Shown piece by piece: positions 1 through 46,628 of a stretch of DNA of 46,628 nucleotides. The DNA is from a virus. Each line of letters opens with the position of its first letter. The first letter of the stretch is position 1. The notes under the pieces are model-generated. The model saw only the letters and a list, made by a program, of their open reading frames with translations. It was not told the origin of the DNA and made no database searches. The translations under genes were made by a program, and so were the position numbers. Location: the IMG/VR virus record IMGVR_UViG_3300042434_000967, positions 1-46,628 of that record. One strand, 5' to 3'.

Positions 1-127
1 TCCACGAGATTCTCAAGTTGAGACTCACGGATCTCACCCGGATACGCCAGCAAGATCCCAACTACTTCGCATGACTGACTGGTACGCCGACTACTACCGC
101 CAATCGCGGGGCTACAACGACAACGAC
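1..127. repeat. Terminal direct repeat, left copy
   Basis: These 127 bases are identical to positions 46502-46628. A gene ends inside the repeat (stop at 72-74) and the next begins there (ATG at 71), and both read correctly if the ends are joined. The exact length of 127 equals a common assembler k-mer size, so this is most likely the overlap of a circular assembly graph rather than a true short terminal repeat. Unit length is then 46,501 bp. Confidence 0.95.
3..74 (+). CDS. C-terminal end of the small gene that spans the junction (partial)
   Basis: This is the last 23 codons and stop of the gene that is complete at the right end of the window (46249-46575). It appears twice only because the ends overlap. 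Its TGA stop overlaps the ATG of the next gene (ATGA at 71-74), so the two are translationally coupled. The product is not recognised. Confidence 0.8.
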   Translation, partial: HEILKLRLTDLTRIRQQDPNYFA

Positions 128-262
128 AACGACTTGCGGGAGCTGCGCAGTGCTCCACGCAAGCCATCGACGCAGGTGCCGGACGTGTTTAAGCACAGGT
201 TTGCCACTCCAGCTGAGTACGATGCCTGGGTCGAAGAGCGCCGCCGCGCTTACTTCGGCTGA
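71..262 (+). CDS. Small hypothetical protein, 63 aa
   Basis: Not recognised. The protein is highly charged and aromatic: it has a WYADYY motif at residues 4-9 and an acidic Asn/Asp run (NDNDND) near residue 16, and ends in an Arg-rich helix-like segment (EERRRAY). The start is fixed by the ATGA overlap with the stop of the preceding gene, which points to coupling. It belongs to the chain of short early + strand genes that continues from the right end of the circular genome. No membrane segment or cysteine is present. Its function cannot be inferred; small early phage proteins of this type often modify the host, but nothing here shows that. Confidence 0.7.
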   Translation: MTDWYADYYRQSRGYNDNDNDLRELRSAPRKPSTQVPDVFKHRFATPAEYDAWVEERRRAYFG

Positions 263-278
263 ACTCGATCCAACACGA

Positions 279-536
279 ATGACTGAAACTTCAATGGTGC
301 CCTTCTACCGTTCCTATCTGCTGGGTGGTAAGACGGTCTACCTCGATAAGTTGTCCGAGCTGTCCGATAGCGAGCTGAACATGCTCAATATCGAGACCAT
401 GGCTTCCCTGGAGGAAGCTCGTCGTGATTACGACGCCATCGAGAACAAGCAAAGCGAGGAGGGCGGTTCTGTCTACCGCCGTCTGAAGGTGGCGGGCTAT
501 TTCCAGGCTGCCATCAAGCTGGAGCTTCAAAACTGA
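279..536 (+). CDS. Small hypothetical protein, 85 aa
   Basis: Not recognised. A longer frame is open from 150 but would overlap the upstream gene by over 110 bases. I choose the ATG at 279, which starts 16 bases after the upstream stop. The product begins with MTETSMVPFY and contains a helical, acidic middle (ELSDSELNML, then SLEEARRDYDAIENKQ near residues 47-62) and a short amphipathic C terminus. This looks like a soluble, mainly helical protein without cysteines or membrane segments. It lies second in the early cluster that leads to the dCTP deaminase. No function is proposed. Confidence 0.65.
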   Translation: MTETSMVPFYRSYLLGGKTVYLDKLSELSDSELNMLNIETMASLEEARRDYDAIENKQSEEGGSVYRRLKVAGYFQAAIKLELQN

Positions 537-544
537 CCATCCCC

Positions 545-556
545 TACTACACTGCA
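545..556 (+). promoter_or_regulatory. Weak promoter candidate before the HTH gene
   Basis: TACTACACTGCA contains a TACACT hexamer (548-553) like the -10 part of the 12-mer promoter motif found elsewhere in this genome, here with about 8 of 12 matches. It lies 16 bases before the ATG at 570. No clear -35 is seen, so this is a low-confidence call. Confidence 0.25.
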
Positions 557-569
557 CACGTTCTTACCC

Positions 570-980
570 ATGAGCATGTACGTCCTCTCTGAATCCCAGT
601 TCGATCAGATCTCTAAAGCACTTGAAGCAGCACGCTTTGCATTGGAGACGTCCCAGCACGTGCAGCTGGATCTGACCAAGCCCAAACAGACCATTCCCCT
701 GCCTGCTGGTGAGAAAATTGTCCGGGCAACGTCCGTACAAAAAGCCCAGTCTCAAAGTAAGACTCGTAAGTCCAGCCGCAAGGGCAAGCGTGGGCACGCG
801 GTGTTGACGGAGCCCAAGGTGTTGGAAATTAAGCGCCAACTCGCTGATGGCGCGAAGTCTGTCGCAAAAATTGCTCGTGAGTTTGGCGTTCACGTCACCA
901 CGATCAACTGCATCAAGTGGAACAAGACTTGGAAGCACGTGACGCTCCAGCAGCCCACTCCGGTTGTGGTGGCTGACTGA
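570..980 (+). CDS. Putative helix-turn-helix DNA-binding protein, 136 aa
   Basis: The C-terminal half (about residues 70-125) is a basic linker (SRKGKRGH) followed by an HTH of the resolvase or homeodomain-like kind: VLEIKRQLADGAKSVAKIA, then REFGVHVTTINCIK as the second and recognition helices. The N-terminal 50 residues are helical and acidic and may dimerise. It is probably a transcription or replication regulator acting on DNA; its target is unknown. The stop TGA overlaps the ATG of the dCTP deaminase gene (TGATG at 978-982), so the two are co-translated. The gene also contains a single copy of the TTGTCCGG iteron that is clustered in the primase gene. Function is inferred from the HTH only. 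Confidence 0.65.
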   Translation: MSMYVLSESQFDQISKALEAARFALETSQHVQLDLTKPKQTIPLPAGEKIVRATSVQKAQSQSKTRKSSRKGKRGHAVLTEPKVLEIKRQLADGAKSVAKIAREFGVHVTTINCIKWNKTWKHVTLQQPTPVVVAD

Positions 981-1489
981 TGATCCTCTGTGATCACGAA
1001 ATTCACAACTTGGCGCGGCGGGGCTTGGTCTCGCCGTTTCTCCAAGAGTTGGTGAATCCGGCCAGTCTCGATGTGAGACTCGGTGAGAATCTGTTGGTAG
1101 AGATGCCGCAGGTGCCTGCGTTACTTCCTTTCAGCATTGCTGGGCATACGCAGGAAAAGCCGTTCATGCTCCAGCCGCATGAGTTCGTGCTTGCCGAAAC
1201 GATCGAGGAGTTCGATTTGCCTGACTGCGTTGCTGGGCAGCTGGCGCTGAAGTCGAGTCGTGCCAGGGAAGGGATTGAGCATCTGCTCGCCGGGTACATC
1301 GACCCTGGGTACAAGGGGCGGCTAACACTGGAACTGCAAAACGCTAGGTCCATGCACGCTGTTCCGTTGTGGCCGGGTATGCGCATCGCGCAGATTGTGT
1401 TCCACAAGATGTCAATGCTGCCCGGCAAAAGTTATTCCGTTACTGGTCGCTATCAAGGCGACACTGCCGTTCAGGGTTCTAAAGGATGA
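980..1489 (+). CDS. dcd: dCTP deaminase family protein (Dcd/dUTPase superfamily)
   Basis: The enzyme would convert dCTP to dUTP (or, if bifunctional, on to dUMP), feeding dTMP synthesis for phage DNA replication. Family signatures are in order: NPASLDVRLG near residues 26-35, LKSSRAREGI near 90-99, the active-site stretch AGYIDPGYKGRLTLELQN near 104-121 with the conserved Asp and the Glu that activates water in known deaminases, PGMRIAQIVF near 131-140, and a C-terminal lid YSVTGRYQGDTAVQGSKG. Length (169 aa) is slightly shorter than the roughly 190 of bacterial Dcd but normal for phage forms. It overlaps both neighbours (TGATG, ATGA). Whether it deaminates, hydrolyses dUTP or does both cannot be decided by eye. 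Confidence 0.88.
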   Translation: MILCDHEIHNLARRGLVSPFLQELVNPASLDVRLGENLLVEMPQVPALLPFSIAGHTQEKPFMLQPHEFVLAETIEEFDLPDCVAGQLALKSSRAREGIEHLLAGYIDPGYKGRLTLELQNARSMHAVPLWPGMRIAQIVFHKMSMLPGKSYSVTGRYQGDTAVQGSKG

Positions 1490-1728
1490 GTGATCCAGTG
1501 AATCAGCCCAGCCATTACACGGCTGGAAGCGTCGAGGTGATCGACGTAATTGAGGATTGGGTAAAGCACGCTCCAGATGCTGTCGTTGGTGGTCTGCAGT
1601 GGCAGGTCATTAAATACGTCAGTCGGGCGTGGCTTAAAAAAGATCCTTACGAGGATTTTCGCAAAGCCCGTTGGTATTTGAACCGTTTGATCGACACTTT
1701 GGCCACGGAGCCGTACCAAAACTCTTAA
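1486..1728 (+). CDS. DUF3310 family protein, 80 aa
   Basis: This matches the small phage family DUF3310, sometimes labelled nucleotide kinase-like without firm proof. Signatures are VNQPSHYTAGSVEVIDVIEDW at the N terminus (residues 5-25), the central QWQVIKYVSRAWLKKDP, and the end YEDFRKARWYLNRLID. The histidine-tyrosine pair and the K-Y-x-x-R-A-W element are the usual conserved points. The family is common next to nucleotide metabolism and replication genes in tailed phages and fits here between the dCTP deaminase (ATGA overlap) and the DNA polymerase. Biochemical function remains open. Confidence 0.88.
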   Translation: MSDPVNQPSHYTAGSVEVIDVIEDWVKHAPDAVVGGLQWQVIKYVSRAWLKKDPYEDFRKARWYLNRLIDTLATEPYQNS

Positions 1729-1737
1729 AACACTGAA

Positions 1738-2241
1738 ATGACTAATTACTGCACTCACAGTTTTCGCAAAATTGTAAACACGTACAACTGGAGGAATGGG
1801 TCGACGATTCGCTCGTACCGCTTTCGCTGTAAGTGCTGCGGATACAAGTGGAATGTTTACTACGACAAGAAGCTCAAGCGGGAAGTTGTTCCAACGCACA
1901 AGTCGGATAACCAGCCGCTAGAGACTAGGAAGTTGACGCCTGAAGAGGTCAAGCTGGTCCTTACGGATAAGCGTGACAACGTTGCACTGGCGCGGCTTTT
2001 GGGGGTAGTGCCCCAGTCGGTTAGTCAGATCAGGACAGGGCGGTCGTACAAAGATTTGTGGCCGGAACTTCCACGGCGAGCTGCGCAAGTTAAAGCTTTA
2101 GGGGCTGTGCCTACGATTCGCAGCACAAAAATCACTTGCCAAGATTGTGCGCACTGGTGGCAAAAGCGGTGCGGTTTGGATATTCCAGAGGCAGGTGGGA
2201 CTTTTGCTATCCAATGTTCTTTTTATCAAGTTGATGAGTAA
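1738..2241 (+). CDS. Zinc-ribbon/HTH protein with C-terminal Cys module, 167 aa
   Basis: Three parts can be seen. An N-terminal ribbon (about residues 5-50) has RCKCCGYKW as a Cys pair. A central helix-turn-helix-like part (LTPEEVKLVL, then NVALARLLGVVPQSVSQIRTG) ends in the YKDLWPEL motif often seen in phage HTH proteins. The C-terminal module holds CQDCAHWW, RCGLD, PEAGGTF and a last Cys in QCSFY, a probable four-Cys metal site. The same module closes the next gene, so it is a shared domain. The stop overlaps the next ATG (TAATG at 2239-2243). A DNA-binding regulator is likely; the exact role is unknown. Confidence 0.7.
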   Translation: MTNYCTHSFRKIVNTYNWRNGSTIRSYRFRCKCCGYKWNVYYDKKLKREVVPTHKSDNQPLETRKLTPEEVKLVLTDKRDNVALARLLGVVPQSVSQIRTGRSYKDLWPELPRRAAQVKALGAVPTIRSTKITCQDCAHWWQKRCGLDIPEAGGTFAIQCSFYQVDE

Positions 2242-2516
2242 TGGCCATCACGATCAACAGTAGGGCGTGCCAAGGCTGTGGTACGCAGACCACAAACCCA
2301 GTGCTTTGCATGAAGTGCTATCGCACCAGTCCGGCTGGGCGGGAAGAGGAGCGGATGGAACGGCTGCGTCGGGGTTACAAGCCCCAGCCTGATGGCGGCC
2401 CATGCAAGAACTGCATACATTGGAAGGCGCGGTGCTTGCTTGGGTTTCCCGAGGGTGGGACACTCGCGGCGGCTGTGCTTTGTTCCGCTAGGGAGGTTGA
2501 CAGCCTGCTAGAGTAG
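2241..2516 (+). CDS. Small Cys-rich protein sharing the C-terminal module of its neighbour, 91 aa
   Basis: The N terminus has two Cys pairs (ACQGCGTQ and LCMKCYRTS, residues 9-27) that form a probable zinc ribbon. The C terminus has CKNCIHWKARCLLGFPEGG followed by a last Cys (LCSA), the same Cys-x2-Cys-x-His-Trp ... Arg-Cys ... Pro-Glu-Gly-Gly ... Cys-Ser pattern that ends the upstream protein. The gene is coupled to the upstream one by TAATG and is followed by the DNA polymerase. It is probably a metal-binding accessory of replication or transcription, but no function is established. Confidence 0.65.
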   Translation: MAITINSRACQGCGTQTTNPVLCMKCYRTSPAGREEERMERLRRGYKPQPDGGPCKNCIHWKARCLLGFPEGGTLAAAVLCSAREVDSLLE

Positions 2517-2533
2517 TAGGGTACACGCCCTAC
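2516..2533 (+). promoter_or_regulatory. Hairpin just before the DNA polymerase start codon
   Basis: GTAGGG (2516-2521) and CCCTAC (2528-2533) are perfectly complementary around a 6-base loop. The stem sits five bases before the polymerase ATG at 2539 and touches the stop codon of the preceding gene. It occupies the place of a ribosome binding site, and no Shine-Dalgarno sequence is visible, so it may tune translation of the polymerase. Confidence 0.4.
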
Positions 2534-2538
2534 CAGGC

Positions 2539-4365
2539 ATGGAAATCCTCCAAGGCATCGAGTATCTGTCCACGCTCGATGATGCAAGTTTTGTTGCGTT
2601 TGATGTTGAGACCACTGGGCTTCAGCCGAAGTTCGGTGGTCTTCGGCTTTTGCAGTTGGCCACCTTCGGCAAGACTCCGGTAGTGCTGGATTGCTGGAGC
2701 TTTAGTGATGAAGACTGGATCACGCTCGAAGAGTTCTGCAGCGTTCCACGGAAATGGCTGGCGCACAATGCTGTTTTTGATCTTGGCTGGCTTCAGGAAC
2801 ATGAAATTTATCCGGAAGGAAAGGTTTTTTGCTCGATGTTGGCCAGTCGGATCCTGACGAATGGGCTGCCGAACTTGAAGCACGGGCTCCAGCACGTTGT
2901 GCATCGTTACCTTGGCCAAGACATATCCAAGGAAGAGCAGAAGAGCGATTGGTCGGGGGATCTGCGCGTGGAGCAGATTGAGTACGCGGCCAAAGACGTG
3001 GTGGTGTTGACTCAGCTGTGGGAGCCCATCGTGAAGCGGATGGCCACCGGGGTGTTGATGCCAGCCTGGGAGCTGGAGTGCAAGGCGCTTCCGGCGATGG
3101 CGCAATTATGGCGAACGGGCCTTCCCTTTAATAAGGAAATGCTTATTCAACTTATTGAAGACTTAGATATTGAAAACGTTGAAGTAGGCGAGCAGTTTAT
3201 CGAGGACTTTGATGCTGCTCTTTCGCCGGAACATAAGCTGCACCGCGGGCTTGATGGGAAGTTGCTGTACCAGACGAAGCCGGGGCCAAAAGGTAAGAAG
3301 CCAGACCCGAATGTTTTCAACCTCAACAGTCCTGCGCAGTTACTCAAGAAGTTCACCGCTTTGCTTGGTGAGCCGCCGATGGACATGAAGAACGGTAAGC
3401 CGAGTGCCAGTAAATCTGCGCTTCAGGAATATGTTGGTGACCACAAAGTTGTTGCTGACTATTTGCGGTGGAAAAAAGTAGAGAAGCGTAGGCAGATGGC
3501 TGAAACTTTGTTGAAGAACTATTCAGCGGATGGGTTTATTCGTGCCAGTTATATGCAGCTTGGCGCTGATACAGGGCGCATGTCGTGTATTTCGCCGAAC
3601 TTGCAGCAGGTACCGAGGGATCCACGGTTTAGGGCTGCGGTTCAGGCGCCGACTGGTTGGAAACTGGTTGTTGCGGACTATGGGCAGATGGAGCTGCGGC
3701 TTGCGGCGGCAGAAGCACAGGATCCCTTAATGACCGAGGTGTTCCAGCAGGGGCAGGACCTTCATACGATGACGGCGACGCAGATTTATGGGGTAGAGCC
3801 AGATGAGGTTACGAAGGAACAGCGGCAAATCGCTAAGTCTGCAAACTTCGGATTGTTATACGGAAGCGGCGCAAAAGGACTCAGAAACTATGCGGCTTCG
3901 ACCGGAATCCAGATGGATCTTGATGAGGCGGCGGAGGTGCGGGAAAAGTTCCATGCTGCATATAAAGGCATCTCCAAATGGCAGCAGCAGAATGCTCGCG
4001 CTGCTGATGCGGCTAAGGACAATCCATCTATCCGCATACGCATCTCGGGCTTGCGGCGGTTTTTACCGGGTGAGCACAACAAACTCACCACCCGCTGCAA
4101 CAGCCCCATTCAGGGGGCAGGTGCTGCAGTCCTCAAACTTACGCTCGGCAAATTGTGGCCTTTACTCCACGCCGATGGGGAGGACGTGGTGCGTTTGGCC
4201 GGCGTGGTGCATGACGAAATCATCTTGCTCGTCCGCGAAGAACACGCAGATGTCTGGGCGCTCCAGCTGCAAACCGTGATGGAGGAAGCTGAAGCTCGTT
4301 GGTTGGGTGATATTCCACCGCTTGCTGAAGCTAAGGTCGGGGATAGCTGGCAAGAGGCCAAGTGA
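2539..4365 (+). CDS. polA: Family A DNA polymerase (T7-like, with 3'-5' exonuclease)
   Basis: This is the replicative polymerase of the phage. The N-terminal DEDDy exonuclease shows DVETTG (D22, E24), HNAVFDLGWL (D81) and YAAKDVVVL (Y149, D153). The polymerase part shows DTGRMSCISPNLQQVPR, motif A VADYGQMELRLA (D380), motif B RQIAKSANFGLLYGSG, and motif C GVVHDEI (D559). Motif A has Gly and Met where DYSQIELR is usual. At 608 aa it lacks the 5' nuclease of bacterial Pol I, like T7 polymerase. No separate thioredoxin-binding insertion is obvious to me. Its stop overlaps a GTG that starts a small gene. It works with the primase-helicase at 42056 and the probable SSB at 41333. Confidence 0.96.
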   Translation: MEILQGIEYLSTLDDASFVAFDVETTGLQPKFGGLRLLQLATFGKTPVVLDCWSFSDEDWITLEEFCSVPRKWLAHNAVFDLGWLQEHEIYPEGKVFCSMLASRILTNGLPNLKHGLQHVVHRYLGQDISKEEQKSDWSGDLRVEQIEYAAKDVVVLTQLWEPIVKRMATGVLMPAWELECKALPAMAQLWRTGLPFNKEMLIQLIEDLDIENVEVGEQFIEDFDAALSPEHKLHRGLDGKLLYQTKPGPKGKKPDPNVFNLNSPAQLLKKFTALLGEPPMDMKNGKPSASKSALQEYVGDHKVVADYLRWKKVEKRRQMAETLLKNYSADGFIRASYMQLGADTGRMSCISPNLQQVPRDPRFRAAVQAPTGWKLVVADYGQMELRLAAAEAQDPLMTEVFQQGQDLHTMTATQIYGVEPDEVTKEQRQIAKSANFGLLYGSGAKGLRNYAASTGIQMDLDEAAEVREKFHAAYKGISKWQQQNARAADAAKDNPSIRIRISGLRRFLPGEHNKLTTRCNSPIQGAGAAVLKLTLGKLWPLLHADGEDVVRLAGVVHDEIILLVREEHADVWALQLQTVMEEAEARWLGDIPPLAEAKVGDSWQEAK

Positions 4366-4532
4366 TCCAGGAAGATTTTGAGTACCGCGTTCGGATGCAC
4401 ACGCGTCACGGCGGTACTCACGATCTGTTCATCGTTGCTCCAGATGCTTTCACCGCACGGATGAAGGCACTGGAGCTTTGTCCTGAGCATCGGCCCCAGT
4501 CGGTCATGCGAGTCTCAGATTGTGTCTCATGA
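4362..4532 (+). CDS. Short GTG-started protein, 56 aa
   Basis: This frame begins with GTG that overlaps the polymerase stop (GTGA at 4362-4365) and ends with a TGA that overlaps the next ATG (ATGA at 4529-4532), so it bridges two genes perfectly. The product starts with IQEDFEYRVRMHTRHGG after the initiator, continues with a hydrophobic strand (DLFIVAPDAFTARMKAL) and contains two cysteines near the end. It resembles the short phage proteins with one beta-alpha unit that follow polymerases in many cyanophages, but I cannot name it. The gene is supported by its start and stop couplings more than by homology. Confidence 0.6.
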   Translation: MIQEDFEYRVRMHTRHGGTHDLFIVAPDAFTARMKALELCPEHRPQSVMRVSDCVS

Positions 4533-4738
4533 GTCGCGCCCGCACGGGAAGAGAGTTGGTGATGGAGTGGTTGATGCGGGAGATTCGTGCGGCGAAGACG
4601 GCGGATTTGCAAAGGGCTGCGGCTTTTTTGGAGTGGGCGCGGGATATACGGAAGGGATGTGCCAAGCAAAGGGGTGGGGCGCGGGTGGCGCAAGCTAATG
4701 CTTGGCGGAAGAGGGTGGATGACGATGTGCGGTGGTGA
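4529..4738 (+). CDS. Small basic helical protein, 69 aa
   Basis: Not recognised. I take the ATG at 4529 because it overlaps the preceding stop (ATGA); an in-frame TTG at 4520 is less likely. The protein is rich in Arg, Lys and Ala and looks wholly helical (LVMEWLMREIRAAKTADLQR, then AAAFLEWARDIRKG and a basic C terminus). It has no membrane segment. A nucleic-acid-binding or host-modifying role is possible but unproved. A TGAGACTC motif (inverse strand) lies at 4510-4517 just before it. Confidence 0.5.
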   Translation: MSRARTGRELVMEWLMREIRAAKTADLQRAAAFLEWARDIRKGCAKQRGGARVAQANAWRKRVDDDVRW

Positions 4739-4770
4739 GACTACTGTGACGCAGTATGCTATTGTGTAGC
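4735..4770 (+). promoter_or_regulatory. Promoter/operator region of the RHH gene with two dyads
   Basis: The region contains GTGAGACT (4735-4742), the dyad TACTG-TGACG-CAGTA (4742-4756) and directly after it GCTA-TTGTG-TAGC (4758-4770). TGCTATTGT (4758-4766) could be an extended -10. Twin dyads before a ribbon-helix-helix gene are typical of autoregulatory operators. The 10-mer GACTACTGTG (4739-4748) returns in inverse orientation behind the gene (5115-5124). Confidence 0.4.
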
Positions 4771-4787
4771 AGACTAGACCGCAGGCC

Positions 4788-5057
4788 ATGCCCCTGAACC
4801 ACGGAAACAAGTACTACTGCCAGCTCCTGATTGACCCCAACCGTTACAAGCTGGCGGAGAATCTTGCGTCCCAGGAAGGCAAAAAGGTTACGGCGTACTT
4901 GCGGGAGCTGGTTTACGCGGGACTGGCGCTGAGATCGTCCGAGTACAAGGCTGCCCAGGAAGCGGATGATGCGGCTTGGCGCGAGTCGGTGAAGCGGCGG
5001 GTTGAGGGGCGGATGCGTTCCAAGCAAGAGGGAAAAGTGTCAGAAACTGACGCATGA
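4788..5057 (+). CDS. Ribbon-helix-helix (Arc/CopG-like) regulator, 89 aa
   Basis: The first 50 residues fit a ribbon-helix-helix DNA-binding fold: a beta strand with alternating residues (KYYCQLLIDPN, residues 8-18), helix A (RYKLAENLASQEG), a turn with KKVTA, and helix B (YLRELVYAGLALR). The C-terminal 40 residues are a charged helix (WRESVKRRVEGRMR). Such proteins dimerise and bind dyad operators, often their own promoter, and two dyads stand just upstream. This is the best candidate for an early transcription repressor in this phage. It could also be an antitoxin-like protein, but no toxin partner is evident. Family by fold pattern only. Confidence 0.65.
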   Translation: MPLNHGNKYYCQLLIDPNRYKLAENLASQEGKKVTAYLRELVYAGLALRSSEYKAAQEADDAAWRESVKRRVEGRMRSKQEGKVSETDA

Positions 5058-5109
5058 GACTCAGTTGTGTTTCGTGATATACCGACAGCTGGAGCGCATA
5101 GGCTGTAGT

Positions 5110-5125
5110 CTTACACAGTAGTCAC
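5110..5125 (+). promoter_or_regulatory. Inverse copy of the operator-like sequence after the RHH gene
   Basis: CTTACACAGTAGTCAC carries, on the other strand, the same GACTACTGTG core as the sequence before the RHH gene. The 11-mer CTTACACAGTA occurs again at 41955-41965 in the divergent control region before the SSB and primase genes. TGAGACTC lies at 5055-5062. Regulation of the gene at 5135 is inferred. Confidence 0.35.
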
Positions 5126-5134
5126 TTGAGAGCA

Positions 5135-5350
5135 ATGACGCGTTATGTCGTCATGGTCGAGGATCGCTGGGTTACGGCGGTTTACGATTCTGGTAAAGGG
5201 ATTGGTTTCACCCGATCCAAGGAGGACGCATCCTCGTGGGTCACGTATGAGCGGGCTGTCGCTGCGGCGAGAACTGTTGCTCAGTCTTGTAACTGCAGCG
5301 CTGCTGTACATAGCGTTGATGAACCCGCGTATCCCCAATCATGGAAGTAG
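5135..5350 (+). CDS. Small hypothetical protein, 71 aa
   Basis: Not recognised. The ATG at 5135 is preferred over an in-frame TTG at 5126. The protein opens with a clear beta strand (TRYVVMVEDRWVTAVYDSG), then GKGIGFTRSKEDASSWVTYE and an alanine-rich helix (RAVAAARTVAQSCNCSAAV) with two nearby cysteines. It looks like a small alpha/beta protein that could be structurally related to the next gene product, which also has a short strand-helix-strand core. It overlaps the next gene by 10 bases. Confidence 0.6.
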   Translation: MTRYVVMVEDRWVTAVYDSGKGIGFTRSKEDASSWVTYERAVAAARTVAQSCNCSAAVHSVDEPAYPQSWK

Positions 5351-5664
5351 TACCGTTCCAGGAGCAGCAGGACCCCGAACTGAGGCTCGGTGAGGGTCGC
5401 TCGCGTACCAGTTCCGACAAGGCTCAGCTGTTCGAGCTGAAGATCTGGTTGCCGGGGCAAGGGGCTATGCGGGATTTGGTGCGGGCTGAGTCGCTCCAGC
5501 AGGCGATTGAGTTTGCGCAGAACCGCTACCCGAAGTGCAAGGTGGAGGTGCCGACAGCGGCGGCGAAAAAACCTAAGCTGGCTCGTGCCAAGAATGGGCC
5601 GCGTGAAACGGCCCGCAGGCGTCTCAAACTCGTGGAGAAAAGGAATGAGTCAGCAAATCGCTGA
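5341..5664 (+). CDS. Hypothetical protein with basic tail, 107 aa
   Basis: Not recognised. After a polar N terminus, residues 28-70 form a probable strand-helix-strand unit (AQLFELKIWLPGQGAMRDL, then VRAESLQQAIEFAQNRYP and CKVEVPT), a pattern seen in many small phage and host proteins described only as hypothetical. The last 35 residues are very basic (AAKKPKLARAKNG, RRRLKLVEKR), suggesting contact with nucleic acid. The start overlaps the preceding gene by 10 bases and the end overlaps the next by 20, consistent with one transcript. Function unknown. Confidence 0.65.
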   Translation: MEVVPFQEQQDPELRLGEGRSRTSSDKAQLFELKIWLPGQGAMRDLVRAESLQQAIEFAQNRYPKCKVEVPTAAAKKPKLARAKNGPRETARRRLKLVEKRNESANR

Positions 5665-5815
5665 GTGGGCACGCCAGTCGTGGGGTAAGGTCATTGTCGA
5701 CCAGAACAGAGCAGACCTTTTGGATAAGCTCTACTTCTGGGACGGGCGGGACCAAAAGGATCACCCGCTTCACAGCACTTATACCGGGCTGTATCGCAAG
5801 TACACCGTCAATTAG
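5645..5815 (+). CDS. Small hypothetical protein, 56 aa, last gene of the early rightward block
   Basis: Not recognised. I choose the ATG at 5645, which follows the purine-rich GAAAAGGA and gives MSQQIAEWARQSWGKVIVD; a longer frame from 5507 would overlap the upstream gene almost completely. The product is rich in aromatic and charged residues (KLYFWDGRDQKDHP, TYTGLYRKY). It ends at 5815, four bases inside the end of the convergent leftward gene, so the two main transcription units meet here. No terminator hairpin is visible at this junction. Confidence 0.55.
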   Translation: MSQQIAEWARQSWGKVIVDQNRADLLDKLYFWDGRDQKDHPLHSTYTGLYRKYTVN

Positions 5816-6033
5816 GCGGAGTCGCGGTCCATTCCAAACTGATCGGCCAGGTTGTCTGCGGCTTCGCGGATAGCCCAGGCCGATTTTGTGCGTTCCAGCT
5901 GGTGGAGCGTGTTCAGGACAAGGGCAGCTTCGAGGAGGCCGCGATAATCCTGTTTGTTGAACAGGCTGACTAACCACTGGTCCGTGGCTGCCTTGTGGAA
6001 GCTGGACTCGGGGGTGTGCTCAATAGGTCTCAT
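5812..6033 (-). CDS. Hypothetical protein, 73 aa, last gene of the leftward block
   Basis: Not recognised. The protein looks helical and soluble: SSFHKAATDQWLVSLFNKQ, then DYRGLLEAALVLNTLHQLER and AIREAADNLADQFGMDRD. Short proteins of this kind with a leucine-rich central helix are frequent in cyanophages. It begins 14 bases inside the 3' end of the HNH gene and ends at the convergence point with the + strand genes. Loss of this gene would leave the HNH gene as the block's end, so it may have been displaced by HNH insertion. Confidence 0.6.
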   Translation of the reverse strand: MRPIEHTPESSFHKAATDQWLVSLFNKQDYRGLLEAALVLNTLHQLERTKSAWAIREAADNLADQFGMDRDSA

Positions 6034-6508
6034 AAGTTGACAGCACAGCTTCTCTATACACTATGGCCGCTTGTTTAGTGTCAAACAGTCCAAGGTAGAC
6101 ACGTTCATTATTCCTTTGGATTCTTGCCGTCCATTTTCCTGTGACTTTGTGAAAATTCACTCCAAGATGTTTGCTTGGGTATGTACGGTTATTGGCCTGA
6201 GTAAAGTCATCTGCGAGGCGTAAATTTGACCATGTGTTATTAAAAGGATCTTGATCTATATGGTCGATGCTTAGTTGTGGATCTTCTCCTGTCATCCAGC
6301 GCCAAGCCAAACGGTGCGCAGGGTACTGGACGTTCTCTACGTAAATAAGAACAAGCCACGGTTTACCGCCTCTCCTCGTTCTTTTACAGCCAGCGACTTT
6401 CCCTTTTCGTGCGCCGGTTTTAAATATAAATTCTCCTGTTTCTTTATTATAGTCGTAGTAATGTTTAATCTTTTCTTGTGCAGGCAATTTACGAAAAGCC
6501 GTAGCCAT
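6020..6508 (-). CDS. HNH homing-type endonuclease with C-terminal AP2-like domain
   Basis: The first half carries the HNH_3-type signature: AHRLAWRWMTGEDP, LSIDHIDQDPFNNTWSNLR (about residues 65-100) and ANNRTYPS. The second half is the AP2-like DNA-binding unit: HLGVNFHKVTGKWTARI, then RVYLGLFDTKQAAIVYREAV. Such enzymes nick or cut DNA and spread as free-standing mobile genes in phages. The gene is visibly richer in A+T than its neighbours, which supports recent acquisition. It is located between the endolysin gene and the block's last gene. All expected HNH residues seem to be present, so it is probably active. Confidence 0.85.
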   Translation of the reverse strand: MATAFRKLPAQEKIKHYYDYNKETGEFIFKTGARKGKVAGCKRTRRGGKPWLVLIYVENVQYPAHRLAWRWMTGEDPQLSIDHIDQDPFNNTWSNLRLADDFTQANNRTYPSKHLGVNFHKVTGKWTARIQRNNERVYLGLFDTKQAAIVYREAVLSTYETY

Positions 6509-6537
6509 TAGCTCACCGTGGGTCTTAGCAGGCTACT

Positions 6538-7665
6538 TCATCTCTTGCGTATCCGCAAGAACCACCCTGTGTCGTTACCCTCAATGAGCCAGCGCGGTAG
6601 CCAGTTTTTGCGGGAATAAGCGATGTTTGCGCCTCCCTTATTGCTGATGTACCCCCCATTGACCAGATCCGCCTCCCCAAAAGGATCTAGATGTATGAAA
6701 TGAGTCGGGGTATAACCAGCAACAACGCTCCAATGCCCCGTACCGCTCGGGTTTGATACCGGCCCTTTATGTAGCCATCCGCAGGGAACAGGATGACCGT
6801 TGGCTATCTCCGCTTCTAAGTCTTCGACTGTGCCGTCCATTTCGAAGGTGGCGGTTAGTCCCAATGCTTTGAGGGCGGCGATCTGTGCTTTGGGGTCGGT
6901 TGTATCGCCGAAGCGGGCACGCAAAGCGTTGTACTCGTAGTCTCCGTTTACTTTTCCGTAGTAGCGGGCAACCATTGCACAGCTAGAGCTGAAGCACTGG
7001 CGCCAGCCACGGGGGCCGTCATCTGATCCAAGCTGGTATTCGTAGGGAACTTTGAGTAGCTTTTGATTGGGTGGGACGACAGGTTTAGCTCCTGCGTGCT
7101 GTTCCATGAGCTGGATCAGCTTTCCTGGGTAGTTTGGGTCGGTTGCGTAACCCTCCTTGTGAAGCCACTTTGCAGCTTCTTCGCGTGTAGCGGCGTTGTT
7201 GCAACCTTTGTAGTTTTTGTAGTCTTTGTACCAGTGATCGACTAGGTAAATAACGCAGGACAGAAGATCCGGAAAGTCGATGAAACTGTCAGTGATTGTG
7301 ATCCACTGGCCGTTAATAAATTCTTGGGTTTTTTTGTCGCTGCCTTCACCTTTGAGGCCGAAAAAGTTGTTTCTGCCTGAGACTAGTTTTCCGTAGTTGG
7401 ATTCCAGTGCCCATTGGGCGGCTACTAGTTCCGGGAATTTGGCGCCAGCGACACGGGCGGCTTCTAGGACTCCTTCCCAGCTGTTGGGGAATTGGGTCTG
7501 TTTGCCGGCAACGCTCCAGGTTTTGAACCAGCCTTGGTCGCGGCCCAAGATGTGAGGATTGGCCTTGTTGATTGCTTGCTCCAGCTCTGTAATTGCCGCC
7601 ATCTGGTGGGGCAGAGCCTTGTAAAAACGAAACAGGTCGTTAAGACGGATTTTGTTAGTCGTCAT
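6538..7665 (-). CDS. Two-domain endolysin: glucosaminidase plus C39-like peptidase
   Basis: The protein would degrade host peptidoglycan during lysis. Residues about 60-195 form a glucosaminidase-like domain (VAAQWALESNYGKL with Glu 88, then RNNFFGLKG, and the AAKWLHKEGYATDPNYPGKL element typical of this family). Residues about 205-370 form a C39-like papain-fold peptidase: RGWRQCFSSSCAMVARYYG with Cys 224, TGHWSVVAGY with His 311, and HLDPFGEADL with Asp 327. I choose the ATG at 7665 because GGAG lies 8 bases upstream; a TTG at 7680 would add five residues. A holin candidate lies immediately upstream. The pairing of these two domains in one lysin is less common than amidase or muramidase forms. 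Confidence 0.85.
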   Translation of the reverse strand: MTTNKIRLNDLFRFYKALPHQMAAITELEQAINKANPHILGRDQGWFKTWSVAGKQTQFPNSWEGVLEAARVAGAKFPELVAAQWALESNYGKLVSGRNNFFGLKGEGSDKKTQEFINGQWITITDSFIDFPDLLSCVIYLVDHWYKDYKNYKGCNNAATREEAAKWLHKEGYATDPNYPGKLIQLMEQHAGAKPVVPPNQKLLKVPYEYQLGSDDGPRGWRQCFSSSCAMVARYYGKVNGDYEYNALRARFGDTTDPKAQIAALKALGLTATFEMDGTVEDLEAEIANGHPVPCGWLHKGPVSNPSGTGHWSVVAGYTPTHFIHLDPFGEADLVNGGYISNKGGANIAYSRKNWLPRWLIEGNDTGWFLRIRKR

Positions 7666-7686
7666 GACAAGGCTCCACAAGGGGTA

Positions 7687-7830
7687 TTAGCGGCGCTTTT
7701 TTGGGAAGGCAAGACGCAATGCCTGAAGAACAAGCTGTATCCAGCTGTTGGAGCGCAAGTTGCTCATGCCGATGATTTCGGAACCAGCGGCAACGATGAT
7801 GGCGATGATGGCCACATGCTGTTCGGTCAT
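7687..7830 (-). CDS. Small one-segment membrane protein, possible holin, 47 aa
   Basis: The frame codes for a short protein with one hydrophobic segment (VAIIAIIVAAGSEIIGM, residues 6-22), then polar residues NLRSNSWIQ, a second apolar stretch (LVLQALRLAF) and a basic end (PKKRR). The pattern ends in a way that I associate with a family of small proteins in picocyanobacteria and their phages. Its position directly before the endolysin supports a holin-type role, namely membrane permeabilisation to release the lysin. It is too short for most gene finders. The TAA stop lies just before the lysin start region. Confidence 0.6.
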   Translation of the reverse strand: MTEQHVAIIAIIVAAGSEIIGMSNLRSNSWIQLVLQALRLAFPKKRR

Positions 7831-7929
7831 GCAGATCCAAGAGATTTACTGAAGTTTAGCTGTAGTAGAGAAGAGTTTCGGCGCACGTAATAGTTTCTGT
7901 CGCTACATTTCAGGTAGCCACTGCTGGGT

Positions 7930-8250
7930 ATGGACCATCGCATTGAGGATGGCGAATACTTAAACAAAAAAGAAGCAAAGGCAAGGTTTAGGCAATCAAT
8001 TCTTAACCATTGGGATAATGCCTGTGCATATTGCGGGGTAGATCTGGGGCGTTCTGCGACGCTTGATCACGTGCACCCGAAATTTCGAGGGGGGCATACG
8101 CACCAGCAGAATTTGGTGGCGTGCTGCTTTGCGTGCAATATTTCGAAGTCGGCGGAGGATTGGCTGGAGTGGTACAGAAACCAGCCGTTTTGGGAGCCGC
8201 ATCGGGAGGATGCGATTATTGCGTGGATTACTGAGGGGCTTGTTGCTTAG
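7930..8250 (+). CDS. HNH endonuclease (McrA-like), on the opposite strand to its neighbours
   Basis: The HNH core is plain: ACAYCGVDLG (first Cys pair), TLDHVHPKFRGGHTHQQNLV with the DH-V-P and GG elements, and ACCFACNISKS with the second Cys pair and the final Asn. The first 30 residues and the aromatic C terminus (WLEWYRNQPFWEPH) flank it. It would cut DNA and may be a mobile or packaging-linked nuclease. It is read rightward inside the leftward late block and its 3' end overlaps the convergent gene at 8228 by 23 bases. That opposite orientation and self-contained position suggest an inserted gene. Confidence 0.85.
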   Translation: MDHRIEDGEYLNKKEAKARFRQSILNHWDNACAYCGVDLGRSATLDHVHPKFRGGHTHQQNLVACCFACNISKSAEDWLEWYRNQPFWEPHREDAIIAWITEGLVA

Positions 8251-8413
8251 GGTCCCAGCCCATGCCTTCGAGGTACATCATTGCGATGTAGTGGTCTTCG
8301 GCGTAACGGCAGACGCTGCCTTTGCACGCGCGGTAATACAGCTCGCCGCGCTCGTTTTCTAGCTGGTCCAGGCTGAAGTCGTTGCCGTAGTCAGTGGTGT
8401 TGACGACGCTCAT
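8228..8413 (-). CDS. Small hypothetical protein, 61 aa
   Basis: Not recognised by name. The sequence begins SVVNTTDYGNDFSLDQLENE and contains two cysteines (RACKGSVCRYAEDHY) and a C-terminal MMYLEGMGWDP. It is likely a genuine late gene because it overlaps the start region of the holin-like neighbour order (its start is coupled to the stop of the gene at 8410 by four bases). Its 3' end is overlapped by the HNH gene on the other strand. No function can be offered. Confidence 0.55.
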   Translation of the reverse strand: MSVVNTTDYGNDFSLDQLENERGELYYRACKGSVCRYAEDHYIAMMYLEGMGWDPKQQAPQ

Positions 8414-8655
8414 AAGTTTTTCGCTTCCAGTTTTGTTACACGTTGTTCGACTGTATTTAAGCGCGTGAAGGTTTCTTTTCTATCTTCCTTGATATCGGTG
8501 TGGAGTACTTCAAGTTGCGTGGCGATGTGTTCCACGGCACTTGTGAGGCGGATTACTGCATCGCGTGCTTCGTCGCTACGCCTGCTAAAGCCCATTGCGC
8601 CCATAGCCGCCACGGAAATTGATGCGCCAGCGATGGCGGCTACAACTTCAATCAT
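8410..8655 (-). CDS. Membrane-anchored coiled-coil protein, 81 aa
   Basis: The first 22 residues are a hydrophobic, Ala-rich segment (MIEVVAAIAGASISVAAMGA), a likely membrane anchor. The remainder is a long charged coiled coil with heptad-like spacing (AVIRLTSAVEHIATQLEVLH, then IKEDRKETFTRLNTVEQRV). This form is known from lysis-associated phage proteins (holin accessory or XhlA-like), and the endolysin lies 2 kb downstream on the same strand. A role in lysis is plausible but not shown. The stop overlaps the ATG of the next gene. Confidence 0.65.
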   Translation of the reverse strand: MIEVVAAIAGASISVAAMGAMGFSRRSDEARDAVIRLTSAVEHIATQLEVLHTDIKEDRKETFTRLNTVEQRVTKLEAKNL

Positions 8656-8679
8656 GGCGGCAATAGCTACCTAATTAGG

Positions 8680-8817
8680 TTAGCGTCCCTGACCGACAAG
8701 TTTTTTCTTGCCGCGACGGCGTGGGCGGCTGTGCTGCCCGTAACCCTGACGTGTGGTTTTGGGGCGACCGGCTTGGTGTTCCAGTCGCCCTGTTCCGGTT
8801 TTCGCTTTTGTTGCCAT
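8680..8817 (-). CDS. Very small basic protein, 45 aa
   Basis: The product is a highly basic peptide (MATKAKTGTGRLEHQAGRPK, then TTRQGYGQHSRPRRRGKKK). I recognise the pattern MATK-K-G-GR-E-Q-GRPK-TRQG as typical of a small basic protein found widely in cyanophages, without known function; nucleic acid binding is likely. The start is coupled to the stop of the upstream gene (TGATG at 8815-8819). It is missed by a 60-residue length cutoff. Confidence 0.75.
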   Translation of the reverse strand: MATKAKTGTGRLEHQAGRPKTTRQGYGQHSRPRRRGKKKLVGQGR

Positions 8818-9131
8818 CAGTTAGCCCAAGGCACGCCAGCAGCTTTCGACGGCGAGCGCTGTTCGTTGATTTGCGATTGTAGGGCGGCTTCGATCTCGGC
8901 AACCTTCTCGTCACCACCCAAGGCTTCTTTGACCCAGCTGATCACGGTGTCTTCGGTGAGGTCGGCGTAGGGAATCAGGTTGTCAGGGCGTTGAAAACCG
9001 ATGCTGCCGTAGGCGGAACTGCTGTAAGTACCATCATTCGCAGAGATCGTGTAGTGGGCGCAAAATACATACCCGTCCTCGGTTTCGCGTTCGAGGTTGG
9101 CAATCGCCCAAGTAAATACAGTGTCAGCCAT
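8817..9131 (-). CDS. Conserved cyanophage-type protein, 104 aa
   Basis: The protein has the regular layout TWAIANLERETEDGYVFCAH, then YTISANDGTYSSSAYGSIGF and a helical C-terminal part (DTVISWVKEALGGDEKVAEI) that ends KAAGVPWAN. I recall the same pattern (W-x-I-x-N-L-E-R, then G-W-V-K-E-A-L-G) from T4-like cyanophage genes of unknown function that lie among tail and structural genes. The beta-rich first part and helical tail suggest a structural or chaperone protein. It is coupled by TGATG to the small basic protein gene. Confidence 0.7.
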   Translation of the reverse strand: MADTVFTWAIANLERETEDGYVFCAHYTISANDGTYSSSAYGSIGFQRPDNLIPYADLTEDTVISWVKEALGGDEKVAEIEAALQSQINEQRSPSKAAGVPWAN

Positions 9132-9208
9132 GAAAATAGTGGCAGTGGTACCAGAGTAGTCGTGTTGCAGCCAGTTGGGAAGGGTCGGCTGCCCACCCTT
9201 TAAAGAAG

Positions 9209-9442
9209 GTGACTACTGGGCTTGAGGCTTGAACGCCTTGGCGCAATCTTTCTCTGTAATGCCAAGTGCATCGAAGAACTCGCGCAGTTTGAAACTGTGG
9301 CTTTCGAGCCCGACAAATGAGTCGTACCATCCACCAAAGTCAAGACGCTGAGCTGAAGGCGTCCAAGTGATGTCGATACCGCTGTGACACCACTCGTCCG
9401 TGAGGTCAATTCTTTTGGGCATAAAAGTGGAGGTGACTACTG
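9209..9442. repeat. Direct repeat at the ends of two adjacent small genes
   Basis: GTGACTACTG occurs at 9209-9218 and 9433-9442, in both cases followed by GGCTT and marking the stop codon of a leftward gene; a diverged copy (GCGACTACTC) is at 9672-9681. On the - strand the units read CAGTAGTCAC followed by CTTCTT or CTCCACTT and, for the last two copies, the start codon of the next gene. The unit thus links stop of one gene to start of the next and may be a cassette junction. Confidence 0.5.
9213..9422 (-). CDS. Small hypothetical protein, 69 aa
   Basis: The protein has a recognisable central motif, RLDFGGWYDSFVGLE followed by SFKLREFFDALGITEKDCAK. I associate this pattern with small conserved proteins of Synechococcus-type genomes and phages, none of known function. 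The last residues KPQAQ are encoded by sequence that is repeated at the end of the next gene (see 9209-9218 and 9433-9442). A second frame over the same region is a shadow. Confidence 0.6.
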   Translation of the reverse strand: MPKRIDLTDEWCHSGIDITWTPSAQRLDFGGWYDSFVGLESHSFKLREFFDALGITEKDCAKAFKPQAQ

Positions 9443-9661
9443 GGCTTCAAGCTCGGTGGCGATGGCAAGTAGTTCATCAACGCAGATCCATCGGCGTGTT
9501 GTATGGTCCGCTTCGCGGATTTCTTGAAAATGGCAGTGATTCGCAGCAGCACGCAGGGCGGCGGCAACAGCAGGCAGATAGTGCCAGTCATAAGGCTCGC
9601 CGCTGGCTGCCTTGTTGAAAGCCCAGAACACTTCCTGGGCGGCGGGTGAAAGTTCAGACAT
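9437..9661 (-). CDS. Small hypothetical protein of a cyanobacterial/phage family, 74 aa
   Basis: The first helix LSPAAQEVFWAFNKAA and the core LPAVAAALRAAANHCHF, followed by DELLAIATELEAQ at the end, follow a layout that I recognise in numerous short picocyanobacterial and cyanophage proteins (L-S-P-A-A-Q ... A-A-A-L-R-A-A ... L-L-A-I-A-E-L). The function is unknown. It belongs to a run of small late genes between the fibre and lysis genes. Confidence 0.65.
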   Translation of the reverse strand: MSELSPAAQEVFWAFNKAASGEPYDWHYLPAVAAALRAAANHCHFQEIREADHTTRRWICVDELLAIATELEAQ

Positions 9662-9693
9662 AGAAGTGGAAGCGACTACTCGTTGTCGGGTAG

Positions 9694-9867
9694 TTACTCA
9701 AGTGCGCGGCGGACACAAACACCAGTAAGATTCGATGCGATAACAACTACCCCGCCGCCTTCGCGGCACTGCCGGCCCATATTCGCTTCTTGGAAAAGCT
9801 GATAGCCAATAAAACCTAAAATGAAAACCCAAATTGCAAACGACAAAAACTTGTCTGTGTTAGTCAT
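9694..9867 (-). CDS. Small membrane protein, 57 aa
   Basis: I choose the ATG at 9867, which overlaps the stop of the upstream gene, rather than the longer open frame from 9936. The product starts with MTNTDKF and continues with one clear transmembrane segment (LSFAIWVFILGFIGYQLF, residues 8-25), then a cysteine (GRQCREGG) and a small hydrophobic end (VVVIASNLTGVCVRR). It probably sits in the host membrane. It could take part in lysis or exclusion, but nothing specific shows this. Confidence 0.6.
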   Translation of the reverse strand: MTNTDKFLSFAIWVFILGFIGYQLFQEANMGRQCREGGGVVVIASNLTGVCVRRALE

Positions 9868-10180
9868 CAAGTTGCTCCAGTGCTCGACGGATGGTGTTCT
9901 CGTGCGCTGCGTCAAGCCGATCTGATGCGTCATCAAGAACAGCTAGCGCCTGTTCCTTCAGGCTCGGCGGCTTGGGGCGGCGAGCGAGGAGAAGTTTGTC
10001 TGCTGTTTCAACGTCAGTCCAATCGCGCACAAACCACTCATAACACGCCTCCAGCTCAGTGTCTGCACCCCATTGGGCGGCGTGACGAGCTAAGTCGTAC
10101 TTAGTACTGTGATCTTGCATCCACTGCTCTACCAGCTCCGGCGGCGGGGCAATGGGATGCATGTAATCTTGTTGGGTCAT
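9860..10180 (-). CDS. Hypothetical protein, paralogue of the gene at 45043
   Basis: I start at the ATG at 10180 (MTQQDYMHPIAPPPELVEQW). The protein shares a clear pattern with the product of 45043-45408: an N-terminal HPI-PPP-L---W, the centre HAAQWGADTELEACYEW, then ARRPKPPSLKEQAL and the same last nine residues, RRALEQLDD. The family is, from memory, frequent in picocyanobacterial phages and hosts and has no known function. The two copies lie in different transcription units (late leftward here, early rightward there), so one may act early and one late. It overlaps the next gene by eight bases. Confidence 0.7.
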   Translation of the reverse strand: MTQQDYMHPIAPPPELVEQWMQDHSTKYDLARHAAQWGADTELEACYEWFVRDWTDVETADKLLLARRPKPPSLKEQALAVLDDASDRLDAAHENTIRRALEQLDD

Positions 10181-10310
10181 GGTTTCTAGGGAACTGTGGC
10201 CAGGGGCAGGGTGTTGACGCACCGCTGTCCCCACCAACACTACCACACGGCGTCAAGCCCAACCATCCGGAAATTCCAGATAGTTGAGCCAGGTATTTTA
10301 GAGAGTAAGT

Positions 10311-12239
10311 CTACACGCCTTCAAGGGCTGCAACTTTGGCCTCAAGGGTTTCGATGCGAACCTGAGCTTCCTGAAGGGCTTTGATTGCCATCCAGTACAT
10401 CTGCTGCTCTTTGACCCCTAGACGCTCTTCACGCGCAGGTTCGTCATCAGTAGCTTCCTTGGCTTCTTGGAAGATGGTTATCACCTCAGGGCAGCTCTCA
10501 GCCACTTGTTGGGCAATTACACCAAGGCTTAAATCTGCGTCGTCTGGCTGATCCTTGTAGCGGTAGTTGACGATCTCCCATTCCTTAAGGCAGTTCCAGG
10601 TGTCAGCAGCAGGGCTGATGTCTTTCTTGGCGTTGCGGTCGGAAAGGTTTGCGTTATTGGCGCTGAAGTTAGCAAGACCGCCATTGCTGCGGATCTGCGC
10701 TCGTAGCACCCCTCCACCCTGACATTCCAAGAAATCTCTTGTTGCATCGTTTTGATCATTTTCTGTCCTGATACTCAGGCCGTATTGCGTTCCATTGCTA
10801 GCAGCGCTAGAAATAACTAGAACATTGTTGTTGTCAGTATTATTTCTAATCTCGTGAACATTACTGTCGCTGCTAAGATACGATCCAGTATTGCTTGCCT
10901 TAAAAACACCCCGGCTGGTAATCCTCATCCGCTCCGTCGGGCTGCTCCCAGGACCAGTACCACTAGGTTTTGTATGAAACTCAATTCGGCTACCCGCCGT
11001 ACTACCGCTGTGGTTTTCATCTGCAACGGCTTGGATTAAGACTTCCGCTGCAGAGTTTGAGTTTGCGCTAACAGTTCCCTTGAAGCCTATGGAGCCTAGG
11101 GTTTGTCCACTTGTAGGACTTCCTGTTTGGTTGCGGTTAATTTGAACTCCGCCACCATCGCCTAAAACGACAAGTTTTTCTAGAGCACTTGTAGACGTGC
11201 CAACTAACAACCTACCGGAGCTGTCGATGCGGGCGCGTTCTGTGCCTGTTCCGTATGTTCCGCTGTAGAACACATAAGCGTTAGAGCTGTTTGCACCAAC
11301 ATGCCAATTGCCCGCCGTGGATTTGTATTGAATAAAAGCATCGGTTAAGTTACCAACTTGTGCAACAGCGCTTGCGACATCAAGTGCATACCCAGGCGAA
11401 GTAGTGCCAATCCCTACCGCTCCTTCGTCGGTTACGGTCACTCTGACCGTTGATGAAGTGCCGTCGATAAAAGCTAGTTTTTTGTCGTCAATGGCAGTGG
11501 CATCTACAGCGATTCTCCAGGTCTGTGTGCTGTTTCTATTTCTAAGCGCCAAGGCAGCACCCAAGGAGGCTGACTCTTGAAGAGTTAGAAGGCACCCATC
11601 CGCAGCACTAGAAGTCCCCAGACCTAGTTTCCCGTCAGTGGTAATACGTAGTTTCTCGCCGTTGTTTGTAACCAGCCCAATAGGGTGATTTGAAAGAGAG
11701 CCAATTTTTACGAAATCTTGTCCGGAATCAGCCCCGGCGATCATTGTTTTGGTGCCATCAGAAGCTTCGTAAAAATGAACAGAGGTACCTCCTCCGTTTT
11801 GCAGATAAACACCAAGATTATTGCCTGTGCCGTTTCCGCCAATACCAACTTTTCCATTGGCGTCTACAACAATTTTCTGAGTGCCATTAGTCGAGATGGC
11901 TACGTTGTTTGCGGAAGGTAGATAAACGCCGTTGGTGGGGACGCTGCTGCTGGTTGGGATGAACGATGCAGCCGTGCTCGTGCCAGTGGTGACGACGTTC
12001 TGGCTGCCGAAGTTAGGGCTGATCTTGGTGCCAGCAATCGCGGCGCTGCTGTCCACCATCGCATTGGTCACTAGGGACCAATCGGTGTCGTAGTTGGTGC
12101 TGCTCGCCTTCCGAAGCACTTGGTTGGCTGTGCCGCCAGTAGGGAGATTGCTGCCCGTGGCGCCTTGGACGCCTGGAACTGCCAGCACAATCTGCGTGTC
12201 TTGCTGGTCGATGACCGCAATCTGCACTTCGGAAGACAT
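10311..12239 (-). CDS. Tail fibre/spike with C-terminal S74 intramolecular chaperone, 642 aa
   Basis: This would be a trimeric host-recognition fibre. The N terminus (MSSEVQIAVIDQQDTQIVL) is a probable attachment part with a short collagen-like GVQGATG, followed by a long beta-rich shaft with repeated GKVGIGGNG- and GAVGIGTTSPGY-type units. The C-terminal domain, about residues 540-642, has the peptidase S74 pattern: LSDRNAKKDISPAADTW, YRYKDQPDDADLSLGVIAQQ and a coiled-coil end (ALQEAQVRIETLEAKVAALE). In this family the domain trims itself off after trimer assembly, using the Ser-Lys pair near SDRNAKKD. It is the last large structural gene of the late block. Confidence 0.85.
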   Translation of the reverse strand: MSSEVQIAVIDQQDTQIVLAVPGVQGATGSNLPTGGTANQVLRKASSTNYDTDWSLVTNAMVDSSAAIAGTKISPNFGSQNVVTTGTSTAASFIPTSSSVPTNGVYLPSANNVAISTNGTQKIVVDANGKVGIGGNGTGNNLGVYLQNGGGTSVHFYEASDGTKTMIAGADSGQDFVKIGSLSNHPIGLVTNNGEKLRITTDGKLGLGTSSAADGCLLTLQESASLGAALALRNRNSTQTWRIAVDATAIDDKKLAFIDGTSSTVRVTVTDEGAVGIGTTSPGYALDVASAVAQVGNLTDAFIQYKSTAGNWHVGANSSNAYVFYSGTYGTGTERARIDSSGRLLVGTSTSALEKLVVLGDGGGVQINRNQTGSPTSGQTLGSIGFKGTVSANSNSAAEVLIQAVADENHSGSTAGSRIEFHTKPSGTGPGSSPTERMRITSRGVFKASNTGSYLSSDSNVHEIRNNTDNNNVLVISSAASNGTQYGLSIRTENDQNDATRDFLECQGGGVLRAQIRSNGGLANFSANNANLSDRNAKKDISPAADTWNCLKEWEIVNYRYKDQPDDADLSLGVIAQQVAESCPEVITIFQEAKEATDDEPAREERLGVKEQQMYWMAIKALQEAQVRIETLEAKVAALEGV

Positions 12240-12242
12240 GGA

Positions 12243-12827
12243 TCAGTTCCGCGAATAAGTACGTTGCACGGTGGCAACACCCGTAAGCCAATAGTAACGC
12301 TCACCGCCAGCAGTAGTCAGGCTGATGTCGTAGCCGTAGCGCCCGACCTCAAAAGCAACGGTTGTAGCCGGAGTCAGTGTCAACTCAAATTCACCGTTTG
12401 CTGCACTTGTAACCGAAGTAGTAAAGGTGCCAACGCTTTCGTTGTTAATCAGACCACGAATGTCGGCATCAACTCCGTAACTGGTCAAATCAAGTGGCTC
12501 GGCGACGTAAAACGTGCCAGTCGCAGGACCGCTAACGCTGATGGAGCTGCCCCCGCTAGTGGCGGAAACTTGGAACGCGCCTGTGGTCAGACCGGTACTG
12601 ATCACGTAGTAGATCGTGTTCAGCGTCAAACCGCAGGGAACTGCGGTGCCGCCAGTAAAAGTCACCTTGTCGCCAGCAGTAAGCCCGTGGCAATCGCAGT
12701 TAAAGGTAGGAGTGCCACCAGCAATGCTGATGCTGGTTACTGTCTGCCGATTCTGAGTAGCACGAAAGCTACCTTTCCAGGTGGCGTTCTGGTAAATCGT
12801 GATGTCGTAGCTAGCTGGGGTGATCAT
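12243..12827 (-). CDS. Virion appendage protein with an inserted beta domain, 194 aa
   Basis: The ends (YDITIYQNATWKGSF at residues 7-21, and YGVDADIRGLI, FELTLTPATTVAFEVGRYGY later) match a layout of small virion proteins that precede fibre genes in many phages, where a Y-D-I-T-I-Y-Q-G-A-T-W start is typical. The middle (about 30-110) is an Ig-like or carbohydrate-binding-like beta insert (GLTAGDKVTFTGG, YYVISTGLTTGAFQVS). The same kind of insert is seen in the tail tube protein at 26650. Probably an adaptor between the tail and the fibres. The assignment is by pattern. Confidence 0.6.
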   Translation of the reverse strand: MITPASYDITIYQNATWKGSFRATQNRQTVTSISIAGGTPTFNCDCHGLTAGDKVTFTGGTAVPCGLTLNTIYYVISTGLTTGAFQVSATSGGSSISVSGPATGTFYVAEPLDLTSYGVDADIRGLINNESVGTFTTSVTSAANGEFELTLTPATTVAFEVGRYGYDISLTTAGGERYYWLTGVATVQRTYSRN

Positions 12828-12831
12828 CGGA

Positions 12832-13284
12832 TCAGGGCTGTGTGGGCCAGGTCACGTTCCACGGAAAGCCGCCTTGAGACGGCACATCACGCAGAGCTTG
12901 GCGGTGCTTCTTCCATTCTGACTGCTGTTGCGCGTCAAGCTTGACGTCTGCAAGTTGCGTCCAATCGCAAGCAGCGAGGCGTTGATCGCGGTCTCGGCGA
13001 ATGCGACGAGCTTGGTTGTCAGCGAGTTGCTGTTGCTGCTCCAGTGGAAGTGGCTGCACGTCCCAGCCCTTTACCCAAACGCCGTTAACGAGTTCGACGG
13101 GGCGTTCAACTACGTGCTCGGTTTTGCGGTCGTAGTCCGGGGCGGGTTGCTGCTTTATTTTGATGACGCCATAACTGGAGAGATCAGCCTTCTGCAGATC
13201 AGCCGGAAAGCTGACATTGGGGTACTTCCGCCGCAGTTCGCTGCGACCGATTGGGGTTTGTGGGTCGGCAGCGAAGGCAAGCAT
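12832..13284 (-). CDS. Tail assembly chaperone-like protein (tail APC type), 150 aa
   Basis: The C-terminal part RDQRLAACDWTQLADVKLDA, then WKKHRQALRDVPSQGGFP and the end NVTWPTQP, follows the pattern of the phage tail assembly chaperone family that is found behind fibre genes. The first half is a strand-rich region (YPNVSFPADLQKADLSSYGV) with a proline-rich linker. It probably helps fold or attach the fibre and may not be in the mature virion. Its ATG overlaps the stop of the beta-propeller-like gene upstream (TAATG at 13282-13286). Confidence 0.7.
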   Translation of the reverse strand: MLAFAADPQTPIGRSELRRKYPNVSFPADLQKADLSSYGVIKIKQQPAPDYDRKTEHVVERPVELVNGVWVKGWDVQPLPLEQQQQLADNQARRIRRDRDQRLAACDWTQLADVKLDAQQQSEWKKHRQALRDVPSQGGFPWNVTWPTQP

Positions 13285-14516
13285 TACAGCACAACAGTCG
13301 ATGAGGTCATTGTACTTGCGGAAAGGTCAGGAGCTGGAGTTTCACTAAGGGAAAGGCTACTGGCGGTCAATGAAACCGAAGAAAAGCTAGTGCTTGATGT
13401 GGCCGCACTCAAACTGCTCGCTTGGTACGTAAAGCTTCCGTAGGTTCCAGTTAGGGACCCATCGTCTGGCAATTTCGCTATAAATGCACTGCTACCGGTA
13501 GTACCAATTACATATACTGCATTCAGATAATGTGCAATACCGACAAAATCAGTAGCTCCGACTATCTGACGCTGCCACTGGATGGTACCAGATGAGTCGT
13601 ATTTTGCTATATAGTTGCTGCCCGCTATGTACAAATTATCGTCATCATCAGTTGTTGCTGCTTGAAATGTCGCACTTCCTAGTGTTCTTGCCCACGTAAG
13701 ATTGCCTGTTGAGGCGTCAACCTTCATGATTCTGTTAGTTATTGCATACAAAGACCCGCTAGTGCTTACCGTAACATCGTAAATAGTGCTAAACCAAGGT
13801 ACATTTGTTGTTATGAAGCCCGCGTCGCGTTGCCACTGCAATGTTCCGCTGTTATTAAATTTAGTGATATAACCTCTAGGTATTGCGGATCCTCCAAAAG
13901 GCGTCCAAGACCTAGAGCCCGCAATATAAGCATTGTTGCTTGAATCCAATGCTACAGACCGAGAAACTGTATTTACGCTCGCTGTGGCAATCTGTCGTGC
14001 CGTAGGACTTGTAAGGTATTTAATCCACAAAAGAGGGGTGCTGTCTCCGTGGCCGGAAAGGTAATGCTGGCCATCACTTCCAAACGCTACATCGGAACAC
14101 TCAATATCATCAAAGCTGACATAAGGCAAGGAGCTATTGCTTGGTAGATTTTCTCCGTATCCGAGTAAAAATCCGTAATCAACGCCAGCTTCTACAAGCT
14201 TGCCGCAAGTGACTGCTTTTACACCATCTTCGTTATCGGGCCTAAGTGTAACTGCGCTTGAAGTTGCAAAGTATCCATCAGTCGCAGAGCCTGCCCGCAC
14301 TTGTTGCACGAGTGCACCCTGAAACGTGTATTTTGCTGCAAAAGCGTGTGTATAGGCTATTTCGCTGTCATATACAATATCGCCAACTAGGTAAACGCCC
14401 GTACTATCAACGGCAATGTCTTTGCCGATAACGTCACGAGAAGATTGAGAAAGCGTGGCGATCCAGTAATTCGCGCCTTGATTAGAAACGGCAAGCGCCA
14501 GTAATTTACTCAGCAT
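13284..14516 (-). CDS. Beta-propeller-like tail protein, 410 aa
   Basis: The protein consists of repeats that look like propeller blades: phrases such as GRDIAVDSTGVYLVGD-like units, YITKFNNSGTLQWQRDAG, YIAKYDSSGTIQWQRQI and SVALDSSNNAYIAGS recur every 40-60 residues, as in SBBP or PQQ-type repeats. The last 45 residues are a Ser/Thr-rich low-complexity tail. It lies between two fibre genes and is coupled to both, so it is probably part of the tail-fibre complex and may bind a surface sugar or protein. It is richer in A+T than its neighbours, suggesting exchange of a receptor-binding part. A passive structural role is equally possible. Confidence 0.6.
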   Translation of the reverse strand: MLSKLLALAVSNQGANYWIATLSQSSRDVIGKDIAVDSTGVYLVGDIVYDSEIAYTHAFAAKYTFQGALVQQVRAGSATDGYFATSSAVTLRPDNEDGVKAVTCGKLVEAGVDYGFLLGYGENLPSNSSLPYVSFDDIECSDVAFGSDGQHYLSGHGDSTPLLWIKYLTSPTARQIATASVNTVSRSVALDSSNNAYIAGSRSWTPFGGSAIPRGYITKFNNSGTLQWQRDAGFITTNVPWFSTIYDVTVSTSGSLYAITNRIMKVDASTGNLTWARTLGSATFQAATTDDDDNLYIAGSNYIAKYDSSGTIQWQRQIVGATDFVGIAHYLNAVYVIGTTGSSAFIAKLPDDGSLTGTYGSFTYQASSLSAATSSTSFSSVSLTASSLSLSETPAPDLSASTMTSSTVVL

Positions 14517-17053
14517 CAGACGTAGCTCCCTGCGTAAGCACCATACAAGGTGGTGCTGATTTTCCAGAACACCAGGACATCTTTTGCTGTAAGGGTAGGA
14601 GCAGAATTGCCGCTAGCTGATACCCATGTGATTGTGGGCCAAGTCACCGTGTAGCTCGCCCCGTTTTCAAGACGTAATGCTACAGACTGACCACTCGTTA
14701 AGGCTTCGGTGAAAGTTGTATTTCCGCTGAGCGATTTGTATTGGATCGTGCCGTTTGCAGGGTCAATAGAAGTACCGACAAGATCGTAAACGGTTTCGGT
14801 GATTTCTTTAAGCGTTGTCTCACCGTTGACACCGAGCGTGCCGGGGATACTGATGTTGCTGGCCCACTCGACGTCAGTCCCGGCAGCATTGGTTTGAAGG
14901 AGTTGACGGGCAGTGCCGTTAGCCAGTTTGCTGACTGCGATCTCGGCAGATGCGTTGATGTCAGCATTAACGATTACGCCGCTGCCGATTGCCGTTACAC
15001 CGGCATTGCTGATTGTAATGTCACCGGACATAGCGACGGATGTCGCCACGTTGCTGCCGTTGCCAACCAGTATGTTGCCGCTGGTCAGCGATGCGAGCTT
15101 GCTAAATGCAATAGCGGCACTTGCATTTACATCTGCATCAACAATGACGCCGCTGCCGATAGCGGTGACGCCTGCATTACTGATAGTGACATCGCCCGAT
15201 ACTGCCACTGAAGTCGCAACGTTCGAGGCGTTGCCAACAAGGATGTTGCCACTGGTCAAGGCAGCGAGTTTGCTGTAGGCAATCGCAGCACTAGCGTTTA
15301 TATCCGCATTAACGATGCTGGCATTACCGCTTACGAGTACGTTGCCGGTTTGATCGGGCAGCGTGATGGTGCGTGCGGCGCTGCTTGTTGCAGCAGAAAG
15401 GGTCGTGTTGAACGATCCAGTGTCGTAAATCAGGCTGGTGGCGTCCAGCGTGATGTTGCCGGTAAATGTATCGCCAGCTCTATTTGCTTTTACGCTGTTT
15501 AGAGATGACAGCATATCTTGGACATTGCTGCCGGTGAGGCCAGAAATTGCAGTTGTTGTGACATTTGACGCGTTCGCTGCCACCACAGTGGACGACACAT
15601 CAACATGCGTCCAAGCCGTACCATCCGACAACACAATGTCAGGCGGCGCCAAGGCAACAAGTGGCGCGTTACCCGTAGTTGGAGTGCCGCCTTCGCTGAC
15701 GACAAAGTAGTAGCGACTGTTGGTGCCGGATGCAAGAGGTAGCGCACTATTGACAGTAAGACCCAGCGCGGTACCGGCACTGGTCAGAGTGAGGATTTTG
15801 CCGGCGCCGCTGTTGTAAGTAGGGTTGGCGCTAAACGTACCAGCGAAGATAATTTCACCGGCGGTAATGGTGATCGGCTGCCAAGCGTTACCGTCGTATA
15901 GGTAGAGGTCGCCGTTTAGGGAATCGTAAAAATACTGTCCGTTGTAATCAGGAGTGGGGAATACAACAACGCCATTAGTTGAGCCTGCACCACCGATTTT
16001 GGTGACAGCGTTGTTTGAAAGTTTGGTCCCTTCAATCGAATTAGCAGCAAAACGGGCTGCATTGATCGTGCCGCTAGTAAGTTGGCTGGCGCTGAATTCA
16101 ATGTCAGTCAGATCTGCACTGACTAGGTTGCCGCCCGCAGTGACGTGCCCCTGGGCATCAACAGTGACTTTTTCGTAGGTGCCTGGCGTGACTGTGTTGG
16201 TGTGGCTAATGGTGCCAGCAGCATTGACGCCAAGACCAGCACCAGGAGCGACAACACCGACTGTTCCGGATGTGGCGACTGGTACATCCGCGCCAATCAG
16301 AGCGCGACCATCGGTGATTAAGCCCTTGGCGTTGTAGCGAACAACGTGGTACGCACTCGTGTTTTCAGTAACCGTGTTATTAATGACAATCTGGTTCCCG
16401 CTCATGGCGAGACCGTTGCCGTTTACCAGAACGGCGCCCTTATCGGTGGTGGTGGCAGTCGGCAGATCTGCCGGAGCAATCACGCGGTAGGTGACAGAGC
16501 CAGCACCAGACGTCGGACCAGCCAAGAATTGACTGGCAGCACTGGTGTTGTCGAGGGTGGTGTTAAGGGTGACGCTATCACCAGTTTGAGTGACGGTGAC
16601 GTTGACGACGCCTTCGCTGCCACCGACTACGGTGTTGACCGAGCCGCCGGCTTTGATCGCTTGCCAAGTGGAGCCGTTCCAGCAAAAAAGCTTGAGGTCG
16701 TCAGTATCGAGAGCGAACTGGCCAACAAAGTCGCCATTTGCGGGAAGTGTGCTGACAAGACGCGTTACAGAGTTATCACCAAGCTTGGCAGCGTTTACAG
16801 CGTCGTTAGCAAGTTGAGAAGTATTGACGCTCTCGCCTTCGATGGCGCTGCCTGGTACTGAGCCAGCAGCGAACAGGATTTTCGCGCTCGGGATTGTGTC
16901 GTCGGCAATCAGCGTGACAGCCTTGCCGATGCCGTCCGAGATCGTGATGCTACGTGTCTCGCTGGCGCTGGTATCAGCGACGGCCAGCAGGTCGTTGGCG
17001 GCAAGGTTTGCGCCAGCTAGCTGGGGTAGTTCGCTGATCTTCAGGTCAGACAC
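14516..17053 (-). CDS. Large repetitive tail fibre, 845 aa
   Basis: The N-terminal part (MSDLKISELPQLAGANLAAN, then DLLAVADTSASETRSITI) is the conserved virion-attachment start of many phage fibres. It is followed by a Trp pocket motif (LKLFCWNGSTWQAI) that recurs (LYLYDGNAWQPI), and a long shaft of Ala/Asn/Val-rich repeats. Two full 57-residue repeats and the beginning of a third lie near residues 580-715 (DINASAAIAYSKLA, SGNILVGNASNVATS, NAGVTAIGSGVIV). The C terminus is a compact beta region. It would reach out for the host surface. The stop is coupled to the next gene at 14516. Confidence 0.8.
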   Translation of the reverse strand: MSDLKISELPQLAGANLAANDLLAVADTSASETRSITISDGIGKAVTLIADDTIPSAKILFAAGSVPGSAIEGESVNTSQLANDAVNAAKLGDNSVTRLVSTLPANGDFVGQFALDTDDLKLFCWNGSTWQAIKAGGSVNTVVGGSEGVVNVTVTQTGDSVTLNTTLDNTSAASQFLAGPTSGAGSVTYRVIAPADLPTATTTDKGAVLVNGNGLAMSGNQIVINNTVTENTSAYHVVRYNAKGLITDGRALIGADVPVATSGTVGVVAPGAGLGVNAAGTISHTNTVTPGTYEKVTVDAQGHVTAGGNLVSADLTDIEFSASQLTSGTINAARFAANSIEGTKLSNNAVTKIGGAGSTNGVVVFPTPDYNGQYFYDSLNGDLYLYDGNAWQPITITAGEIIFAGTFSANPTYNSGAGKILTLTSAGTALGLTVNSALPLASGTNSRYYFVVSEGGTPTTGNAPLVALAPPDIVLSDGTAWTHVDVSSTVVAANASNVTTTAISGLTGSNVQDMLSSLNSVKANRAGDTFTGNITLDATSLIYDTGSFNTTLSAATSSAARTITLPDQTGNVLVSGNASIVNADINASAAIAYSKLAALTSGNILVGNASNVATSVAVSGDVTISNAGVTAIGSGVIVDADVNASAAIAFSKLASLTSGNILVGNGSNVATSVAMSGDITISNAGVTAIGSGVIVNADINASAEIAVSKLANGTARQLLQTNAAGTDVEWASNISIPGTLGVNGETTLKEITETVYDLVGTSIDPANGTIQYKSLSGNTTFTEALTSGQSVALRLENGASYTVTWPTITWVSASGNSAPTLTAKDVLVFWKISTTLYGAYAGSYV
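14941..15311 (-). repeat. Tandem 171-bp coding repeats with diverged DNA
   Basis: Two complete 57-codon units and a third partial one lie in tandem inside the fibre gene. By hand alignment the two complete units differ at about 43 of 171 bases but at only 7 of 57 residues, so most changes are synonymous. Codon divergence of this sort reduces recombination between tandem copies. Confidence 0.7.
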
Positions 17054-17082
17054 AGCTAGCCTCTCGTTCCGGTGTACTTAGT

Positions 17083-17979
17083 TTAGACATCGCTGTCTTC
17101 CAAGAGCAGATAGCCTCCGCCCTGTTCGAGCACAATAGGATCGCCCGTCTCTTGTAGCAACTTGCGGCGTGGCGTTGTGTTGGCACGCAAGCGGATCGGT
17201 CCTGTAGCTACAAAATCAATCGTCGAAACCACAATGTCGCCAGGGGCAAAACTTGTGGCGCTGCCCGTCACAATCGCATCAAATTCCCACCACACTTGAT
17301 CGTTGACCTGCGAGCCGGCAAAAGATCCAGCGTTCGCAGTGGCACCCAAGGTTTTGATGAAAAACTTTGCGTGGAAGGCAGAGCCGATTTCCGTGCGCAG
17401 TACCAGTTGCATCAGGTAATGCACAGGCTCCTGATTGATCTCGTTGACGTAATCCCACTGCGCAGTAAGTCGGCCACTGCCGCTGATCAGGCTGCTATAT
17501 TGCTGGCGGTGCTCGTCCGAAAGCGTTGTAACGTCAACCGTTTCACGTGTTGTATTCAGTTCGTAGTCGCTGATTGATGCCAGCAACCTACCTGCAAGGT
17601 CTTCAATTTCTACTTTTATGGGAATGTCGCGGTTGATATCGGCAAGTTCAACAAGTCCGGCGGTACTTCCTTCCAGGCTGTCATTGAAGTTGTCGTACAG
17701 GCGGATGCCGCCAAGCTCGTCGACAAAGACGTACCACTTGCCGCTTTCGTGGACGGTTCCATCGCTCCAGCCGCTGGGCGCCACAAAGTCGAGATCGGTG
17801 CCGTCTGTTGTGCTGATGGCAACGAGGTCGCCGCTAATCAGAAAACCTTCGTTGAAATCGAAACTGAAACGGTGACGTGTGCCGTTTACGTCAGATGGAT
17901 TGACGACAGATTCTTTAAAGCCTTCGAGCGATTTGCGTGTCAGCTCGATGTTGCCGATATTGCCAAGGTAAATTCCCAT
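17083..17979 (-). CDS. Tail protein with tail-tube-like domain, 298 aa
   Basis: The central region, about residues 125-230, has a tail-tube-like layout: ISDYELNTTRETVDVTTLSD, then RLTAQWDYV, a hydrophobic strand (HYLMQLVLRTEIG) and DIVVSTIDFVATGPIRLR. This resembles the proteins at 17979 and 26650, which have E-x-x-x-x-T-T-x-G at the same place. The first 120 residues are a separate beta domain (RFSFDFNEGFLISGDLVAI, YVFVDELGGIRLYD). It may be a distal tail-tube ring or a decoration of the tail end. The last residues (LEQGGGYLLLEDSDV) are typical for virion proteins of cyanobacterial phages. It lies between the tail tip hub and the fibres. Confidence 0.6.
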   Translation of the reverse strand: MGIYLGNIGNIELTRKSLEGFKESVVNPSDVNGTRHRFSFDFNEGFLISGDLVAISTTDGTDLDFVAPSGWSDGTVHESGKWYVFVDELGGIRLYDNFNDSLEGSTAGLVELADINRDIPIKVEIEDLAGRLLASISDYELNTTRETVDVTTLSDEHRQQYSSLISGSGRLTAQWDYVNEINQEPVHYLMQLVLRTEIGSAFHAKFFIKTLGATANAGSFAGSQVNDQVWWEFDAIVTGSATSFAPGDIVVSTIDFVATGPIRLRANTTPRRKLLQETGDPIVLEQGGGYLLLEDSDV

Positions 17980-18404
17980 TACAACGTCACCTCACTTAGT
18001 GCTCCAGTTGTTTGGAAGCTGATTTGTGCTGATGTAATTTCACCGACGCTGGCGCCAAACGAAACGCTGGTGATATAGGCAGTAAAAGAAACGTCGTGAT
18101 TTGTGTTGCCCTGAATAAGGCGCAGACGGATTACTACGGTATCGCCGTCACTTACACCGTCAACCTTCAAGACCTTGCGCAGTGCGTCGGCTGCGTCGTT
18201 GCGCTCGGCGTCATCGCTGTAGTACAGAAGCGTGGCGCTACCGTTGAATTCTTGGACGCCGGGGGCGTATGTGCGTTGCGCGTTGCCAAGGCTGGTGGTC
18301 TCCAGCATCTCCACGCTGCCAGTCAGGGTCCAGTTTGTGACCTTGAGTTGGGTGGCACCGTCGATCAGCAGGGCGCCGTCTTTGCCAGTAAATACTTTGG
18401 CCAT
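17979..18404 (-). CDS. Tail-tube-like protein, 141 aa
   Basis: This small protein has the essential tube-fold pattern: KVTNWTLTGSVEMLETTSLG (residues 22-41), then PGVQEFNGSATLLYYSDD, a helix (RNDAADALRKVLKV) and a C-terminal strand pair (DVSFTAYITSVSFGASVGEI). The length and T-G-x-x-x-x-x-E-x-T-x-x-G segment fit the tail tube protein superfamily. Because the main tube protein is more likely the one at 26650, next to the chaperones and tape measure, this one may form a special ring at the tail tip. Which of the two polymerises into the tube cannot be decided by eye. Confidence 0.65.
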   Translation of the reverse strand: MAKVFTGKDGALLIDGATQLKVTNWTLTGSVEMLETTSLGNAQRTYAPGVQEFNGSATLLYYSDDAERNDAADALRKVLKVDGVSDGDTVVIRLRLIQGNTNHDVSFTAYITSVSFGASVGEITSAQISFQTTGALSEVTL

Positions 18405-18769
18405 TAGATGACAGCCACCAGATTTACTGTAACGCTACTGCGACCGGGGCGAACAGATCGCAGTTGTGGTTCGGCTTCATAGCGCCACTTGCTGCCCGCT
18501 GGTGCTTCCATCGCAACCAATGTTCCAGTCAGCACAGCAGCAGGTAGATCAAATGTGCGCAACGTGCCGTATTGCGCGTCGTAGTCCGTCAAAAATAACT
18601 GAGCGTTACTATCGGAAATGTTGTCGTAACTCAGCGACAGTTTTGCGTTGCTGCGCTGGTTACCGTACAAAATACGAATTTCGGATCCTGACTGCGAATT
18701 GAAACGTTTAACAGGCCAGTCGCCTGGGCTGAACTCGCGGCTTGTTGGGACCAGTGCTGGAAACGTCAT
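18404..18769 (-). CDS. Minor tail protein, 121 aa
   Basis: The N terminus (MTFPALVPTSREFSPGDWPV) with the following KRFNSQSGSEIRILYGNQRS, and the middle ISDSNAQLFLTDYDAQYGTL, form a pattern that I recognise from small tail proteins located behind the tip hub in siphoviruses of cyanobacteria and related phages. The protein is beta-rich and has no cysteines. It probably contributes to the distal tail. Coupled at both ends to neighbours. Confidence 0.6.
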   Translation of the reverse strand: MTFPALVPTSREFSPGDWPVKRFNSQSGSEIRILYGNQRSNAKLSLSYDNISDSNAQLFLTDYDAQYGTLRTFDLPAAVLTGTLVAMEAPAGSKWRYEAEPQLRSVRPGRSSVTVNLVAVI

Positions 18770-21700
18770 TACTCCTGCACCTCAAACGTGCCGGTCAAAA
18801 TGTCTGCTGCAACAAGGCTAGCGCCGTTCTCGTCCACAGGAACGTGGATGGCTGAGATGCTGATCAGACCATCCTCTTCAATGGTTAGCTGCTCCACTTG
18901 GTAGATCGCTTGGTTGTTTTGCTGGGTCAGCAGCGTAAACAGGCAGCCATGCACATTGTCGTCAAGGACAACGCCTGCGGATATCGTGATGCTCTGCTCG
19001 TTAATTTGTCCGGATGCAGGATCGTAAATAAGCGCGGTGTAATTACCATCCTCGATGGAACTGATTGAGACAAGTGTGCCAGCGTCGGTAATCGCACCGT
19101 TGTTTTGTGCTGAATACGTGGTGCTGGTGGTCAGTACGCGGATGTACGAGCCGGGCTCGATGCTCAGGCCATCTGGCACAGTTTTGAAGGCGACGCTATG
19201 GGTGATGCGGCGACGTGTTGCCAACAGGAATTTTGCCGTGAGTAGAGCCTGAGCGCGGTTTGTGCAGAAATCGCTGAGGGCGATGTTTTGCTGGTTCGAG
19301 GTGTCACCGCTTGCATCGGTCCAGGAAACAACGGCAGAGCGCGGTGTAGGTAGCTCGTTTTCTAGTGTTTCGCGCCACTGCACCTGCACTGTGGTGTCGA
19401 TCCGCTGTGCTGCATCTAGGTAGCTGAGCTGCAGGCTGCCTTCGATAATGTTGCCTGCAGTGAAAATTTGCTCCACCGAAATTGGTAGTGCTGCGATTTT
19501 GCCGTTGCTGTCGTAGGGAAGTGCCGGCATCATGCCGAACCGCCCATTCTTGATGGTGAAATTACAGAGCTGCAACGAAGCTGCGTCGTACAAGAACGAG
19601 CGCAAGTTTTCCGATTCTTCGATAACGCCGTCAAAGAAAATCTTGTTGGCGTTCAGGAAGCGGGCGGTAGTCGTAAGGCTTGCGGTGTCGATCAGCTCGG
19701 CAGGGATGGTGCTACCCAAGCCCTGCTCGGAGTTTTGAAGGAGATACAGCACCAGGTCAGCAAAGTTGTTGCTAGCTCCGGTTGTGTTGTCGAGCAGGCG
19801 TGGGACGGCAATACCCTCTGGTACCCACAGTCGCATCTGATCGACGCTGCTGATCTGTCCGCTGCTCTTCATGCTTAAAGAGACGACAGACATGTTTGTG
19901 TATTCAGGCGTTGCATCGTTGGTGACGTACTCGTTGACGTAGACGATCTCGTGCTCGGGGCCGTTTTCGTTGCTTTTGTTTAGCTCCTCAAAATAGCTGC
20001 AGTCAGCAATGCCAGTGCCGATTTCAAACGAGCGCTCGGCTGTGCTGAGGTCGGCGTCTTTTGGGCGAAGGATCTTTTCTTCAACTTGCGTAACGGAAAA
20101 GGTAAGCGTGACCGAGGTGTAGCCGTTTGCTTTTGCGAACGGGTTTGTGATGGTGTTTAAGCCGCTTACCTGTAGATCAGCTTTTGTGCCGATAGGCCAG
20201 CTTCCTACGTGATTCAAAACTGTGTACGAGATGTCCTGCCAAGTCCAGCGGCGGATGCTGTCTTTATCCTTGTCTTTATTTTTTACGGATGTAGCTTTTA
20301 CCCTGAACTCCAGTGTGTGCTCTGGCTTGCCTTGTTTTGAGATTGTGATTTTTTGCGTTTGCGTTGTGGTTTGATAGCGCTCATCTGTCGCCACACCAAA
20401 TATATGCGTCAGCCACGCGTCTATTACAGCTCGGTTGTCACCTTGAGTGACGCGTGTCTCGCTGACCGCAATAGCTGTGGGACTATAGGTGGTTGGCAGA
20501 ACAGTCGGGACATTATTTGCGTCGCTCTTGTCGGTTAAAAGTTGAGGGGAGTTGGTTAAGTCGCTGATATTTACAACTATGCCATTGGTCTGCAAACTAA
20601 AAAAGCCGTAATCGGTCTCAAACAGGCTCCAGCCCAATACGCGCTCTTCGTCAGCCTTAAGACGCCATGCGGAGGCATCGGCGTAGTTGTGGTAAATATC
20701 AGCGCCTGTTTTCGGGATAAATTTGTACTCGTAGTACTCAGTATCGCTAGCTTTGATACGAATGTAATTGTGCAGGTCAACGGGGCTGCGGCCCACCACG
20801 CACAAAAGTTGCGGAATTACAGACCAGTCAAGTGTTACCGAACGAGTTGGGACTGGGCGTACTGCAATCTGAAAGAAGCTGGCGCGGTTGAAATAGCGTG
20901 TTTGGCGCGGAGTTGTAACCGTGACGCTCTTTTTGTCAAAACGGAAGAGCTTGGCTGGGGTGGGAATGGTGCTGAAATTGCACAAGCCTTCGGCGCGGTT
21001 CCAAACTTGAGATCGAATGCCCAGTTCGATGACTTGCGCTTCACGCCTAACGGGGCGGATCGAGGAGGCGTAGTAGCGGCACAGCGGCCAGTGGTTGATG
21101 TCGCAATGGATCGTTTGGTCGAATGTGGCGCCTTCGTAACCAGCCAGCGCTTTGCCGACAGCTCGTTCACCGGCGATACCAATGCGGTCGTCGCCTAGGA
21201 CTTCTACGCACTCCATGTCAACCACGAGGCGGCTGTCGACGTTATCAATACCTTCATTTTTGGTGACACGCCATACAGTTGCGCCGATAATCCATTCGGT
21301 GCCAACGCTCAGCAGATCCGATGCGTTCTCGCGCCAAGTCTTGGCTGAATCTTTAAGGTCTTTAACTGTGGTTTCTGTTTTGTACCCGTTGTAAGTGAAG
21401 TCACTGTTTAGCTCCACCCAGTCTTGGCGGTAAAGCGTGAACTTGATCACATCGCCCTTTTGGGTGTTTACAACTGCTTTGCTGTTGTACTCGGTGGCGA
21501 GAGAACTATTGACTGGGCGATGGTGCGTAAGACCCATTGTGCGGGAGTAGGCGCGACCCACTCCAGGCTGCCCGGCGCGAGCGTCGGCACTTTCTCTGTC
21601 GCTTGGGATTTGATCGGCAAGACTGCCGGCAATTTTGCGGCGGCGGGCGCGAATCTCTTTCTTGGTTTCGTCGCCGTTTTCGCCCTCAAAGCTGATGCTC

Positions 21701-22650
21701 GGGGCGCTGATGATTTCCCAGTTGTAGCGATACGCAGTGCCGTTGTGGATGGGCGTGGCAGTACCAAACTGCACCTGCGACTGGGGCGAGTGCGCCATAG
21801 ACGCCGAGTCGTCAACGTCCTGCTCGATGCTTGGGGCAGTAAATACAAAAGGGCGACCGGACGTGCCTGAATCGCGTGCGCCTTGGGTGCCACCGATCAA
21901 ATTGCGGACACTGGCAGGATTGTTTTTGCCCGCCTGTGAAGACCAAAACAGCGCGTATTCGTTAAGGTTTAGGTTGTTAAGTGCAAAGGTGCCAAGGCGG
22001 ACACCGGCAATTTTTGGCGTTGCCAGTCCGTACTGACCGGCAACGTAGATGCCTTCAAATGCGCGGTAGGTTCCGTAGGAGTAAACGCGGCTCCAGACGA
22101 GTGCGGGAGTAAGAGTTAGACCGCCTGTGTCTACACCATCGGCGCCGACGTCAAGCTTGCCGAAAGGAATAGGAATGACTTGACCATATTCGGCAAGAGA
22201 CGCGATGTTGTCGAACGATGAGGTTTGATTGAAGCGGCTGGGACCAATCTGGTTGCGCAGCTCGCGCTGCTTGACGCGCTTATCGGAAACAGCCGGGGGT
22301 TTGGGTGCCAGCAACATGCTGGCGGCAGTTAAGGCAATACCGATAGCAAGGTTGGTAAGAATAATTGTTGTTGCTGACTTTGCTGCAGCTTGTGCGCCTA
22401 AATACGATACGGCTGGTATTACTCCAGGTCCCAGTGCGTAAATCTCCGGTATATGTTCATATTGCGCAGGGCGCACATGTACGGCATCACGCGCATAACG
22501 GACAAACTGCTTGTAATCCTCTTGGCTACATCCAAGCGCTTCGATCAGCGCAACTTCATACGGTAGGAGCGGCGGATCGTAAGTTTGTCCGCCGGTTTCC
22601 AGTCCACTGCGGAGATCAAGGGGTTTATGAAGAGGATACCGTTCTGCCAT
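18769..22650 (-). CDS. Tail tip hub / host attachment protein (J-like), 1293 aa
   Basis: This is the largest gene and lies where the lambda J-type tip protein is expected, after L- and K-like genes. The first 100 residues (LHKPLDLRSGLETGGQTYDP, then YEVALIEALGCSQEDYKQFV) lead to a hydrophobic stretch (IILTNLAIGIALTAASMLLA, about residues 94-113) reminiscent of the lambda I/J type. Then follow hub domains with conserved pieces such as AEYGQVIPIPFGKLDVG and ERYQTTTQTQKITISKQG, and a C-terminal part rich in beta domains (GSYIRVLTTSTTYSAQNNG). It would close the tail tube and start infection. Its start overlaps the upstream gene by 106 bases, which is unusually long. Confidence 0.8.
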   Translation of the reverse strand: MAERYPLHKPLDLRSGLETGGQTYDPPLLPYEVALIEALGCSQEDYKQFVRYARDAVHVRPAQYEHIPEIYALGPGVIPAVSYLGAQAAAKSATTIILTNLAIGIALTAASMLLAPKPPAVSDKRVKQRELRNQIGPSRFNQTSSFDNIASLAEYGQVIPIPFGKLDVGADGVDTGGLTLTPALVWSRVYSYGTYRAFEGIYVAGQYGLATPKIAGVRLGTFALNNLNLNEYALFWSSQAGKNNPASVRNLIGGTQGARDSGTSGRPFVFTAPSIEQDVDDSASMAHSPQSQVQFGTATPIHNGTAYRYNWEIISAPSISFEGENGDETKKEIRARRRKIAGSLADQIPSDRESADARAGQPGVGRAYSRTMGLTHHRPVNSSLATEYNSKAVVNTQKGDVIKFTLYRQDWVELNSDFTYNGYKTETTVKDLKDSAKTWRENASDLLSVGTEWIIGATVWRVTKNEGIDNVDSRLVVDMECVEVLGDDRIGIAGERAVGKALAGYEGATFDQTIHCDINHWPLCRYYASSIRPVRREAQVIELGIRSQVWNRAEGLCNFSTIPTPAKLFRFDKKSVTVTTPRQTRYFNRASFFQIAVRPVPTRSVTLDWSVIPQLLCVVGRSPVDLHNYIRIKASDTEYYEYKFIPKTGADIYHNYADASAWRLKADEERVLGWSLFETDYGFFSLQTNGIVVNISDLTNSPQLLTDKSDANNVPTVLPTTYSPTAIAVSETRVTQGDNRAVIDAWLTHIFGVATDERYQTTTQTQKITISKQGKPEHTLEFRVKATSVKNKDKDKDSIRRWTWQDISYTVLNHVGSWPIGTKADLQVSGLNTITNPFAKANGYTSVTLTFSVTQVEEKILRPKDADLSTAERSFEIGTGIADCSYFEELNKSNENGPEHEIVYVNEYVTNDATPEYTNMSVVSLSMKSSGQISSVDQMRLWVPEGIAVPRLLDNTTGASNNFADLVLYLLQNSEQGLGSTIPAELIDTASLTTTARFLNANKIFFDGVIEESENLRSFLYDAASLQLCNFTIKNGRFGMMPALPYDSNGKIAALPISVEQIFTAGNIIEGSLQLSYLDAAQRIDTTVQVQWRETLENELPTPRSAVVSWTDASGDTSNQQNIALSDFCTNRAQALLTAKFLLATRRRITHSVAFKTVPDGLSIEPGSYIRVLTTSTTYSAQNNGAITDAGTLVSISSIEDGNYTALIYDPASGQINEQSITISAGVVLDDNVHGCLFTLLTQQNNQAIYQVEQLTIEEDGLISISAIHVPVDENGASLVAADILTGTFEVQE

Positions 22651-22889
22651 GCAACCCCGAATGCCAGCGGACTGGCGGCCAACAACGTGATGTCACCATC
22701 GTAAGCCGGCCAGTCAATGCGATCGCAAAAGCGTTCCAGCTCTCGCAAGACTTGCCGTGGGGTCATGGCGTACCAGTCGGTATTGACCGCCGGTGGATTC
22801 ATGTCCATTTCGCCTAAGGCGTCGAGGACAAGGTTGATGCAATCGTTCTCGCCGTAGGTGTAGGGGCGACCAATCAGGTGCTCACACAC
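22545..22889 (-). CDS. NlpC/P60-like tail protein (K-like), probably without catalytic His
   Basis: The N terminus MCEHLIGRPYTYGENDCINLVL has the G-x-P-Y-x-x-G-x-x-D-C-x-x-L-V signature of NlpC/P60 cysteine peptidases, with the nucleophile Cys at residue 17. In the usual position of the catalytic His (H-V-G-I/V) the sequence has FGVAWQNGILFIN, where an Ala stands in its place. The protein may therefore be inactive and serve a structural task at the tail tip. Position between L- and J-like proteins supports the K-like assignment. The 3' end overlaps the start of the hub gene by 106 bases, and the 5' end overlaps the previous gene by eight. Confidence 0.65.
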   Translation of the reverse strand: MCEHLIGRPYTYGENDCINLVLDALGEMDMNPPAVNTDWYAMTPRQVLRELERFCDRIDWPAYDGDITLLAASPLAFGVAWQNGILFINPLISAVDWKPADKLTIRRSYRMKLR

Positions 22890-23337
22890 GTACAGAGCTG
22901 GTAAAGGGGATGTTGCCGATTGTGCGGCGCGTCAACCGGCGGGCTGGTACGTTTGCATCCACGGCATCCAGCACGCTGTTCAGCGAAACTTGGATGCTGG
23001 TTTCATCCCAGCCGCCGGCAGAGCAGACACCCCAATAGCTGTACAGAACGCGGGCGATGCTGGCTTCTGACCACAAAACTGTGGTCACTTTGCCGACCCA
23101 CAAACCTTGGATTGCTTCGGCAGTCCAGTTGCGCGTGATATCGGTGTTGCCGAATTGCAAGGTGGCATCTAGGTTGTCGCCCTTGAGCGTTGCAACCGCA
23201 CCACCAAATCCAAAAGGTAGGTATAAGTAGTTGCGATTGTTGTGCGTAATTTGTTCGTTGATGCGAAAGTTTTGAAAGCTGAAGCGGGTTTGATTGGTAG
23301 GACCGACCTCGAACAGGTGGCCGTAGTTGAATTCCAT
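22882..23337 (-). CDS. Minor tail protein (L-like position), 151 aa
   Basis: Located directly after the tape measure gene, where distal tail or L-like proteins are found in siphoviruses. The sequence is beta-rich: YGHLFEVGPTNQTRFSFQNF, then YLYLPFGFGGAVATLKGDNL, VLWSEASIARVLYSYWGVCS and the end RRLTRRTIGNIPFTSSVRV. The last element (R-R-L-T-x-R-x-I-G-N-I-P) is a common ending of phage minor tail proteins. It probably forms a ring at the tail end, linking tube and hub. The assignment rests on gene order more than on family recognition. Confidence 0.6.
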   Translation of the reverse strand: MEFNYGHLFEVGPTNQTRFSFQNFRINEQITHNNRNYLYLPFGFGGAVATLKGDNLDATLQFGNTDITRNWTAEAIQGLWVGKVTTVLWSEASIARVLYSYWGVCSAGGWDETSIQVSLNSVLDAVDANVPARRLTRRTIGNIPFTSSVRV

Positions 23338-25973
23338 CAGATTCCGAGCCTCCCGCGAGCAGCAGCGCTGTTGGTCAAGGTTCGCATGGCGCGGCGTTCG
23401 CCTTGTATGGCGCCTTGTTGGGCGGCTTGTGCCATGCCGGCTCGGAATTGATCAGCCGTAACGTACTCGACATTGTTGATGCGCTCCACGCTGTAGCGGA
23501 CGTCGATGGGTTCCACCGTTGCGGTTGCCGCATTACTGCCCTGAGCGCTGGTGCCGCTGCCTGGGATTACAGATTCCCCGCGTGCGCCACGCGAATAGCG
23601 AGACATGGCGGCGGACATTTTAGATTGCGGAATGACGTATTCCGGTTCACCACCTTCGCCAATTAAGCCCATCGTAGGGCTCGTTACAACACCACCTTGA
23701 GCAAAAGCTTCAAATCCTCCAGGCCAGTACGCACCATCCTTTGCGCCCCTAAAGCCAAAACCTTTAGCTAGAAAAGAAAACACACCAACACCATCCGAAC
23801 CTCCAGCAGCGCCAAGCGCTTGAGCAATACCGTACATAATCATCATTTTGCCGATTGTTGCCAACAGATCGCCAGCAAGTCCTTTCAATGCGTCTCCAAG
23901 GTTTTCAGTACCTTTTACAGCAGCATCAATAGCGCCGCTAAATGTACTAGCAACCGTGCTTGAAATGCCTTCAAATAAATCTTTTTCCATTTGAAGTTTG
24001 GCGTTTGCCGCCTCCTGTTCCTTTGTTAGCTTCTGGATTTGTGCAATCTTATTACGTATCGCTTCTTTGTCGGCATCGGTAAGTGTTATACCCTGTGCTT
24101 TTAGTCCGTTCTCAATTTCAAGATACTGAACTGCCTGTTTTTTTACGTCCGTAGTTGCCCCTACCTTTATAAGTTCCATGTCCAATTTTTCCATTATGTT
24201 TTTTATTTCCATTTCCCTATCTCGTGCAAGCTCCCGTAATTTATCTTCACGCTCCAGCTCTGCGTCCTTAAGACGCACAATCTCTTGAGCTTTAATAACG
24301 ACTTTTTCTGTTTCGTAGTTTGCATTTAGTAAGGCTTTTGCTGCATCACGGTTAATGTCCGCTACCTTTTGGTCGTATTCCAAGCGTATAGCTAGTTCTT
24401 TATTTCCTTCAAAAAGAGCATCGCGTATACCGTCTTGAGTGACGGACATAAGCTTCATAGCTTCTAAGTCTTCCTGAAGAAGTGCTGTGCGATCTTCTGG
24501 TGGTTTAGGGCCTTTAGCTCCGGCACCGCCTGAAGGTGCGGCTTGAGACGGCACGTTAAAACTTCTAAGACGTCCCGCTGCTGGTGCTGCAGGAGCAAAG
24601 GCGCCAGGAACTAGACGACGCAGCTCTAGTTGTTTCTGATTTTCGTAATACTTTTGGGCTTCTGGATTAAGCGCACGTATCCCACCAAGTATTCCAAACT
24701 TTCGTTGCGTGGCTGTTTCAGCCGAACGAGCTGCTTGTATGTCTGCTTGGGCCATACGGCCTCCACTCATTAAATCTGCAAGCCTTGAAATAGCTCTAGA
24801 TACAGCATTAACGAAATCAGTAACACGATCGGTTAGCCATTGCAAAGCTGGTCCAAATGCGCGAACGAGAGTAGTAGCTAAGCCAGCTAAAGACTGCCCA
24901 AGTGCGCTGACACTGGCTGTTAACCGCTCCATAGCGGTCTTTGGCTTGTTTACAGCTGCTACTCCTTCGTTACCCATTTTTACAAGCGTATCAATTAGCG
25001 TTTGTACTGAAATATCCCCGTCTTTTGCCATCTTCAAGATGGCATCACGGCTGACTCCATACTTATCCGCTAACTCTCCTTGAATATTTATGCCCTGACT
25101 CGTCAGTTGGTTAAGAGTTGCTTGAGTTACTTTGCCTGACTCAAGGGCCGATGTAATAGCGCTACCTGTTTTTTCAAAGGAACCACCGTACTTTTCAGTA
25201 AGTGTAGTAATTAGTTGAACTGCTTTAGCTTGATCTTCAAGCTCTAGCCCCAAACCTCGAACATTTTGGATTACCGCTGTGAACTTTTCTACGTCAGTGT
25301 TAGCGGTTTTAAACGCAGCAGCTAACTGTTTAGTTTGCTCTGCAGAGAAACCTAAATCTTCTCCTAGTTGTTTAACTGCTTGTCCCCTAGACGCAATATC
25401 GCCGATTAAGGTTCCTAGTAACGATCCGGCAAAGCCTCCTCCAGGGCCTGCTAAACCACCTAAAAGACCACCGATAGCACCGCCGGCAGCGGCTCCACCA
25501 CTCTGACCAAATAGCAGTGGAAAAACTCCGCCGATAACTGCACCGCTTACTGCTCCACCTAAACGTCCTCCAATACCTCGGCTTGTCCGCGCAGCTGTGC
25601 CGGCTGCGGGAGGTAACGCTGGACCTTGTAAGCCAAAACCTGCGTTTGCTGTCGGAACAGCTTTGCGCTGTAAAGCTATTTGTTGTTGAATTAAGCGGTT
25701 TTGTCTATCTCTTGCGGCATTAGCTTGACCCAACGCTTGCACGTACTGTCGTACTGCGTCTGCCTCAGCAACTGTTCCGGCATTTACCTTATTAAGTGTT
25801 GCAGCAGCTTTTGCAAGGTTTGCGTTGTAGGCATTGAGACTTTGCGAGGCACCGGCTAACCGTTTGTTTACACTATCTACTCCTGTGGAAAGAGTGTTTA
25901 TTTGTTTTGTAATAGCCTGAAGCTGCTGTATGCCTTTTACGCCAATCTCGATATCGGCTCTGTAGGCAGCCAC
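23337..25973 (-). CDS. Tape measure protein, 878 aa
   Basis: Length of this protein sets tail length. The N terminus (ADIEIGVKGIQQLQAITKQI, then TLSTGVDSVNKRLAGASQSL) is a helical TMP start; residues about 130-190 are a Gly/Ala-rich hydrophobic part (GGRLGGAVSGAVIGGVFPLL), and the tape measure domain follows with EQTKQLAAAFKTANTDVEKF and KYGVSRDAILKMAKDGDIS. A long charged coiled coil fills about 520-680. The end contains GGVVTSPTMGLIGEGGEPEY followed by VIPQSKM, a hallmark of these proteins. The start is GTG. The gene is more A+T-rich than its neighbours. No lytic domain is seen. Confidence 0.93.
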   Translation of the reverse strand: MAAYRADIEIGVKGIQQLQAITKQINTLSTGVDSVNKRLAGASQSLNAYNANLAKAAATLNKVNAGTVAEADAVRQYVQALGQANAARDRQNRLIQQQIALQRKAVPTANAGFGLQGPALPPAAGTAARTSRGIGGRLGGAVSGAVIGGVFPLLFGQSGGAAAGGAIGGLLGGLAGPGGGFAGSLLGTLIGDIASRGQAVKQLGEDLGFSAEQTKQLAAAFKTANTDVEKFTAVIQNVRGLGLELEDQAKAVQLITTLTEKYGGSFEKTGSAITSALESGKVTQATLNQLTSQGINIQGELADKYGVSRDAILKMAKDGDISVQTLIDTLVKMGNEGVAAVNKPKTAMERLTASVSALGQSLAGLATTLVRAFGPALQWLTDRVTDFVNAVSRAISRLADLMSGGRMAQADIQAARSAETATQRKFGILGGIRALNPEAQKYYENQKQLELRRLVPGAFAPAAPAAGRLRSFNVPSQAAPSGGAGAKGPKPPEDRTALLQEDLEAMKLMSVTQDGIRDALFEGNKELAIRLEYDQKVADINRDAAKALLNANYETEKVVIKAQEIVRLKDAELEREDKLRELARDREMEIKNIMEKLDMELIKVGATTDVKKQAVQYLEIENGLKAQGITLTDADKEAIRNKIAQIQKLTKEQEAANAKLQMEKDLFEGISSTVASTFSGAIDAAVKGTENLGDALKGLAGDLLATIGKMMIMYGIAQALGAAGGSDGVGVFSFLAKGFGFRGAKDGAYWPGGFEAFAQGGVVTSPTMGLIGEGGEPEYVIPQSKMSAAMSRYSRGARGESVIPGSGTSAQGSNAATATVEPIDVRYSVERINNVEYVTADQFRAGMAQAAQQGAIQGERRAMRTLTNSAAARGRLGI

Positions 25974-26012
25974 GGCGTTCCACGCATACTCTGGTACTTC
26001 AGTTTACGGTGT

Positions 26013-26038
26013 AAAAAAGCCGCCGGGCTAGCGGCGGC
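26013..26038 (-). terminator. Intrinsic terminator overlapping the TAC stop codon
   Basis: On the - strand, GCCGCC (26038-26033) and GGCGGC (26024-26019) pair around an 8-base loop and are followed by TTTTTT (26018-26013). The hairpin overlaps the last codons and stop of the frameshifted chaperone gene. It would limit transcription into the tape measure gene. Confidence 0.75.
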
Positions 26039-26554
26039 GTTTGGCCTTGTCGATTTCCTTTTGCTGGTCTTCGTTCAGGATTTGGAAGTAGGCGCTCCAG
26101 CCGAGTAGCTCCTCGGCGGTCATGGTCGTCCGAACTTCGGTAAGGGTTAGGCCCAGCTCTTTGGCGACGCCAAACTGGAGCATGAGCCAGCTGTCCTTGC
26201 GGAGTTCGGCGCTCAGGATTTTGGGTCGATGGGCTCGGCGTCGTCGGTCAGGATCGCCAGCATCAGCGCTTGCAAGTCCTTGTCCTTGACTTCGTTTTTC
26301 AGGACGTCCACCTCGCCGACGCTGAAAAGCTTGGCGCCGGATTCGTCGAGGGCCTTAGCAATCAGCAGTTGGAGTGCGAAGGCGTTGGCATCGTCGGACT
26401 TGGCCTGCTTTTGGGCGCGTTCGCGCTCAGCCATTGTCAGCGGTGCCACCCACATTTCGAATTTGGTGCCATCGGAAAGCTCTACTACTTTCTTGACGGG
26501 CTCCAGGTTGGCGGCCTTGCGGAGACGGTCGATTGCGCGTACAGGAACGGGCAT
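26028..26554 (-). CDS. Frameshifted tail assembly chaperone (G-T fusion), 175 aa
   Basis: The zero-frame protein (26213-26554) ends with PIDPKS. Just before its stop lies C CCA AAA (26225-26219), a canonical -1 slippery heptamer. After a -1 shift the frame stays open for 63 more residues (ILSAELRKDSWLMLQF, then LTEVRTTMTAEELLGWSAYF and a basic end KAKRRR) up to a TAG at 26030-26028. The second part has no proper start of its own. This matches the lambda gpG/gpGT arrangement, conserved between tail tube and tape measure genes. The fusion binds the tape measure and the tube protein during tail assembly and is absent from virions. The frameshift is inferred, not measured. Confidence 0.85.
26213..26554 (-). 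CDS. Tail assembly chaperone, zero-frame product (G-like), 113 aa
   Basis: This is the major product of the chaperone gene. It begins MPVPVRAIDRLRKAANLEPV and has the usual strand-helix layout: TKFEMWVAPLTMAERERAQK, a helix (DDANAFALQLLIAKALDESG) and VGEVDVLKNEVKDKDLQALM. The segment F-x-x-W/V-x-x-L-T-x-x-E-x is typical of tail assembly chaperones. It lies between the tail tube gene and the tape measure gene, as expected. A promoter-like 12-mer is 23 bases before the start and a strong terminator isolates it from the tube gene. It works with the frameshifted form, which ends at 26028. Confidence 0.85.
   Translation of the reverse strand: MPVPVRAIDRLRKAANLEPVKKVVELSDGTKFEMWVAPLTMAERERAQKQAKSDDANAFALQLLIAKALDESGAKLFSVGEVDVLKNEVKDKDLQALMLAILTDDAEPIDPKS
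26219..26225 (-). promoter_or_regulatory. Programmed -1 frameshift site (CCCAAAA)
   Basis: The - strand sequence GAC CCA AAA TCC TGA contains C CCA AAA, which allows both tRNAs to re-pair after a one-base slip (CCC AAA). The zero-frame stop follows two codons later. The downstream frame is open to 26028. This position and pattern agree with tail chaperone frameshifts in many siphoviruses. Confidence 0.85.
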
Positions 26555-26576
26555 ACCAGTGCTTGGGGTATGCGAT

Positions 26577-26588
26577 TAGTGTAGCGGA
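26577..26588 (-). promoter_or_regulatory. Promoter-like 12-mer before the tail chaperone gene
   Basis: TCCGCTACACTA on the - strand matches the TGTGCWACAMTA motif at 10 of 12 positions, with TACACT as -10. It begins eight bases after the terminator of the tail tube gene and ends 23 bases before the chaperone ATG, so it could restart transcription for the chaperone, tape measure and tip genes. Confidence 0.5.
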
Positions 26589-26596
26589 GTAGAAAT

Positions 26597-26621
26597 AAAA
26601 AACCCCGGCTTGTGGCCGGGG
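26597..26621 (-). terminator. Intrinsic terminator after the tail tube gene
   Basis: On the - strand CCCCGGC (26621-26615) pairs with GCCGGGG (26609-26603) around a 5-base loop, followed by TTTTTT and further T-rich sequence (26602-26597). It lies 29 bases after the stop of the tube gene. Confidence 0.85.
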
Positions 26622-26649
26622 CTGCTGAACTGGCTGCGACAGCAGATTA

Positions 26650-27420
26650 TCAGGCTTGGCTGAAATCGAAGGTGGGCGTAGCAGCGGGGCGGAAGTTGAC
26701 GGTCACCGATTGGGCGTCGTCGGGGTTGATGTTCAGGCTGGCCGAGGTCAGCACGGCATCAAACGAGATCGAGCGGCTCAGGGTTTCGCTCAGGGTGCCG
26801 CCGCTGAACACGCGGTCGGTGTAGAGCTTGAAGGCTGCCCCAGTTTGCTGGCGCTGGAGCACGTCCTCGATCATGCGGTTGGACAGGGCAGCGTCCTCAT
26901 TGGTCATGTAGACCGTTGCGGTGCCGGTGCCATCGCCAAAGCCGCTGATGTAGCTGCGGAAGGGCACGTACTGGCCGGGGGTTTGACCGATGGTGGTGAC
27001 GTCGATTTCAGCGCGGCTGATCTCGAAGCTCCAGTCGCGGACTTGGCCAACTACGGCGAAGTCGGCGTAGTAAACCTCGAATTCGTTGGGAACAGTCGCA
27101 GTGCCATCATCGGTGATGGCCAGGATGGTGCCACCAGCGGTAGTCGATACGGTGAGTGCACCAGTTGCAGCGGTGTAGCTCAGGACGTAGTAGGTGGTGG
27201 CGTCGGAGATAGGCGCAGGCAGGGTGCCGGTACCGGAGCCGCCAGTTTGGCTATTCACCACGCGGAATTTCACCGGGTCGCCTACCTTGAAGTTCAGGTA
27301 GGGGGCAACGGTGATCACATCGGTGGAAATGTTGACACCGGATTCACCGAAGGTGCCGGTGGTGCCGGCGGGTTTGTAGTAGAGGGCGCCGGACGTGCCG
27401 GACAGAACGGTGGTGGCCAT
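26650..27420 (-). CDS. Major tail tube protein, 256 aa
   Basis: I start at the ATG at 27420 (MATTVLSGTSGALYYKPAGT); an upstream frame adds four residues without support. The tube-fold core is split by an inserted beta domain (about residues 30-105: YLNFKVGDPVKFRVVNS, YYVLSYTAATGALTVSTTAG). After it come VVGQVRDWSFEISRAEIDVT, TIGQTPGQYVPFRSYISGFG and DGTGTATVYMTNED, which contain the W-x-x-E-x-x-x-x-x-x-x-T-T-x-G motif of tail tube proteins. The end has LTSASLNINPDDAQSVTVNF. Location before the chaperones and its own strong terminator fit the highly expressed main tube protein. The inserted domain may be exposed on the tail surface. Confidence 0.85.
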   Translation of the reverse strand: MATTVLSGTSGALYYKPAGTTGTFGESGVNISTDVITVAPYLNFKVGDPVKFRVVNSQTGGSGTGTLPAPISDATTYYVLSYTAATGALTVSTTAGGTILAITDDGTATVPNEFEVYYADFAVVGQVRDWSFEISRAEIDVTTIGQTPGQYVPFRSYISGFGDGTGTATVYMTNEDAALSNRMIEDVLQRQQTGAAFKLYTDRVFSGGTLSETLSRSISFDAVLTSASLNINPDDAQSVTVNFRPAATPTFDFSQA

Positions 27421-27496
27421 AGGGCGTACCAAGTGAACGTTGTTGGGCGGGCACTGCCCGGCTTAATACAGGTTAGCGCCTGTGGTTAAGCATCAC

Positions 27497-27928
27497 CTAC
27501 GACAAGACAGTTGCAACGTAGGACGTATCAATGCGGCCCACAAAGTGGGGAGCTTCCTCTGTTGCTGAAAATGTTGGGCCGTTAATTTCGCCGACGCGGA
27601 AAAATACGCCGCTGGTTGTTTTGGCGGTGTTGTTGAGTGTTTCCAGTGCGTTGACTGCAGTGGTGATCAGCGTTTGGTTGCGGGCTGGGCCGCGGCCTTT
27701 TTCCGTGAAAATGCGGATAACAATCGCGCCACGGGCGTTGTCAACGCTGCTGGTAAGCGTGGGTTCGTTGGTAATACCGAAAGTAACATTGACGCGAACG
27801 TACTCAGTAGTGGTGTTAGGCGGGACCGCTGTGATGTTGTCGAAGTAAACAGGCACTGCAGGTGCCAGTGCGCCAAAGGCGGAAAGCAGTGGATTTTCGA
27901 CGGCGGCGCGGATTGCTTGGTAGTTCAT
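27497..27928 (-). CDS. Tail terminator-like protein (DUF4128 type), 143 aa
   Basis: The pattern MNYQAIRAAVENPLLSAFGA, VPVYFDNITAVPPNTTTEYV and VNALETLNNTAKTTSGVFFR fits the family of phage tail terminator-like proteins (DUF4128): a first helix, a P-V-Y-x-D-N strand and the central R-V-x-V-x-F-G strand. It caps the tail tube at the head side. The gene order (connector, gp10-like, this gene, tube) is typical. Its start overlaps the stop of the preceding gene by four bases. Confidence 0.75.
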   Translation of the reverse strand: MNYQAIRAAVENPLLSAFGALAPAVPVYFDNITAVPPNTTTEYVRVNVTFGITNEPTLTSSVDNARGAIVIRIFTEKGRGPARNQTLITTAVNALETLNNTAKTTSGVFFRVGEINGPTFSATEEAPHFVGRIDTSYVATVLS

Positions 27929-28515
27929 GAAAATCTTCGTGTCATAGCGGAATCCATCTCTAGCTGAACTGCTCGTCCCAGATTAGAGCTGGCGTAAGTG
28001 GCAAACCAGTCGAGGGGTGCCGTACGACTGGAATTAGATCCTTCGCTACCTCCACCAATCTGACCACGATAAGAAACTTGAGAACGAGGGCCGTTAAGCT
28101 CCCATTTTTGGCGGCCCAACGCTGTTTGCGGTTCTGGAGTTAAACGGCGTGCGTAGTATTGGCGGTCATGCTGTATTGCATCAATAGCTTCTAATGCGTG
28201 AGGAGCAAAATTAGTGATGCGAAAAACTACGCTGTCTGTACTAAAGATACTTTTTGTTACTTGAGTACCCGTTAAAGGGGGCGTAATTAAAGGACGAGGT
28301 TCGCCGGGCTGTCCTGTACCGCGTACGGTTGTTGTGGGTGTTTGAATTTCCCAAGAGTTAGAAAACTCTCCGGTCCAACTTGGGCCGGCTTGCTGTAATT
28401 CACGTACTACTCTTTCAGCGACGCGTTTCGGACCGTTGTAAACCGTTGTTGCGGCTACGCGATCAAGTTCTTGCAGTATATTCACACCTCCTTGCCAAAA
28501 ACCTTTGCGTGCCAT
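27925..28515 (-). CDS. Head-tail joining protein (HK97 gp10-like position), 196 aa
   Basis: The protein occupies the place of gp10-like neck proteins. The N terminus (KGFWQGGVNILQELDRVAAT, then RVAERVVRELQQAGPSWTGE) is helical and contains the P-x-W-T-G-x-F-x-x-S-W element that such proteins often have. The second half carries FRITNFAPHALEAIDAIQHD and Q-Y-Y-A-R-R, and ends with a basic helix. It is noticeably A+T-richer than both neighbours, which suggests module exchange. It overlaps its neighbours on both sides by a few bases, so expression is coupled. Assignment by order and partial pattern. Confidence 0.6.
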   Translation of the reverse strand: MARKGFWQGGVNILQELDRVAATTVYNGPKRVAERVVRELQQAGPSWTGEFSNSWEIQTPTTTVRGTGQPGEPRPLITPPLTGTQVTKSIFSTDSVVFRITNFAPHALEAIDAIQHDRQYYARRLTPEPQTALGRQKWELNGPRSQVSYRGQIGGGSEGSNSSRTAPLDWFATYASSNLGRAVQLEMDSAMTRRFS

Positions 28516-28892
28516 TACTGGGGCCTCACGATTAGAGAGTGGTAAACCGGGTTGTCGCCGCGATAGGTCGTGATGGCGATGATCTTTGCCTCGCGGGTTG
28601 CGCCAGCTTGCTGGTATCGGATGCGGTCGGCCTCAGTCGGGTAGTACGTGCCAAGCTCACTGGCGCCGATGATGACTTTGAGATCAGTGGTTTGGTATAG
28701 ACCTTCGGCTTCACGCGGGCTGACTCGGGTGATGACTGCTTTGACTGTGACCGTAGTATCGGCGCCAGTGACTATGCCGGTTGTTGGGTCGTAGGTTCGG
28801 GGTGTAGAGGTTTTGATATACGTGATGTTTTGGCCCCAGTCGGCAAGGACGGAGGTCGGGATTGGGGCAAAGGTGGTGTCAATTAGGCCCAT
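28515..28892 (-). CDS. Head closure/stopper-like protein, 125 aa
   Basis: I choose the ATG at 28892 (MGLIDTTFAPIPTSVLADWG), which is separated by one base from the upstream stop, instead of the frame's earlier start. The pattern F-A-P-I-x-x-S-V-L-x-x-W-G-Q-x-I-T-Y, then YDPTTGIVTGADTTVTVKAV, TDLKVIIGASELGTYYPTEA and AKIIAITTYRGDNPVYHSLI, is the beta-barrel layout of head closure proteins (gp16 or lambda FII-like). It would plug or connect the head with the tail. Confidence 0.65.
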   Translation of the reverse strand: MGLIDTTFAPIPTSVLADWGQNITYIKTSTPRTYDPTTGIVTGADTTVTVKAVITRVSPREAEGLYQTTDLKVIIGASELGTYYPTEADRIRYQQAGATREAKIIAITTYRGDNPVYHSLIVRPQ

Positions 28893-28893
28893 G

Positions 28894-29424
28894 TCAGCCT
28901 CGACGTAGACGGACGGCGTAGTTGGTGGCGCCCCCCATGCAGTAGGCACCGAGGTAGGTCTGCAGCCAGGGGTAGAGGTCGAAGACGTTGTTCACCATGC
29001 CCGGTGTCATTGAGCTGGATTTGTATTTGACCTTTAGCTCGCCCAGTTCCACTTGGTCGTAGAGGCCGGTGGTGCCGGTGCTGCCCGTGATGGCGTCGGT
29101 GTCGTTGGCGAGGGCGCGTGCCAGTTCGTAGGTGGCGACTTTGATTTCTGTGGGGATGACAGTGCAGACCAGTTCGATGCCATCAACTTCGAAGTCCTCG
29201 CGTGGCCACTTGAGGGCTTGCGTCGTGGTGCAGCGGTCGCCGTAAAAGCTAAGGGCGTCGATCCAGCGGGTGGCGCTGACAAGGGCGCGGTTTTTCTGGT
29301 CGTCTGTTTTATCGGTCCAGGTGGCCGAGTCTGGGACGGTCTCGAAATATGTGTTGGCAGCAGCCAGCGTTACGTAGCTGTTGGCTGACGTCCCAGCGAT
29401 GGTGGCATCAATGACGGCAGCCAC
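28894..29424 (-). CDS. Head-tail adaptor (often annotated DnaT-like), 176 aa
   Basis: The sequence SANSYVTLAAANTYFETVPD, then ALVSATRWIDALSFYGDRCT, ALKWPREDF and IKVATYELARALANDTDA, follows the pattern of the family frequently named putative DnaT-like ssDNA-binding protein. In phages, that family is placed directly after the capsid gene and is thought to be the adaptor bound to the portal (gp6/gp15-like). Its position here agrees with the adaptor role; a role in DNA replication is unlikely. The C terminus (LYPWLQTYLGAYC) is typical. Confidence 0.7.
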   Translation of the reverse strand: MAAVIDATIAGTSANSYVTLAAANTYFETVPDSATWTDKTDDQKNRALVSATRWIDALSFYGDRCTTTQALKWPREDFEVDGIELVCTVIPTEIKVATYELARALANDTDAITGSTGTTGLYDQVELGELKVKYKSSSMTPGMVNNVFDLYPWLQTYLGAYCMGGATNYAVRLRRG

Positions 29425-29426
29425 AG

Positions 29427-29621
29427 TTAGTACATCCTTTGTTTGAGTCTAGCGCTAGTGCGTGATTTCCTTTGTTTGGGAGGATTGCTCAGCACCATTG
29501 AGTGATACACCTTTGCGCCAAACATTTCGAGTTCTGCTTGGGCTTCTAGGTGTTGGCCGTACTGGACGTCAACAAAGCTGCGACAGTTATCCTGTAGTAC
29601 GAAGAGACGCACTGTACTCAT
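29427..29621 (-). CDS. Small hypothetical protein, 64 aa, start overlaps a divergent gene
   Basis: Not recognised. The ATG at 29621 gives MSTVRLFVLQDNCRSFVDVQ, then YGQHLEAQAELEMFGAKVYH and a very basic end (PPKQRKSRTSARLKQRMY). A longer frame exists but would run into the divergent gene. The start codon shares the tetranucleotide CATG (29619-29622) with the ATG of the + strand gene, leaving no leader for either. The frame reaches to three bases before the adaptor gene. Its coding status is moderately certain. Confidence 0.5.
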   Translation of the reverse strand: MSTVRLFVLQDNCRSFVDVQYGQHLEAQAELEMFGAKVYHSMVLSNPPKQRKSRTSARLKQRMY

Positions 29622-29895
29622 GCCTGCTCGCAAAGCTGCTGACAGCCTAGAAGTAAAGGAGAAATCCGCACCGTCCGCGTTGCCTGGTGACACCGTTCGC
29701 TCACTGGAGCCCGTTGCAGTGGCAATCCGCGAGATGTTTGCCGCTGGTAAAGATGCCGAGACGATCCAGCAGGAGCTGGCCGTTAGTCCGCATGTGTTTC
29801 GTGAGCTGTTGAGTCATTCCTACAAGTTGGTGGGCCGGGCTCCGGAGATTTTTGAGTACCAGGAGCGAGTACGTGTAGGGCAGCTTGAGGGCTGA
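29620..29895 (+). CDS. Small helical (HTH-like) protein read against the late block, 91 aa
   Basis: Not recognised by name. The N terminus is charged and probably flexible (MPARKAADSLEVKEKSAPSA). Residues 30-70 look like an HTH: VAVAIREMFAAGKDAETIQQ, ELAVSPHVFRELLSHSYKLV, similar to short phage HTH domains with an A-G-K-D-x-E-T-I-x-x-E-L turn. The last part (APEIFEYQERVRVG) is typical for small phage regulators. It is located between the capsid gene and the adaptor gene, on the opposite strand, and a bidirectional hairpin closes it. Its promoter would have to lie inside the divergent gene. A regulatory role is a guess. Confidence 0.6.
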   Translation: MPARKAADSLEVKEKSAPSALPGDTVRSLEPVAVAIREMFAAGKDAETIQQELAVSPHVFRELLSHSYKLVGRAPEIFEYQERVRVGQLEG

Positions 29896-29900
29896 TTAGC

Positions 29901-29928
29901 CAAAAGAAAAGCCCCCTTTCGGGGGCTT
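29901..29928 (-). terminator. Strong terminator behind the major capsid gene
   Basis: The stem AAGCCCCC/GGGGGCTT (29909-29916 and 29921-29928) with a 4-base loop is followed on the - strand by TTTTCTTTTG (29910-29901). It lies 19 bases after the stop of the capsid gene. On the + strand the same hairpin could end the small gene at 29620 but has a poorer T-run. Confidence 0.9.
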
Positions 29929-29946
29929 CTTGGTTTCCGCTTCGAA

Positions 29947-31056
29947 TCAAGCGTAGGCGGAGGTGTCGAACGGGGTGTTCACCAGCAGGCGAGCGATAGG
30001 CACTTGCTTGGTGGTGCTGTACACCAGGCTCCAGGAGGCGGTATCGGCCAGGTTGCCGGTGGTGGCAGCGTTGGTCGGGTTGTCGCCAGCCACGTTCCAC
30101 TTGGTACCAGTGATGTGGTAACCGTAGTGGTAGTCGACAGCCAGGATGTCCTGCATCGACAGGATGTTGCGGTCTGCGCCGAGGCGCAGGTCCTGCTGGA
30201 TGCCCTCGGAAACCACACCCGACTTGAAGAGGTACACGGGGTACTTCTTGGCGTGGGTGGAGGTGCCGCCGGTCAGGGCAGTCAGTTGGTCGTCGATGAC
30301 CACGCGGAGACCAGCGAAGGTGGCCACTTCAGCAGCGGTGATGCCCACGCCGCCGCCACCCCAAGTGATGGCGCCGCCGGTGGACAGGGCCGAGGTGCTG
30401 AAAGTCAGCATCCCCACCTGTTGCAGGTAGTAAGCCACGTTGGAGTGCATGGCGATCGAGTCCAGCTCGTCACCGCGCTCACCCAGCAGAGCCTTGGTGC
30501 CAACCACGTTGGCCACGTTCAGGAAGTTGGCCTCGGTCATGGAACCGGGGACACCAGCGAACGATTTGTTGCTCTGGTTGGGGCCGAGGACGCCAGCGCC
30601 GCTGATTCCGCCAAACAGGCCCAGCAGTTGGGCTGCCAAGGTGGCGGTCTTCAGCTTGTTGATGGCGGCAGACAGCTGGTTGCGGACGTGGGCCAGGGGG
30701 TCGGCGCCAGAGCCCAGTTTGCTGAGGTCGTCAGCGGCGTAGGCGAAACCACGGTGCAGAATCGTCATGATCTGCTCGTCGGCAGTGACGTTCTGGGCGG
30801 TCAGATAACCCAGGCCACCGTTCCAGCTGGAGGTGGAGAGGATCTGGGTCTCGGTGGGGGCGATGGGGTCGAAGAAAGGCACGCGCACGCGGGTGCCGCC
30901 AGCACGGGCATCAAGGGCAGCGTTGCGCTGGATGATGCCGCTCTGGACCCACTTCGATTGCTCGAAGATGCCCTCAGCGGTGTACTGAAGAAACTCGGGA
31001 CGAGTTACAAGGTTCGAGAGAAAAGTTCCCCCGAAGTTGCTGTTAGAAGCAGACAT
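29947..31056 (-). CDS. Major capsid protein, 369 aa
   Basis: The protein lies directly after the scaffold gene, is followed by a strong terminator and has the look of a major coat protein: FLSNLVTRPEFLQYTAEGIF, RAGGTRVRVPFFDPIAPTET, GYLTAQNVTADEQIMTILHR, then an alpha-helical spine (SAAINKLKTATLAAQLLGLF), IAMHSNVAYYLQQVGMLTF and VVIDDQLTALTGG toward the end. These elements (R-V-P-F, Q-I-x-T-x-x-R-G-x-A-x-A, I-x-M-H-S-x-V, V-I-V-D-D) agree with HK97-fold coat proteins of the P2/E217-like or coat type. Codon use and G+C are high, as for highly expressed genes. TGGAG stands eight bases before ATG. Confidence 0.88.
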   Translation of the reverse strand: MSASNSNFGGTFLSNLVTRPEFLQYTAEGIFEQSKWVQSGIIQRNAALDARAGGTRVRVPFFDPIAPTETQILSTSSWNGGLGYLTAQNVTADEQIMTILHRGFAYAADDLSKLGSGADPLAHVRNQLSAAINKLKTATLAAQLLGLFGGISGAGVLGPNQSNKSFAGVPGSMTEANFLNVANVVGTKALLGERGDELDSIAMHSNVAYYLQQVGMLTFSTSALSTGGAITWGGGGVGITAAEVATFAGLRVVIDDQLTALTGGTSTHAKKYPVYLFKSGVVSEGIQQDLRLGADRNILSMQDILAVDYHYGYHITGTKWNVAGDNPTNAATTGNLADTASWSLVYSTTKQVPIARLLVNTPFDTSAYA

Positions 31057-31103
31057 TGGGTAGCTCCAGTGGAGTCAAGGTTGGGGAGGTTGCCCCACAG
31101 GGG

Positions 31104-31811
31104 CTAGAGGCCGGCTTCGGCTTTCAACAACCGGGCTTTGTCGGGGTCGCTGGCAAGCATCATCATTTGCTGAGTGACGTTCCAGCTGTCCTTAGACCAG
31201 GGGTTGGCTTGGCCGGGGAGGGCTGTATTGCGGGCACTACCCGTAACACCCATGCCGGCACGGTTCGTAGCTGCAAAGTGGTGCTCGTAACCGCTGCCGG
31301 GGTTTTTTAAGTTGGCGATGTACTCACCAACTGGAACTTCCACGCCGCCGACAACAGCCACAGGCTGTCCTTCTTTAGCGCGTAGGTTCTCCTGAAGTAA
31401 ACGATACAGCTGATCGGGTGCCAGTGCACCAGCTTGAGAAAGTTGTGCAATAGCGGCTGACTTCACTTGTTCTTGTGTGAATCCTTGGCGAATTTGTTCC
31501 ACTTCGGATTCTTTTGCGGCGAGCTGCTGTTTAAGCTCGGCGACCGTCTCTTGGGCTTGTTCCCAGAGAGTTTTGAATTCGCCGGATTCGGCCAATTTGG
31601 CGGTTTTGGCGGATTCTTGGGCTACACGTAGTTCGTCTAGCTGTTTCTGGAGGTTTTCGCGGTTTTCGCGGTCTTTGCGGCGCTCGGCAATCAACTCTTG
31701 GTTTTTCGCACGAAGTGCTTCGAGTTGGGTGGCCAGATCGGAGCTTTCAGCCACAGGCTGAGGGGCAACAGCCTCCACAGGAGTTACTGGTGCTTGCTGT
31801 TCTTCAGGCAC
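31104..31811 (-). CDS. Capsid scaffolding protein, 235 aa
   Basis: Residues about 25-130 are a long, highly charged coiled coil (QLEALRAKNQELIAERRKDR, NLQKQLDELRVAQESAKTA, ELKQQLAAKESEVEQIRQGF). The remainder is less charged and has GYEHHFAATNRAGMGVTGSA and an end with KARLLKAEAGL. Coiled-coil proteins between portal and coat genes are scaffolds or capsid-assembly proteins that guide the shell and leave before packaging. No protease motif is seen. An ATG at 31811 is preceded by a possible -10 (CTATAA on the - strand near 31834). Confidence 0.78.
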   Translation of the reverse strand: MPEEQQAPVTPVEAVAPQPVAESSDLATQLEALRAKNQELIAERRKDRENRENLQKQLDELRVAQESAKTAKLAESGEFKTLWEQAQETVAELKQQLAAKESEVEQIRQGFTQEQVKSAAIAQLSQAGALAPDQLYRLLQENLRAKEGQPVAVVGGVEVPVGEYIANLKNPGSGYEHHFAATNRAGMGVTGSARNTALPGQANPWSKDSWNVTQQMMMLASDPDKARLLKAEAGL

Positions 31812-31846
31812 AGTTATGTGTTACTTGGACACTTATAGGTTAGCAG

Positions 31847-33286
31847 TTAAGAATCGAGTTCCTCTTCGCGCTGCTCCATGTCCTCGTCGCCGGTGTTCTC
31901 TGCGGCTTCTGGCAGTGCCAGTGCGTTTGTGGTGGAGGCTTCCAGTTCGTCTTCGATGTTGATGTTGTCGGGCAGGACTTCGCCGCGACGCAGCACTTCC
32001 AGCAGCATGGCGTCGCTGATTTTACCCATCTGGTTCAGTTGGGCCAGTACGGAGACGTCTTGGCCGATCAGGCGGTAGTAGTCGAAGTCGCGGTCAATCG
32101 TGATTTCGGGTGGTTCCATGCCCACGTACTGGGCCGCGAAGGCGAAGGCTTGGTTGAGGGCGCTTTCCAGTTCTTGGCTGATGATCGAAAGGACGCTGTT
32201 GCTTTGGGCTTGGTCGATGCGCTTGGCCTCGGCAGATTCAGCGACGAATTTTTGGCCGAAGAGTTTGGTCACGCCAAGCGTGGACATTTGGGATGCCAGC
32301 GATTCCAGTTCGGCCATTTGCGCGTCGAAGCTGGTGGCGTCGGCTTGGACGTAGTACGCCTTGTTGCCTGGTTGCATGGCAATGGCGTAGTTGACGCCCA
32401 TCGTTGCGGAACCAGTTGTGTCATCCCAGCCCTCTAGGACGAGGGTGGGCATGGCGGCGATGTGGAGGGCGTGGATAAGGTCCGCTTGTCGTTGGTAGTG
32501 CGTGATATTGATGTTGGCAATGTCCAGCAGTGGGGGCTGGGATACCAGCAGGCCACGGCGGTTGCTGTAGATCGGGACCAGCGGGATTTCGTCGAGGCTG
32601 TAGCCGCCCGTGGCGGTGAATTCCACCAGTTCTTGGCCGAGGGTGTACAGGTCGTAGCGGCCTGGGTAGATGACGCGCATCTCCTCGACTTGTTCTTCGC
32701 CGAATTCGTTGAGGGGGCGGACGTCGTAGTCGTGGATGCGGACTTGCAGTAGGCGGTTGGTGCCGGGTTCCTTGCGCCAGCCCCAGATCTGGGGGGCGTC
32801 GACATGGACGAAGTACGGGCGGCGGCCCATGGCGCGTTCTTCGGCCAAGTTGCGGGCTTCCGTCGCTGCTGGGTAGTCCACCAAAATTGCGCTGTGGCCG
32901 TAGGTAAGGCTGCTTACCAACGCGCGGCGGGCGTATTCGTTGATGTTCGAGCCGAGGCCGTCGATGTTTTGTGCCAGCTCCAGCCAGTAGGGGTCGCCCT
33001 CGATGTGGATGGGTTTGCGGAGGATGGCGCCGGCGGCGGTCTCGATTAAGCGGCTGGTGTAGGGGCTGAGGACGCTGCGGTCGACGCGGGTTTGGTATGC
33101 GTCGTCGTCTTCACGCGGTTCCTGAGGGAGATAAGTCTCGCTCATGTCCCGCAAGTAGTTCGTGCCGTTGGTAACGGCAGCCATTACGCTCCAGTCCGGC
33201 ATCATGCCGATGACTTCTAGGCTGCGGACGAACGGCGATTCGCTGACTACAGCTCCAGTTGGGGGGACGTTGGCGCTGTAGACCAC
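31847..33286 (-). CDS. Portal protein (DUF4055 type), 479 aa
   Basis: The dodecameric portal is the DNA channel at the head vertex and binds the terminase. The layout fits DUF4055: YLPQEPREDDDAYQTRVDRS, YTSRLIETAAGAILRKPIHI, NINEYARRALVSSLTYGHSA with ILVDYP, and YFVHVDAPQIWGWRKEPGTN. The clip and stem region is followed by GLLVSQPPLLDIANINITHY and a long crown helix (SVLSIISQELESALNQAFAF). The end is acidic. Start is GTG at 33286 with TAGGAG ten bases before it. It is encoded upstream of the scaffold as usual. Confidence 0.82.
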   Translation of the reverse strand: MVYSANVPPTGAVVSESPFVRSLEVIGMMPDWSVMAAVTNGTNYLRDMSETYLPQEPREDDDAYQTRVDRSVLSPYTSRLIETAAGAILRKPIHIEGDPYWLELAQNIDGLGSNINEYARRALVSSLTYGHSAILVDYPAATEARNLAEERAMGRRPYFVHVDAPQIWGWRKEPGTNRLLQVRIHDYDVRPLNEFGEEQVEEMRVIYPGRYDLYTLGQELVEFTATGGYSLDEIPLVPIYSNRRGLLVSQPPLLDIANINITHYQRQADLIHALHIAAMPTLVLEGWDDTTGSATMGVNYAIAMQPGNKAYYVQADATSFDAQMAELESLASQMSTLGVTKLFGQKFVAESAEAKRIDQAQSNSVLSIISQELESALNQAFAFAAQYVGMEPPEITIDRDFDYYRLIGQDVSVLAQLNQMGKISDAMLLEVLRRGEVLPDNINIEDELEASTTNALALPEAAENTGDEDMEQREEELDS

Positions 33287-33318
33287 GGCTAGGCTCCTAC
33301 TTTGTACTTATTTTGGCA

Positions 33319-33516
33319 TCAATCATCGTCGTCTTCCTCGTCGTCGGGGTCGGTGATAGGCACCAGTACTTCGACGCCTTGGGCCAGCATGGTGACAAAA
33401 CCGCCGAGGATTTCGGGGTTTTGGGGTGATTTGAAGACGAATGTGGCGTGGGTGAGGCCGTCTTCAGCATCGATTTCGATGTGAATACAGCCTCCGTTCA
33501 CTGTTTGGATGGCCAT
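33319..33516 (-). CDS. Small acidic protein, 65 aa
   Basis: Not recognised. The main part is two or three beta strands (QTVNGGCIHIEIDAEDG, LTHATFVFKSPQNPEIL, VEVLVPITD), and the C-terminal ten residues are almost all Asp and Glu (DPDDEEDDDD). It lies between portal and a virion protein and shares a base with the latter gene's stop, which suggests co-translation. An acidic tail like this might mimic DNA or interact with the portal, but that is speculation. Confidence 0.6.
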   Translation of the reverse strand: MAIQTVNGGCIHIEIDAEDGLTHATFVFKSPQNPEILGGFVTMLAQGVEVLVPITDPDDEEDDDD

Positions 33517-34775
33517 TAGCGGCTGATTTCCTCCCAGTCCATTGATGCGTGTACGTTAGACGTAGACACACTTGCTGTAACAACAAGACTTAGTTCGTAA
33601 GGGGTTGCAGTAAGGCCGTCGCGTTCCAGCTGGAATTTGAATAGGGCCTCTTTGAGGATGTCTACGGATGCCGTGCTTTGGTTGGTGGAACTGAAATAGC
33701 CTTGGGCTAGGACACGGCCTCCGGTTGTTGCTGTTCCAGTGAGGTTGTATTCGACGCTGGATTCAGTTCCGGCGCTTGTCCAGGTGCCGCCGGTAGTTGT
33801 GCCGGATGCAATTACTCGCCAGTTGTAGTTGGCGTTGGCTGTGGCGCCAAGAATAGATAAAGCGGTAAGGATAACGATTGCATCTAGTGCGGCTGCCTTA
33901 AGGCGTAAGGAAATAACCGGGTAGTAAGTGCCAGCAGTAGTTAGAGCGTAAGGAGCAGTAATTGCGGTTGCGATAGCTTGTTGGAGGCCGCGAAGTTCGT
34001 AACCGCCTTCAGAAAGTACAGTCGAGCAAACCTGTTTGAGGGTGCTGACGCTGGCGGTGGCTGCGGTATTTGTGATTTCGTAACGGAGGGGAAGGGAGGC
34101 AGTTGTGATGTAGGTGGAGGTGATGATGTTGGCGTGGTGGAAAGAGTGGCAGTGGATGAATTTGCCGTTGATGATGAAACCCATGCGGACTGTGCCAAGG
34201 CCCAGCCACTCAATGTCCATCCACAGAATTTGGGATTTGGTCAGGTCGAGGGTGAGGTTGGAGGGGCCGGTGCCGTTTAGGGGGTCGGTGTTCCAGTCGG
34301 ATTGGGCGACGCGGGTTTCGACTAGGGAGCCGGTGGAAGAGCTGCGTTCGACGAAGGAAAGGGTGGTGTTGGCAAGTTCAAGGTACATGCCGTTGGCGGC
34401 GCCGTAGTAGCCGACGCGCTGGCGGAGGCCGGTTTTGGCGGGGTTCAACGTAAAAGTGGACATCACCAGCAGGGATTTACCTGGCTGGTACGAGCAGCAT
34501 TTGGTGGTTTCGCGAATGACCTCGGAGCCGGAACTGGTGGTTACAGCGAGGTTGACGAGGCCGGCGTTGGCGTCAAACGTAGATGTTCCGCCCGTGGCGG
34601 TAGAGGTGGCCCAAAGTCCGTTGTCGTGGTAACGGTGACTGGAGTCGAAAAGAGTGAGGGGGTTGGATGTACGAACGCGGCCGAAGGCGTCGGTGGCTCC
34701 AGCAGAGGCTGCGCCGCCTGCGGAGGTGCCGAAGGGGTAGGGAGTGGTGACGGAGCTGGTGTGACGTAGGTACAT
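33516..34775 (-). CDS. Probable virion structural protein, 419 aa
   Basis: I start at ATG 34775 (MYLRHTSSVTTPYPFGTSAG); the longer frame is unsupported. The N terminus is followed by DAFGRVRTSNPLTLFDSSHR, VTTSSGSEVIRETTKCCSYQ with PGKSLLVMSTFTLNPAK, RQRVGYYGAANGMYLELANT, and a C-terminal beta region (VLAQGYFSSTNQSTASVDIL). The phrase F-G-R-x-R-x-S-x-P-x-x-L-F-D is known to me from virion-associated proteins of unrelated phages that hold beta-sandwich domains. It may be a head decoration or fibre-like protein, unusual in lying between portal and terminase genes. The function is uncertain. Confidence 0.6.
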   Translation of the reverse strand: MYLRHTSSVTTPYPFGTSAGGAASAGATDAFGRVRTSNPLTLFDSSHRYHDNGLWATSTATGGTSTFDANAGLVNLAVTTSSGSEVIRETTKCCSYQPGKSLLVMSTFTLNPAKTGLRQRVGYYGAANGMYLELANTTLSFVERSSSTGSLVETRVAQSDWNTDPLNGTGPSNLTLDLTKSQILWMDIEWLGLGTVRMGFIINGKFIHCHSFHHANIITSTYITTASLPLRYEITNTAATASVSTLKQVCSTVLSEGGYELRGLQQAIATAITAPYALTTAGTYYPVISLRLKAAALDAIVILTALSILGATANANYNWRVIASGTTTGGTWTSAGTESSVEYNLTGTATTGGRVLAQGYFSSTNQSTASVDILKEALFKFQLERDGLTATPYELSLVVTASVSTSNVHASMDWEEISR

Positions 34776-34803
34776 CGGCGGCCTCGGTATAAAGAAAATG
34801 AGG

Positions 34804-34959
34804 CTATTTCTTGGGTTTTTTGGCGGTTTTGGCGGCTGCTTTGAAGGCAGCAGCGGTCGGGGCACCTTTTGTGCCAGGCTTGCGCATTTTTTCGCCGCTG
34901 CCGGCTGCAATGCGCTTGCGTTTTGCAGCGATATTGCTGTAAAGGCCGCGTTTTGCCAT
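34804..34959 (-). CDS. Very small basic protein, 51 aa
   Basis: The peptide MAKRGLYSNIAAKRKRIAAG, then SGEKMRKPGTKGAPTAAAFK and a Lys/Ala-rich end, is a pattern that I recognise from numerous phage genomes (MAKRGLY-NI-AKRKRI--GSGEKMRKPG). Its function is unknown; the high charge suggests binding to DNA or RNA. Its start codon overlaps the stop of the preceding gene (TAATG at 34957-34961). Confidence 0.8.
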   Translation of the reverse strand: MAKRGLYSNIAAKRKRIAAGSGEKMRKPGTKGAPTAAAFKAAAKTAKKPKK

Positions 34960-35129
34960 TACTTTTTCCTCTTTTTGCGGGTCATGCCCCCCTCGGACAT
35001 GGCGATGGCGATCGCCTGCTTGCGGCTGGTTACTTTTGCGCCCGAGCTGGACTTCAGTGCGCCAGATTTATACTCTGACATCACTTTTTCGACCTTCTTT
35101 TGGCCTTTGGTGGGCTTTTTTGCCGCCAT
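34959..35129 (-). CDS. DUF6496-like small basic protein, 56 aa
   Basis: I choose the ATG at 35129, giving MAAKKPTKGQKKVEKVMSEY and then KSGALKSSSGAKVTSRKQAI with AIAMSEGGM. The motif K-V-M-x-E-x-K-x-G-x-L-K-S-x-S-G-x-K-V-x-S-R-K-Q-A-I-A-I-A-x-S-E is the DUF6496 signature. These tiny proteins occur in many phages and bacteria; their job is unknown, and the positive charge suggests nucleic acid binding. It lies between the terminase gene and another small basic protein. Confidence 0.85.
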   Translation of the reverse strand: MAAKKPTKGQKKVEKVMSEYKSGALKSSSGAKVTSRKQAIAIAMSEGGMTRKKRKK

Positions 35130-35148
35130 TTTGTGCCAGCGAGGGGTG

Positions 35149-36399
35149 TTACCACACACGATAGGACGTTTTGCCGAGACTCTCGGGCTTGGCCAAGTTG
35201 AAGGTCTGTAGGCATAGATAACCGAGCGCGTCAAAAGCGTGGTCCACACCAAGGTTTTTGTTGGGTAAGCCCGTTCCAGGGGAATAGGTCAGGGTGCGGA
35301 GTGATTTGATTAGTTCTTTGCACTTGGGGTGGATGAAGAGGCGGCGGGTTCCAGTTGCATCGAGGAGGGCGGTGTTGACGCAGGTGATCTTGTCGCGGAT
35401 TTTCCAAGGGTTGCGGGGGCTAGAGACTGTGAAGCCGCTTTTGCGGAGGATGTTGTGGTCGGTGGCGCCGACGCCGCTTGTTTTGCGGGCGCCACCTGTG
35501 GGGTCGGGGCAGGCGATAATCCGGCGCTCCACGCCGTAGCGGGATTGGATTTCTTCGCAGAGGTCCCAGGTGGTGGCGCCGCCGGTCATGATGATTTCAT
35601 CGAAGACCCAGAGCACGTCTCCTTTTTTCACCGCGCAGACCGCGCTCATTGGGTCCACGTTGAAGTCCACTCCAAGCAGGAGGGGTAGGACTGGTAGGTC
35701 TTGGACTTGTTTGTCGATGTTGTCGTCCGAGAAGCTGATGGCGACGAGGCCGCTGAGGTTTTCGAAGCTGGCTTCGAATTCCTGGCGGAAAGTGCGGGGA
35801 TCCAGTTGGGAGCGGGCGGCTTCGATTTCCTCTGGTGGAACGTTGTCGCCGTCGATTGTGGTGAATTGCCAGCGTTGCCAGTCCTTGTCGCCTTCCTCGC
35901 AATAACACCAGAGGTCGTAGAACCAGCTGGCGGTGCCGTCCGGGGTGGAGATGAAGAGTGCCCAGCCTTGTTTGTCCGCGAGGGCCGGGCGGATCACCTC
36001 GAACCAGACCTCGGCGTCCATGAAGGCGGCTTCGTCGAGCACCACGCCAGCCAAGCTGCGGCCTCGTAGGGCCATTGCGTTTTCAGTGCCCTTCAGTTCG
36101 ATCGTTGAGCCGTTCACCAGCTCGATCTTGAGGTCCGTTTCGTTCTTGCTCTTGATCCAGGCTTTCGGGACGAGGCGTTTTAGGACTTTCCAGGCAATGT
36201 CTTTCGCCATCCGGTATGTAGGGGCGGCATAAAAAAAGGTTTCGCCCGGCCTTTCGATCGCCCCACGCAATAACTCGATACATGACAGGTAACTTTTGCC
36301 GAATCTTCGGCCGGCTACCAGCACTCTGAAGCGTTTTCGGCTGGAAAATACCTCGCCTTGGGCGTAGCGAAGGGTAAGGGCTCCAGCAGAATCGGGCAT
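35149..36399 (-). CDS. terL: Terminase large subunit, 416 aa
   Basis: The DNA packaging motor. The ATPase part has Walker A VAGRRFGKSYLS (about residues 28-39), an adenine-binding motif near AAPTYRMAKDIAW, Walker B GVVLDEAAF (about 117-125) and the coupling motif FISTPDG. The nuclease part has GVDFNVDPMS, IACPDPTGGARKTSG and the end GVDHAFDALGYLCLQ with the usual Asp residues. It corresponds to the Terminase_6 type. Length is slightly below average (420-550), but all motifs are present. It acts at the portal with the small subunit encoded at 37302. Confidence 0.95.
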   Translation of the reverse strand: MPDSAGALTLRYAQGEVFSSRKRFRVLVAGRRFGKSYLSCIELLRGAIERPGETFFYAAPTYRMAKDIAWKVLKRLVPKAWIKSKNETDLKIELVNGSTIELKGTENAMALRGRSLAGVVLDEAAFMDAEVWFEVIRPALADKQGWALFISTPDGTASWFYDLWCYCEEGDKDWQRWQFTTIDGDNVPPEEIEAARSQLDPRTFRQEFEASFENLSGLVAISFSDDNIDKQVQDLPVLPLLLGVDFNVDPMSAVCAVKKGDVLWVFDEIIMTGGATTWDLCEEIQSRYGVERRIIACPDPTGGARKTSGVGATDHNILRKSGFTVSSPRNPWKIRDKITCVNTALLDATGTRRLFIHPKCKELIKSLRTLTYSPGTGLPNKNLGVDHAFDALGYLCLQTFNLAKPESLGKTSYRVW

Positions 36400-36421
36400 T
36401 TTTTGGGGTATGGGTACCTTC

Positions 36422-36465
36422 TAGGGTAGTACAGGAATTGAACCCCTGCCCCCGGTGTAGTACAG
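36422..36465 (-). promoter_or_regulatory. Promoter-like repeats before the terminase gene
   Basis: On the - strand TGTACTACCCTA (36433-36422) agrees with TGTGCWACAMTA at 10 of 12 positions and ends 23 bases before the TerL ATG. A second copy, TGTACTACACCG (36464-36453), stands 31 bases further upstream. The units form the exact direct repeat GTAGTACAG on the + strand (36426-36434, 36457-36465). The rest of the gap 36400-36614 contains no gene that I trust. Confidence 0.4.
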
Positions 36466-36614
36466 AAGAAGAAATTGAGGATATGTCAGTAGGTTCCCTG
36501 GGTGGCGTTCCGCCGCAGGCAGCGCCAAACCCTGCCCCTGGTGCACGTGTACTACAGCCGCGAGAGACCCCTAGCGGGCCTGGGAAGGCCGATCTGCTAG
36601 GGGTCGCTACTGTG

Positions 36615-36965
36615 TCACATAGCAGCGGCCAGACGACGCCTGACGGTCGTACGGGACACGCCTAGGCGCTCCGCAATGGCCCGTTGGGTCAGGCCCTGCG
36701 CGCGCAGGCTGTGCACGTCGTCGACTAGTACAACTGTCTTAGTCTCGGCGATGATCTCGGCTAGTGGTTCGGGTGTACTGGTGGCCGGACGGGTCGGCCA
36801 GCGCTGCGCCAGCCAGTCGTTAGTACGGTGTACTAGTCGACCTAGTCGGTAGCCCAGCCAGTAGGTATGCACTATTGCAGCCAGCACTAGGGCGACGGCT
36901 GGGGCGATAGTGCGGGCGTACTGTTCAAGCCTGGTGGCGACTTGTTCGGTGGTTGGGTAGTTCAC
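36615..36965 (-). CDS. Membrane-anchored helix-turn-helix protein, 116 aa
   Basis: I start at GTG 36965, preceded by AAGGAAAC; the longer frame from 37022 would include the leader. Residues 5-20 form a short helix, then a clear membrane segment follows (TIAPAVALVLAAIVHTYWLG, about 20-39). A proline-rich linker (RWPTRPATSTPEPL) leads to a C-terminal HTH of the resolvase/Hin type (DDVHSLRAQGLTQRAIAERL, then GVSRTTVRRRLAAA). The combination of a membrane anchor and a DNA-binding domain is unusual in a phage. It could tether phage DNA or sense the membrane; neither is proved. A terminator and a promoter-like 12-mer precede it. Confidence 0.7.
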   Translation of the reverse strand: MNYPTTEQVATRLEQYARTIAPAVALVLAAIVHTYWLGYRLGRLVHRTNDWLAQRWPTRPATSTPEPLAEIIAETKTVVLVDDVHSLRAQGLTQRAIAERLGVSRTTVRRRLAAAM

Positions 36966-37021
36966 TTGTTTCCTTGGTGTGGGTAGGTGGCGTGGGGCGT
37001 CCGCTGCTGCCCTCACACCCA

Positions 37022-37033
37022 TAGTGTAGCACA
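37022..37033 (-). promoter_or_regulatory. Promoter-like 12-mer before the membrane HTH gene
   Basis: TGTGCTACACTA on the - strand is an exact fit to the TGTGCWACAMTA motif: TG, one base, then TACACT as an extended -10. It follows directly after the terminator at 37033-37059 and lies 57 bases before the GTG at 36965. Confidence 0.55.
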
Positions 37034-37059
37034 GAAAAGCCGGGGTAGTGAGCCCCGGC
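37033..37059 (-). terminator. Intrinsic terminator after the small secreted-protein gene
   Basis: On the - strand GCCGGGG (37059-37053) pairs with CCCCGGC (37045-37039) around a 7-base loop, followed by TTTTC (37038-37034). It separates the gene at 37103 from the membrane HTH gene. Confidence 0.75.
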
Positions 37060-37102
37060 CGATGTTGTAATACTCTGTAACATTACAAGATGTTACAGCC
37101 CG

Positions 37103-37249
37103 CTAGCGGCCAAGCACCAGCAGACGACACTCAGCCGCCGAACGTCCGCCAGACTCGCACTGTGCCAAGCGGTTTGAGTTGTCAGCGCCCATAGCGAGCA
37201 CCGCGCAAGCGGTGAGCACAGCGGCCAGGGTCAGGATGCGGGAAGACAT
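37103..37249 (-). CDS. Small exported protein with a cysteine pair, 48 aa
   Basis: The product starts with a typical signal peptide (MSSRILTLAAVLTACAVLAM, with cleavage likely after MGA), which leaves a mature peptide of about 26 residues with NRLAQCESGGRSAAECRLLV, hence two cysteines that can form a disulphide. I recall similar C-E-x-G-R-x-x-x-E-C-R-L-x-V-L-G-R endings in picocyanobacterial proteins, without function. For a phage it is unusual to export such a small disulphide peptide. It might change the host envelope or block superinfection; this is a guess. Confidence 0.65.
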   Translation of the reverse strand: MSSRILTLAAVLTACAVLAMGADNSNRLAQCESGGRSAAECRLLVLGR

Positions 37250-37274
37250 AGGGAAGCGTGGTGAGCTTGCACCC

Positions 37275-37286
37275 CATTGTTGCACA
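37275..37286 (-). promoter_or_regulatory. Promoter-like 12-mer before the small exported protein
   Basis: TGTGCAACAATG on the - strand matches TGTGCWACAMTA at 11 of 12 positions. The -10 would be AACAAT. It ends 26 bases before the ATG at 37249 and begins after the end of the TerS gene. Confidence 0.5.
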
Positions 37287-37301
37287 CTATGGGCCGTTTG
37301 C

Positions 37302-37787
37302 CTAGCCTTGCCGCTTGTCTTCCACTGTGATGTTCAGCGTGGGTGCAGCGGCTGCCTGTTGCTCTGGTGCTGCCTCTCCAATGACCGCTCCCATATCTTT
37401 GAGCAGCATCGCCACAGTCTGCAACTGACCCTTCCTAAGGGCTTTTTGAACCGTAGCTAGGCGCAGTGCCTGGATTTGGTTAAGTAGATTCTCACGGGTC
37501 TCAATTTGCTCCGTCTTGAGAATCTGCATAGCGGCTGAATAATCCCGCCCTGCTGTAACCTCAGACACTGAAAAGCGATCTATCACTTTTTGCAGGACCT
37601 GCCGCCTAGTGCCGCCCTCCAACATCGCCGCATAGGCAAAGTTCATCCGTTCATCCATCCGCACCGATGAGCCTTTACCACCACGCCAGCGCTTAGTGGG
37701 ATCGTTAGCGACCGTTAGCGACTCTTTTTGTACACTTTCCGCCGATACTTCCGGCGCTTCGTTGATAGCTTCCGGATTGTCGGACAT
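37302..37787 (-). CDS. terS: Probable terminase small subunit, 161 aa
   Basis: The protein would recognise the packaging site and hand the DNA to TerL. Residues about 35-95 show a positively charged region (TKRWRGGKGSSVRMDERMNF) and an HTH-like part (GGTRRQVLQKVIDRFSVSEV, TAGRDYSAAMQIL), followed by a long helix for oligomerisation (RENLLNQIQALRLATVQKAL, RKGQLQTVAMLLKDMGAVIG). The end (APTLNITVEDKRQG) is the usual portal- or TerL-interacting tail seen in many TerS proteins. It precedes TerL by 0.9 kb instead of being adjacent, because two unrelated small genes lie between them. Assignment by layout, not by a unique motif. Confidence 0.75.
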   Translation of the reverse strand: MSDNPEAINEAPEVSAESVQKESLTVANDPTKRWRGGKGSSVRMDERMNFAYAAMLEGGTRRQVLQKVIDRFSVSEVTAGRDYSAAMQILKTEQIETRENLLNQIQALRLATVQKALRKGQLQTVAMLLKDMGAVIGEAAPEQQAAAAPTLNITVEDKRQG

Positions 37788-37840
37788 TGTTAGATTCCCT
37801 GGCCATTTGCTTCAATACTAGCGCCACCACTGCGGCACAA

Positions 37841-37867
37841 TAAAAAGCCCGACACTAAGGCCGGGCC
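37841..37867 (-). terminator. Intrinsic terminator before the TerS gene
   Basis: On the - strand GCCCGGC pairs with GTCGGGC (one G-T pair) around the loop CTTAGT and is followed by TTTTTATT (37846-37839). It lies 24 bases after the stop of the gene at 37891. Confidence 0.8.
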
Positions 37868-37890
37868 GTTGATCGGTAGCGGTGCAAGGG

Positions 37891-38199
37891 TTAGCGGTGC
37901 CAGCTGATCAGCTCACGCGCCATAGCCTTGGCTGTGCACACGCCAGTACTGAGGCTATAAATCTCACCGGCTGCCATAACGCGGTCGTGATCGATCCGGC
38001 TGTAAAGCTTGCGGGCCGCGTCATCCCAACGTGCTAGGGCTATGTCGTTAAAGTTCGGATCTTGGCTTGCTAGCAGTTCTTCGGGCCCGAACATGCCAGC
38101 CAAGGCGGAACGGTAGCCGTTGCCGGCAAACTGTAGAAAGTAAGCGTGAAACAGGTCGGCAGAGTGCGCCAGATACTGCTTGCGGGTGATAGTTGCCAT
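37891..38199 (-). CDS. Hypothetical protein, 102 aa
   Basis: Not recognised. I take the ATG at 38199 (MATITRKQYLAHSADLFHAY), because the longer open frame overlaps the upstream gene. The protein is probably helical: FHAYFLQFAGNGYRSALAGM, then DIALARWDDAARKLYSRIDH and AMARELISWHR. Trp, His and Tyr are frequent. It is followed by a strong terminator and so may be the end of a short transcript that begins before 39112. Function cannot be inferred. Confidence 0.65.
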   Translation of the reverse strand: MATITRKQYLAHSADLFHAYFLQFAGNGYRSALAGMFGPEELLASQDPNFNDIALARWDDAARKLYSRIDHDRVMAAGEIYSLSTGVCTAKAMARELISWHR

Positions 38200-38257
38200 T
38201 GTGTGAGCCTGTGGGTTGGGTCTCGTGTGAAACAATAACGCCGGCACGTGCCAGCTG

Positions 38258-39112
38258 TCAAGCAAGTGGCGCGGCAAGCGATCCAGCTGATCCGTCCGGC
38301 CAAGGGTAGGACTCCCGGCGCCACTCCTGATCTGCCGGCAGCAGTGCCAAGCCAGTTAGCGCCACCAGATCAGAGCGATCCACTCCAGCGGCAACCTTCT
38401 CAAGCCTGATGTAGGCACCGCAGCTGAGGTCCTCCACTACCCAACATTCGCCGCTCCACTCCAGGCACACCTGGAACAGTTCCTGCAGTTCCCGTTCCAG
38501 CTTGTCTTCGGGCAGGGAGTCCAGCTGGTCATCAGCCCAGAACTTAGCGGTGCTCGGGCCGTAAGCGTTACGCTCCAGCACCGCTTCAGGGCAGTAGGCA
38601 GCCAGCTGATCGCGGATAGCGTCGCGCCAGTCTGACGCGTAGCAATCCTGCCAAGCCCGCTCAATCTCCTCCAGCTCCAGCGTGGAGTGTTCGTCGTCGC
38701 TGATCAGCGGATAAGACTCTAGCGCTTCTACGGTTTCGAGCACGTCTGCCGGGACCCGCAGCAGATCCAGCACAACGCCGGACCCGTTCCAGCCGTAACC
38801 AACAGTCAAGATGCCGCCTAGGGGATCGGGTGTGCTGGTGGGATCGGTCAAGACGTTGAAATTAGCCTTGCCCACTAGCCCGGTGCTCGCGTAGTCACTC
38901 CAGCCGCAATAGGAAGGAACAAAGCCAAGGGAGACATCGCGCCAGCGCTCAGATAGGCAGGTCTCTAGGTGGCGCTCCGGGGTGTGGTGCCACTGATGGG
39001 AACAATCCGTCTCGGGTTCGCCGTCTCGGATCAGAACCCAGTGACCGGAGCAAATCTCCAGCCGTCCGATACGCTCCAGCAGAACGGGGCTCGCCTTAGG
39101 TGTGGTTGCCAT
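38258..39112 (-). CDS. Conserved phage-type hypothetical protein, 284 aa
   Basis: No defined function. The N-terminal part (ICSGHWVLIRDGEPETDCSH, then QWHHTPERHLETCLSERWRD) is rich in Cys, His and Trp. The middle (VLETVEALESYPLISDDEHS, then EEIERAWQDCYASDWRDAIR) has a pattern, L-E-x-Y-P-x-x-x-D-E-x-x-S, that I have seen in proteins of actinobacteriophages and other phages of unknown function. The C-terminal part is hydrophobic and mixed. It is the first gene of the leftward terminase cluster and is divergent from the RlpA cassette; a motif-type promoter lies 62 bases upstream of its ATG. It may be an early or middle protein. Confidence 0.65.
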   Translation of the reverse strand: MATTPKASPVLLERIGRLEICSGHWVLIRDGEPETDCSHQWHHTPERHLETCLSERWRDVSLGFVPSYCGWSDYASTGLVGKANFNVLTDPTSTPDPLGGILTVGYGWNGSGVVLDLLRVPADVLETVEALESYPLISDDEHSTLELEEIERAWQDCYASDWRDAIRDQLAAYCPEAVLERNAYGPSTAKFWADDQLDSLPEDKLERELQELFQVCLEWSGECWVVEDLSCGAYIRLEKVAAGVDRSDLVALTGLALLPADQEWRRESYPWPDGSAGSLAAPLA

Positions 39113-39173
39113 TGGAAAGGTCTTCCTTGGTGTGCTCCGCCATCATTGCGCCAGCACCAGCCCTAAACCGTTG

Positions 39174-39185
39174 TGTTGTTACACA
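39174..39185 (-). promoter_or_regulatory. Promoter-like 12-mer in the divergent gap 39113-39249
   Basis: TGTGTAACAACA on the - strand agrees with TGTGCWACAMTA at 10 of 12 positions. It points leftward to the gene at 39112. The same gap must also contain a rightward promoter for the RlpA cassette, but I see no convincing one. Confidence 0.4.
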
Positions 39186-39249
39186 TCGTCATGTGGCTGG
39201 CCTGGGTTAACCGTTGCGTTAATGTCGCAGGGTACGGCACATCGAGCCT

Positions 39250-39648
39250 ATGTTCACCAGTCAAAGAGACCGCGCAGACGCCCGAGAGGCTGAACGCGAA
39301 CAGTTGCGCCTAGAAAAGCGCCACCTACGCGACCTACGGTGGGCGGTTGAACGCTCCAGCATCGAAGCTTCAGACTGGGCTGATTTGCTGGCACTGCAGG
39401 CTGCCCACGGTAAAGAAGGCCCGCTACAGGTGTGGCGCGAACTCGTGCCTTACTGGCGGAACTGCCAGCGCTTAAACGGTGGTGCCGACATACCGGCAGA
39501 ACTTTTTCCACAAGCTACGGGAATTTTTCCGCGCACACCGGAACCCGTTAAGGCCCCAGCTAACCGCGCTAAGGCAACACCAGGGGCACCGCGTAAACGC
39601 CGCAGTGATGCAGGGAAGCGCCAGCCATCGCGCAAGGAGGCAGCATGA
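39250..39648 (+). CDS. Hypothetical charged protein before RlpA, 132 aa
   Basis: Not recognised. The first 40 residues are a charged helix (RDRADAREAEREQLRLEKRH, LRDLRWAVERSS), followed by a tryptophan-rich middle (DWADLLALQAAHGKEGPLQV, WRELVPYWRNCQRLN) and a basic, proline-rich C terminus (KAPANRAKATPGAPRKRRSD). It looks like a DNA- or RNA-binding protein with a disordered tail. The stop overlaps the ATG of rlpA (ATGA), so the two are expressed as a pair. It points against the surrounding - strand genes. Confidence 0.6.
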   Translation: MFTSQRDRADAREAEREQLRLEKRHLRDLRWAVERSSIEASDWADLLALQAAHGKEGPLQVWRELVPYWRNCQRLNGGADIPAELFPQATGIFPRTPEPVKAPANRAKATPGAPRKRRSDAGKRQPSRKEAA

Positions 39649-39962
39649 AGCGGCTTGCCCTTTTGTGGTTGCTGGCAGCCACTCACGCGCCAGCTGATGC
39701 CAGGCAAGTTACGGCAACGGTTTATCACCCCTGGTATCACGGGCGCCCGACCGCTTGTGGGCAAACGTACCAGCACTGGGGGGTGAGTGCTGCTCACCCT
39801 TGGTTGCCGTGCGGGACTCGCTTACGGATCCAACACCAAGGGAGAGTGCTAACCGTGCCAGTTACAGACCGTTGTGACTGCGGATCCGTTGATCTGTCTG
39901 CCGGGGCTGCCTACAAGCTGGGAGTTCCAATCAACGGTACCGCTACCGTCACGATCCACTAG
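39645..39962 (+). CDS. Exported RlpA-like (double-psi beta-barrel) protein, 105 aa
   Basis: The first 19 residues (KRLALLWLLAATHAPADA) are a signal peptide. The remainder is a compact double-psi barrel of RlpA type: VTATVYHPWYHGRPTACGQT, GVSAAHPWLPCGTRLRIQHQ, VTDRCDCGSVDLSAGAAYKL. The conserved D-R-x-x-x-G-x-x-x-D-L-S element with its catalytic Asp and the P-x-G-T-R/L loop are all present. Bacterial RlpA proteins cleave glycan strands without peptides. Here it may open or soften the cell wall, either as an auxiliary lysin or a defence-related change. It stands apart from the lysis genes at 6538-8655. A strong terminator follows. Confidence 0.85.
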   Translation: MKRLALLWLLAATHAPADARQVTATVYHPWYHGRPTACGQTYQHWGVSAAHPWLPCGTRLRIQHQGRVLTVPVTDRCDCGSVDLSAGAAYKLGVPINGTATVTIH

Positions 39963-39973
39963 CGCTCCAATCC

Positions 39974-39998
39974 GGCTCCCACCACGGGAGCCTTTTTT
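39974..39998 (+). terminator. Intrinsic terminator after rlpA
   Basis: GGCTCCC (39974-39980) pairs with GGGAGCC (39986-39992) around ACCAC and is followed by TTTTTT (39993-39998). It lies 12 bases behind the stop of rlpA. Confidence 0.92.
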
Positions 39999-40010
39999 GT
40001 GCCTTGGCTT

Positions 40011-40052
40011 GAGAATGATTATCAGTCTCATTCTCAGTGAGACTCATGAGAC
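40011..40052. promoter_or_regulatory. Dyad-rich sequence with a Fur-box-like 19-mer and TGAGACTC
   Basis: GAGAATGATTATCAGTCTC (40011-40029) agrees with the Fur consensus GATAATGATAATCATTATC at 15 of 19 bases. It overlaps AGTCTCA (40024-40030), which forms with TGAGACT (40038-40044) a 7-bp inverted repeat. No gene starts nearby in either direction (rlpA ends at 39962, the nuclease gene ends at 40205), so control of a known gene is not evident. Confidence 0.3.
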
Positions 40053-40159
40053 ACACCACGAGACAGCCGTAGGCGGAAATACCAGCCACGCTCCAGCAGA
40101 CCTCCCACCATGGAAGGATGTATTAGCAGGATCGCCAATAAATACCAGGTATTGGCATT

Positions 40160-40220
40160 ATGAATGGCCGAAACAATACATGAATGGCGATTATGAATGG
40201 AGTTTTAGGCAGTATGAATG
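40160..40220 (+). repeat. Four direct repeats of ATGAATGG
   Basis: ATGAATGG begins at 40160, 40180, 40193 and 40213, with spacings of 20, 13 and 20 bases. Three copies are preceded by T or A-T. The spacing is not a multiple of three, so this is not a simple peptide repeat. The cluster lies in the gap between two genes whose 3' ends meet. Confidence 0.7.
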
Positions 40221-41062
40221 GCGTTTTGTAGTGCGTCAAAGTAACGGTGGCAGCGCTCCAGGAAAGATTCCTCCGCCTGCTTTAGTTCTTCTGGGGTCAT
40301 CCAGTGAATGTTTGGAGCACCACAGCGGCGTGCCAAGACAATCACAGCTCCAGTTGGAGTTAGCCCGGTCAAGTGTTTGAGTCCGAGGCTGTAGGCACCG
40401 CACTGATCAATGTATGAATGGCCCGGAGGTAATCGTTCCAGTCCTTCATCGTCGGTTTTTGTCTTTCTGCTAACGCTCGTTTTCCAGTCGGCTACTACAA
40501 GAGAATTATTTTTGAATCCCAGTAGGGCGTCTGCTGTTCCAGCAAAGCCGGCTGGGTGGTGAATGGAAAATTCGCTGGCGAAAATTTCGGTGACGTTCTC
40601 GGCGATCCAGTCAGACAATCCCCTGGCGTAGCCTGCTGCGCTCCAGCCAACTCGGGGAACATTTGGGCGGACTCGTTTGAGTGCCCACTGGGTGATGGGA
40701 ACTGGGATGCGGGCCAAGCCGTTGTCGTCCCAGCGGATGCTGTTGCGCTTGTTGGCGGTGGAACGCGCCAGCTGTTGGGCTGTCTTGAGGAGGTATTCCG
40801 CTTGTGAATGGGCCATGTTGCCGCGTGTTGCGGCGATGTTGCGCTGGCAGCTTGCCTCTGTAGGTCCCAAGCGAGCTTCCCAGCGTTCCAGTCCGGTTTT
40901 GTCGCTTGTTTCCTTTAGGATGTGTGTAACACTATGGTAGATGTTGTTATTGATGTCCCGGTAGACCCGGAAGGGGCCTGAATTGTCTTGTTCCAGCCTC
41001 CATTTACGCAGTGATGCCAGTGTGTCTTGCGTATTGGAGGCCATTTGAATAGTTTTTCCCAA
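40205..41062 (-). CDS. RecB-like PD-(D/E)XK exonuclease, 285 aa
   Basis: The nuclease core follows the RecB/Cas4 pattern: ATRGNMAHSQAEYLL (R-G-x-x-x-H), ASEFSIHHPAGFAGTADALL with the metal-binding Asp in G-T-A-D, LVVADWKTSVSRKT with D-x-K, and YIDQCGAYSLGL with the Q-x-x-x-Y motif. No iron-sulphur Cys cluster is present, so it resembles phage exonucleases used in recombination or in host DNA breakdown rather than Cas4. It could work with the SSB-like protein encoded upstream in the same unit, like a single-strand annealing pair. The first ATG (41062) is used; a second is 18 bases later. Confidence 0.85.
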   Translation of the reverse strand: MGKTIQMASNTQDTLASLRKWRLEQDNSGPFRVYRDINNNIYHSVTHILKETSDKTGLERWEARLGPTEASCQRNIAATRGNMAHSQAEYLLKTAQQLARSTANKRNSIRWDDNGLARIPVPITQWALKRVRPNVPRVGWSAAGYARGLSDWIAENVTEIFASEFSIHHPAGFAGTADALLGFKNNSLVVADWKTSVSRKTKTDDEGLERLPPGHSYIDQCGAYSLGLKHLTGLTPTGAVIVLARRCGAPNIHWMTPEELKQAEESFLERCHRYFDALQNAIHTA

Positions 41063-41077
41063 ACTGATAATACCACT

Positions 41078-41104
41078 AAAAAGGCCCCGCGCAATGGCAG
41101 GGCC
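41078..41104 (-). terminator. Intrinsic terminator between the small gene and the nuclease gene
   Basis: On the - strand GGCCC (41104-41100) pairs with GGGCC (41087-41083), with additional G-C rich loop, followed by TTTTT (41082-41078). It lies eight bases behind the stop at 41113, and its 3' end is just before the nuclease start. It may reduce nuclease expression. Confidence 0.65.
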
Positions 41105-41112
41105 GGTGTTTT

Positions 41113-41331
41113 TTAACCTTGTGATTCTTGAATGGCGGACAAAGTATTAAGTTCATCCCGAATTTCGCATAGGCGACCTTCTATACCGTCAAGCATTGGG
41201 ATAATTTTATGTGCGTCTTCAAGAAGACCGGCTATACGCCAGAGCGCATCTTGAGTGGATACTAAATCGACGTCAGGGATGTTTTTGCTGCGGATAGCAG
41301 CAGCTATATCCCATAATCCTTCGTTATCCAT
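41113..41331 (-). CDS. Small hypothetical helical protein, 72 aa
   Basis: Not recognised. The ATG at 41331 follows the upstream stop after one base; the longer frame is rejected. The product (MDNEGLWDIAAAIRSKNIPD, then DALWRIAGLLEDAHKIIPML and IEGRLCEIRDELNTL) is almost wholly helical with heptad-like hydrophobic positions, so it probably forms a coiled-coil dimer or a four-helix assembly. It is co-transcribed with the SSB-like gene and is followed by a terminator. It could be a partner of the SSB or the nuclease; there is no direct sign for either. Confidence 0.6.
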   Translation of the reverse strand: MDNEGLWDIAAAIRSKNIPDVDLVSTQDALWRIAGLLEDAHKIIPMLDGIEGRLCEIRDELNTLSAIQESQG

Positions 41332-41332
41332 C

Positions 41333-41914
41333 TCAAGCCGCCTTGAAGGGATTACCGCCAGCCAGCAGGCGGGTGATGTCGAAGCCTTCGGATTTGGCCT
41401 CGATCCAGGCGGCGTCAATGTGCTCTTGGCTGCCCTTTTTGCGGGGGACGGGGCGGACGGTGTACTCGGTGGTGAGGCCGCTGCCCTTTTTGCCGATGGT
41501 GAAGTCCCACTCCAGCAGTTCGGCGTAGTCCTCCATCTGGGAGATCTGGTCGATTTCCTTGAGGATCGACTTTTGGGTGATCTGCAGGACTTGGACCTTG
41601 CCGGACTCGTAGTTGTACACCGGGCAGGCGATAGCGAACTTCACGTCTGCTGTTCCAGGGCCGCCGCGGCCTTCGCGGGGCTCGAAGTCGCCCATTTCGG
41701 CAACCACGTCCTCATAGGTGGGCTCGAAATCAAAGCGGAAGGGCTTGTTAACGCCGTTGGCAGCACCCCAGGACTCGTAGAACTCCAGAGGTTCGTCAGT
41801 GAGTAGGGCGAAGCGGACGGAGCCACCATCGGGGAGTTTTGAAAGGCTGAGGTAGCCGCCGCCGGTGCTGTTGGAGGTGACTGCTGCTGAGGCGGTTTTG
41901 CTGAGAAATGCCAT
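41333..41914 (-). CDS. Probable single-stranded DNA-binding protein, 193 aa
   Basis: The protein has a compact beta-rich core (LSLSKLPDGGSVRFALLTDE, KFAIACPVYNYESGKVQVLQ, LLEWDFTIGKKGSGLTTEYT with VRPVPRKKG) as in OB-fold proteins, plus a helical C terminus (EAKSEGFDITRLLAGGN). The phrase V-x-V-L-x-I-T-Q-K-S-I with L-E-W-D-x-x-I-x-K-x-G-x-G-x-x-T-x-Y is the form that I know from phage SSBs of the T4 gp32 or cyanophage kind. Basic residues and aromatics are spread over the core. It would protect single-stranded DNA for the polymerase and the primase-helicase; it lies divergent to the latter across 141 bases. Not certain without a search. Confidence 0.65.
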   Translation of the reverse strand: MAFLSKTASAAVTSNSTGGGYLSLSKLPDGGSVRFALLTDEPLEFYESWGAANGVNKPFRFDFEPTYEDVVAEMGDFEPREGRGGPGTADVKFAIACPVYNYESGKVQVLQITQKSILKEIDQISQMEDYAELLEWDFTIGKKGSGLTTEYTVRPVPRKKGSQEHIDAAWIEAKSEGFDITRLLAGGNPFKAA

Positions 41915-41954
41915 GGTCTAGGTGTTTGGTGTGGTCGGCAGGAGTGCCAACGCC

Positions 41955-41967
41955 TTACACAGTAACA
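41955..41967. promoter_or_regulatory. Shared palindrome in the divergent control region
   Basis: CTTACACAGTAAC contains TTAC-ACA-GTAA and repeats the 11-mer CTTACACAGTA found behind the RHH gene (5110-5120). It lies in the 141-base gap that must contain the promoters for the leftward SSB unit and the rightward primase-helicase unit. It is a candidate operator. Confidence 0.35.
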
Positions 41968-41992
41968 CCTGCTTGACCCCTTGGCTACCATG

Positions 41993-42027
41993 AAAAAACG
42001 GCCCTACAGCGGGAGCTGCGGGGCCGT
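41993..42027 (-). terminator. Leftward intrinsic terminator within the divergent gap
   Basis: ACGGCCC (41998-42004) pairs with GGGCCGT (42021-42027); read on the - strand the stem is followed by TTTTTTC (41998-41993). It would end transcripts that run leftward through the gap, either as a leader attenuator of the SSB operon or as a barrier to antisense transcripts. On the + strand it could form in the leader of the primase-helicase transcript. Confidence 0.6.
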
Positions 42028-42042
42028 GGATTCCATTCTCAT

Positions 42043-42051
42043 GTGAGACTC
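42043..42051 (+). promoter_or_regulatory. TGAGACTC motif before the primase-helicase
   Basis: GTGAGACTC ends five bases before the ATG at 42056. The 8-mer TGAGACTC or its inverse occurs before several + strand early genes (19-26, 4510-4517, 5055-5062) and also at 40038-40045. It may be a phage regulatory site; it replaces a Shine-Dalgarno sequence here. Confidence 0.4.
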
Positions 42052-42055
42052 TAAC

Positions 42056-44479
42056 ATGTCGCAAAGTAAGACGCAGGATCTGCTGGCTTTTGTGCGCCAG
42101 CTGCCTGTGGGGATGGCGTATGCGCCGATCTACGCCAAGGATCAGGCGATCCAGTCCGGGAAAATCTCGAAGGGCAAAACGCCGTTGGAGCGCAGTCACC
42201 ATCAGGTGATGGCGCCTTCGGATGTGGCGCTCCAGATCGAGCGGAAGCCAGATGTGTTCCAGGCGGTGGGCGTCTTTACAGGCGGTCGCAGCATGGGACT
42301 CGTGATTCTCGACGTGGATCGGAATCTCAGTCGTCTCAAAAAGAAGTGGGGTGAGTCGCTGGAGGGTGCTCCAGTCGTTACGTCGACTAAGGCGAATGCG
42401 GCGAAGTACCTGTTCCGCGTTCCTGAGGCTCTGTGGGGCTCGGTGAAGGGTTTTGGGCTGTCGGATACCGGCGCTGGGTACGAGGTGCTCTGGGGCCGTC
42501 AGGGCGTCATCTACGGGGCTTATCCGGGCTCCAGTGATGGGAAGGCACCAGAAGGGCAATACGGCTTTGAAGGCGACCTGGAGGCGATTCCTGACGCTCC
42601 TGAATGGTTGTTGGCGGAGATGCGGGATCACGCCGGTAAGGAGATCCAAGACGGCGGCTTCATCAAAAACCGCAAGGCGCTGGATTTCTCGGATCGGGAC
42701 CCAGCTGAGGTGGCTGAGATCATCCAGTCGGCCTTGAAGGTGATTCCGGGGCAGGGCAATGGCAGCCGGGATCACTGGGTCAAGGTGGGGATGGCGATCC
42801 ACTCGGAGTTGCCGACTGACCTTGGTTTGACGCTTTGGTCGGCGTGGTCGGCGGAAGACCCTGAATTTTCACAGGATTGGGCAGACGGCAATCCTTGCGA
42901 GGAGGTCTGGAAATCGTTTCGCAAAGGGCCGGTCAGCCTTGGGACGCTCTTTTGGATGGCGGACCAGCAGATGCCGGGCCGACTGTGGTTGTCGGAGGAT
43001 TTGCGGAAGGTTGTTTCGGAAGCGGAGCAGGATCGCGTTCAGCGGTTTATTTCTGTGGGCTTGTCCCACAAGGAGATCATTGCTCGCGCTGAAAAAGCGA
43101 TGTTGCTGGAGGATCCTTCGGAGATCCAGCACACGCTCCACGAAATTGCGATGGAGGCCCGTTATAGGGATTCCAGTGCTGTTTCGCGGTTGCTTATTGC
43201 CCACCGTGAGTTCAAACGTGGGGCACAAGGTGGCAGTTTGCGTGAACTTTTGGAAGCGGATGTGTCGCCCATCGAATACTTGATTCCCGAATTACTGCCT
43301 AAGCCGGGCACTTTGCTGCTTCATGGCCGTGGTGGTTGCGGTAAGACGATGGCTGCCCTGACCATTGCCAAGCACATTGCCCGAGGTACGCCATTCAGTG
43401 TTCGCGGGGCTGATGTGCCGGTTGAACAGGGCAGCGTGCTGTGGCTTAACGGTGATCAAAACAGCCGCCGGATCCGCAAGCAGTTTGAGGATCTTGATTT
43501 TGTGGCCGACGATCCGGTGAGGATCGAGAACAAGGTTTCGATGCTTTGGTACGACTGGTTTATCAAGGCATTGGAAAAACACCAGCCAAAACTTGTTGTT
43601 TGGGATTCAGTGACCGCCTGTATGCGCGGCTGTGCCTACGACCAAAACAAAGCTGAGTACGCAGAACCGATGTACTGGTACAGCTCTGAAAACGGCGAGA
43701 GCTTCCCAGCCACCACCATCGTGTTTATTCACCACGCCAACAAGGAAGGTGGTTTCCGGGGAACCACGGCATTGGAAGACGCTGTGGACATTTCAATGGC
43801 CATCCGCAGGCCCGAGAAAAAAGAGCTGGAGTACATCGGTGCTGGTTCCAGGCTTATCACCATCACCAAGAGCCGTGAGGGCAACGAAGGCAAGCAGCTC
43901 AAGCTGACCCAGCAGGACGACCTGACCTTCAGCTTGGCTGACGTCGAAACGCCCGAGGACCAGAGCCAACCCGCATCGGTAGTGGATCGAGTGCTGGCGC
44001 GGCTGCGGGAAAGCGCTAAACCGCTATTGCGTACTCAACTAAACGCCGATCCCTTGTGCGGCGGAAAGGTCGAGGCGATCCGCAAGGCGCTAGAGCGCTT
44101 GGAAGACAAGGGGCTGGTTCGCTCCAGTGGTCAAGGCCGTTCCAAGCAGTACGAAGCTGTACTCGCACGCGCGGGGGGTGTGGACAATGTTGTCCTAAAA
44201 CCGGAAAACACCAGTACTGGCGCTGGATCTGGCACTCGGACAAATCCGGACAAGTCCAAAATTGTCCGGGTTTTGGCCTCGGAAGAGGCTTTAGAAGGCG
44301 AAACCGGACAAACACGGACAGAACCGGACAAAATTGAGGTGTTGTCCGTGCCAGTTTCCTTGCCGCGCAATGCTTCTGACGAAACCGGACAAGATTCCGG
44401 GTCGATCTTCACGCGCGAAGAGCGTTCGGAGGCGGAACTGAGCACCCTGATGGAGGAAGCCGCACGGCTGTGGGACTGA
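42056..44479 (+). CDS. Primase-helicase: prim-pol, PriCT, RepA-like ATPase and winged helix, 807 aa
   Basis: A multi-domain initiator and fork protein. Residues about 10-200 are a prim-pol/AEP domain (GLVILDVDRNLSRLKKKWGE with D86 and D88, VVTSTKANAAKYLFRVPE). Residues about 220-305 are a PriCT-2 domain (IPGQGNGSRDHWVKVGMAIH, EVWKSFRKG). Residues about 410-630 form a RecA-like hexameric ATPase of RepA type: Walker A LLLHGRGGCGKTMAALTIAK, VLWLNGDQ, Walker B KLVVWDSV, then TTIVFIHHANKEGGFRGTTA. Residues about 650-705 are a winged helix (ALERLEDKGLVRSSGQGRSK). The last 100 residues are disordered and coded by the iteron cluster. Together with PolA this gives the main replication set. No separate loader is found. 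Confidence 0.9.
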   Translation: MSQSKTQDLLAFVRQLPVGMAYAPIYAKDQAIQSGKISKGKTPLERSHHQVMAPSDVALQIERKPDVFQAVGVFTGGRSMGLVILDVDRNLSRLKKKWGESLEGAPVVTSTKANAAKYLFRVPEALWGSVKGFGLSDTGAGYEVLWGRQGVIYGAYPGSSDGKAPEGQYGFEGDLEAIPDAPEWLLAEMRDHAGKEIQDGGFIKNRKALDFSDRDPAEVAEIIQSALKVIPGQGNGSRDHWVKVGMAIHSELPTDLGLTLWSAWSAEDPEFSQDWADGNPCEEVWKSFRKGPVSLGTLFWMADQQMPGRLWLSEDLRKVVSEAEQDRVQRFISVGLSHKEIIARAEKAMLLEDPSEIQHTLHEIAMEARYRDSSAVSRLLIAHREFKRGAQGGSLRELLEADVSPIEYLIPELLPKPGTLLLHGRGGCGKTMAALTIAKHIARGTPFSVRGADVPVEQGSVLWLNGDQNSRRIRKQFEDLDFVADDPVRIENKVSMLWYDWFIKALEKHQPKLVVWDSVTACMRGCAYDQNKAEYAEPMYWYSSENGESFPATTIVFIHHANKEGGFRGTTALEDAVDISMAIRRPEKKELEYIGAGSRLITITKSREGNEGKQLKLTQQDDLTFSLADVETPEDQSQPASVVDRVLARLRESAKPLLRTQLNADPLCGGKVEAIRKALERLEDKGLVRSSGQGRSKQYEAVLARAGGVDNVVLKPENTSTGAGSGTRTNPDKSKIVRVLASEEALEGETGQTRTEPDKIEVLSVPVSLPRNASDETGQDSGSIFTREERSEAELSTLMEEAARLWD
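44182..44392. repeat. Iteron cluster, candidate replication origin
   Basis: About ten copies of GGACAA or TTGTCC lie within 211 bases: 44182, 44238, 44248, 44306, 44316 (GGACAG), 44326 and 44387 in direct orientation and 44190, 44262, 44342 in inverse orientation. Most are extended to CCGGACAA. The first two form the palindrome GGACAA-TG-TTGTCC. Copies occur in all three reading frames (TGQ, RT, PDK) and in both directions, so they are DNA elements and not a peptide repeat. They lie behind the winged-helix part of the primase-helicase gene, as in lambda O. Confidence 0.7.
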
Positions 44480-44820
44480 TGGGACACTTCACCCCGCCTA
44501 ACTTTTTCCTAGGGCTCATGCGGGTTGCCGCGTGGGTGTTTTGGAGAGATCCCGTGAAGCCGGAACCGCCCCAGCCGAAGCGCCCCAGGAAGCCCACCCT
44601 GGGGTACACCGTCGGCGACATTCCCTACGAGCTGCTCGCCGTGGTCCGGGTCTCTTGGTACCGCAAAGGCGTGGCTTACGAGGTGGAGGAGTACCAGATC
44701 GAGGAGTCGGATGACGCCCCGAAACAGTTCCACTACATCGTTGGGACTGCACTTCGCCAAGGCGCTGACGTCTGCGTGCTCACGCAGTACGAACCAGAAG
44801 CCTTAGGTGTGCAACAATAG
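44479..44820 (+). CDS. Hypothetical protein, 113 aa
   Basis: Not recognised. The ATG at 44479 overlaps the stop of the primase-helicase (TGATG). A hydrophobic N terminus (FFLGLMRVAAWVFW, about residues 9-22) could be a membrane anchor, followed by a proline- and lysine-rich linker (RDPVKPEPPQPKRPRKPTLG). The folded part (YELLAVVRVSWYRKGVAYEV, EEYQIEESDDAPKQFHYIVG, VCVLTQYEP) is beta-rich. It may dock a replication or host protein at the membrane. A promoter-like 12-mer overlaps its 3' end. Confidence 0.6.
   Translation: MGHFTPPNFFLGLMRVAAWVFWRDPVKPEPPQPKRPRKPTLGYTVGDIPYELLAVVRVSWYRKGVAYEVEEYQIEESDDAPKQFHYIVGTALRQGADVCVLTQYEPEALGVQQ
44808..44819 (+). promoter_or_regulatory. Promoter-like 12-mer before the tRNA-like element
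   Basis: TGTGCAACAATA is an exact fit to TGTGCWACAMTA, with AACAAT as -10. It overlaps the stop codon of the preceding gene and lies 33 bases before the tRNA-like element at 44852, which would then be transcribed from about 44826. Confidence 0.5.
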
Positions 44821-44851
44821 AAAGGTTCCCGCTCTGCTTCGGCATCGGGCT

Positions 44852-44921
44852 GGGTCGGTAGTCCATTGGTAAGGACAGGCGGACAACGCTTCAGACAGTC
44901 GGTTCGATTCCGGCACGACCC
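44852..44921 (+). ncRNA. tRNA-like element with abnormal anticodon arm
   Basis: The 70-base element has an acceptor stem GGGTCG/CGACCC (six pairs; the seventh is G-A), T8, a perfect D arm (GTCC, loop ATTGGTAA, GGAC; 44861-44876) and a perfect T arm (GTCGG, loop TTCGATT, CCGGC; 44898-44914). Between D and T arms there are only 21 bases instead of about 22-23, and the only stem there is AGGCG/CGCTT around a 5-base loop GACAA. A normal 7-base anticodon loop with T33 cannot be drawn. No CCA is coded. It is either a decayed tRNA or a tRNA mimic and is unlikely to decode. Confidence 0.65.
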
Positions 44922-45023
44922 GAGGGGTGCAGCTCGGTCGGGGCTGCATTAAACGCGACTCGCCCATAAACCTTTGTACGCCCCTCACCCCAAATCCACT
45001 GGTACGACTAGCTTTCGTACCTA

Positions 45024-45041
45024 ACATAAAAACTTTTATGT
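45024..45041 (+). promoter_or_regulatory. Perfect palindrome just before a start codon
   Basis: ACATAAAA-AC-TTTTATGT is a perfect 8-bp inverted repeat that ends one base before the ATG at 45043. No Shine-Dalgarno sequence is present. A further hairpin, GTACGA/TCGTAC (45002-45007, 45015-45020), precedes it. It may be an operator or an RNA structure controlling this start. Confidence 0.5.
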
Positions 45042-45042
45042 A

Positions 45043-45408
45043 ATGACACAAGAGCATCCCATCACCCCACCTCCCAAACTTGCTGCTAGGTGGGTCAACG
45101 AAATCTACGGCGATGACGGTTTAGGCTTCGACGTTCCCCTTCACCCCATCACGCTTCGGCTGATAGAACACGCCGCCCAATGGGGCGCTGATCAGGAGCT
45201 TGAGGCGTGCTTGCAGTGGTTAAACCACAAAAATCAAAATCGTCCTGACTGGGGCCTCAGCCTCCAAGACGCACGCCGCCCCAAGCCGCCGAGTCTGAAG
45301 GAGCAGGCGCTGTTGCAGTTAGACGTGCTCAATGCAGACCTAGCCATGCACGGCCTTGGAACCGACCTGTCTCAAATCCGCCGCGCACTGGAACAGCTCG
45401 ATGACTGA
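45043..45408 (+). CDS. Hypothetical protein, paralogue of the gene at 9860
   Basis: The protein shows HPITPPPKLAARWVNEIYG at the N terminus, HAAQWGADQELEACLQWL in the middle, and ARRPKPPSLKEQALLQLDVL followed by IRRALEQLDD at the end. The last part and the centre are nearly the same as in the product of 9860-10180; the variable part lies between. Like that one it belongs to a family of cyanobacterial and cyanophage proteins of unknown function. It is headed by a palindrome at its start codon and overlaps the next gene by eight bases. The pair might arise from duplication inside the phage or from two separate acquisitions. Confidence 0.72.
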   Translation: MTQEHPITPPPKLAARWVNEIYGDDGLGFDVPLHPITLRLIEHAAQWGADQELEACLQWLNHKNQNRPDWGLSLQDARRPKPPSLKEQALLQLDVLNADLAMHGLGTDLSQIRRALEQLDD

Positions 45409-45604
45409 TCGCGTTCCGGATTTCGGGGAAACAGTCCTGCCGCCTGAGGGTGCGGTAGAGCTAGAGGCCGACGAGCAAGACGGTCCCAGCGACTTTGAGC
45501 TGTGCAAGGTCTATCGGGAGGCGTACTTTGCCCACCCGATCCGCCAAGGGCCGTATGCGCAGGCAGCGGGGCTTCGTGCTGTGCTGGCGCGCTACGGCAA
45601 ATAG
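45401..45604 (+). CDS. Small acidic hypothetical protein, 67 aa
   Basis: Not recognised. The ATG at 45401 overlaps the upstream stop; a longer frame that begins at 45356 is not needed. The first half is acidic (EGAVELEADEQDGPSDFELC), the second resembles a helix with KVYREAYFAHPIRQGPYAQA and AAGLRAVLARYGK. It contains one cysteine and no membrane segment. It ends at the border of a 224-base non-coding region. Confidence 0.55.
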   Translation: MTDRVPDFGETVLPPEGAVELEADEQDGPSDFELCKVYREAYFAHPIRQGPYAQAAGLRAVLARYGK

Positions 45605-45696
45605 GTAGCCGGTGGTGGGTCCTCACGCGGTGTCCACCTTGTTTCCCGCAGCCGGCTGCTACTGGACCGCCTAGATCCCTCAAAAAAGGTCTAGGG
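45604..45696 (+). ncRNA. Structured non-coding region, possible small RNA
   Basis: GTAGCCGG (45605-45612) can pair with CCGGC-TGC-TAC (45652-45662), GGTGG (45614-45618) with CCACC (45634-45638), and an 8-pair hairpin CCTAGATC/GGTCTAGG follows (45670-45677, 45688-45695) with an A-rich 10-base loop. It lies in the gap 45605-45828, where no frame looks coding. No T-run follows, so it is not a normal terminator. Structured leader or small RNA is possible. Confidence 0.35.
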
Positions 45697-45756
45697 CCAA
45701 AAGCGTAGCCACCCCATCCCACCTCTGCGAATGTGAAGAAAAGCAACAGGCTGCCC

Positions 45757-45786
45757 TTGCGGTTGGGCGGCTTGTGTGCAACACTA
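45757..45786 (+). promoter_or_regulatory. Promoter with -35 and the 12-mer -10 motif
   Basis: TTGCGG (45757-45762) and AACACT (45780-45785) are separated by 17 bases, and TGTGCAACACTA (45775-45786) is an exact fit to the TGTGCWACAMTA motif with the extended TG. It lies 43 bases before the ATG at 45829. This is the best complete promoter in the set. Confidence 0.6.
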
Positions 45787-45828
45787 AGGGCAAGCCCGCC
45801 AAGGCGAGCCCTCCATTACTGATTAACA

Positions 45829-46071
45829 ATGCACGAGCCATTTCAAGCCAAGATTTCCAACACCGATCTCAGTCCGTGGTACTACGCCGTGGGCTGGGCC
45901 AAGCACTCGCTCCAGTTGCAGATCACCCGCTACAAGGGCTTTGGTCTGAACACCAACTACGAGGAGAAGCAGGTCGAAAAGCTGGTTGAGCTGGAGCAAT
46001 TCCTCAAAATGTCTTGGGACCAGTGGATGGATTCCCTGCTTCCCGATGAAACTGCACAGGAGGTCAAGTGA
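45829..46071 (+). CDS. Hypothetical protein, 80 aa
   Basis: Not recognised. The sequence has an aromatic beginning (DLSPWYYAVGWAKHSLQLQI) and a helical, charged second half (NYEEKQVEKLVELEQFLKMS, WDQWMDSLLPDE). It is the first gene after the best promoter in the window and so probably highly expressed early. The stop overlaps the GTG of the next gene (GTGA at 46068-46071). Confidence 0.6.
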   Translation: MHEPFQAKISNTDLSPWYYAVGWAKHSLQLQITRYKGFGLNTNYEEKQVEKLVELEQFLKMSWDQWMDSLLPDETAQEVK

Positions 46072-46325
46072 GCCAGGTACAAAGCATTGAGGAGCTGCGA
46101 TTTGAAGGCGACCATCTTGTGGTCGATGCCGTTGTTGACGACATGGTGGTGCGCTATGCGCAGACCGCCTTCGAGCCAGCGGAGTGGGGGCCTGCCTTGT
46201 GCCGAGGCACCCTCTACTTTTCAGATGAAGACTTGATTCCAGCTACAGATGCCGAACTCAGGGCCATGCTCACAGATCGGGTCGACGACTGGACTCCACT
46301 CGACACGTCTGATTGGGACGTCTGA
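46068..46325 (+). CDS. Acidic hypothetical protein, 85 aa, GTG start
   Basis: Not recognised. The GTG overlaps the upstream stop (GTGA). The protein is acidic and beta-rich in its first half (IEELRFEGDHLVVDAVVDDM, VVRYAQTAFEPAEWGPALCR) and ends with DAELRAMLTDRVDDWTPLDT and SDWDV. It has no basic patch, which might suggest mimicry of DNA, but this is speculative. It overlaps the next frame by 77 bases if that gene starts at 46249. Confidence 0.6.
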   Translation: MSQVQSIEELRFEGDHLVVDAVVDDMVVRYAQTAFEPAEWGPALCRGTLYFSDEDLIPATDAELRAMLTDRVDDWTPLDTSDWDV

Positions 46326-46575
46326 AGCTCGTGACCTGCGTAACCAGGACGACTATGACGACTGGGAAGTGGGTCTAGAGCCCATACCGGGGGATACGCA
46401 CTGGGTCCGGGTTCGCACCTTGACCCAGCTTTACCGCCACCTCATCTACGTGTTCGCCACCAGCGACACCATCAACTCCACTCGACTCGCACAGCTGGCG
46501 ATCCACGAGATTCTCAAGTTGAGACTCACGGATCTCACCCGGATACGCCAGCAAGATCCCAACTACTTCGCATGA
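46249..46575 (+). CDS. Small hypothetical protein spanning the genome junction, start uncertain
   Basis: The frame is open from ATG 46249, but its first 25 codons overlap the preceding gene and read like a shadow. The part that looks real begins near TSEARDLRNQDDYDDWEVGL, after the upstream stop at 46323-46325, where only CTG (about 46309) or ATT codons could start it. The C-terminal part is helical (LTQLYRHLIYVFATSDTINS, RLAQLAIHEILKLRLTDL) and is duplicated at the left end of the window. The stop overlaps the ATG of the next gene. A non-standard start or the 77-base overlap would both be unusual. Confidence 0.6.
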   Translation: MPNSGPCSQIGSTTGLHSTRLIGTSEARDLRNQDDYDDWEVGLEPIPGDTHWVRVRTLTQLYRHLIYVFATSDTINSTRLAQLAIHEILKLRLTDLTRIRQQDPNYFA

Positions 46576-46628
46576 CTGACTGGTACGCCGACTACTACCG
46601 CCAATCGCGGGGCTACAACGACAACGAC
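46502..46628. repeat. Terminal direct repeat, right copy
   Basis: Identical to positions 1-127. It contains the end of the gene at 46249 and the first 19 codons of the gene that is complete at 71-262. The two copies prove circular continuity of the assembled sequence. Confidence 0.95.
46572..46628 (+). CDS. Start of the gene at 71-262 (partial, duplicated by the end overlap)
   Basis: These are the first 19 codons of the small gene that is complete at 71-262. The sequence is the same base by base and appears here only because of the overlapping ends. The ATG overlaps the stop of the upstream gene as in the left copy. Confidence 0.9.
   Translation, partial: MTDWYADYYRQSRGYNDND

Follow-up and report, generated by a model that had tools for sequence, protein, structure and literature searches.

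The stretch of cyanophage DNA analyzed here (the window; 46,628 nucleotides, positions 1–46,628 of IMG/VR virus record IMGVR_UViG_3300042434_000967) harbors an element of 70 nt that has the outline of a tRNA without a normal anticodon loop. This raises the question of whether the element is a tRNA lost to decay or to an assembly deletion or an RNA that phages maintain in this form, and, in the latter case, what it is maintained for.

Fold and annotation of the element in the window

The features of the element and its flanks, with the basis of each, are as follows:

44828–44849, plus strand: hairpin CCCG...CGGG upstream of the tRNA-like RNA, with 2 nt between the two (fold of 44818–45045)
44852–44921, plus strand: tRNA-like RNA (TLS), whole element (fold, Rfam tRNA, family model R1, blastn)
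44852–44858, plus strand: acceptor stem, 5′ strand GGGTCGG (6 pairs with 44916–44921)
44861–44876, plus strand: D arm GTCC-ATTGGTAA-GGAC (fold)
44877–44891, plus strand: short arm AGGCG-GACAA-CGCTT at the anticodon-arm position (covarying stem and conserved loop)
44882–44886, plus strand: GACAA pentaloop (scan without the loop specified; P22 boxB parallel, PMC12550061)
44892–44897, plus strand: variable region CAGACA (alignment)
44898–44914, plus strand: T arm GTCGG-TTCGATT-CCGGC (covarying T stem, T loop TTCRANT)
44915–44921, plus strand: acceptor stem, 3′ strand ACGACCC (sequence)
44922–44990, plus strand: downstream structured stretch GTGCA..TGCATTAAAC (fold; resembles a TLS-adjacent module in S-CREM1 and class II phages)

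The element reads GGGTCGG-TA-GTCC-ATTGGTAA-GGAC-AGGCG-GACAA-CGCTT-CAGACA-GTCGG-TTCGATT-CCGGC-ACGACCC (44852–44921), and its 70 nt fold with a minimum free energy of −27.1 kcal/mol (z −2.84; 3 of 200 shuffles were equally good). In the predicted fold, the acceptor consists of 6 bp and a G44858·A44915 mismatch at position 7, the D stem GUCC/GGAC carries GG in its loop, and the T stem GUCGG/CCGGC closes the loop UUCGAUU, which, apart from the acceptor mismatch, agrees with the earlier description of these three arms as intact. The anticodon arm is replaced by AGGCG-GACAA-CGCUU, a stem of 5 bp with a 5-nt loop, and the fold thereby confirmed the shortening that had been read from the letters. With a loop of 5 nt, the RNA should not decode. 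No CCA is encoded after the element, the base 3′ of 44921 being G. The earlier note had also placed a promoter 33 bases upstream, which was not recovered, as a scan with the sigma-70 consensus returned 0 sites; a phage-specific promoter may still be present.

The element is easily passed over by standard annotation. Rfam tRNA (RF00005) matched it at 34.4 bits (E 1.3e-5) when the local stretch was scanned and was absent at this site from the whole-window scan; ARAGORN reported 0 tRNAs on the whole window, and neither ARAGORN nor Rfam found a tmRNA in it. Family model R1 scored the element at 79.6 bits, the window member being included in its training set, and the E-values obtained with the shortened calibration are approximate only. 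Rfam holds no dedicated family for the GACAA tRNA-like RNA, the members of which match RF00005 alone at about 33–47 bits. Among 158 distinct TLS copies, ARAGORN called 62 as tRNA-Leu(CAA), 30 as tRNA-His(AUG), and 17 otherwise, leaving 49 uncalled. No description of such an RNA was found in the literature searched, a search that largely did not extend to subscription journals and bioRxiv. The GACAA tRNA-like RNA is a real RNA family, apparently undescribed so far, and it appears to be a widespread one, missed by standard annotation or filed as tRNA-Leu(CAA) or tRNA-His(AUG).

Conservation of the fold and of the GACAA loop

A 25-nt core of the element, GGACAGGCGGACAACGCTTCAGACA, was present without change in 12 further IMG/VR viral contigs, which goes far beyond what chance would give. 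Among these, the acceptor showed a compensatory change from GGGTCG/CGACCC to GGGTTG/CAACCC, and the sequence 3′ of the TLS varied (L008, L010) around a constant RNA core. The TLS was also matched by blastn, at E 1e-4 and without annotation, in the cyanomyoviruses S-CREM1, S-RIM32, and DSL-LC03, and was further located in S-PM2, S-RIM8, and S-SZBM1. For S-CREM1, 24 tRNAs by tRNAscan-SE and four other Rfam RNAs have been reported (PMC9964418); its record carries no annotation of the TLS. The total length close to that of a tRNA, and the treatment of members as tRNA by Rfam and ARAGORN, would suit a decaying tRNA or one shortened by a 1–2-base assembly deletion, and the chance of this is practically negligible given the identical core in 12 contigs, the covariation in the arms, and the single design conserved across phage types. 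The same short arm is shared by no fewer than 12 other contigs of the lineage and by unrelated phages, which refutes a recent deletion or an assembly error. Of the two origins entertained in the earlier note, the very recent deletion was thereby lost, and the structural mimic was retained, its arms being kept by compensatory changes and the short arm being conserved. The proposed comparison with related phages showed this conservation to lie in the covariation of the stem and in the sequence of the loop. Blast-suggested relatives in Aeromonas AhSzw-1, P-RSM6, BcepSauron, and POP17 were weak matches that proved on reading to be ordinary tRNAs, and a match in Streptomyces Jay2Jay was an odd sequence judged to be unrelated.

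The structure was evaluated in an alignment of 36 members (A3). The proposed TLS structure was paired in 96% of cells, with two-sided changes in 14 of its 20 pairs, and obtained a covariation score of 0.67 as compared to 0.04–0.17 in slid controls, which were paired in 30–48% of cells. RNAalifold independently recovered the four stems. A canonical anticodon arm of 5 bp with a 7-nt loop was not supported for the TLS, as it paired in 43% of cells against the 96% of the proposed structure. The short arm has a stem of 3 bp around the GACAA loop, realized as GCG/CGC, GCA/TGC, GTG/CAC, CCC/GGG, and others, and in most members an extra pair is formed by position 27 with the base 3′ of a bulged A; the window member is without the bulged A, and its arm is paired without interruption. 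At position 26 and the base that follows the position-27 pair, the usual combinations are A/U and G/A, resembling the 26–44 contact of tRNA. Position 7–66 was paired in 34 of 97 cases, a mismatch being frequent. As the base-pair changes are compensatory, selection acts on the RNA structure. The TLS is therefore a conserved and selected phage RNA family with a tRNA fold, in which a short GACAA-capped stem stands for the anticodon arm.

In common with tRNA (RF00005), the family has the acceptor, the D arm, the T arm with its TTCRANT loop, and a length near 70 nt, and GG is present in the D-loop of nearly all class I members. It differs in lacking a 7-nt anticodon loop, in its short covarying GACAA stem, and in its variable discriminator (A65 T48 C20 G8 in 141 distinct contexts), which is conserved in functional tRNAs. 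Likewise, the anticodon stem of 5 bp with a 7-nt loop and U33 that a functional tRNA has is missing. CCA follows N73 in 4 of 141 contexts, and the acceptor sequence varies freely; charging by one synthetase is thus unlikely. A working but unusual tRNA, or a donor of amino acids outside translation, would account for the tRNA-like acceptor, D, and T arms and for the resemblance of the class I D arm to that of tRNA-Glu. It is nevertheless very improbable in view of the 5-nt loop in nearly all members, the unsupported canonical arm, and the unconserved discriminator and acceptor sequence. The tRNA-like domain of tmRNA is also tRNA-like without an anticodon. In tmRNA, the D arm is reduced, the identity is that of alanine, and an mRNA part is present, whereas the TLS keeps its D stem, has no conserved acceptor letters, and has no tag region.

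Conservation of the loop can only be judged from searches in which it was left free, as scans with GACAA fixed cannot measure it. In a scan that fixed only letters of the D arm and T arm, with 17–30 free bases between them, GACAA was found in 148 of the 161 matches listed among the loci collected, a tally that includes loci entered through earlier GACAA-based scans. The remainder of the listed matches were mainly GATAA, GACAT, GTCAA, and AACAA, together with two genuine tRNA-Glu genes. Among the listed matches, 28 loci were new to the free-arm scan: 16 with exact GACAA, 10 with a 1-nt variant of loop or register, and 2 tRNA-Glu. Counts from the collection scans are lower bounds. Relaxed scans, in which GACAA was required and the D stem left free, recovered a class II chassis with the D arm GCC-AAAGGGTAA-GGC and classes III–IV with GCC../GGC and Leu-like D arms; the GACAA loop on a paired stem thus recurs on other chassis (classes II–IV), with a GCC/GGC D stem and differing T and acceptor stems. 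The scan AGGC-N5-GACAA-GGTTC gave at least 30 distinct sequences in the collected loci, 26 of 30 having an acceptor of 6–7/7, an arm of 3/3, and, except for L263, a T stem of 5/5. The defining features of the family, i.e., tRNA-like acceptor and T arm, an arm of 3–5 bp, and the GACAA loop, are found in the window member and equally in classes I–IV. L281, which has a T7/N4-like RNA polymerase, and L263, which has relatives in alphaproteobacterial phages, are among the loci without clear cyanophage signs, and the family may hence be wider than cyanophages.

In P22 boxB, GACAA forms a GNRA-like pentaloop, from which the C is looped out and to which the N peptide binds (PMC12550061). The TLS has the identical loop on a short stem and may fold in the same way, the likeness in three dimensions being suggested by this analogy; boxB is a free hairpin in the nut site and has no tRNA body. 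A GNRA-like loop should contain a sheared G·A, which the GACAT and AACAA loops that occur in the family would break. At the siphovirus site, L191 (9174–9246) and L183 and L184 (both 9099–9176) carry tRNA-like RNAs in which the acceptor and T arms are perfect and the cap is CGCT or TGCA; GACAA is thus not required in every such RNA (L191, L183).

Genome locations and neighboring RNAs

The family occupies different sites in different phage types. T4-like cyanophages carry the TLS within tRNA islands. Six complete genomes each had exactly one strong copy (>79 bits, with the next best at ≤43), and P-RSM6, scanned alongside these, had none. In T7-like podoviruses, the TLS precedes the capsid gene by about 200–270 nt in 9 of 9 loci examined, and it is absent from this site in the podovirus S-SRP01. 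In the siphovirus group of the window, it is positioned between the primase region and a gene for a 121-aa protein, strong copies being present in 8 of 80 primase loci, some of which end before the site, together with one class II copy. Locus L007 has two copies 1.5 kb apart, and three tandem paralogues of the 121-aa protein of the window (phrog_32006) are located between them (10799–12130, minus strand). The class I pattern had 0 matches in the genomes of 84,980 bacterial and archaeal species, and a second genome scan, with an approximate tRNA-Glu query aimed at cyanobacteria, also gave 0 matches. With unrelated loci in three phage types and a patchy presence, the TLS behaves as an accessory gene.

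tRNA islands are prone to recombination. Together with the presence/absence polymorphism of the TLS, this would be in line with an element acting at the DNA level, as a site of integration, homing, or recombination that resembles tRNA by chance; such an element is quite improbable because the compensatory changes imply selection on RNA structure. Control of the boxB type, in which a phage RNA-binding protein bound to the GACAA arm would alter downstream transcription or translation, draws on the loop shared with P22 boxB and on the leader position ahead of the podovirus capsid gene. It is improbable, as the downstream genes are wholly different between phage types and a full tRNA fold would be unnecessary.

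One neighbor of some TLS copies is abiF RNA (RF03085), which in C. difficile has been demonstrated to neutralize the toxin AbiF (PMC12373285). Both are small phage-borne RNAs of the same islands and are sometimes directly adjacent, whereas abiF RNA, for which a toxin partner is known, forms one hairpin only (37 model positions) and is unrelated to the TLS in sequence. All 15 Rfam-called abiF RNAs (L014, L023, L024, L027, L037, L045, L091, L115, L134, L141, L017, L128, L148, L163, and L271) have a tRNA or TLS 4–8 nt downstream. Beyond the Rfam calls, the adjacency figures are based on regular expressions, by which 17 of 17 non-edge abiF matches were followed by a tRNA (12) or TLS (5) within 4–8 nt. 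That tRNA and TLS are interchangeable as the 3′ neighbor of abiF points to processing of the tRNA type. A minority of TLS copies adjoin abiF, 5 of 39 outside tRNA islands, and in the window, abiF RNA had no match in 44700–45100 at E ≤ 10. The hairpin at 44828–44849 could possibly be a neighboring small RNA.

The same arrangement bears on the main rival to a counter-defence role, namely, that the TLS is a mere processing site acting in cis, at the ends of which RNase P and RNase Z would cut to give its neighbors (abiF RNA, capsid mRNA) defined ends, the released body having no job. This is a serious though doubtful possibility. It would explain why abiF is always followed at 4–8 nt by either a tRNA or a TLS, the position about 200–270 nt ahead of the capsid gene in all nine podovirus loci, and the spacers of few nt that often separate the TLS from neighboring tRNAs in islands. 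However, it gives no reason for the strong conservation of the GACAA loop across chassis, and a plain tRNA would serve equally well. Moreover, only a modest enrichment was seen for hairpins of any kind that end directly 5′ of the TLS (83% vs. 57–73% in controls), and a universal rule of an upstream hairpin was dropped for this reason. The two roles are not mutually exclusive.

Other modules recur beside the TLS. The module GTGCA..TGCATTAAAC..CTCGCCCA lies directly 3′ of it in several unrelated phages (window 44922–44990; L014 3067–3160; L267; L280; L285) and had no Rfam family at gathering score. A further unlabeled module, AAGCCTCTGT..TCCTTGAGG..ACGCTT..CCATC, is placed directly 5′ of the TLS in L227, L143, L033, L045, and L132 and spans cyanomyo-, podo-, and siphoviruses. 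In the window, two strong tandem hairpins, GGTACGA..TCGTACC and CATAAAA..TTTTATG, are present at 44999–45043 directly before the 121-aa gene, where no intrinsic terminator was called. The manA and wcaG RNAs share the setting of cyanomyovirus tRNA islands; their structures are unrelated, and they have been proposed to be cis-regulatory.

Proposed role and further observations

The preferred reading is that the TLS would be matured like a tRNA and that its GACAA arm would dock a protein, the likeliest purpose being counter-defence or regulation; a probability of roughly 45% is assigned to it. Host RNase P would cut at the 5′ end and RNase Z at the 3′ end to release the TLS from longer transcripts, and these enzymes would also trim abiF and other small RNAs nearby. 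The tRNA body would then serve as a stable scaffold with precise ends, on which the GACAA arm, as a GNRA-like pentaloop with its C flipped out, would make a specific protein contact. This contact is suggested by the loop being kept while the chassis changes. In the least certain step, the TLS would act in trans as a counter-defence or regulatory RNA by occupying a host RNA-binding or tRNA-sensing protein. Counter-defence is favored because the TLS is associated with an RNA of the antitoxin type, is distributed like an accessory gene, and has a precedent in phage tRNAs, which can evade tRNA-cleaving defence (PMC11555353). Those RNAs share the tRNA fold and the carriage by phages; they decode, whereas the TLS should not. 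The narrower proposal of a new class of counter-defence RNA, found beside abiF-type RNAs in phages of three tail types and possibly beyond cyanophages, the GACAA arm of which would disable a host effector (RNA-binding or tRNA-sensing), is rather unlikely. A role specific to tRNA-Glu (GluRS, tetrapyrrole synthesis), prompted by the Glu-like D arm of class I, was rejected, as the D arms of classes II–IV are Gln- or Leu-like.

The tRNA islands of phages are thus to be reread as small-RNA islands, with counter-defence RNAs possibly among them. Among the carriers, S-PM2, S-CREM1, and S-RIM32 exist as isolates infecting Synechococcus, which makes the expression, processing, and partners of the TLS directly testable.

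Some minor features were also observed in the loci collected. In L068, a T7-like podovirus contig, a Glutamine-II riboswitch (RF01704, 49 bits) at 2396–2448 precedes the TLS and capsid gene by ∼160 nt. In L045, an 83-kb phage contig with a large tRNA island, the selenocysteine-tRNA family RF01852 had two matches, at 3439–3522 and 10145–10228, both borderline with scores at threshold. In the window, a small free-standing ORF at 6020–6508 on the minus strand was recognized by eye as a putative HNH homing endonuclease.
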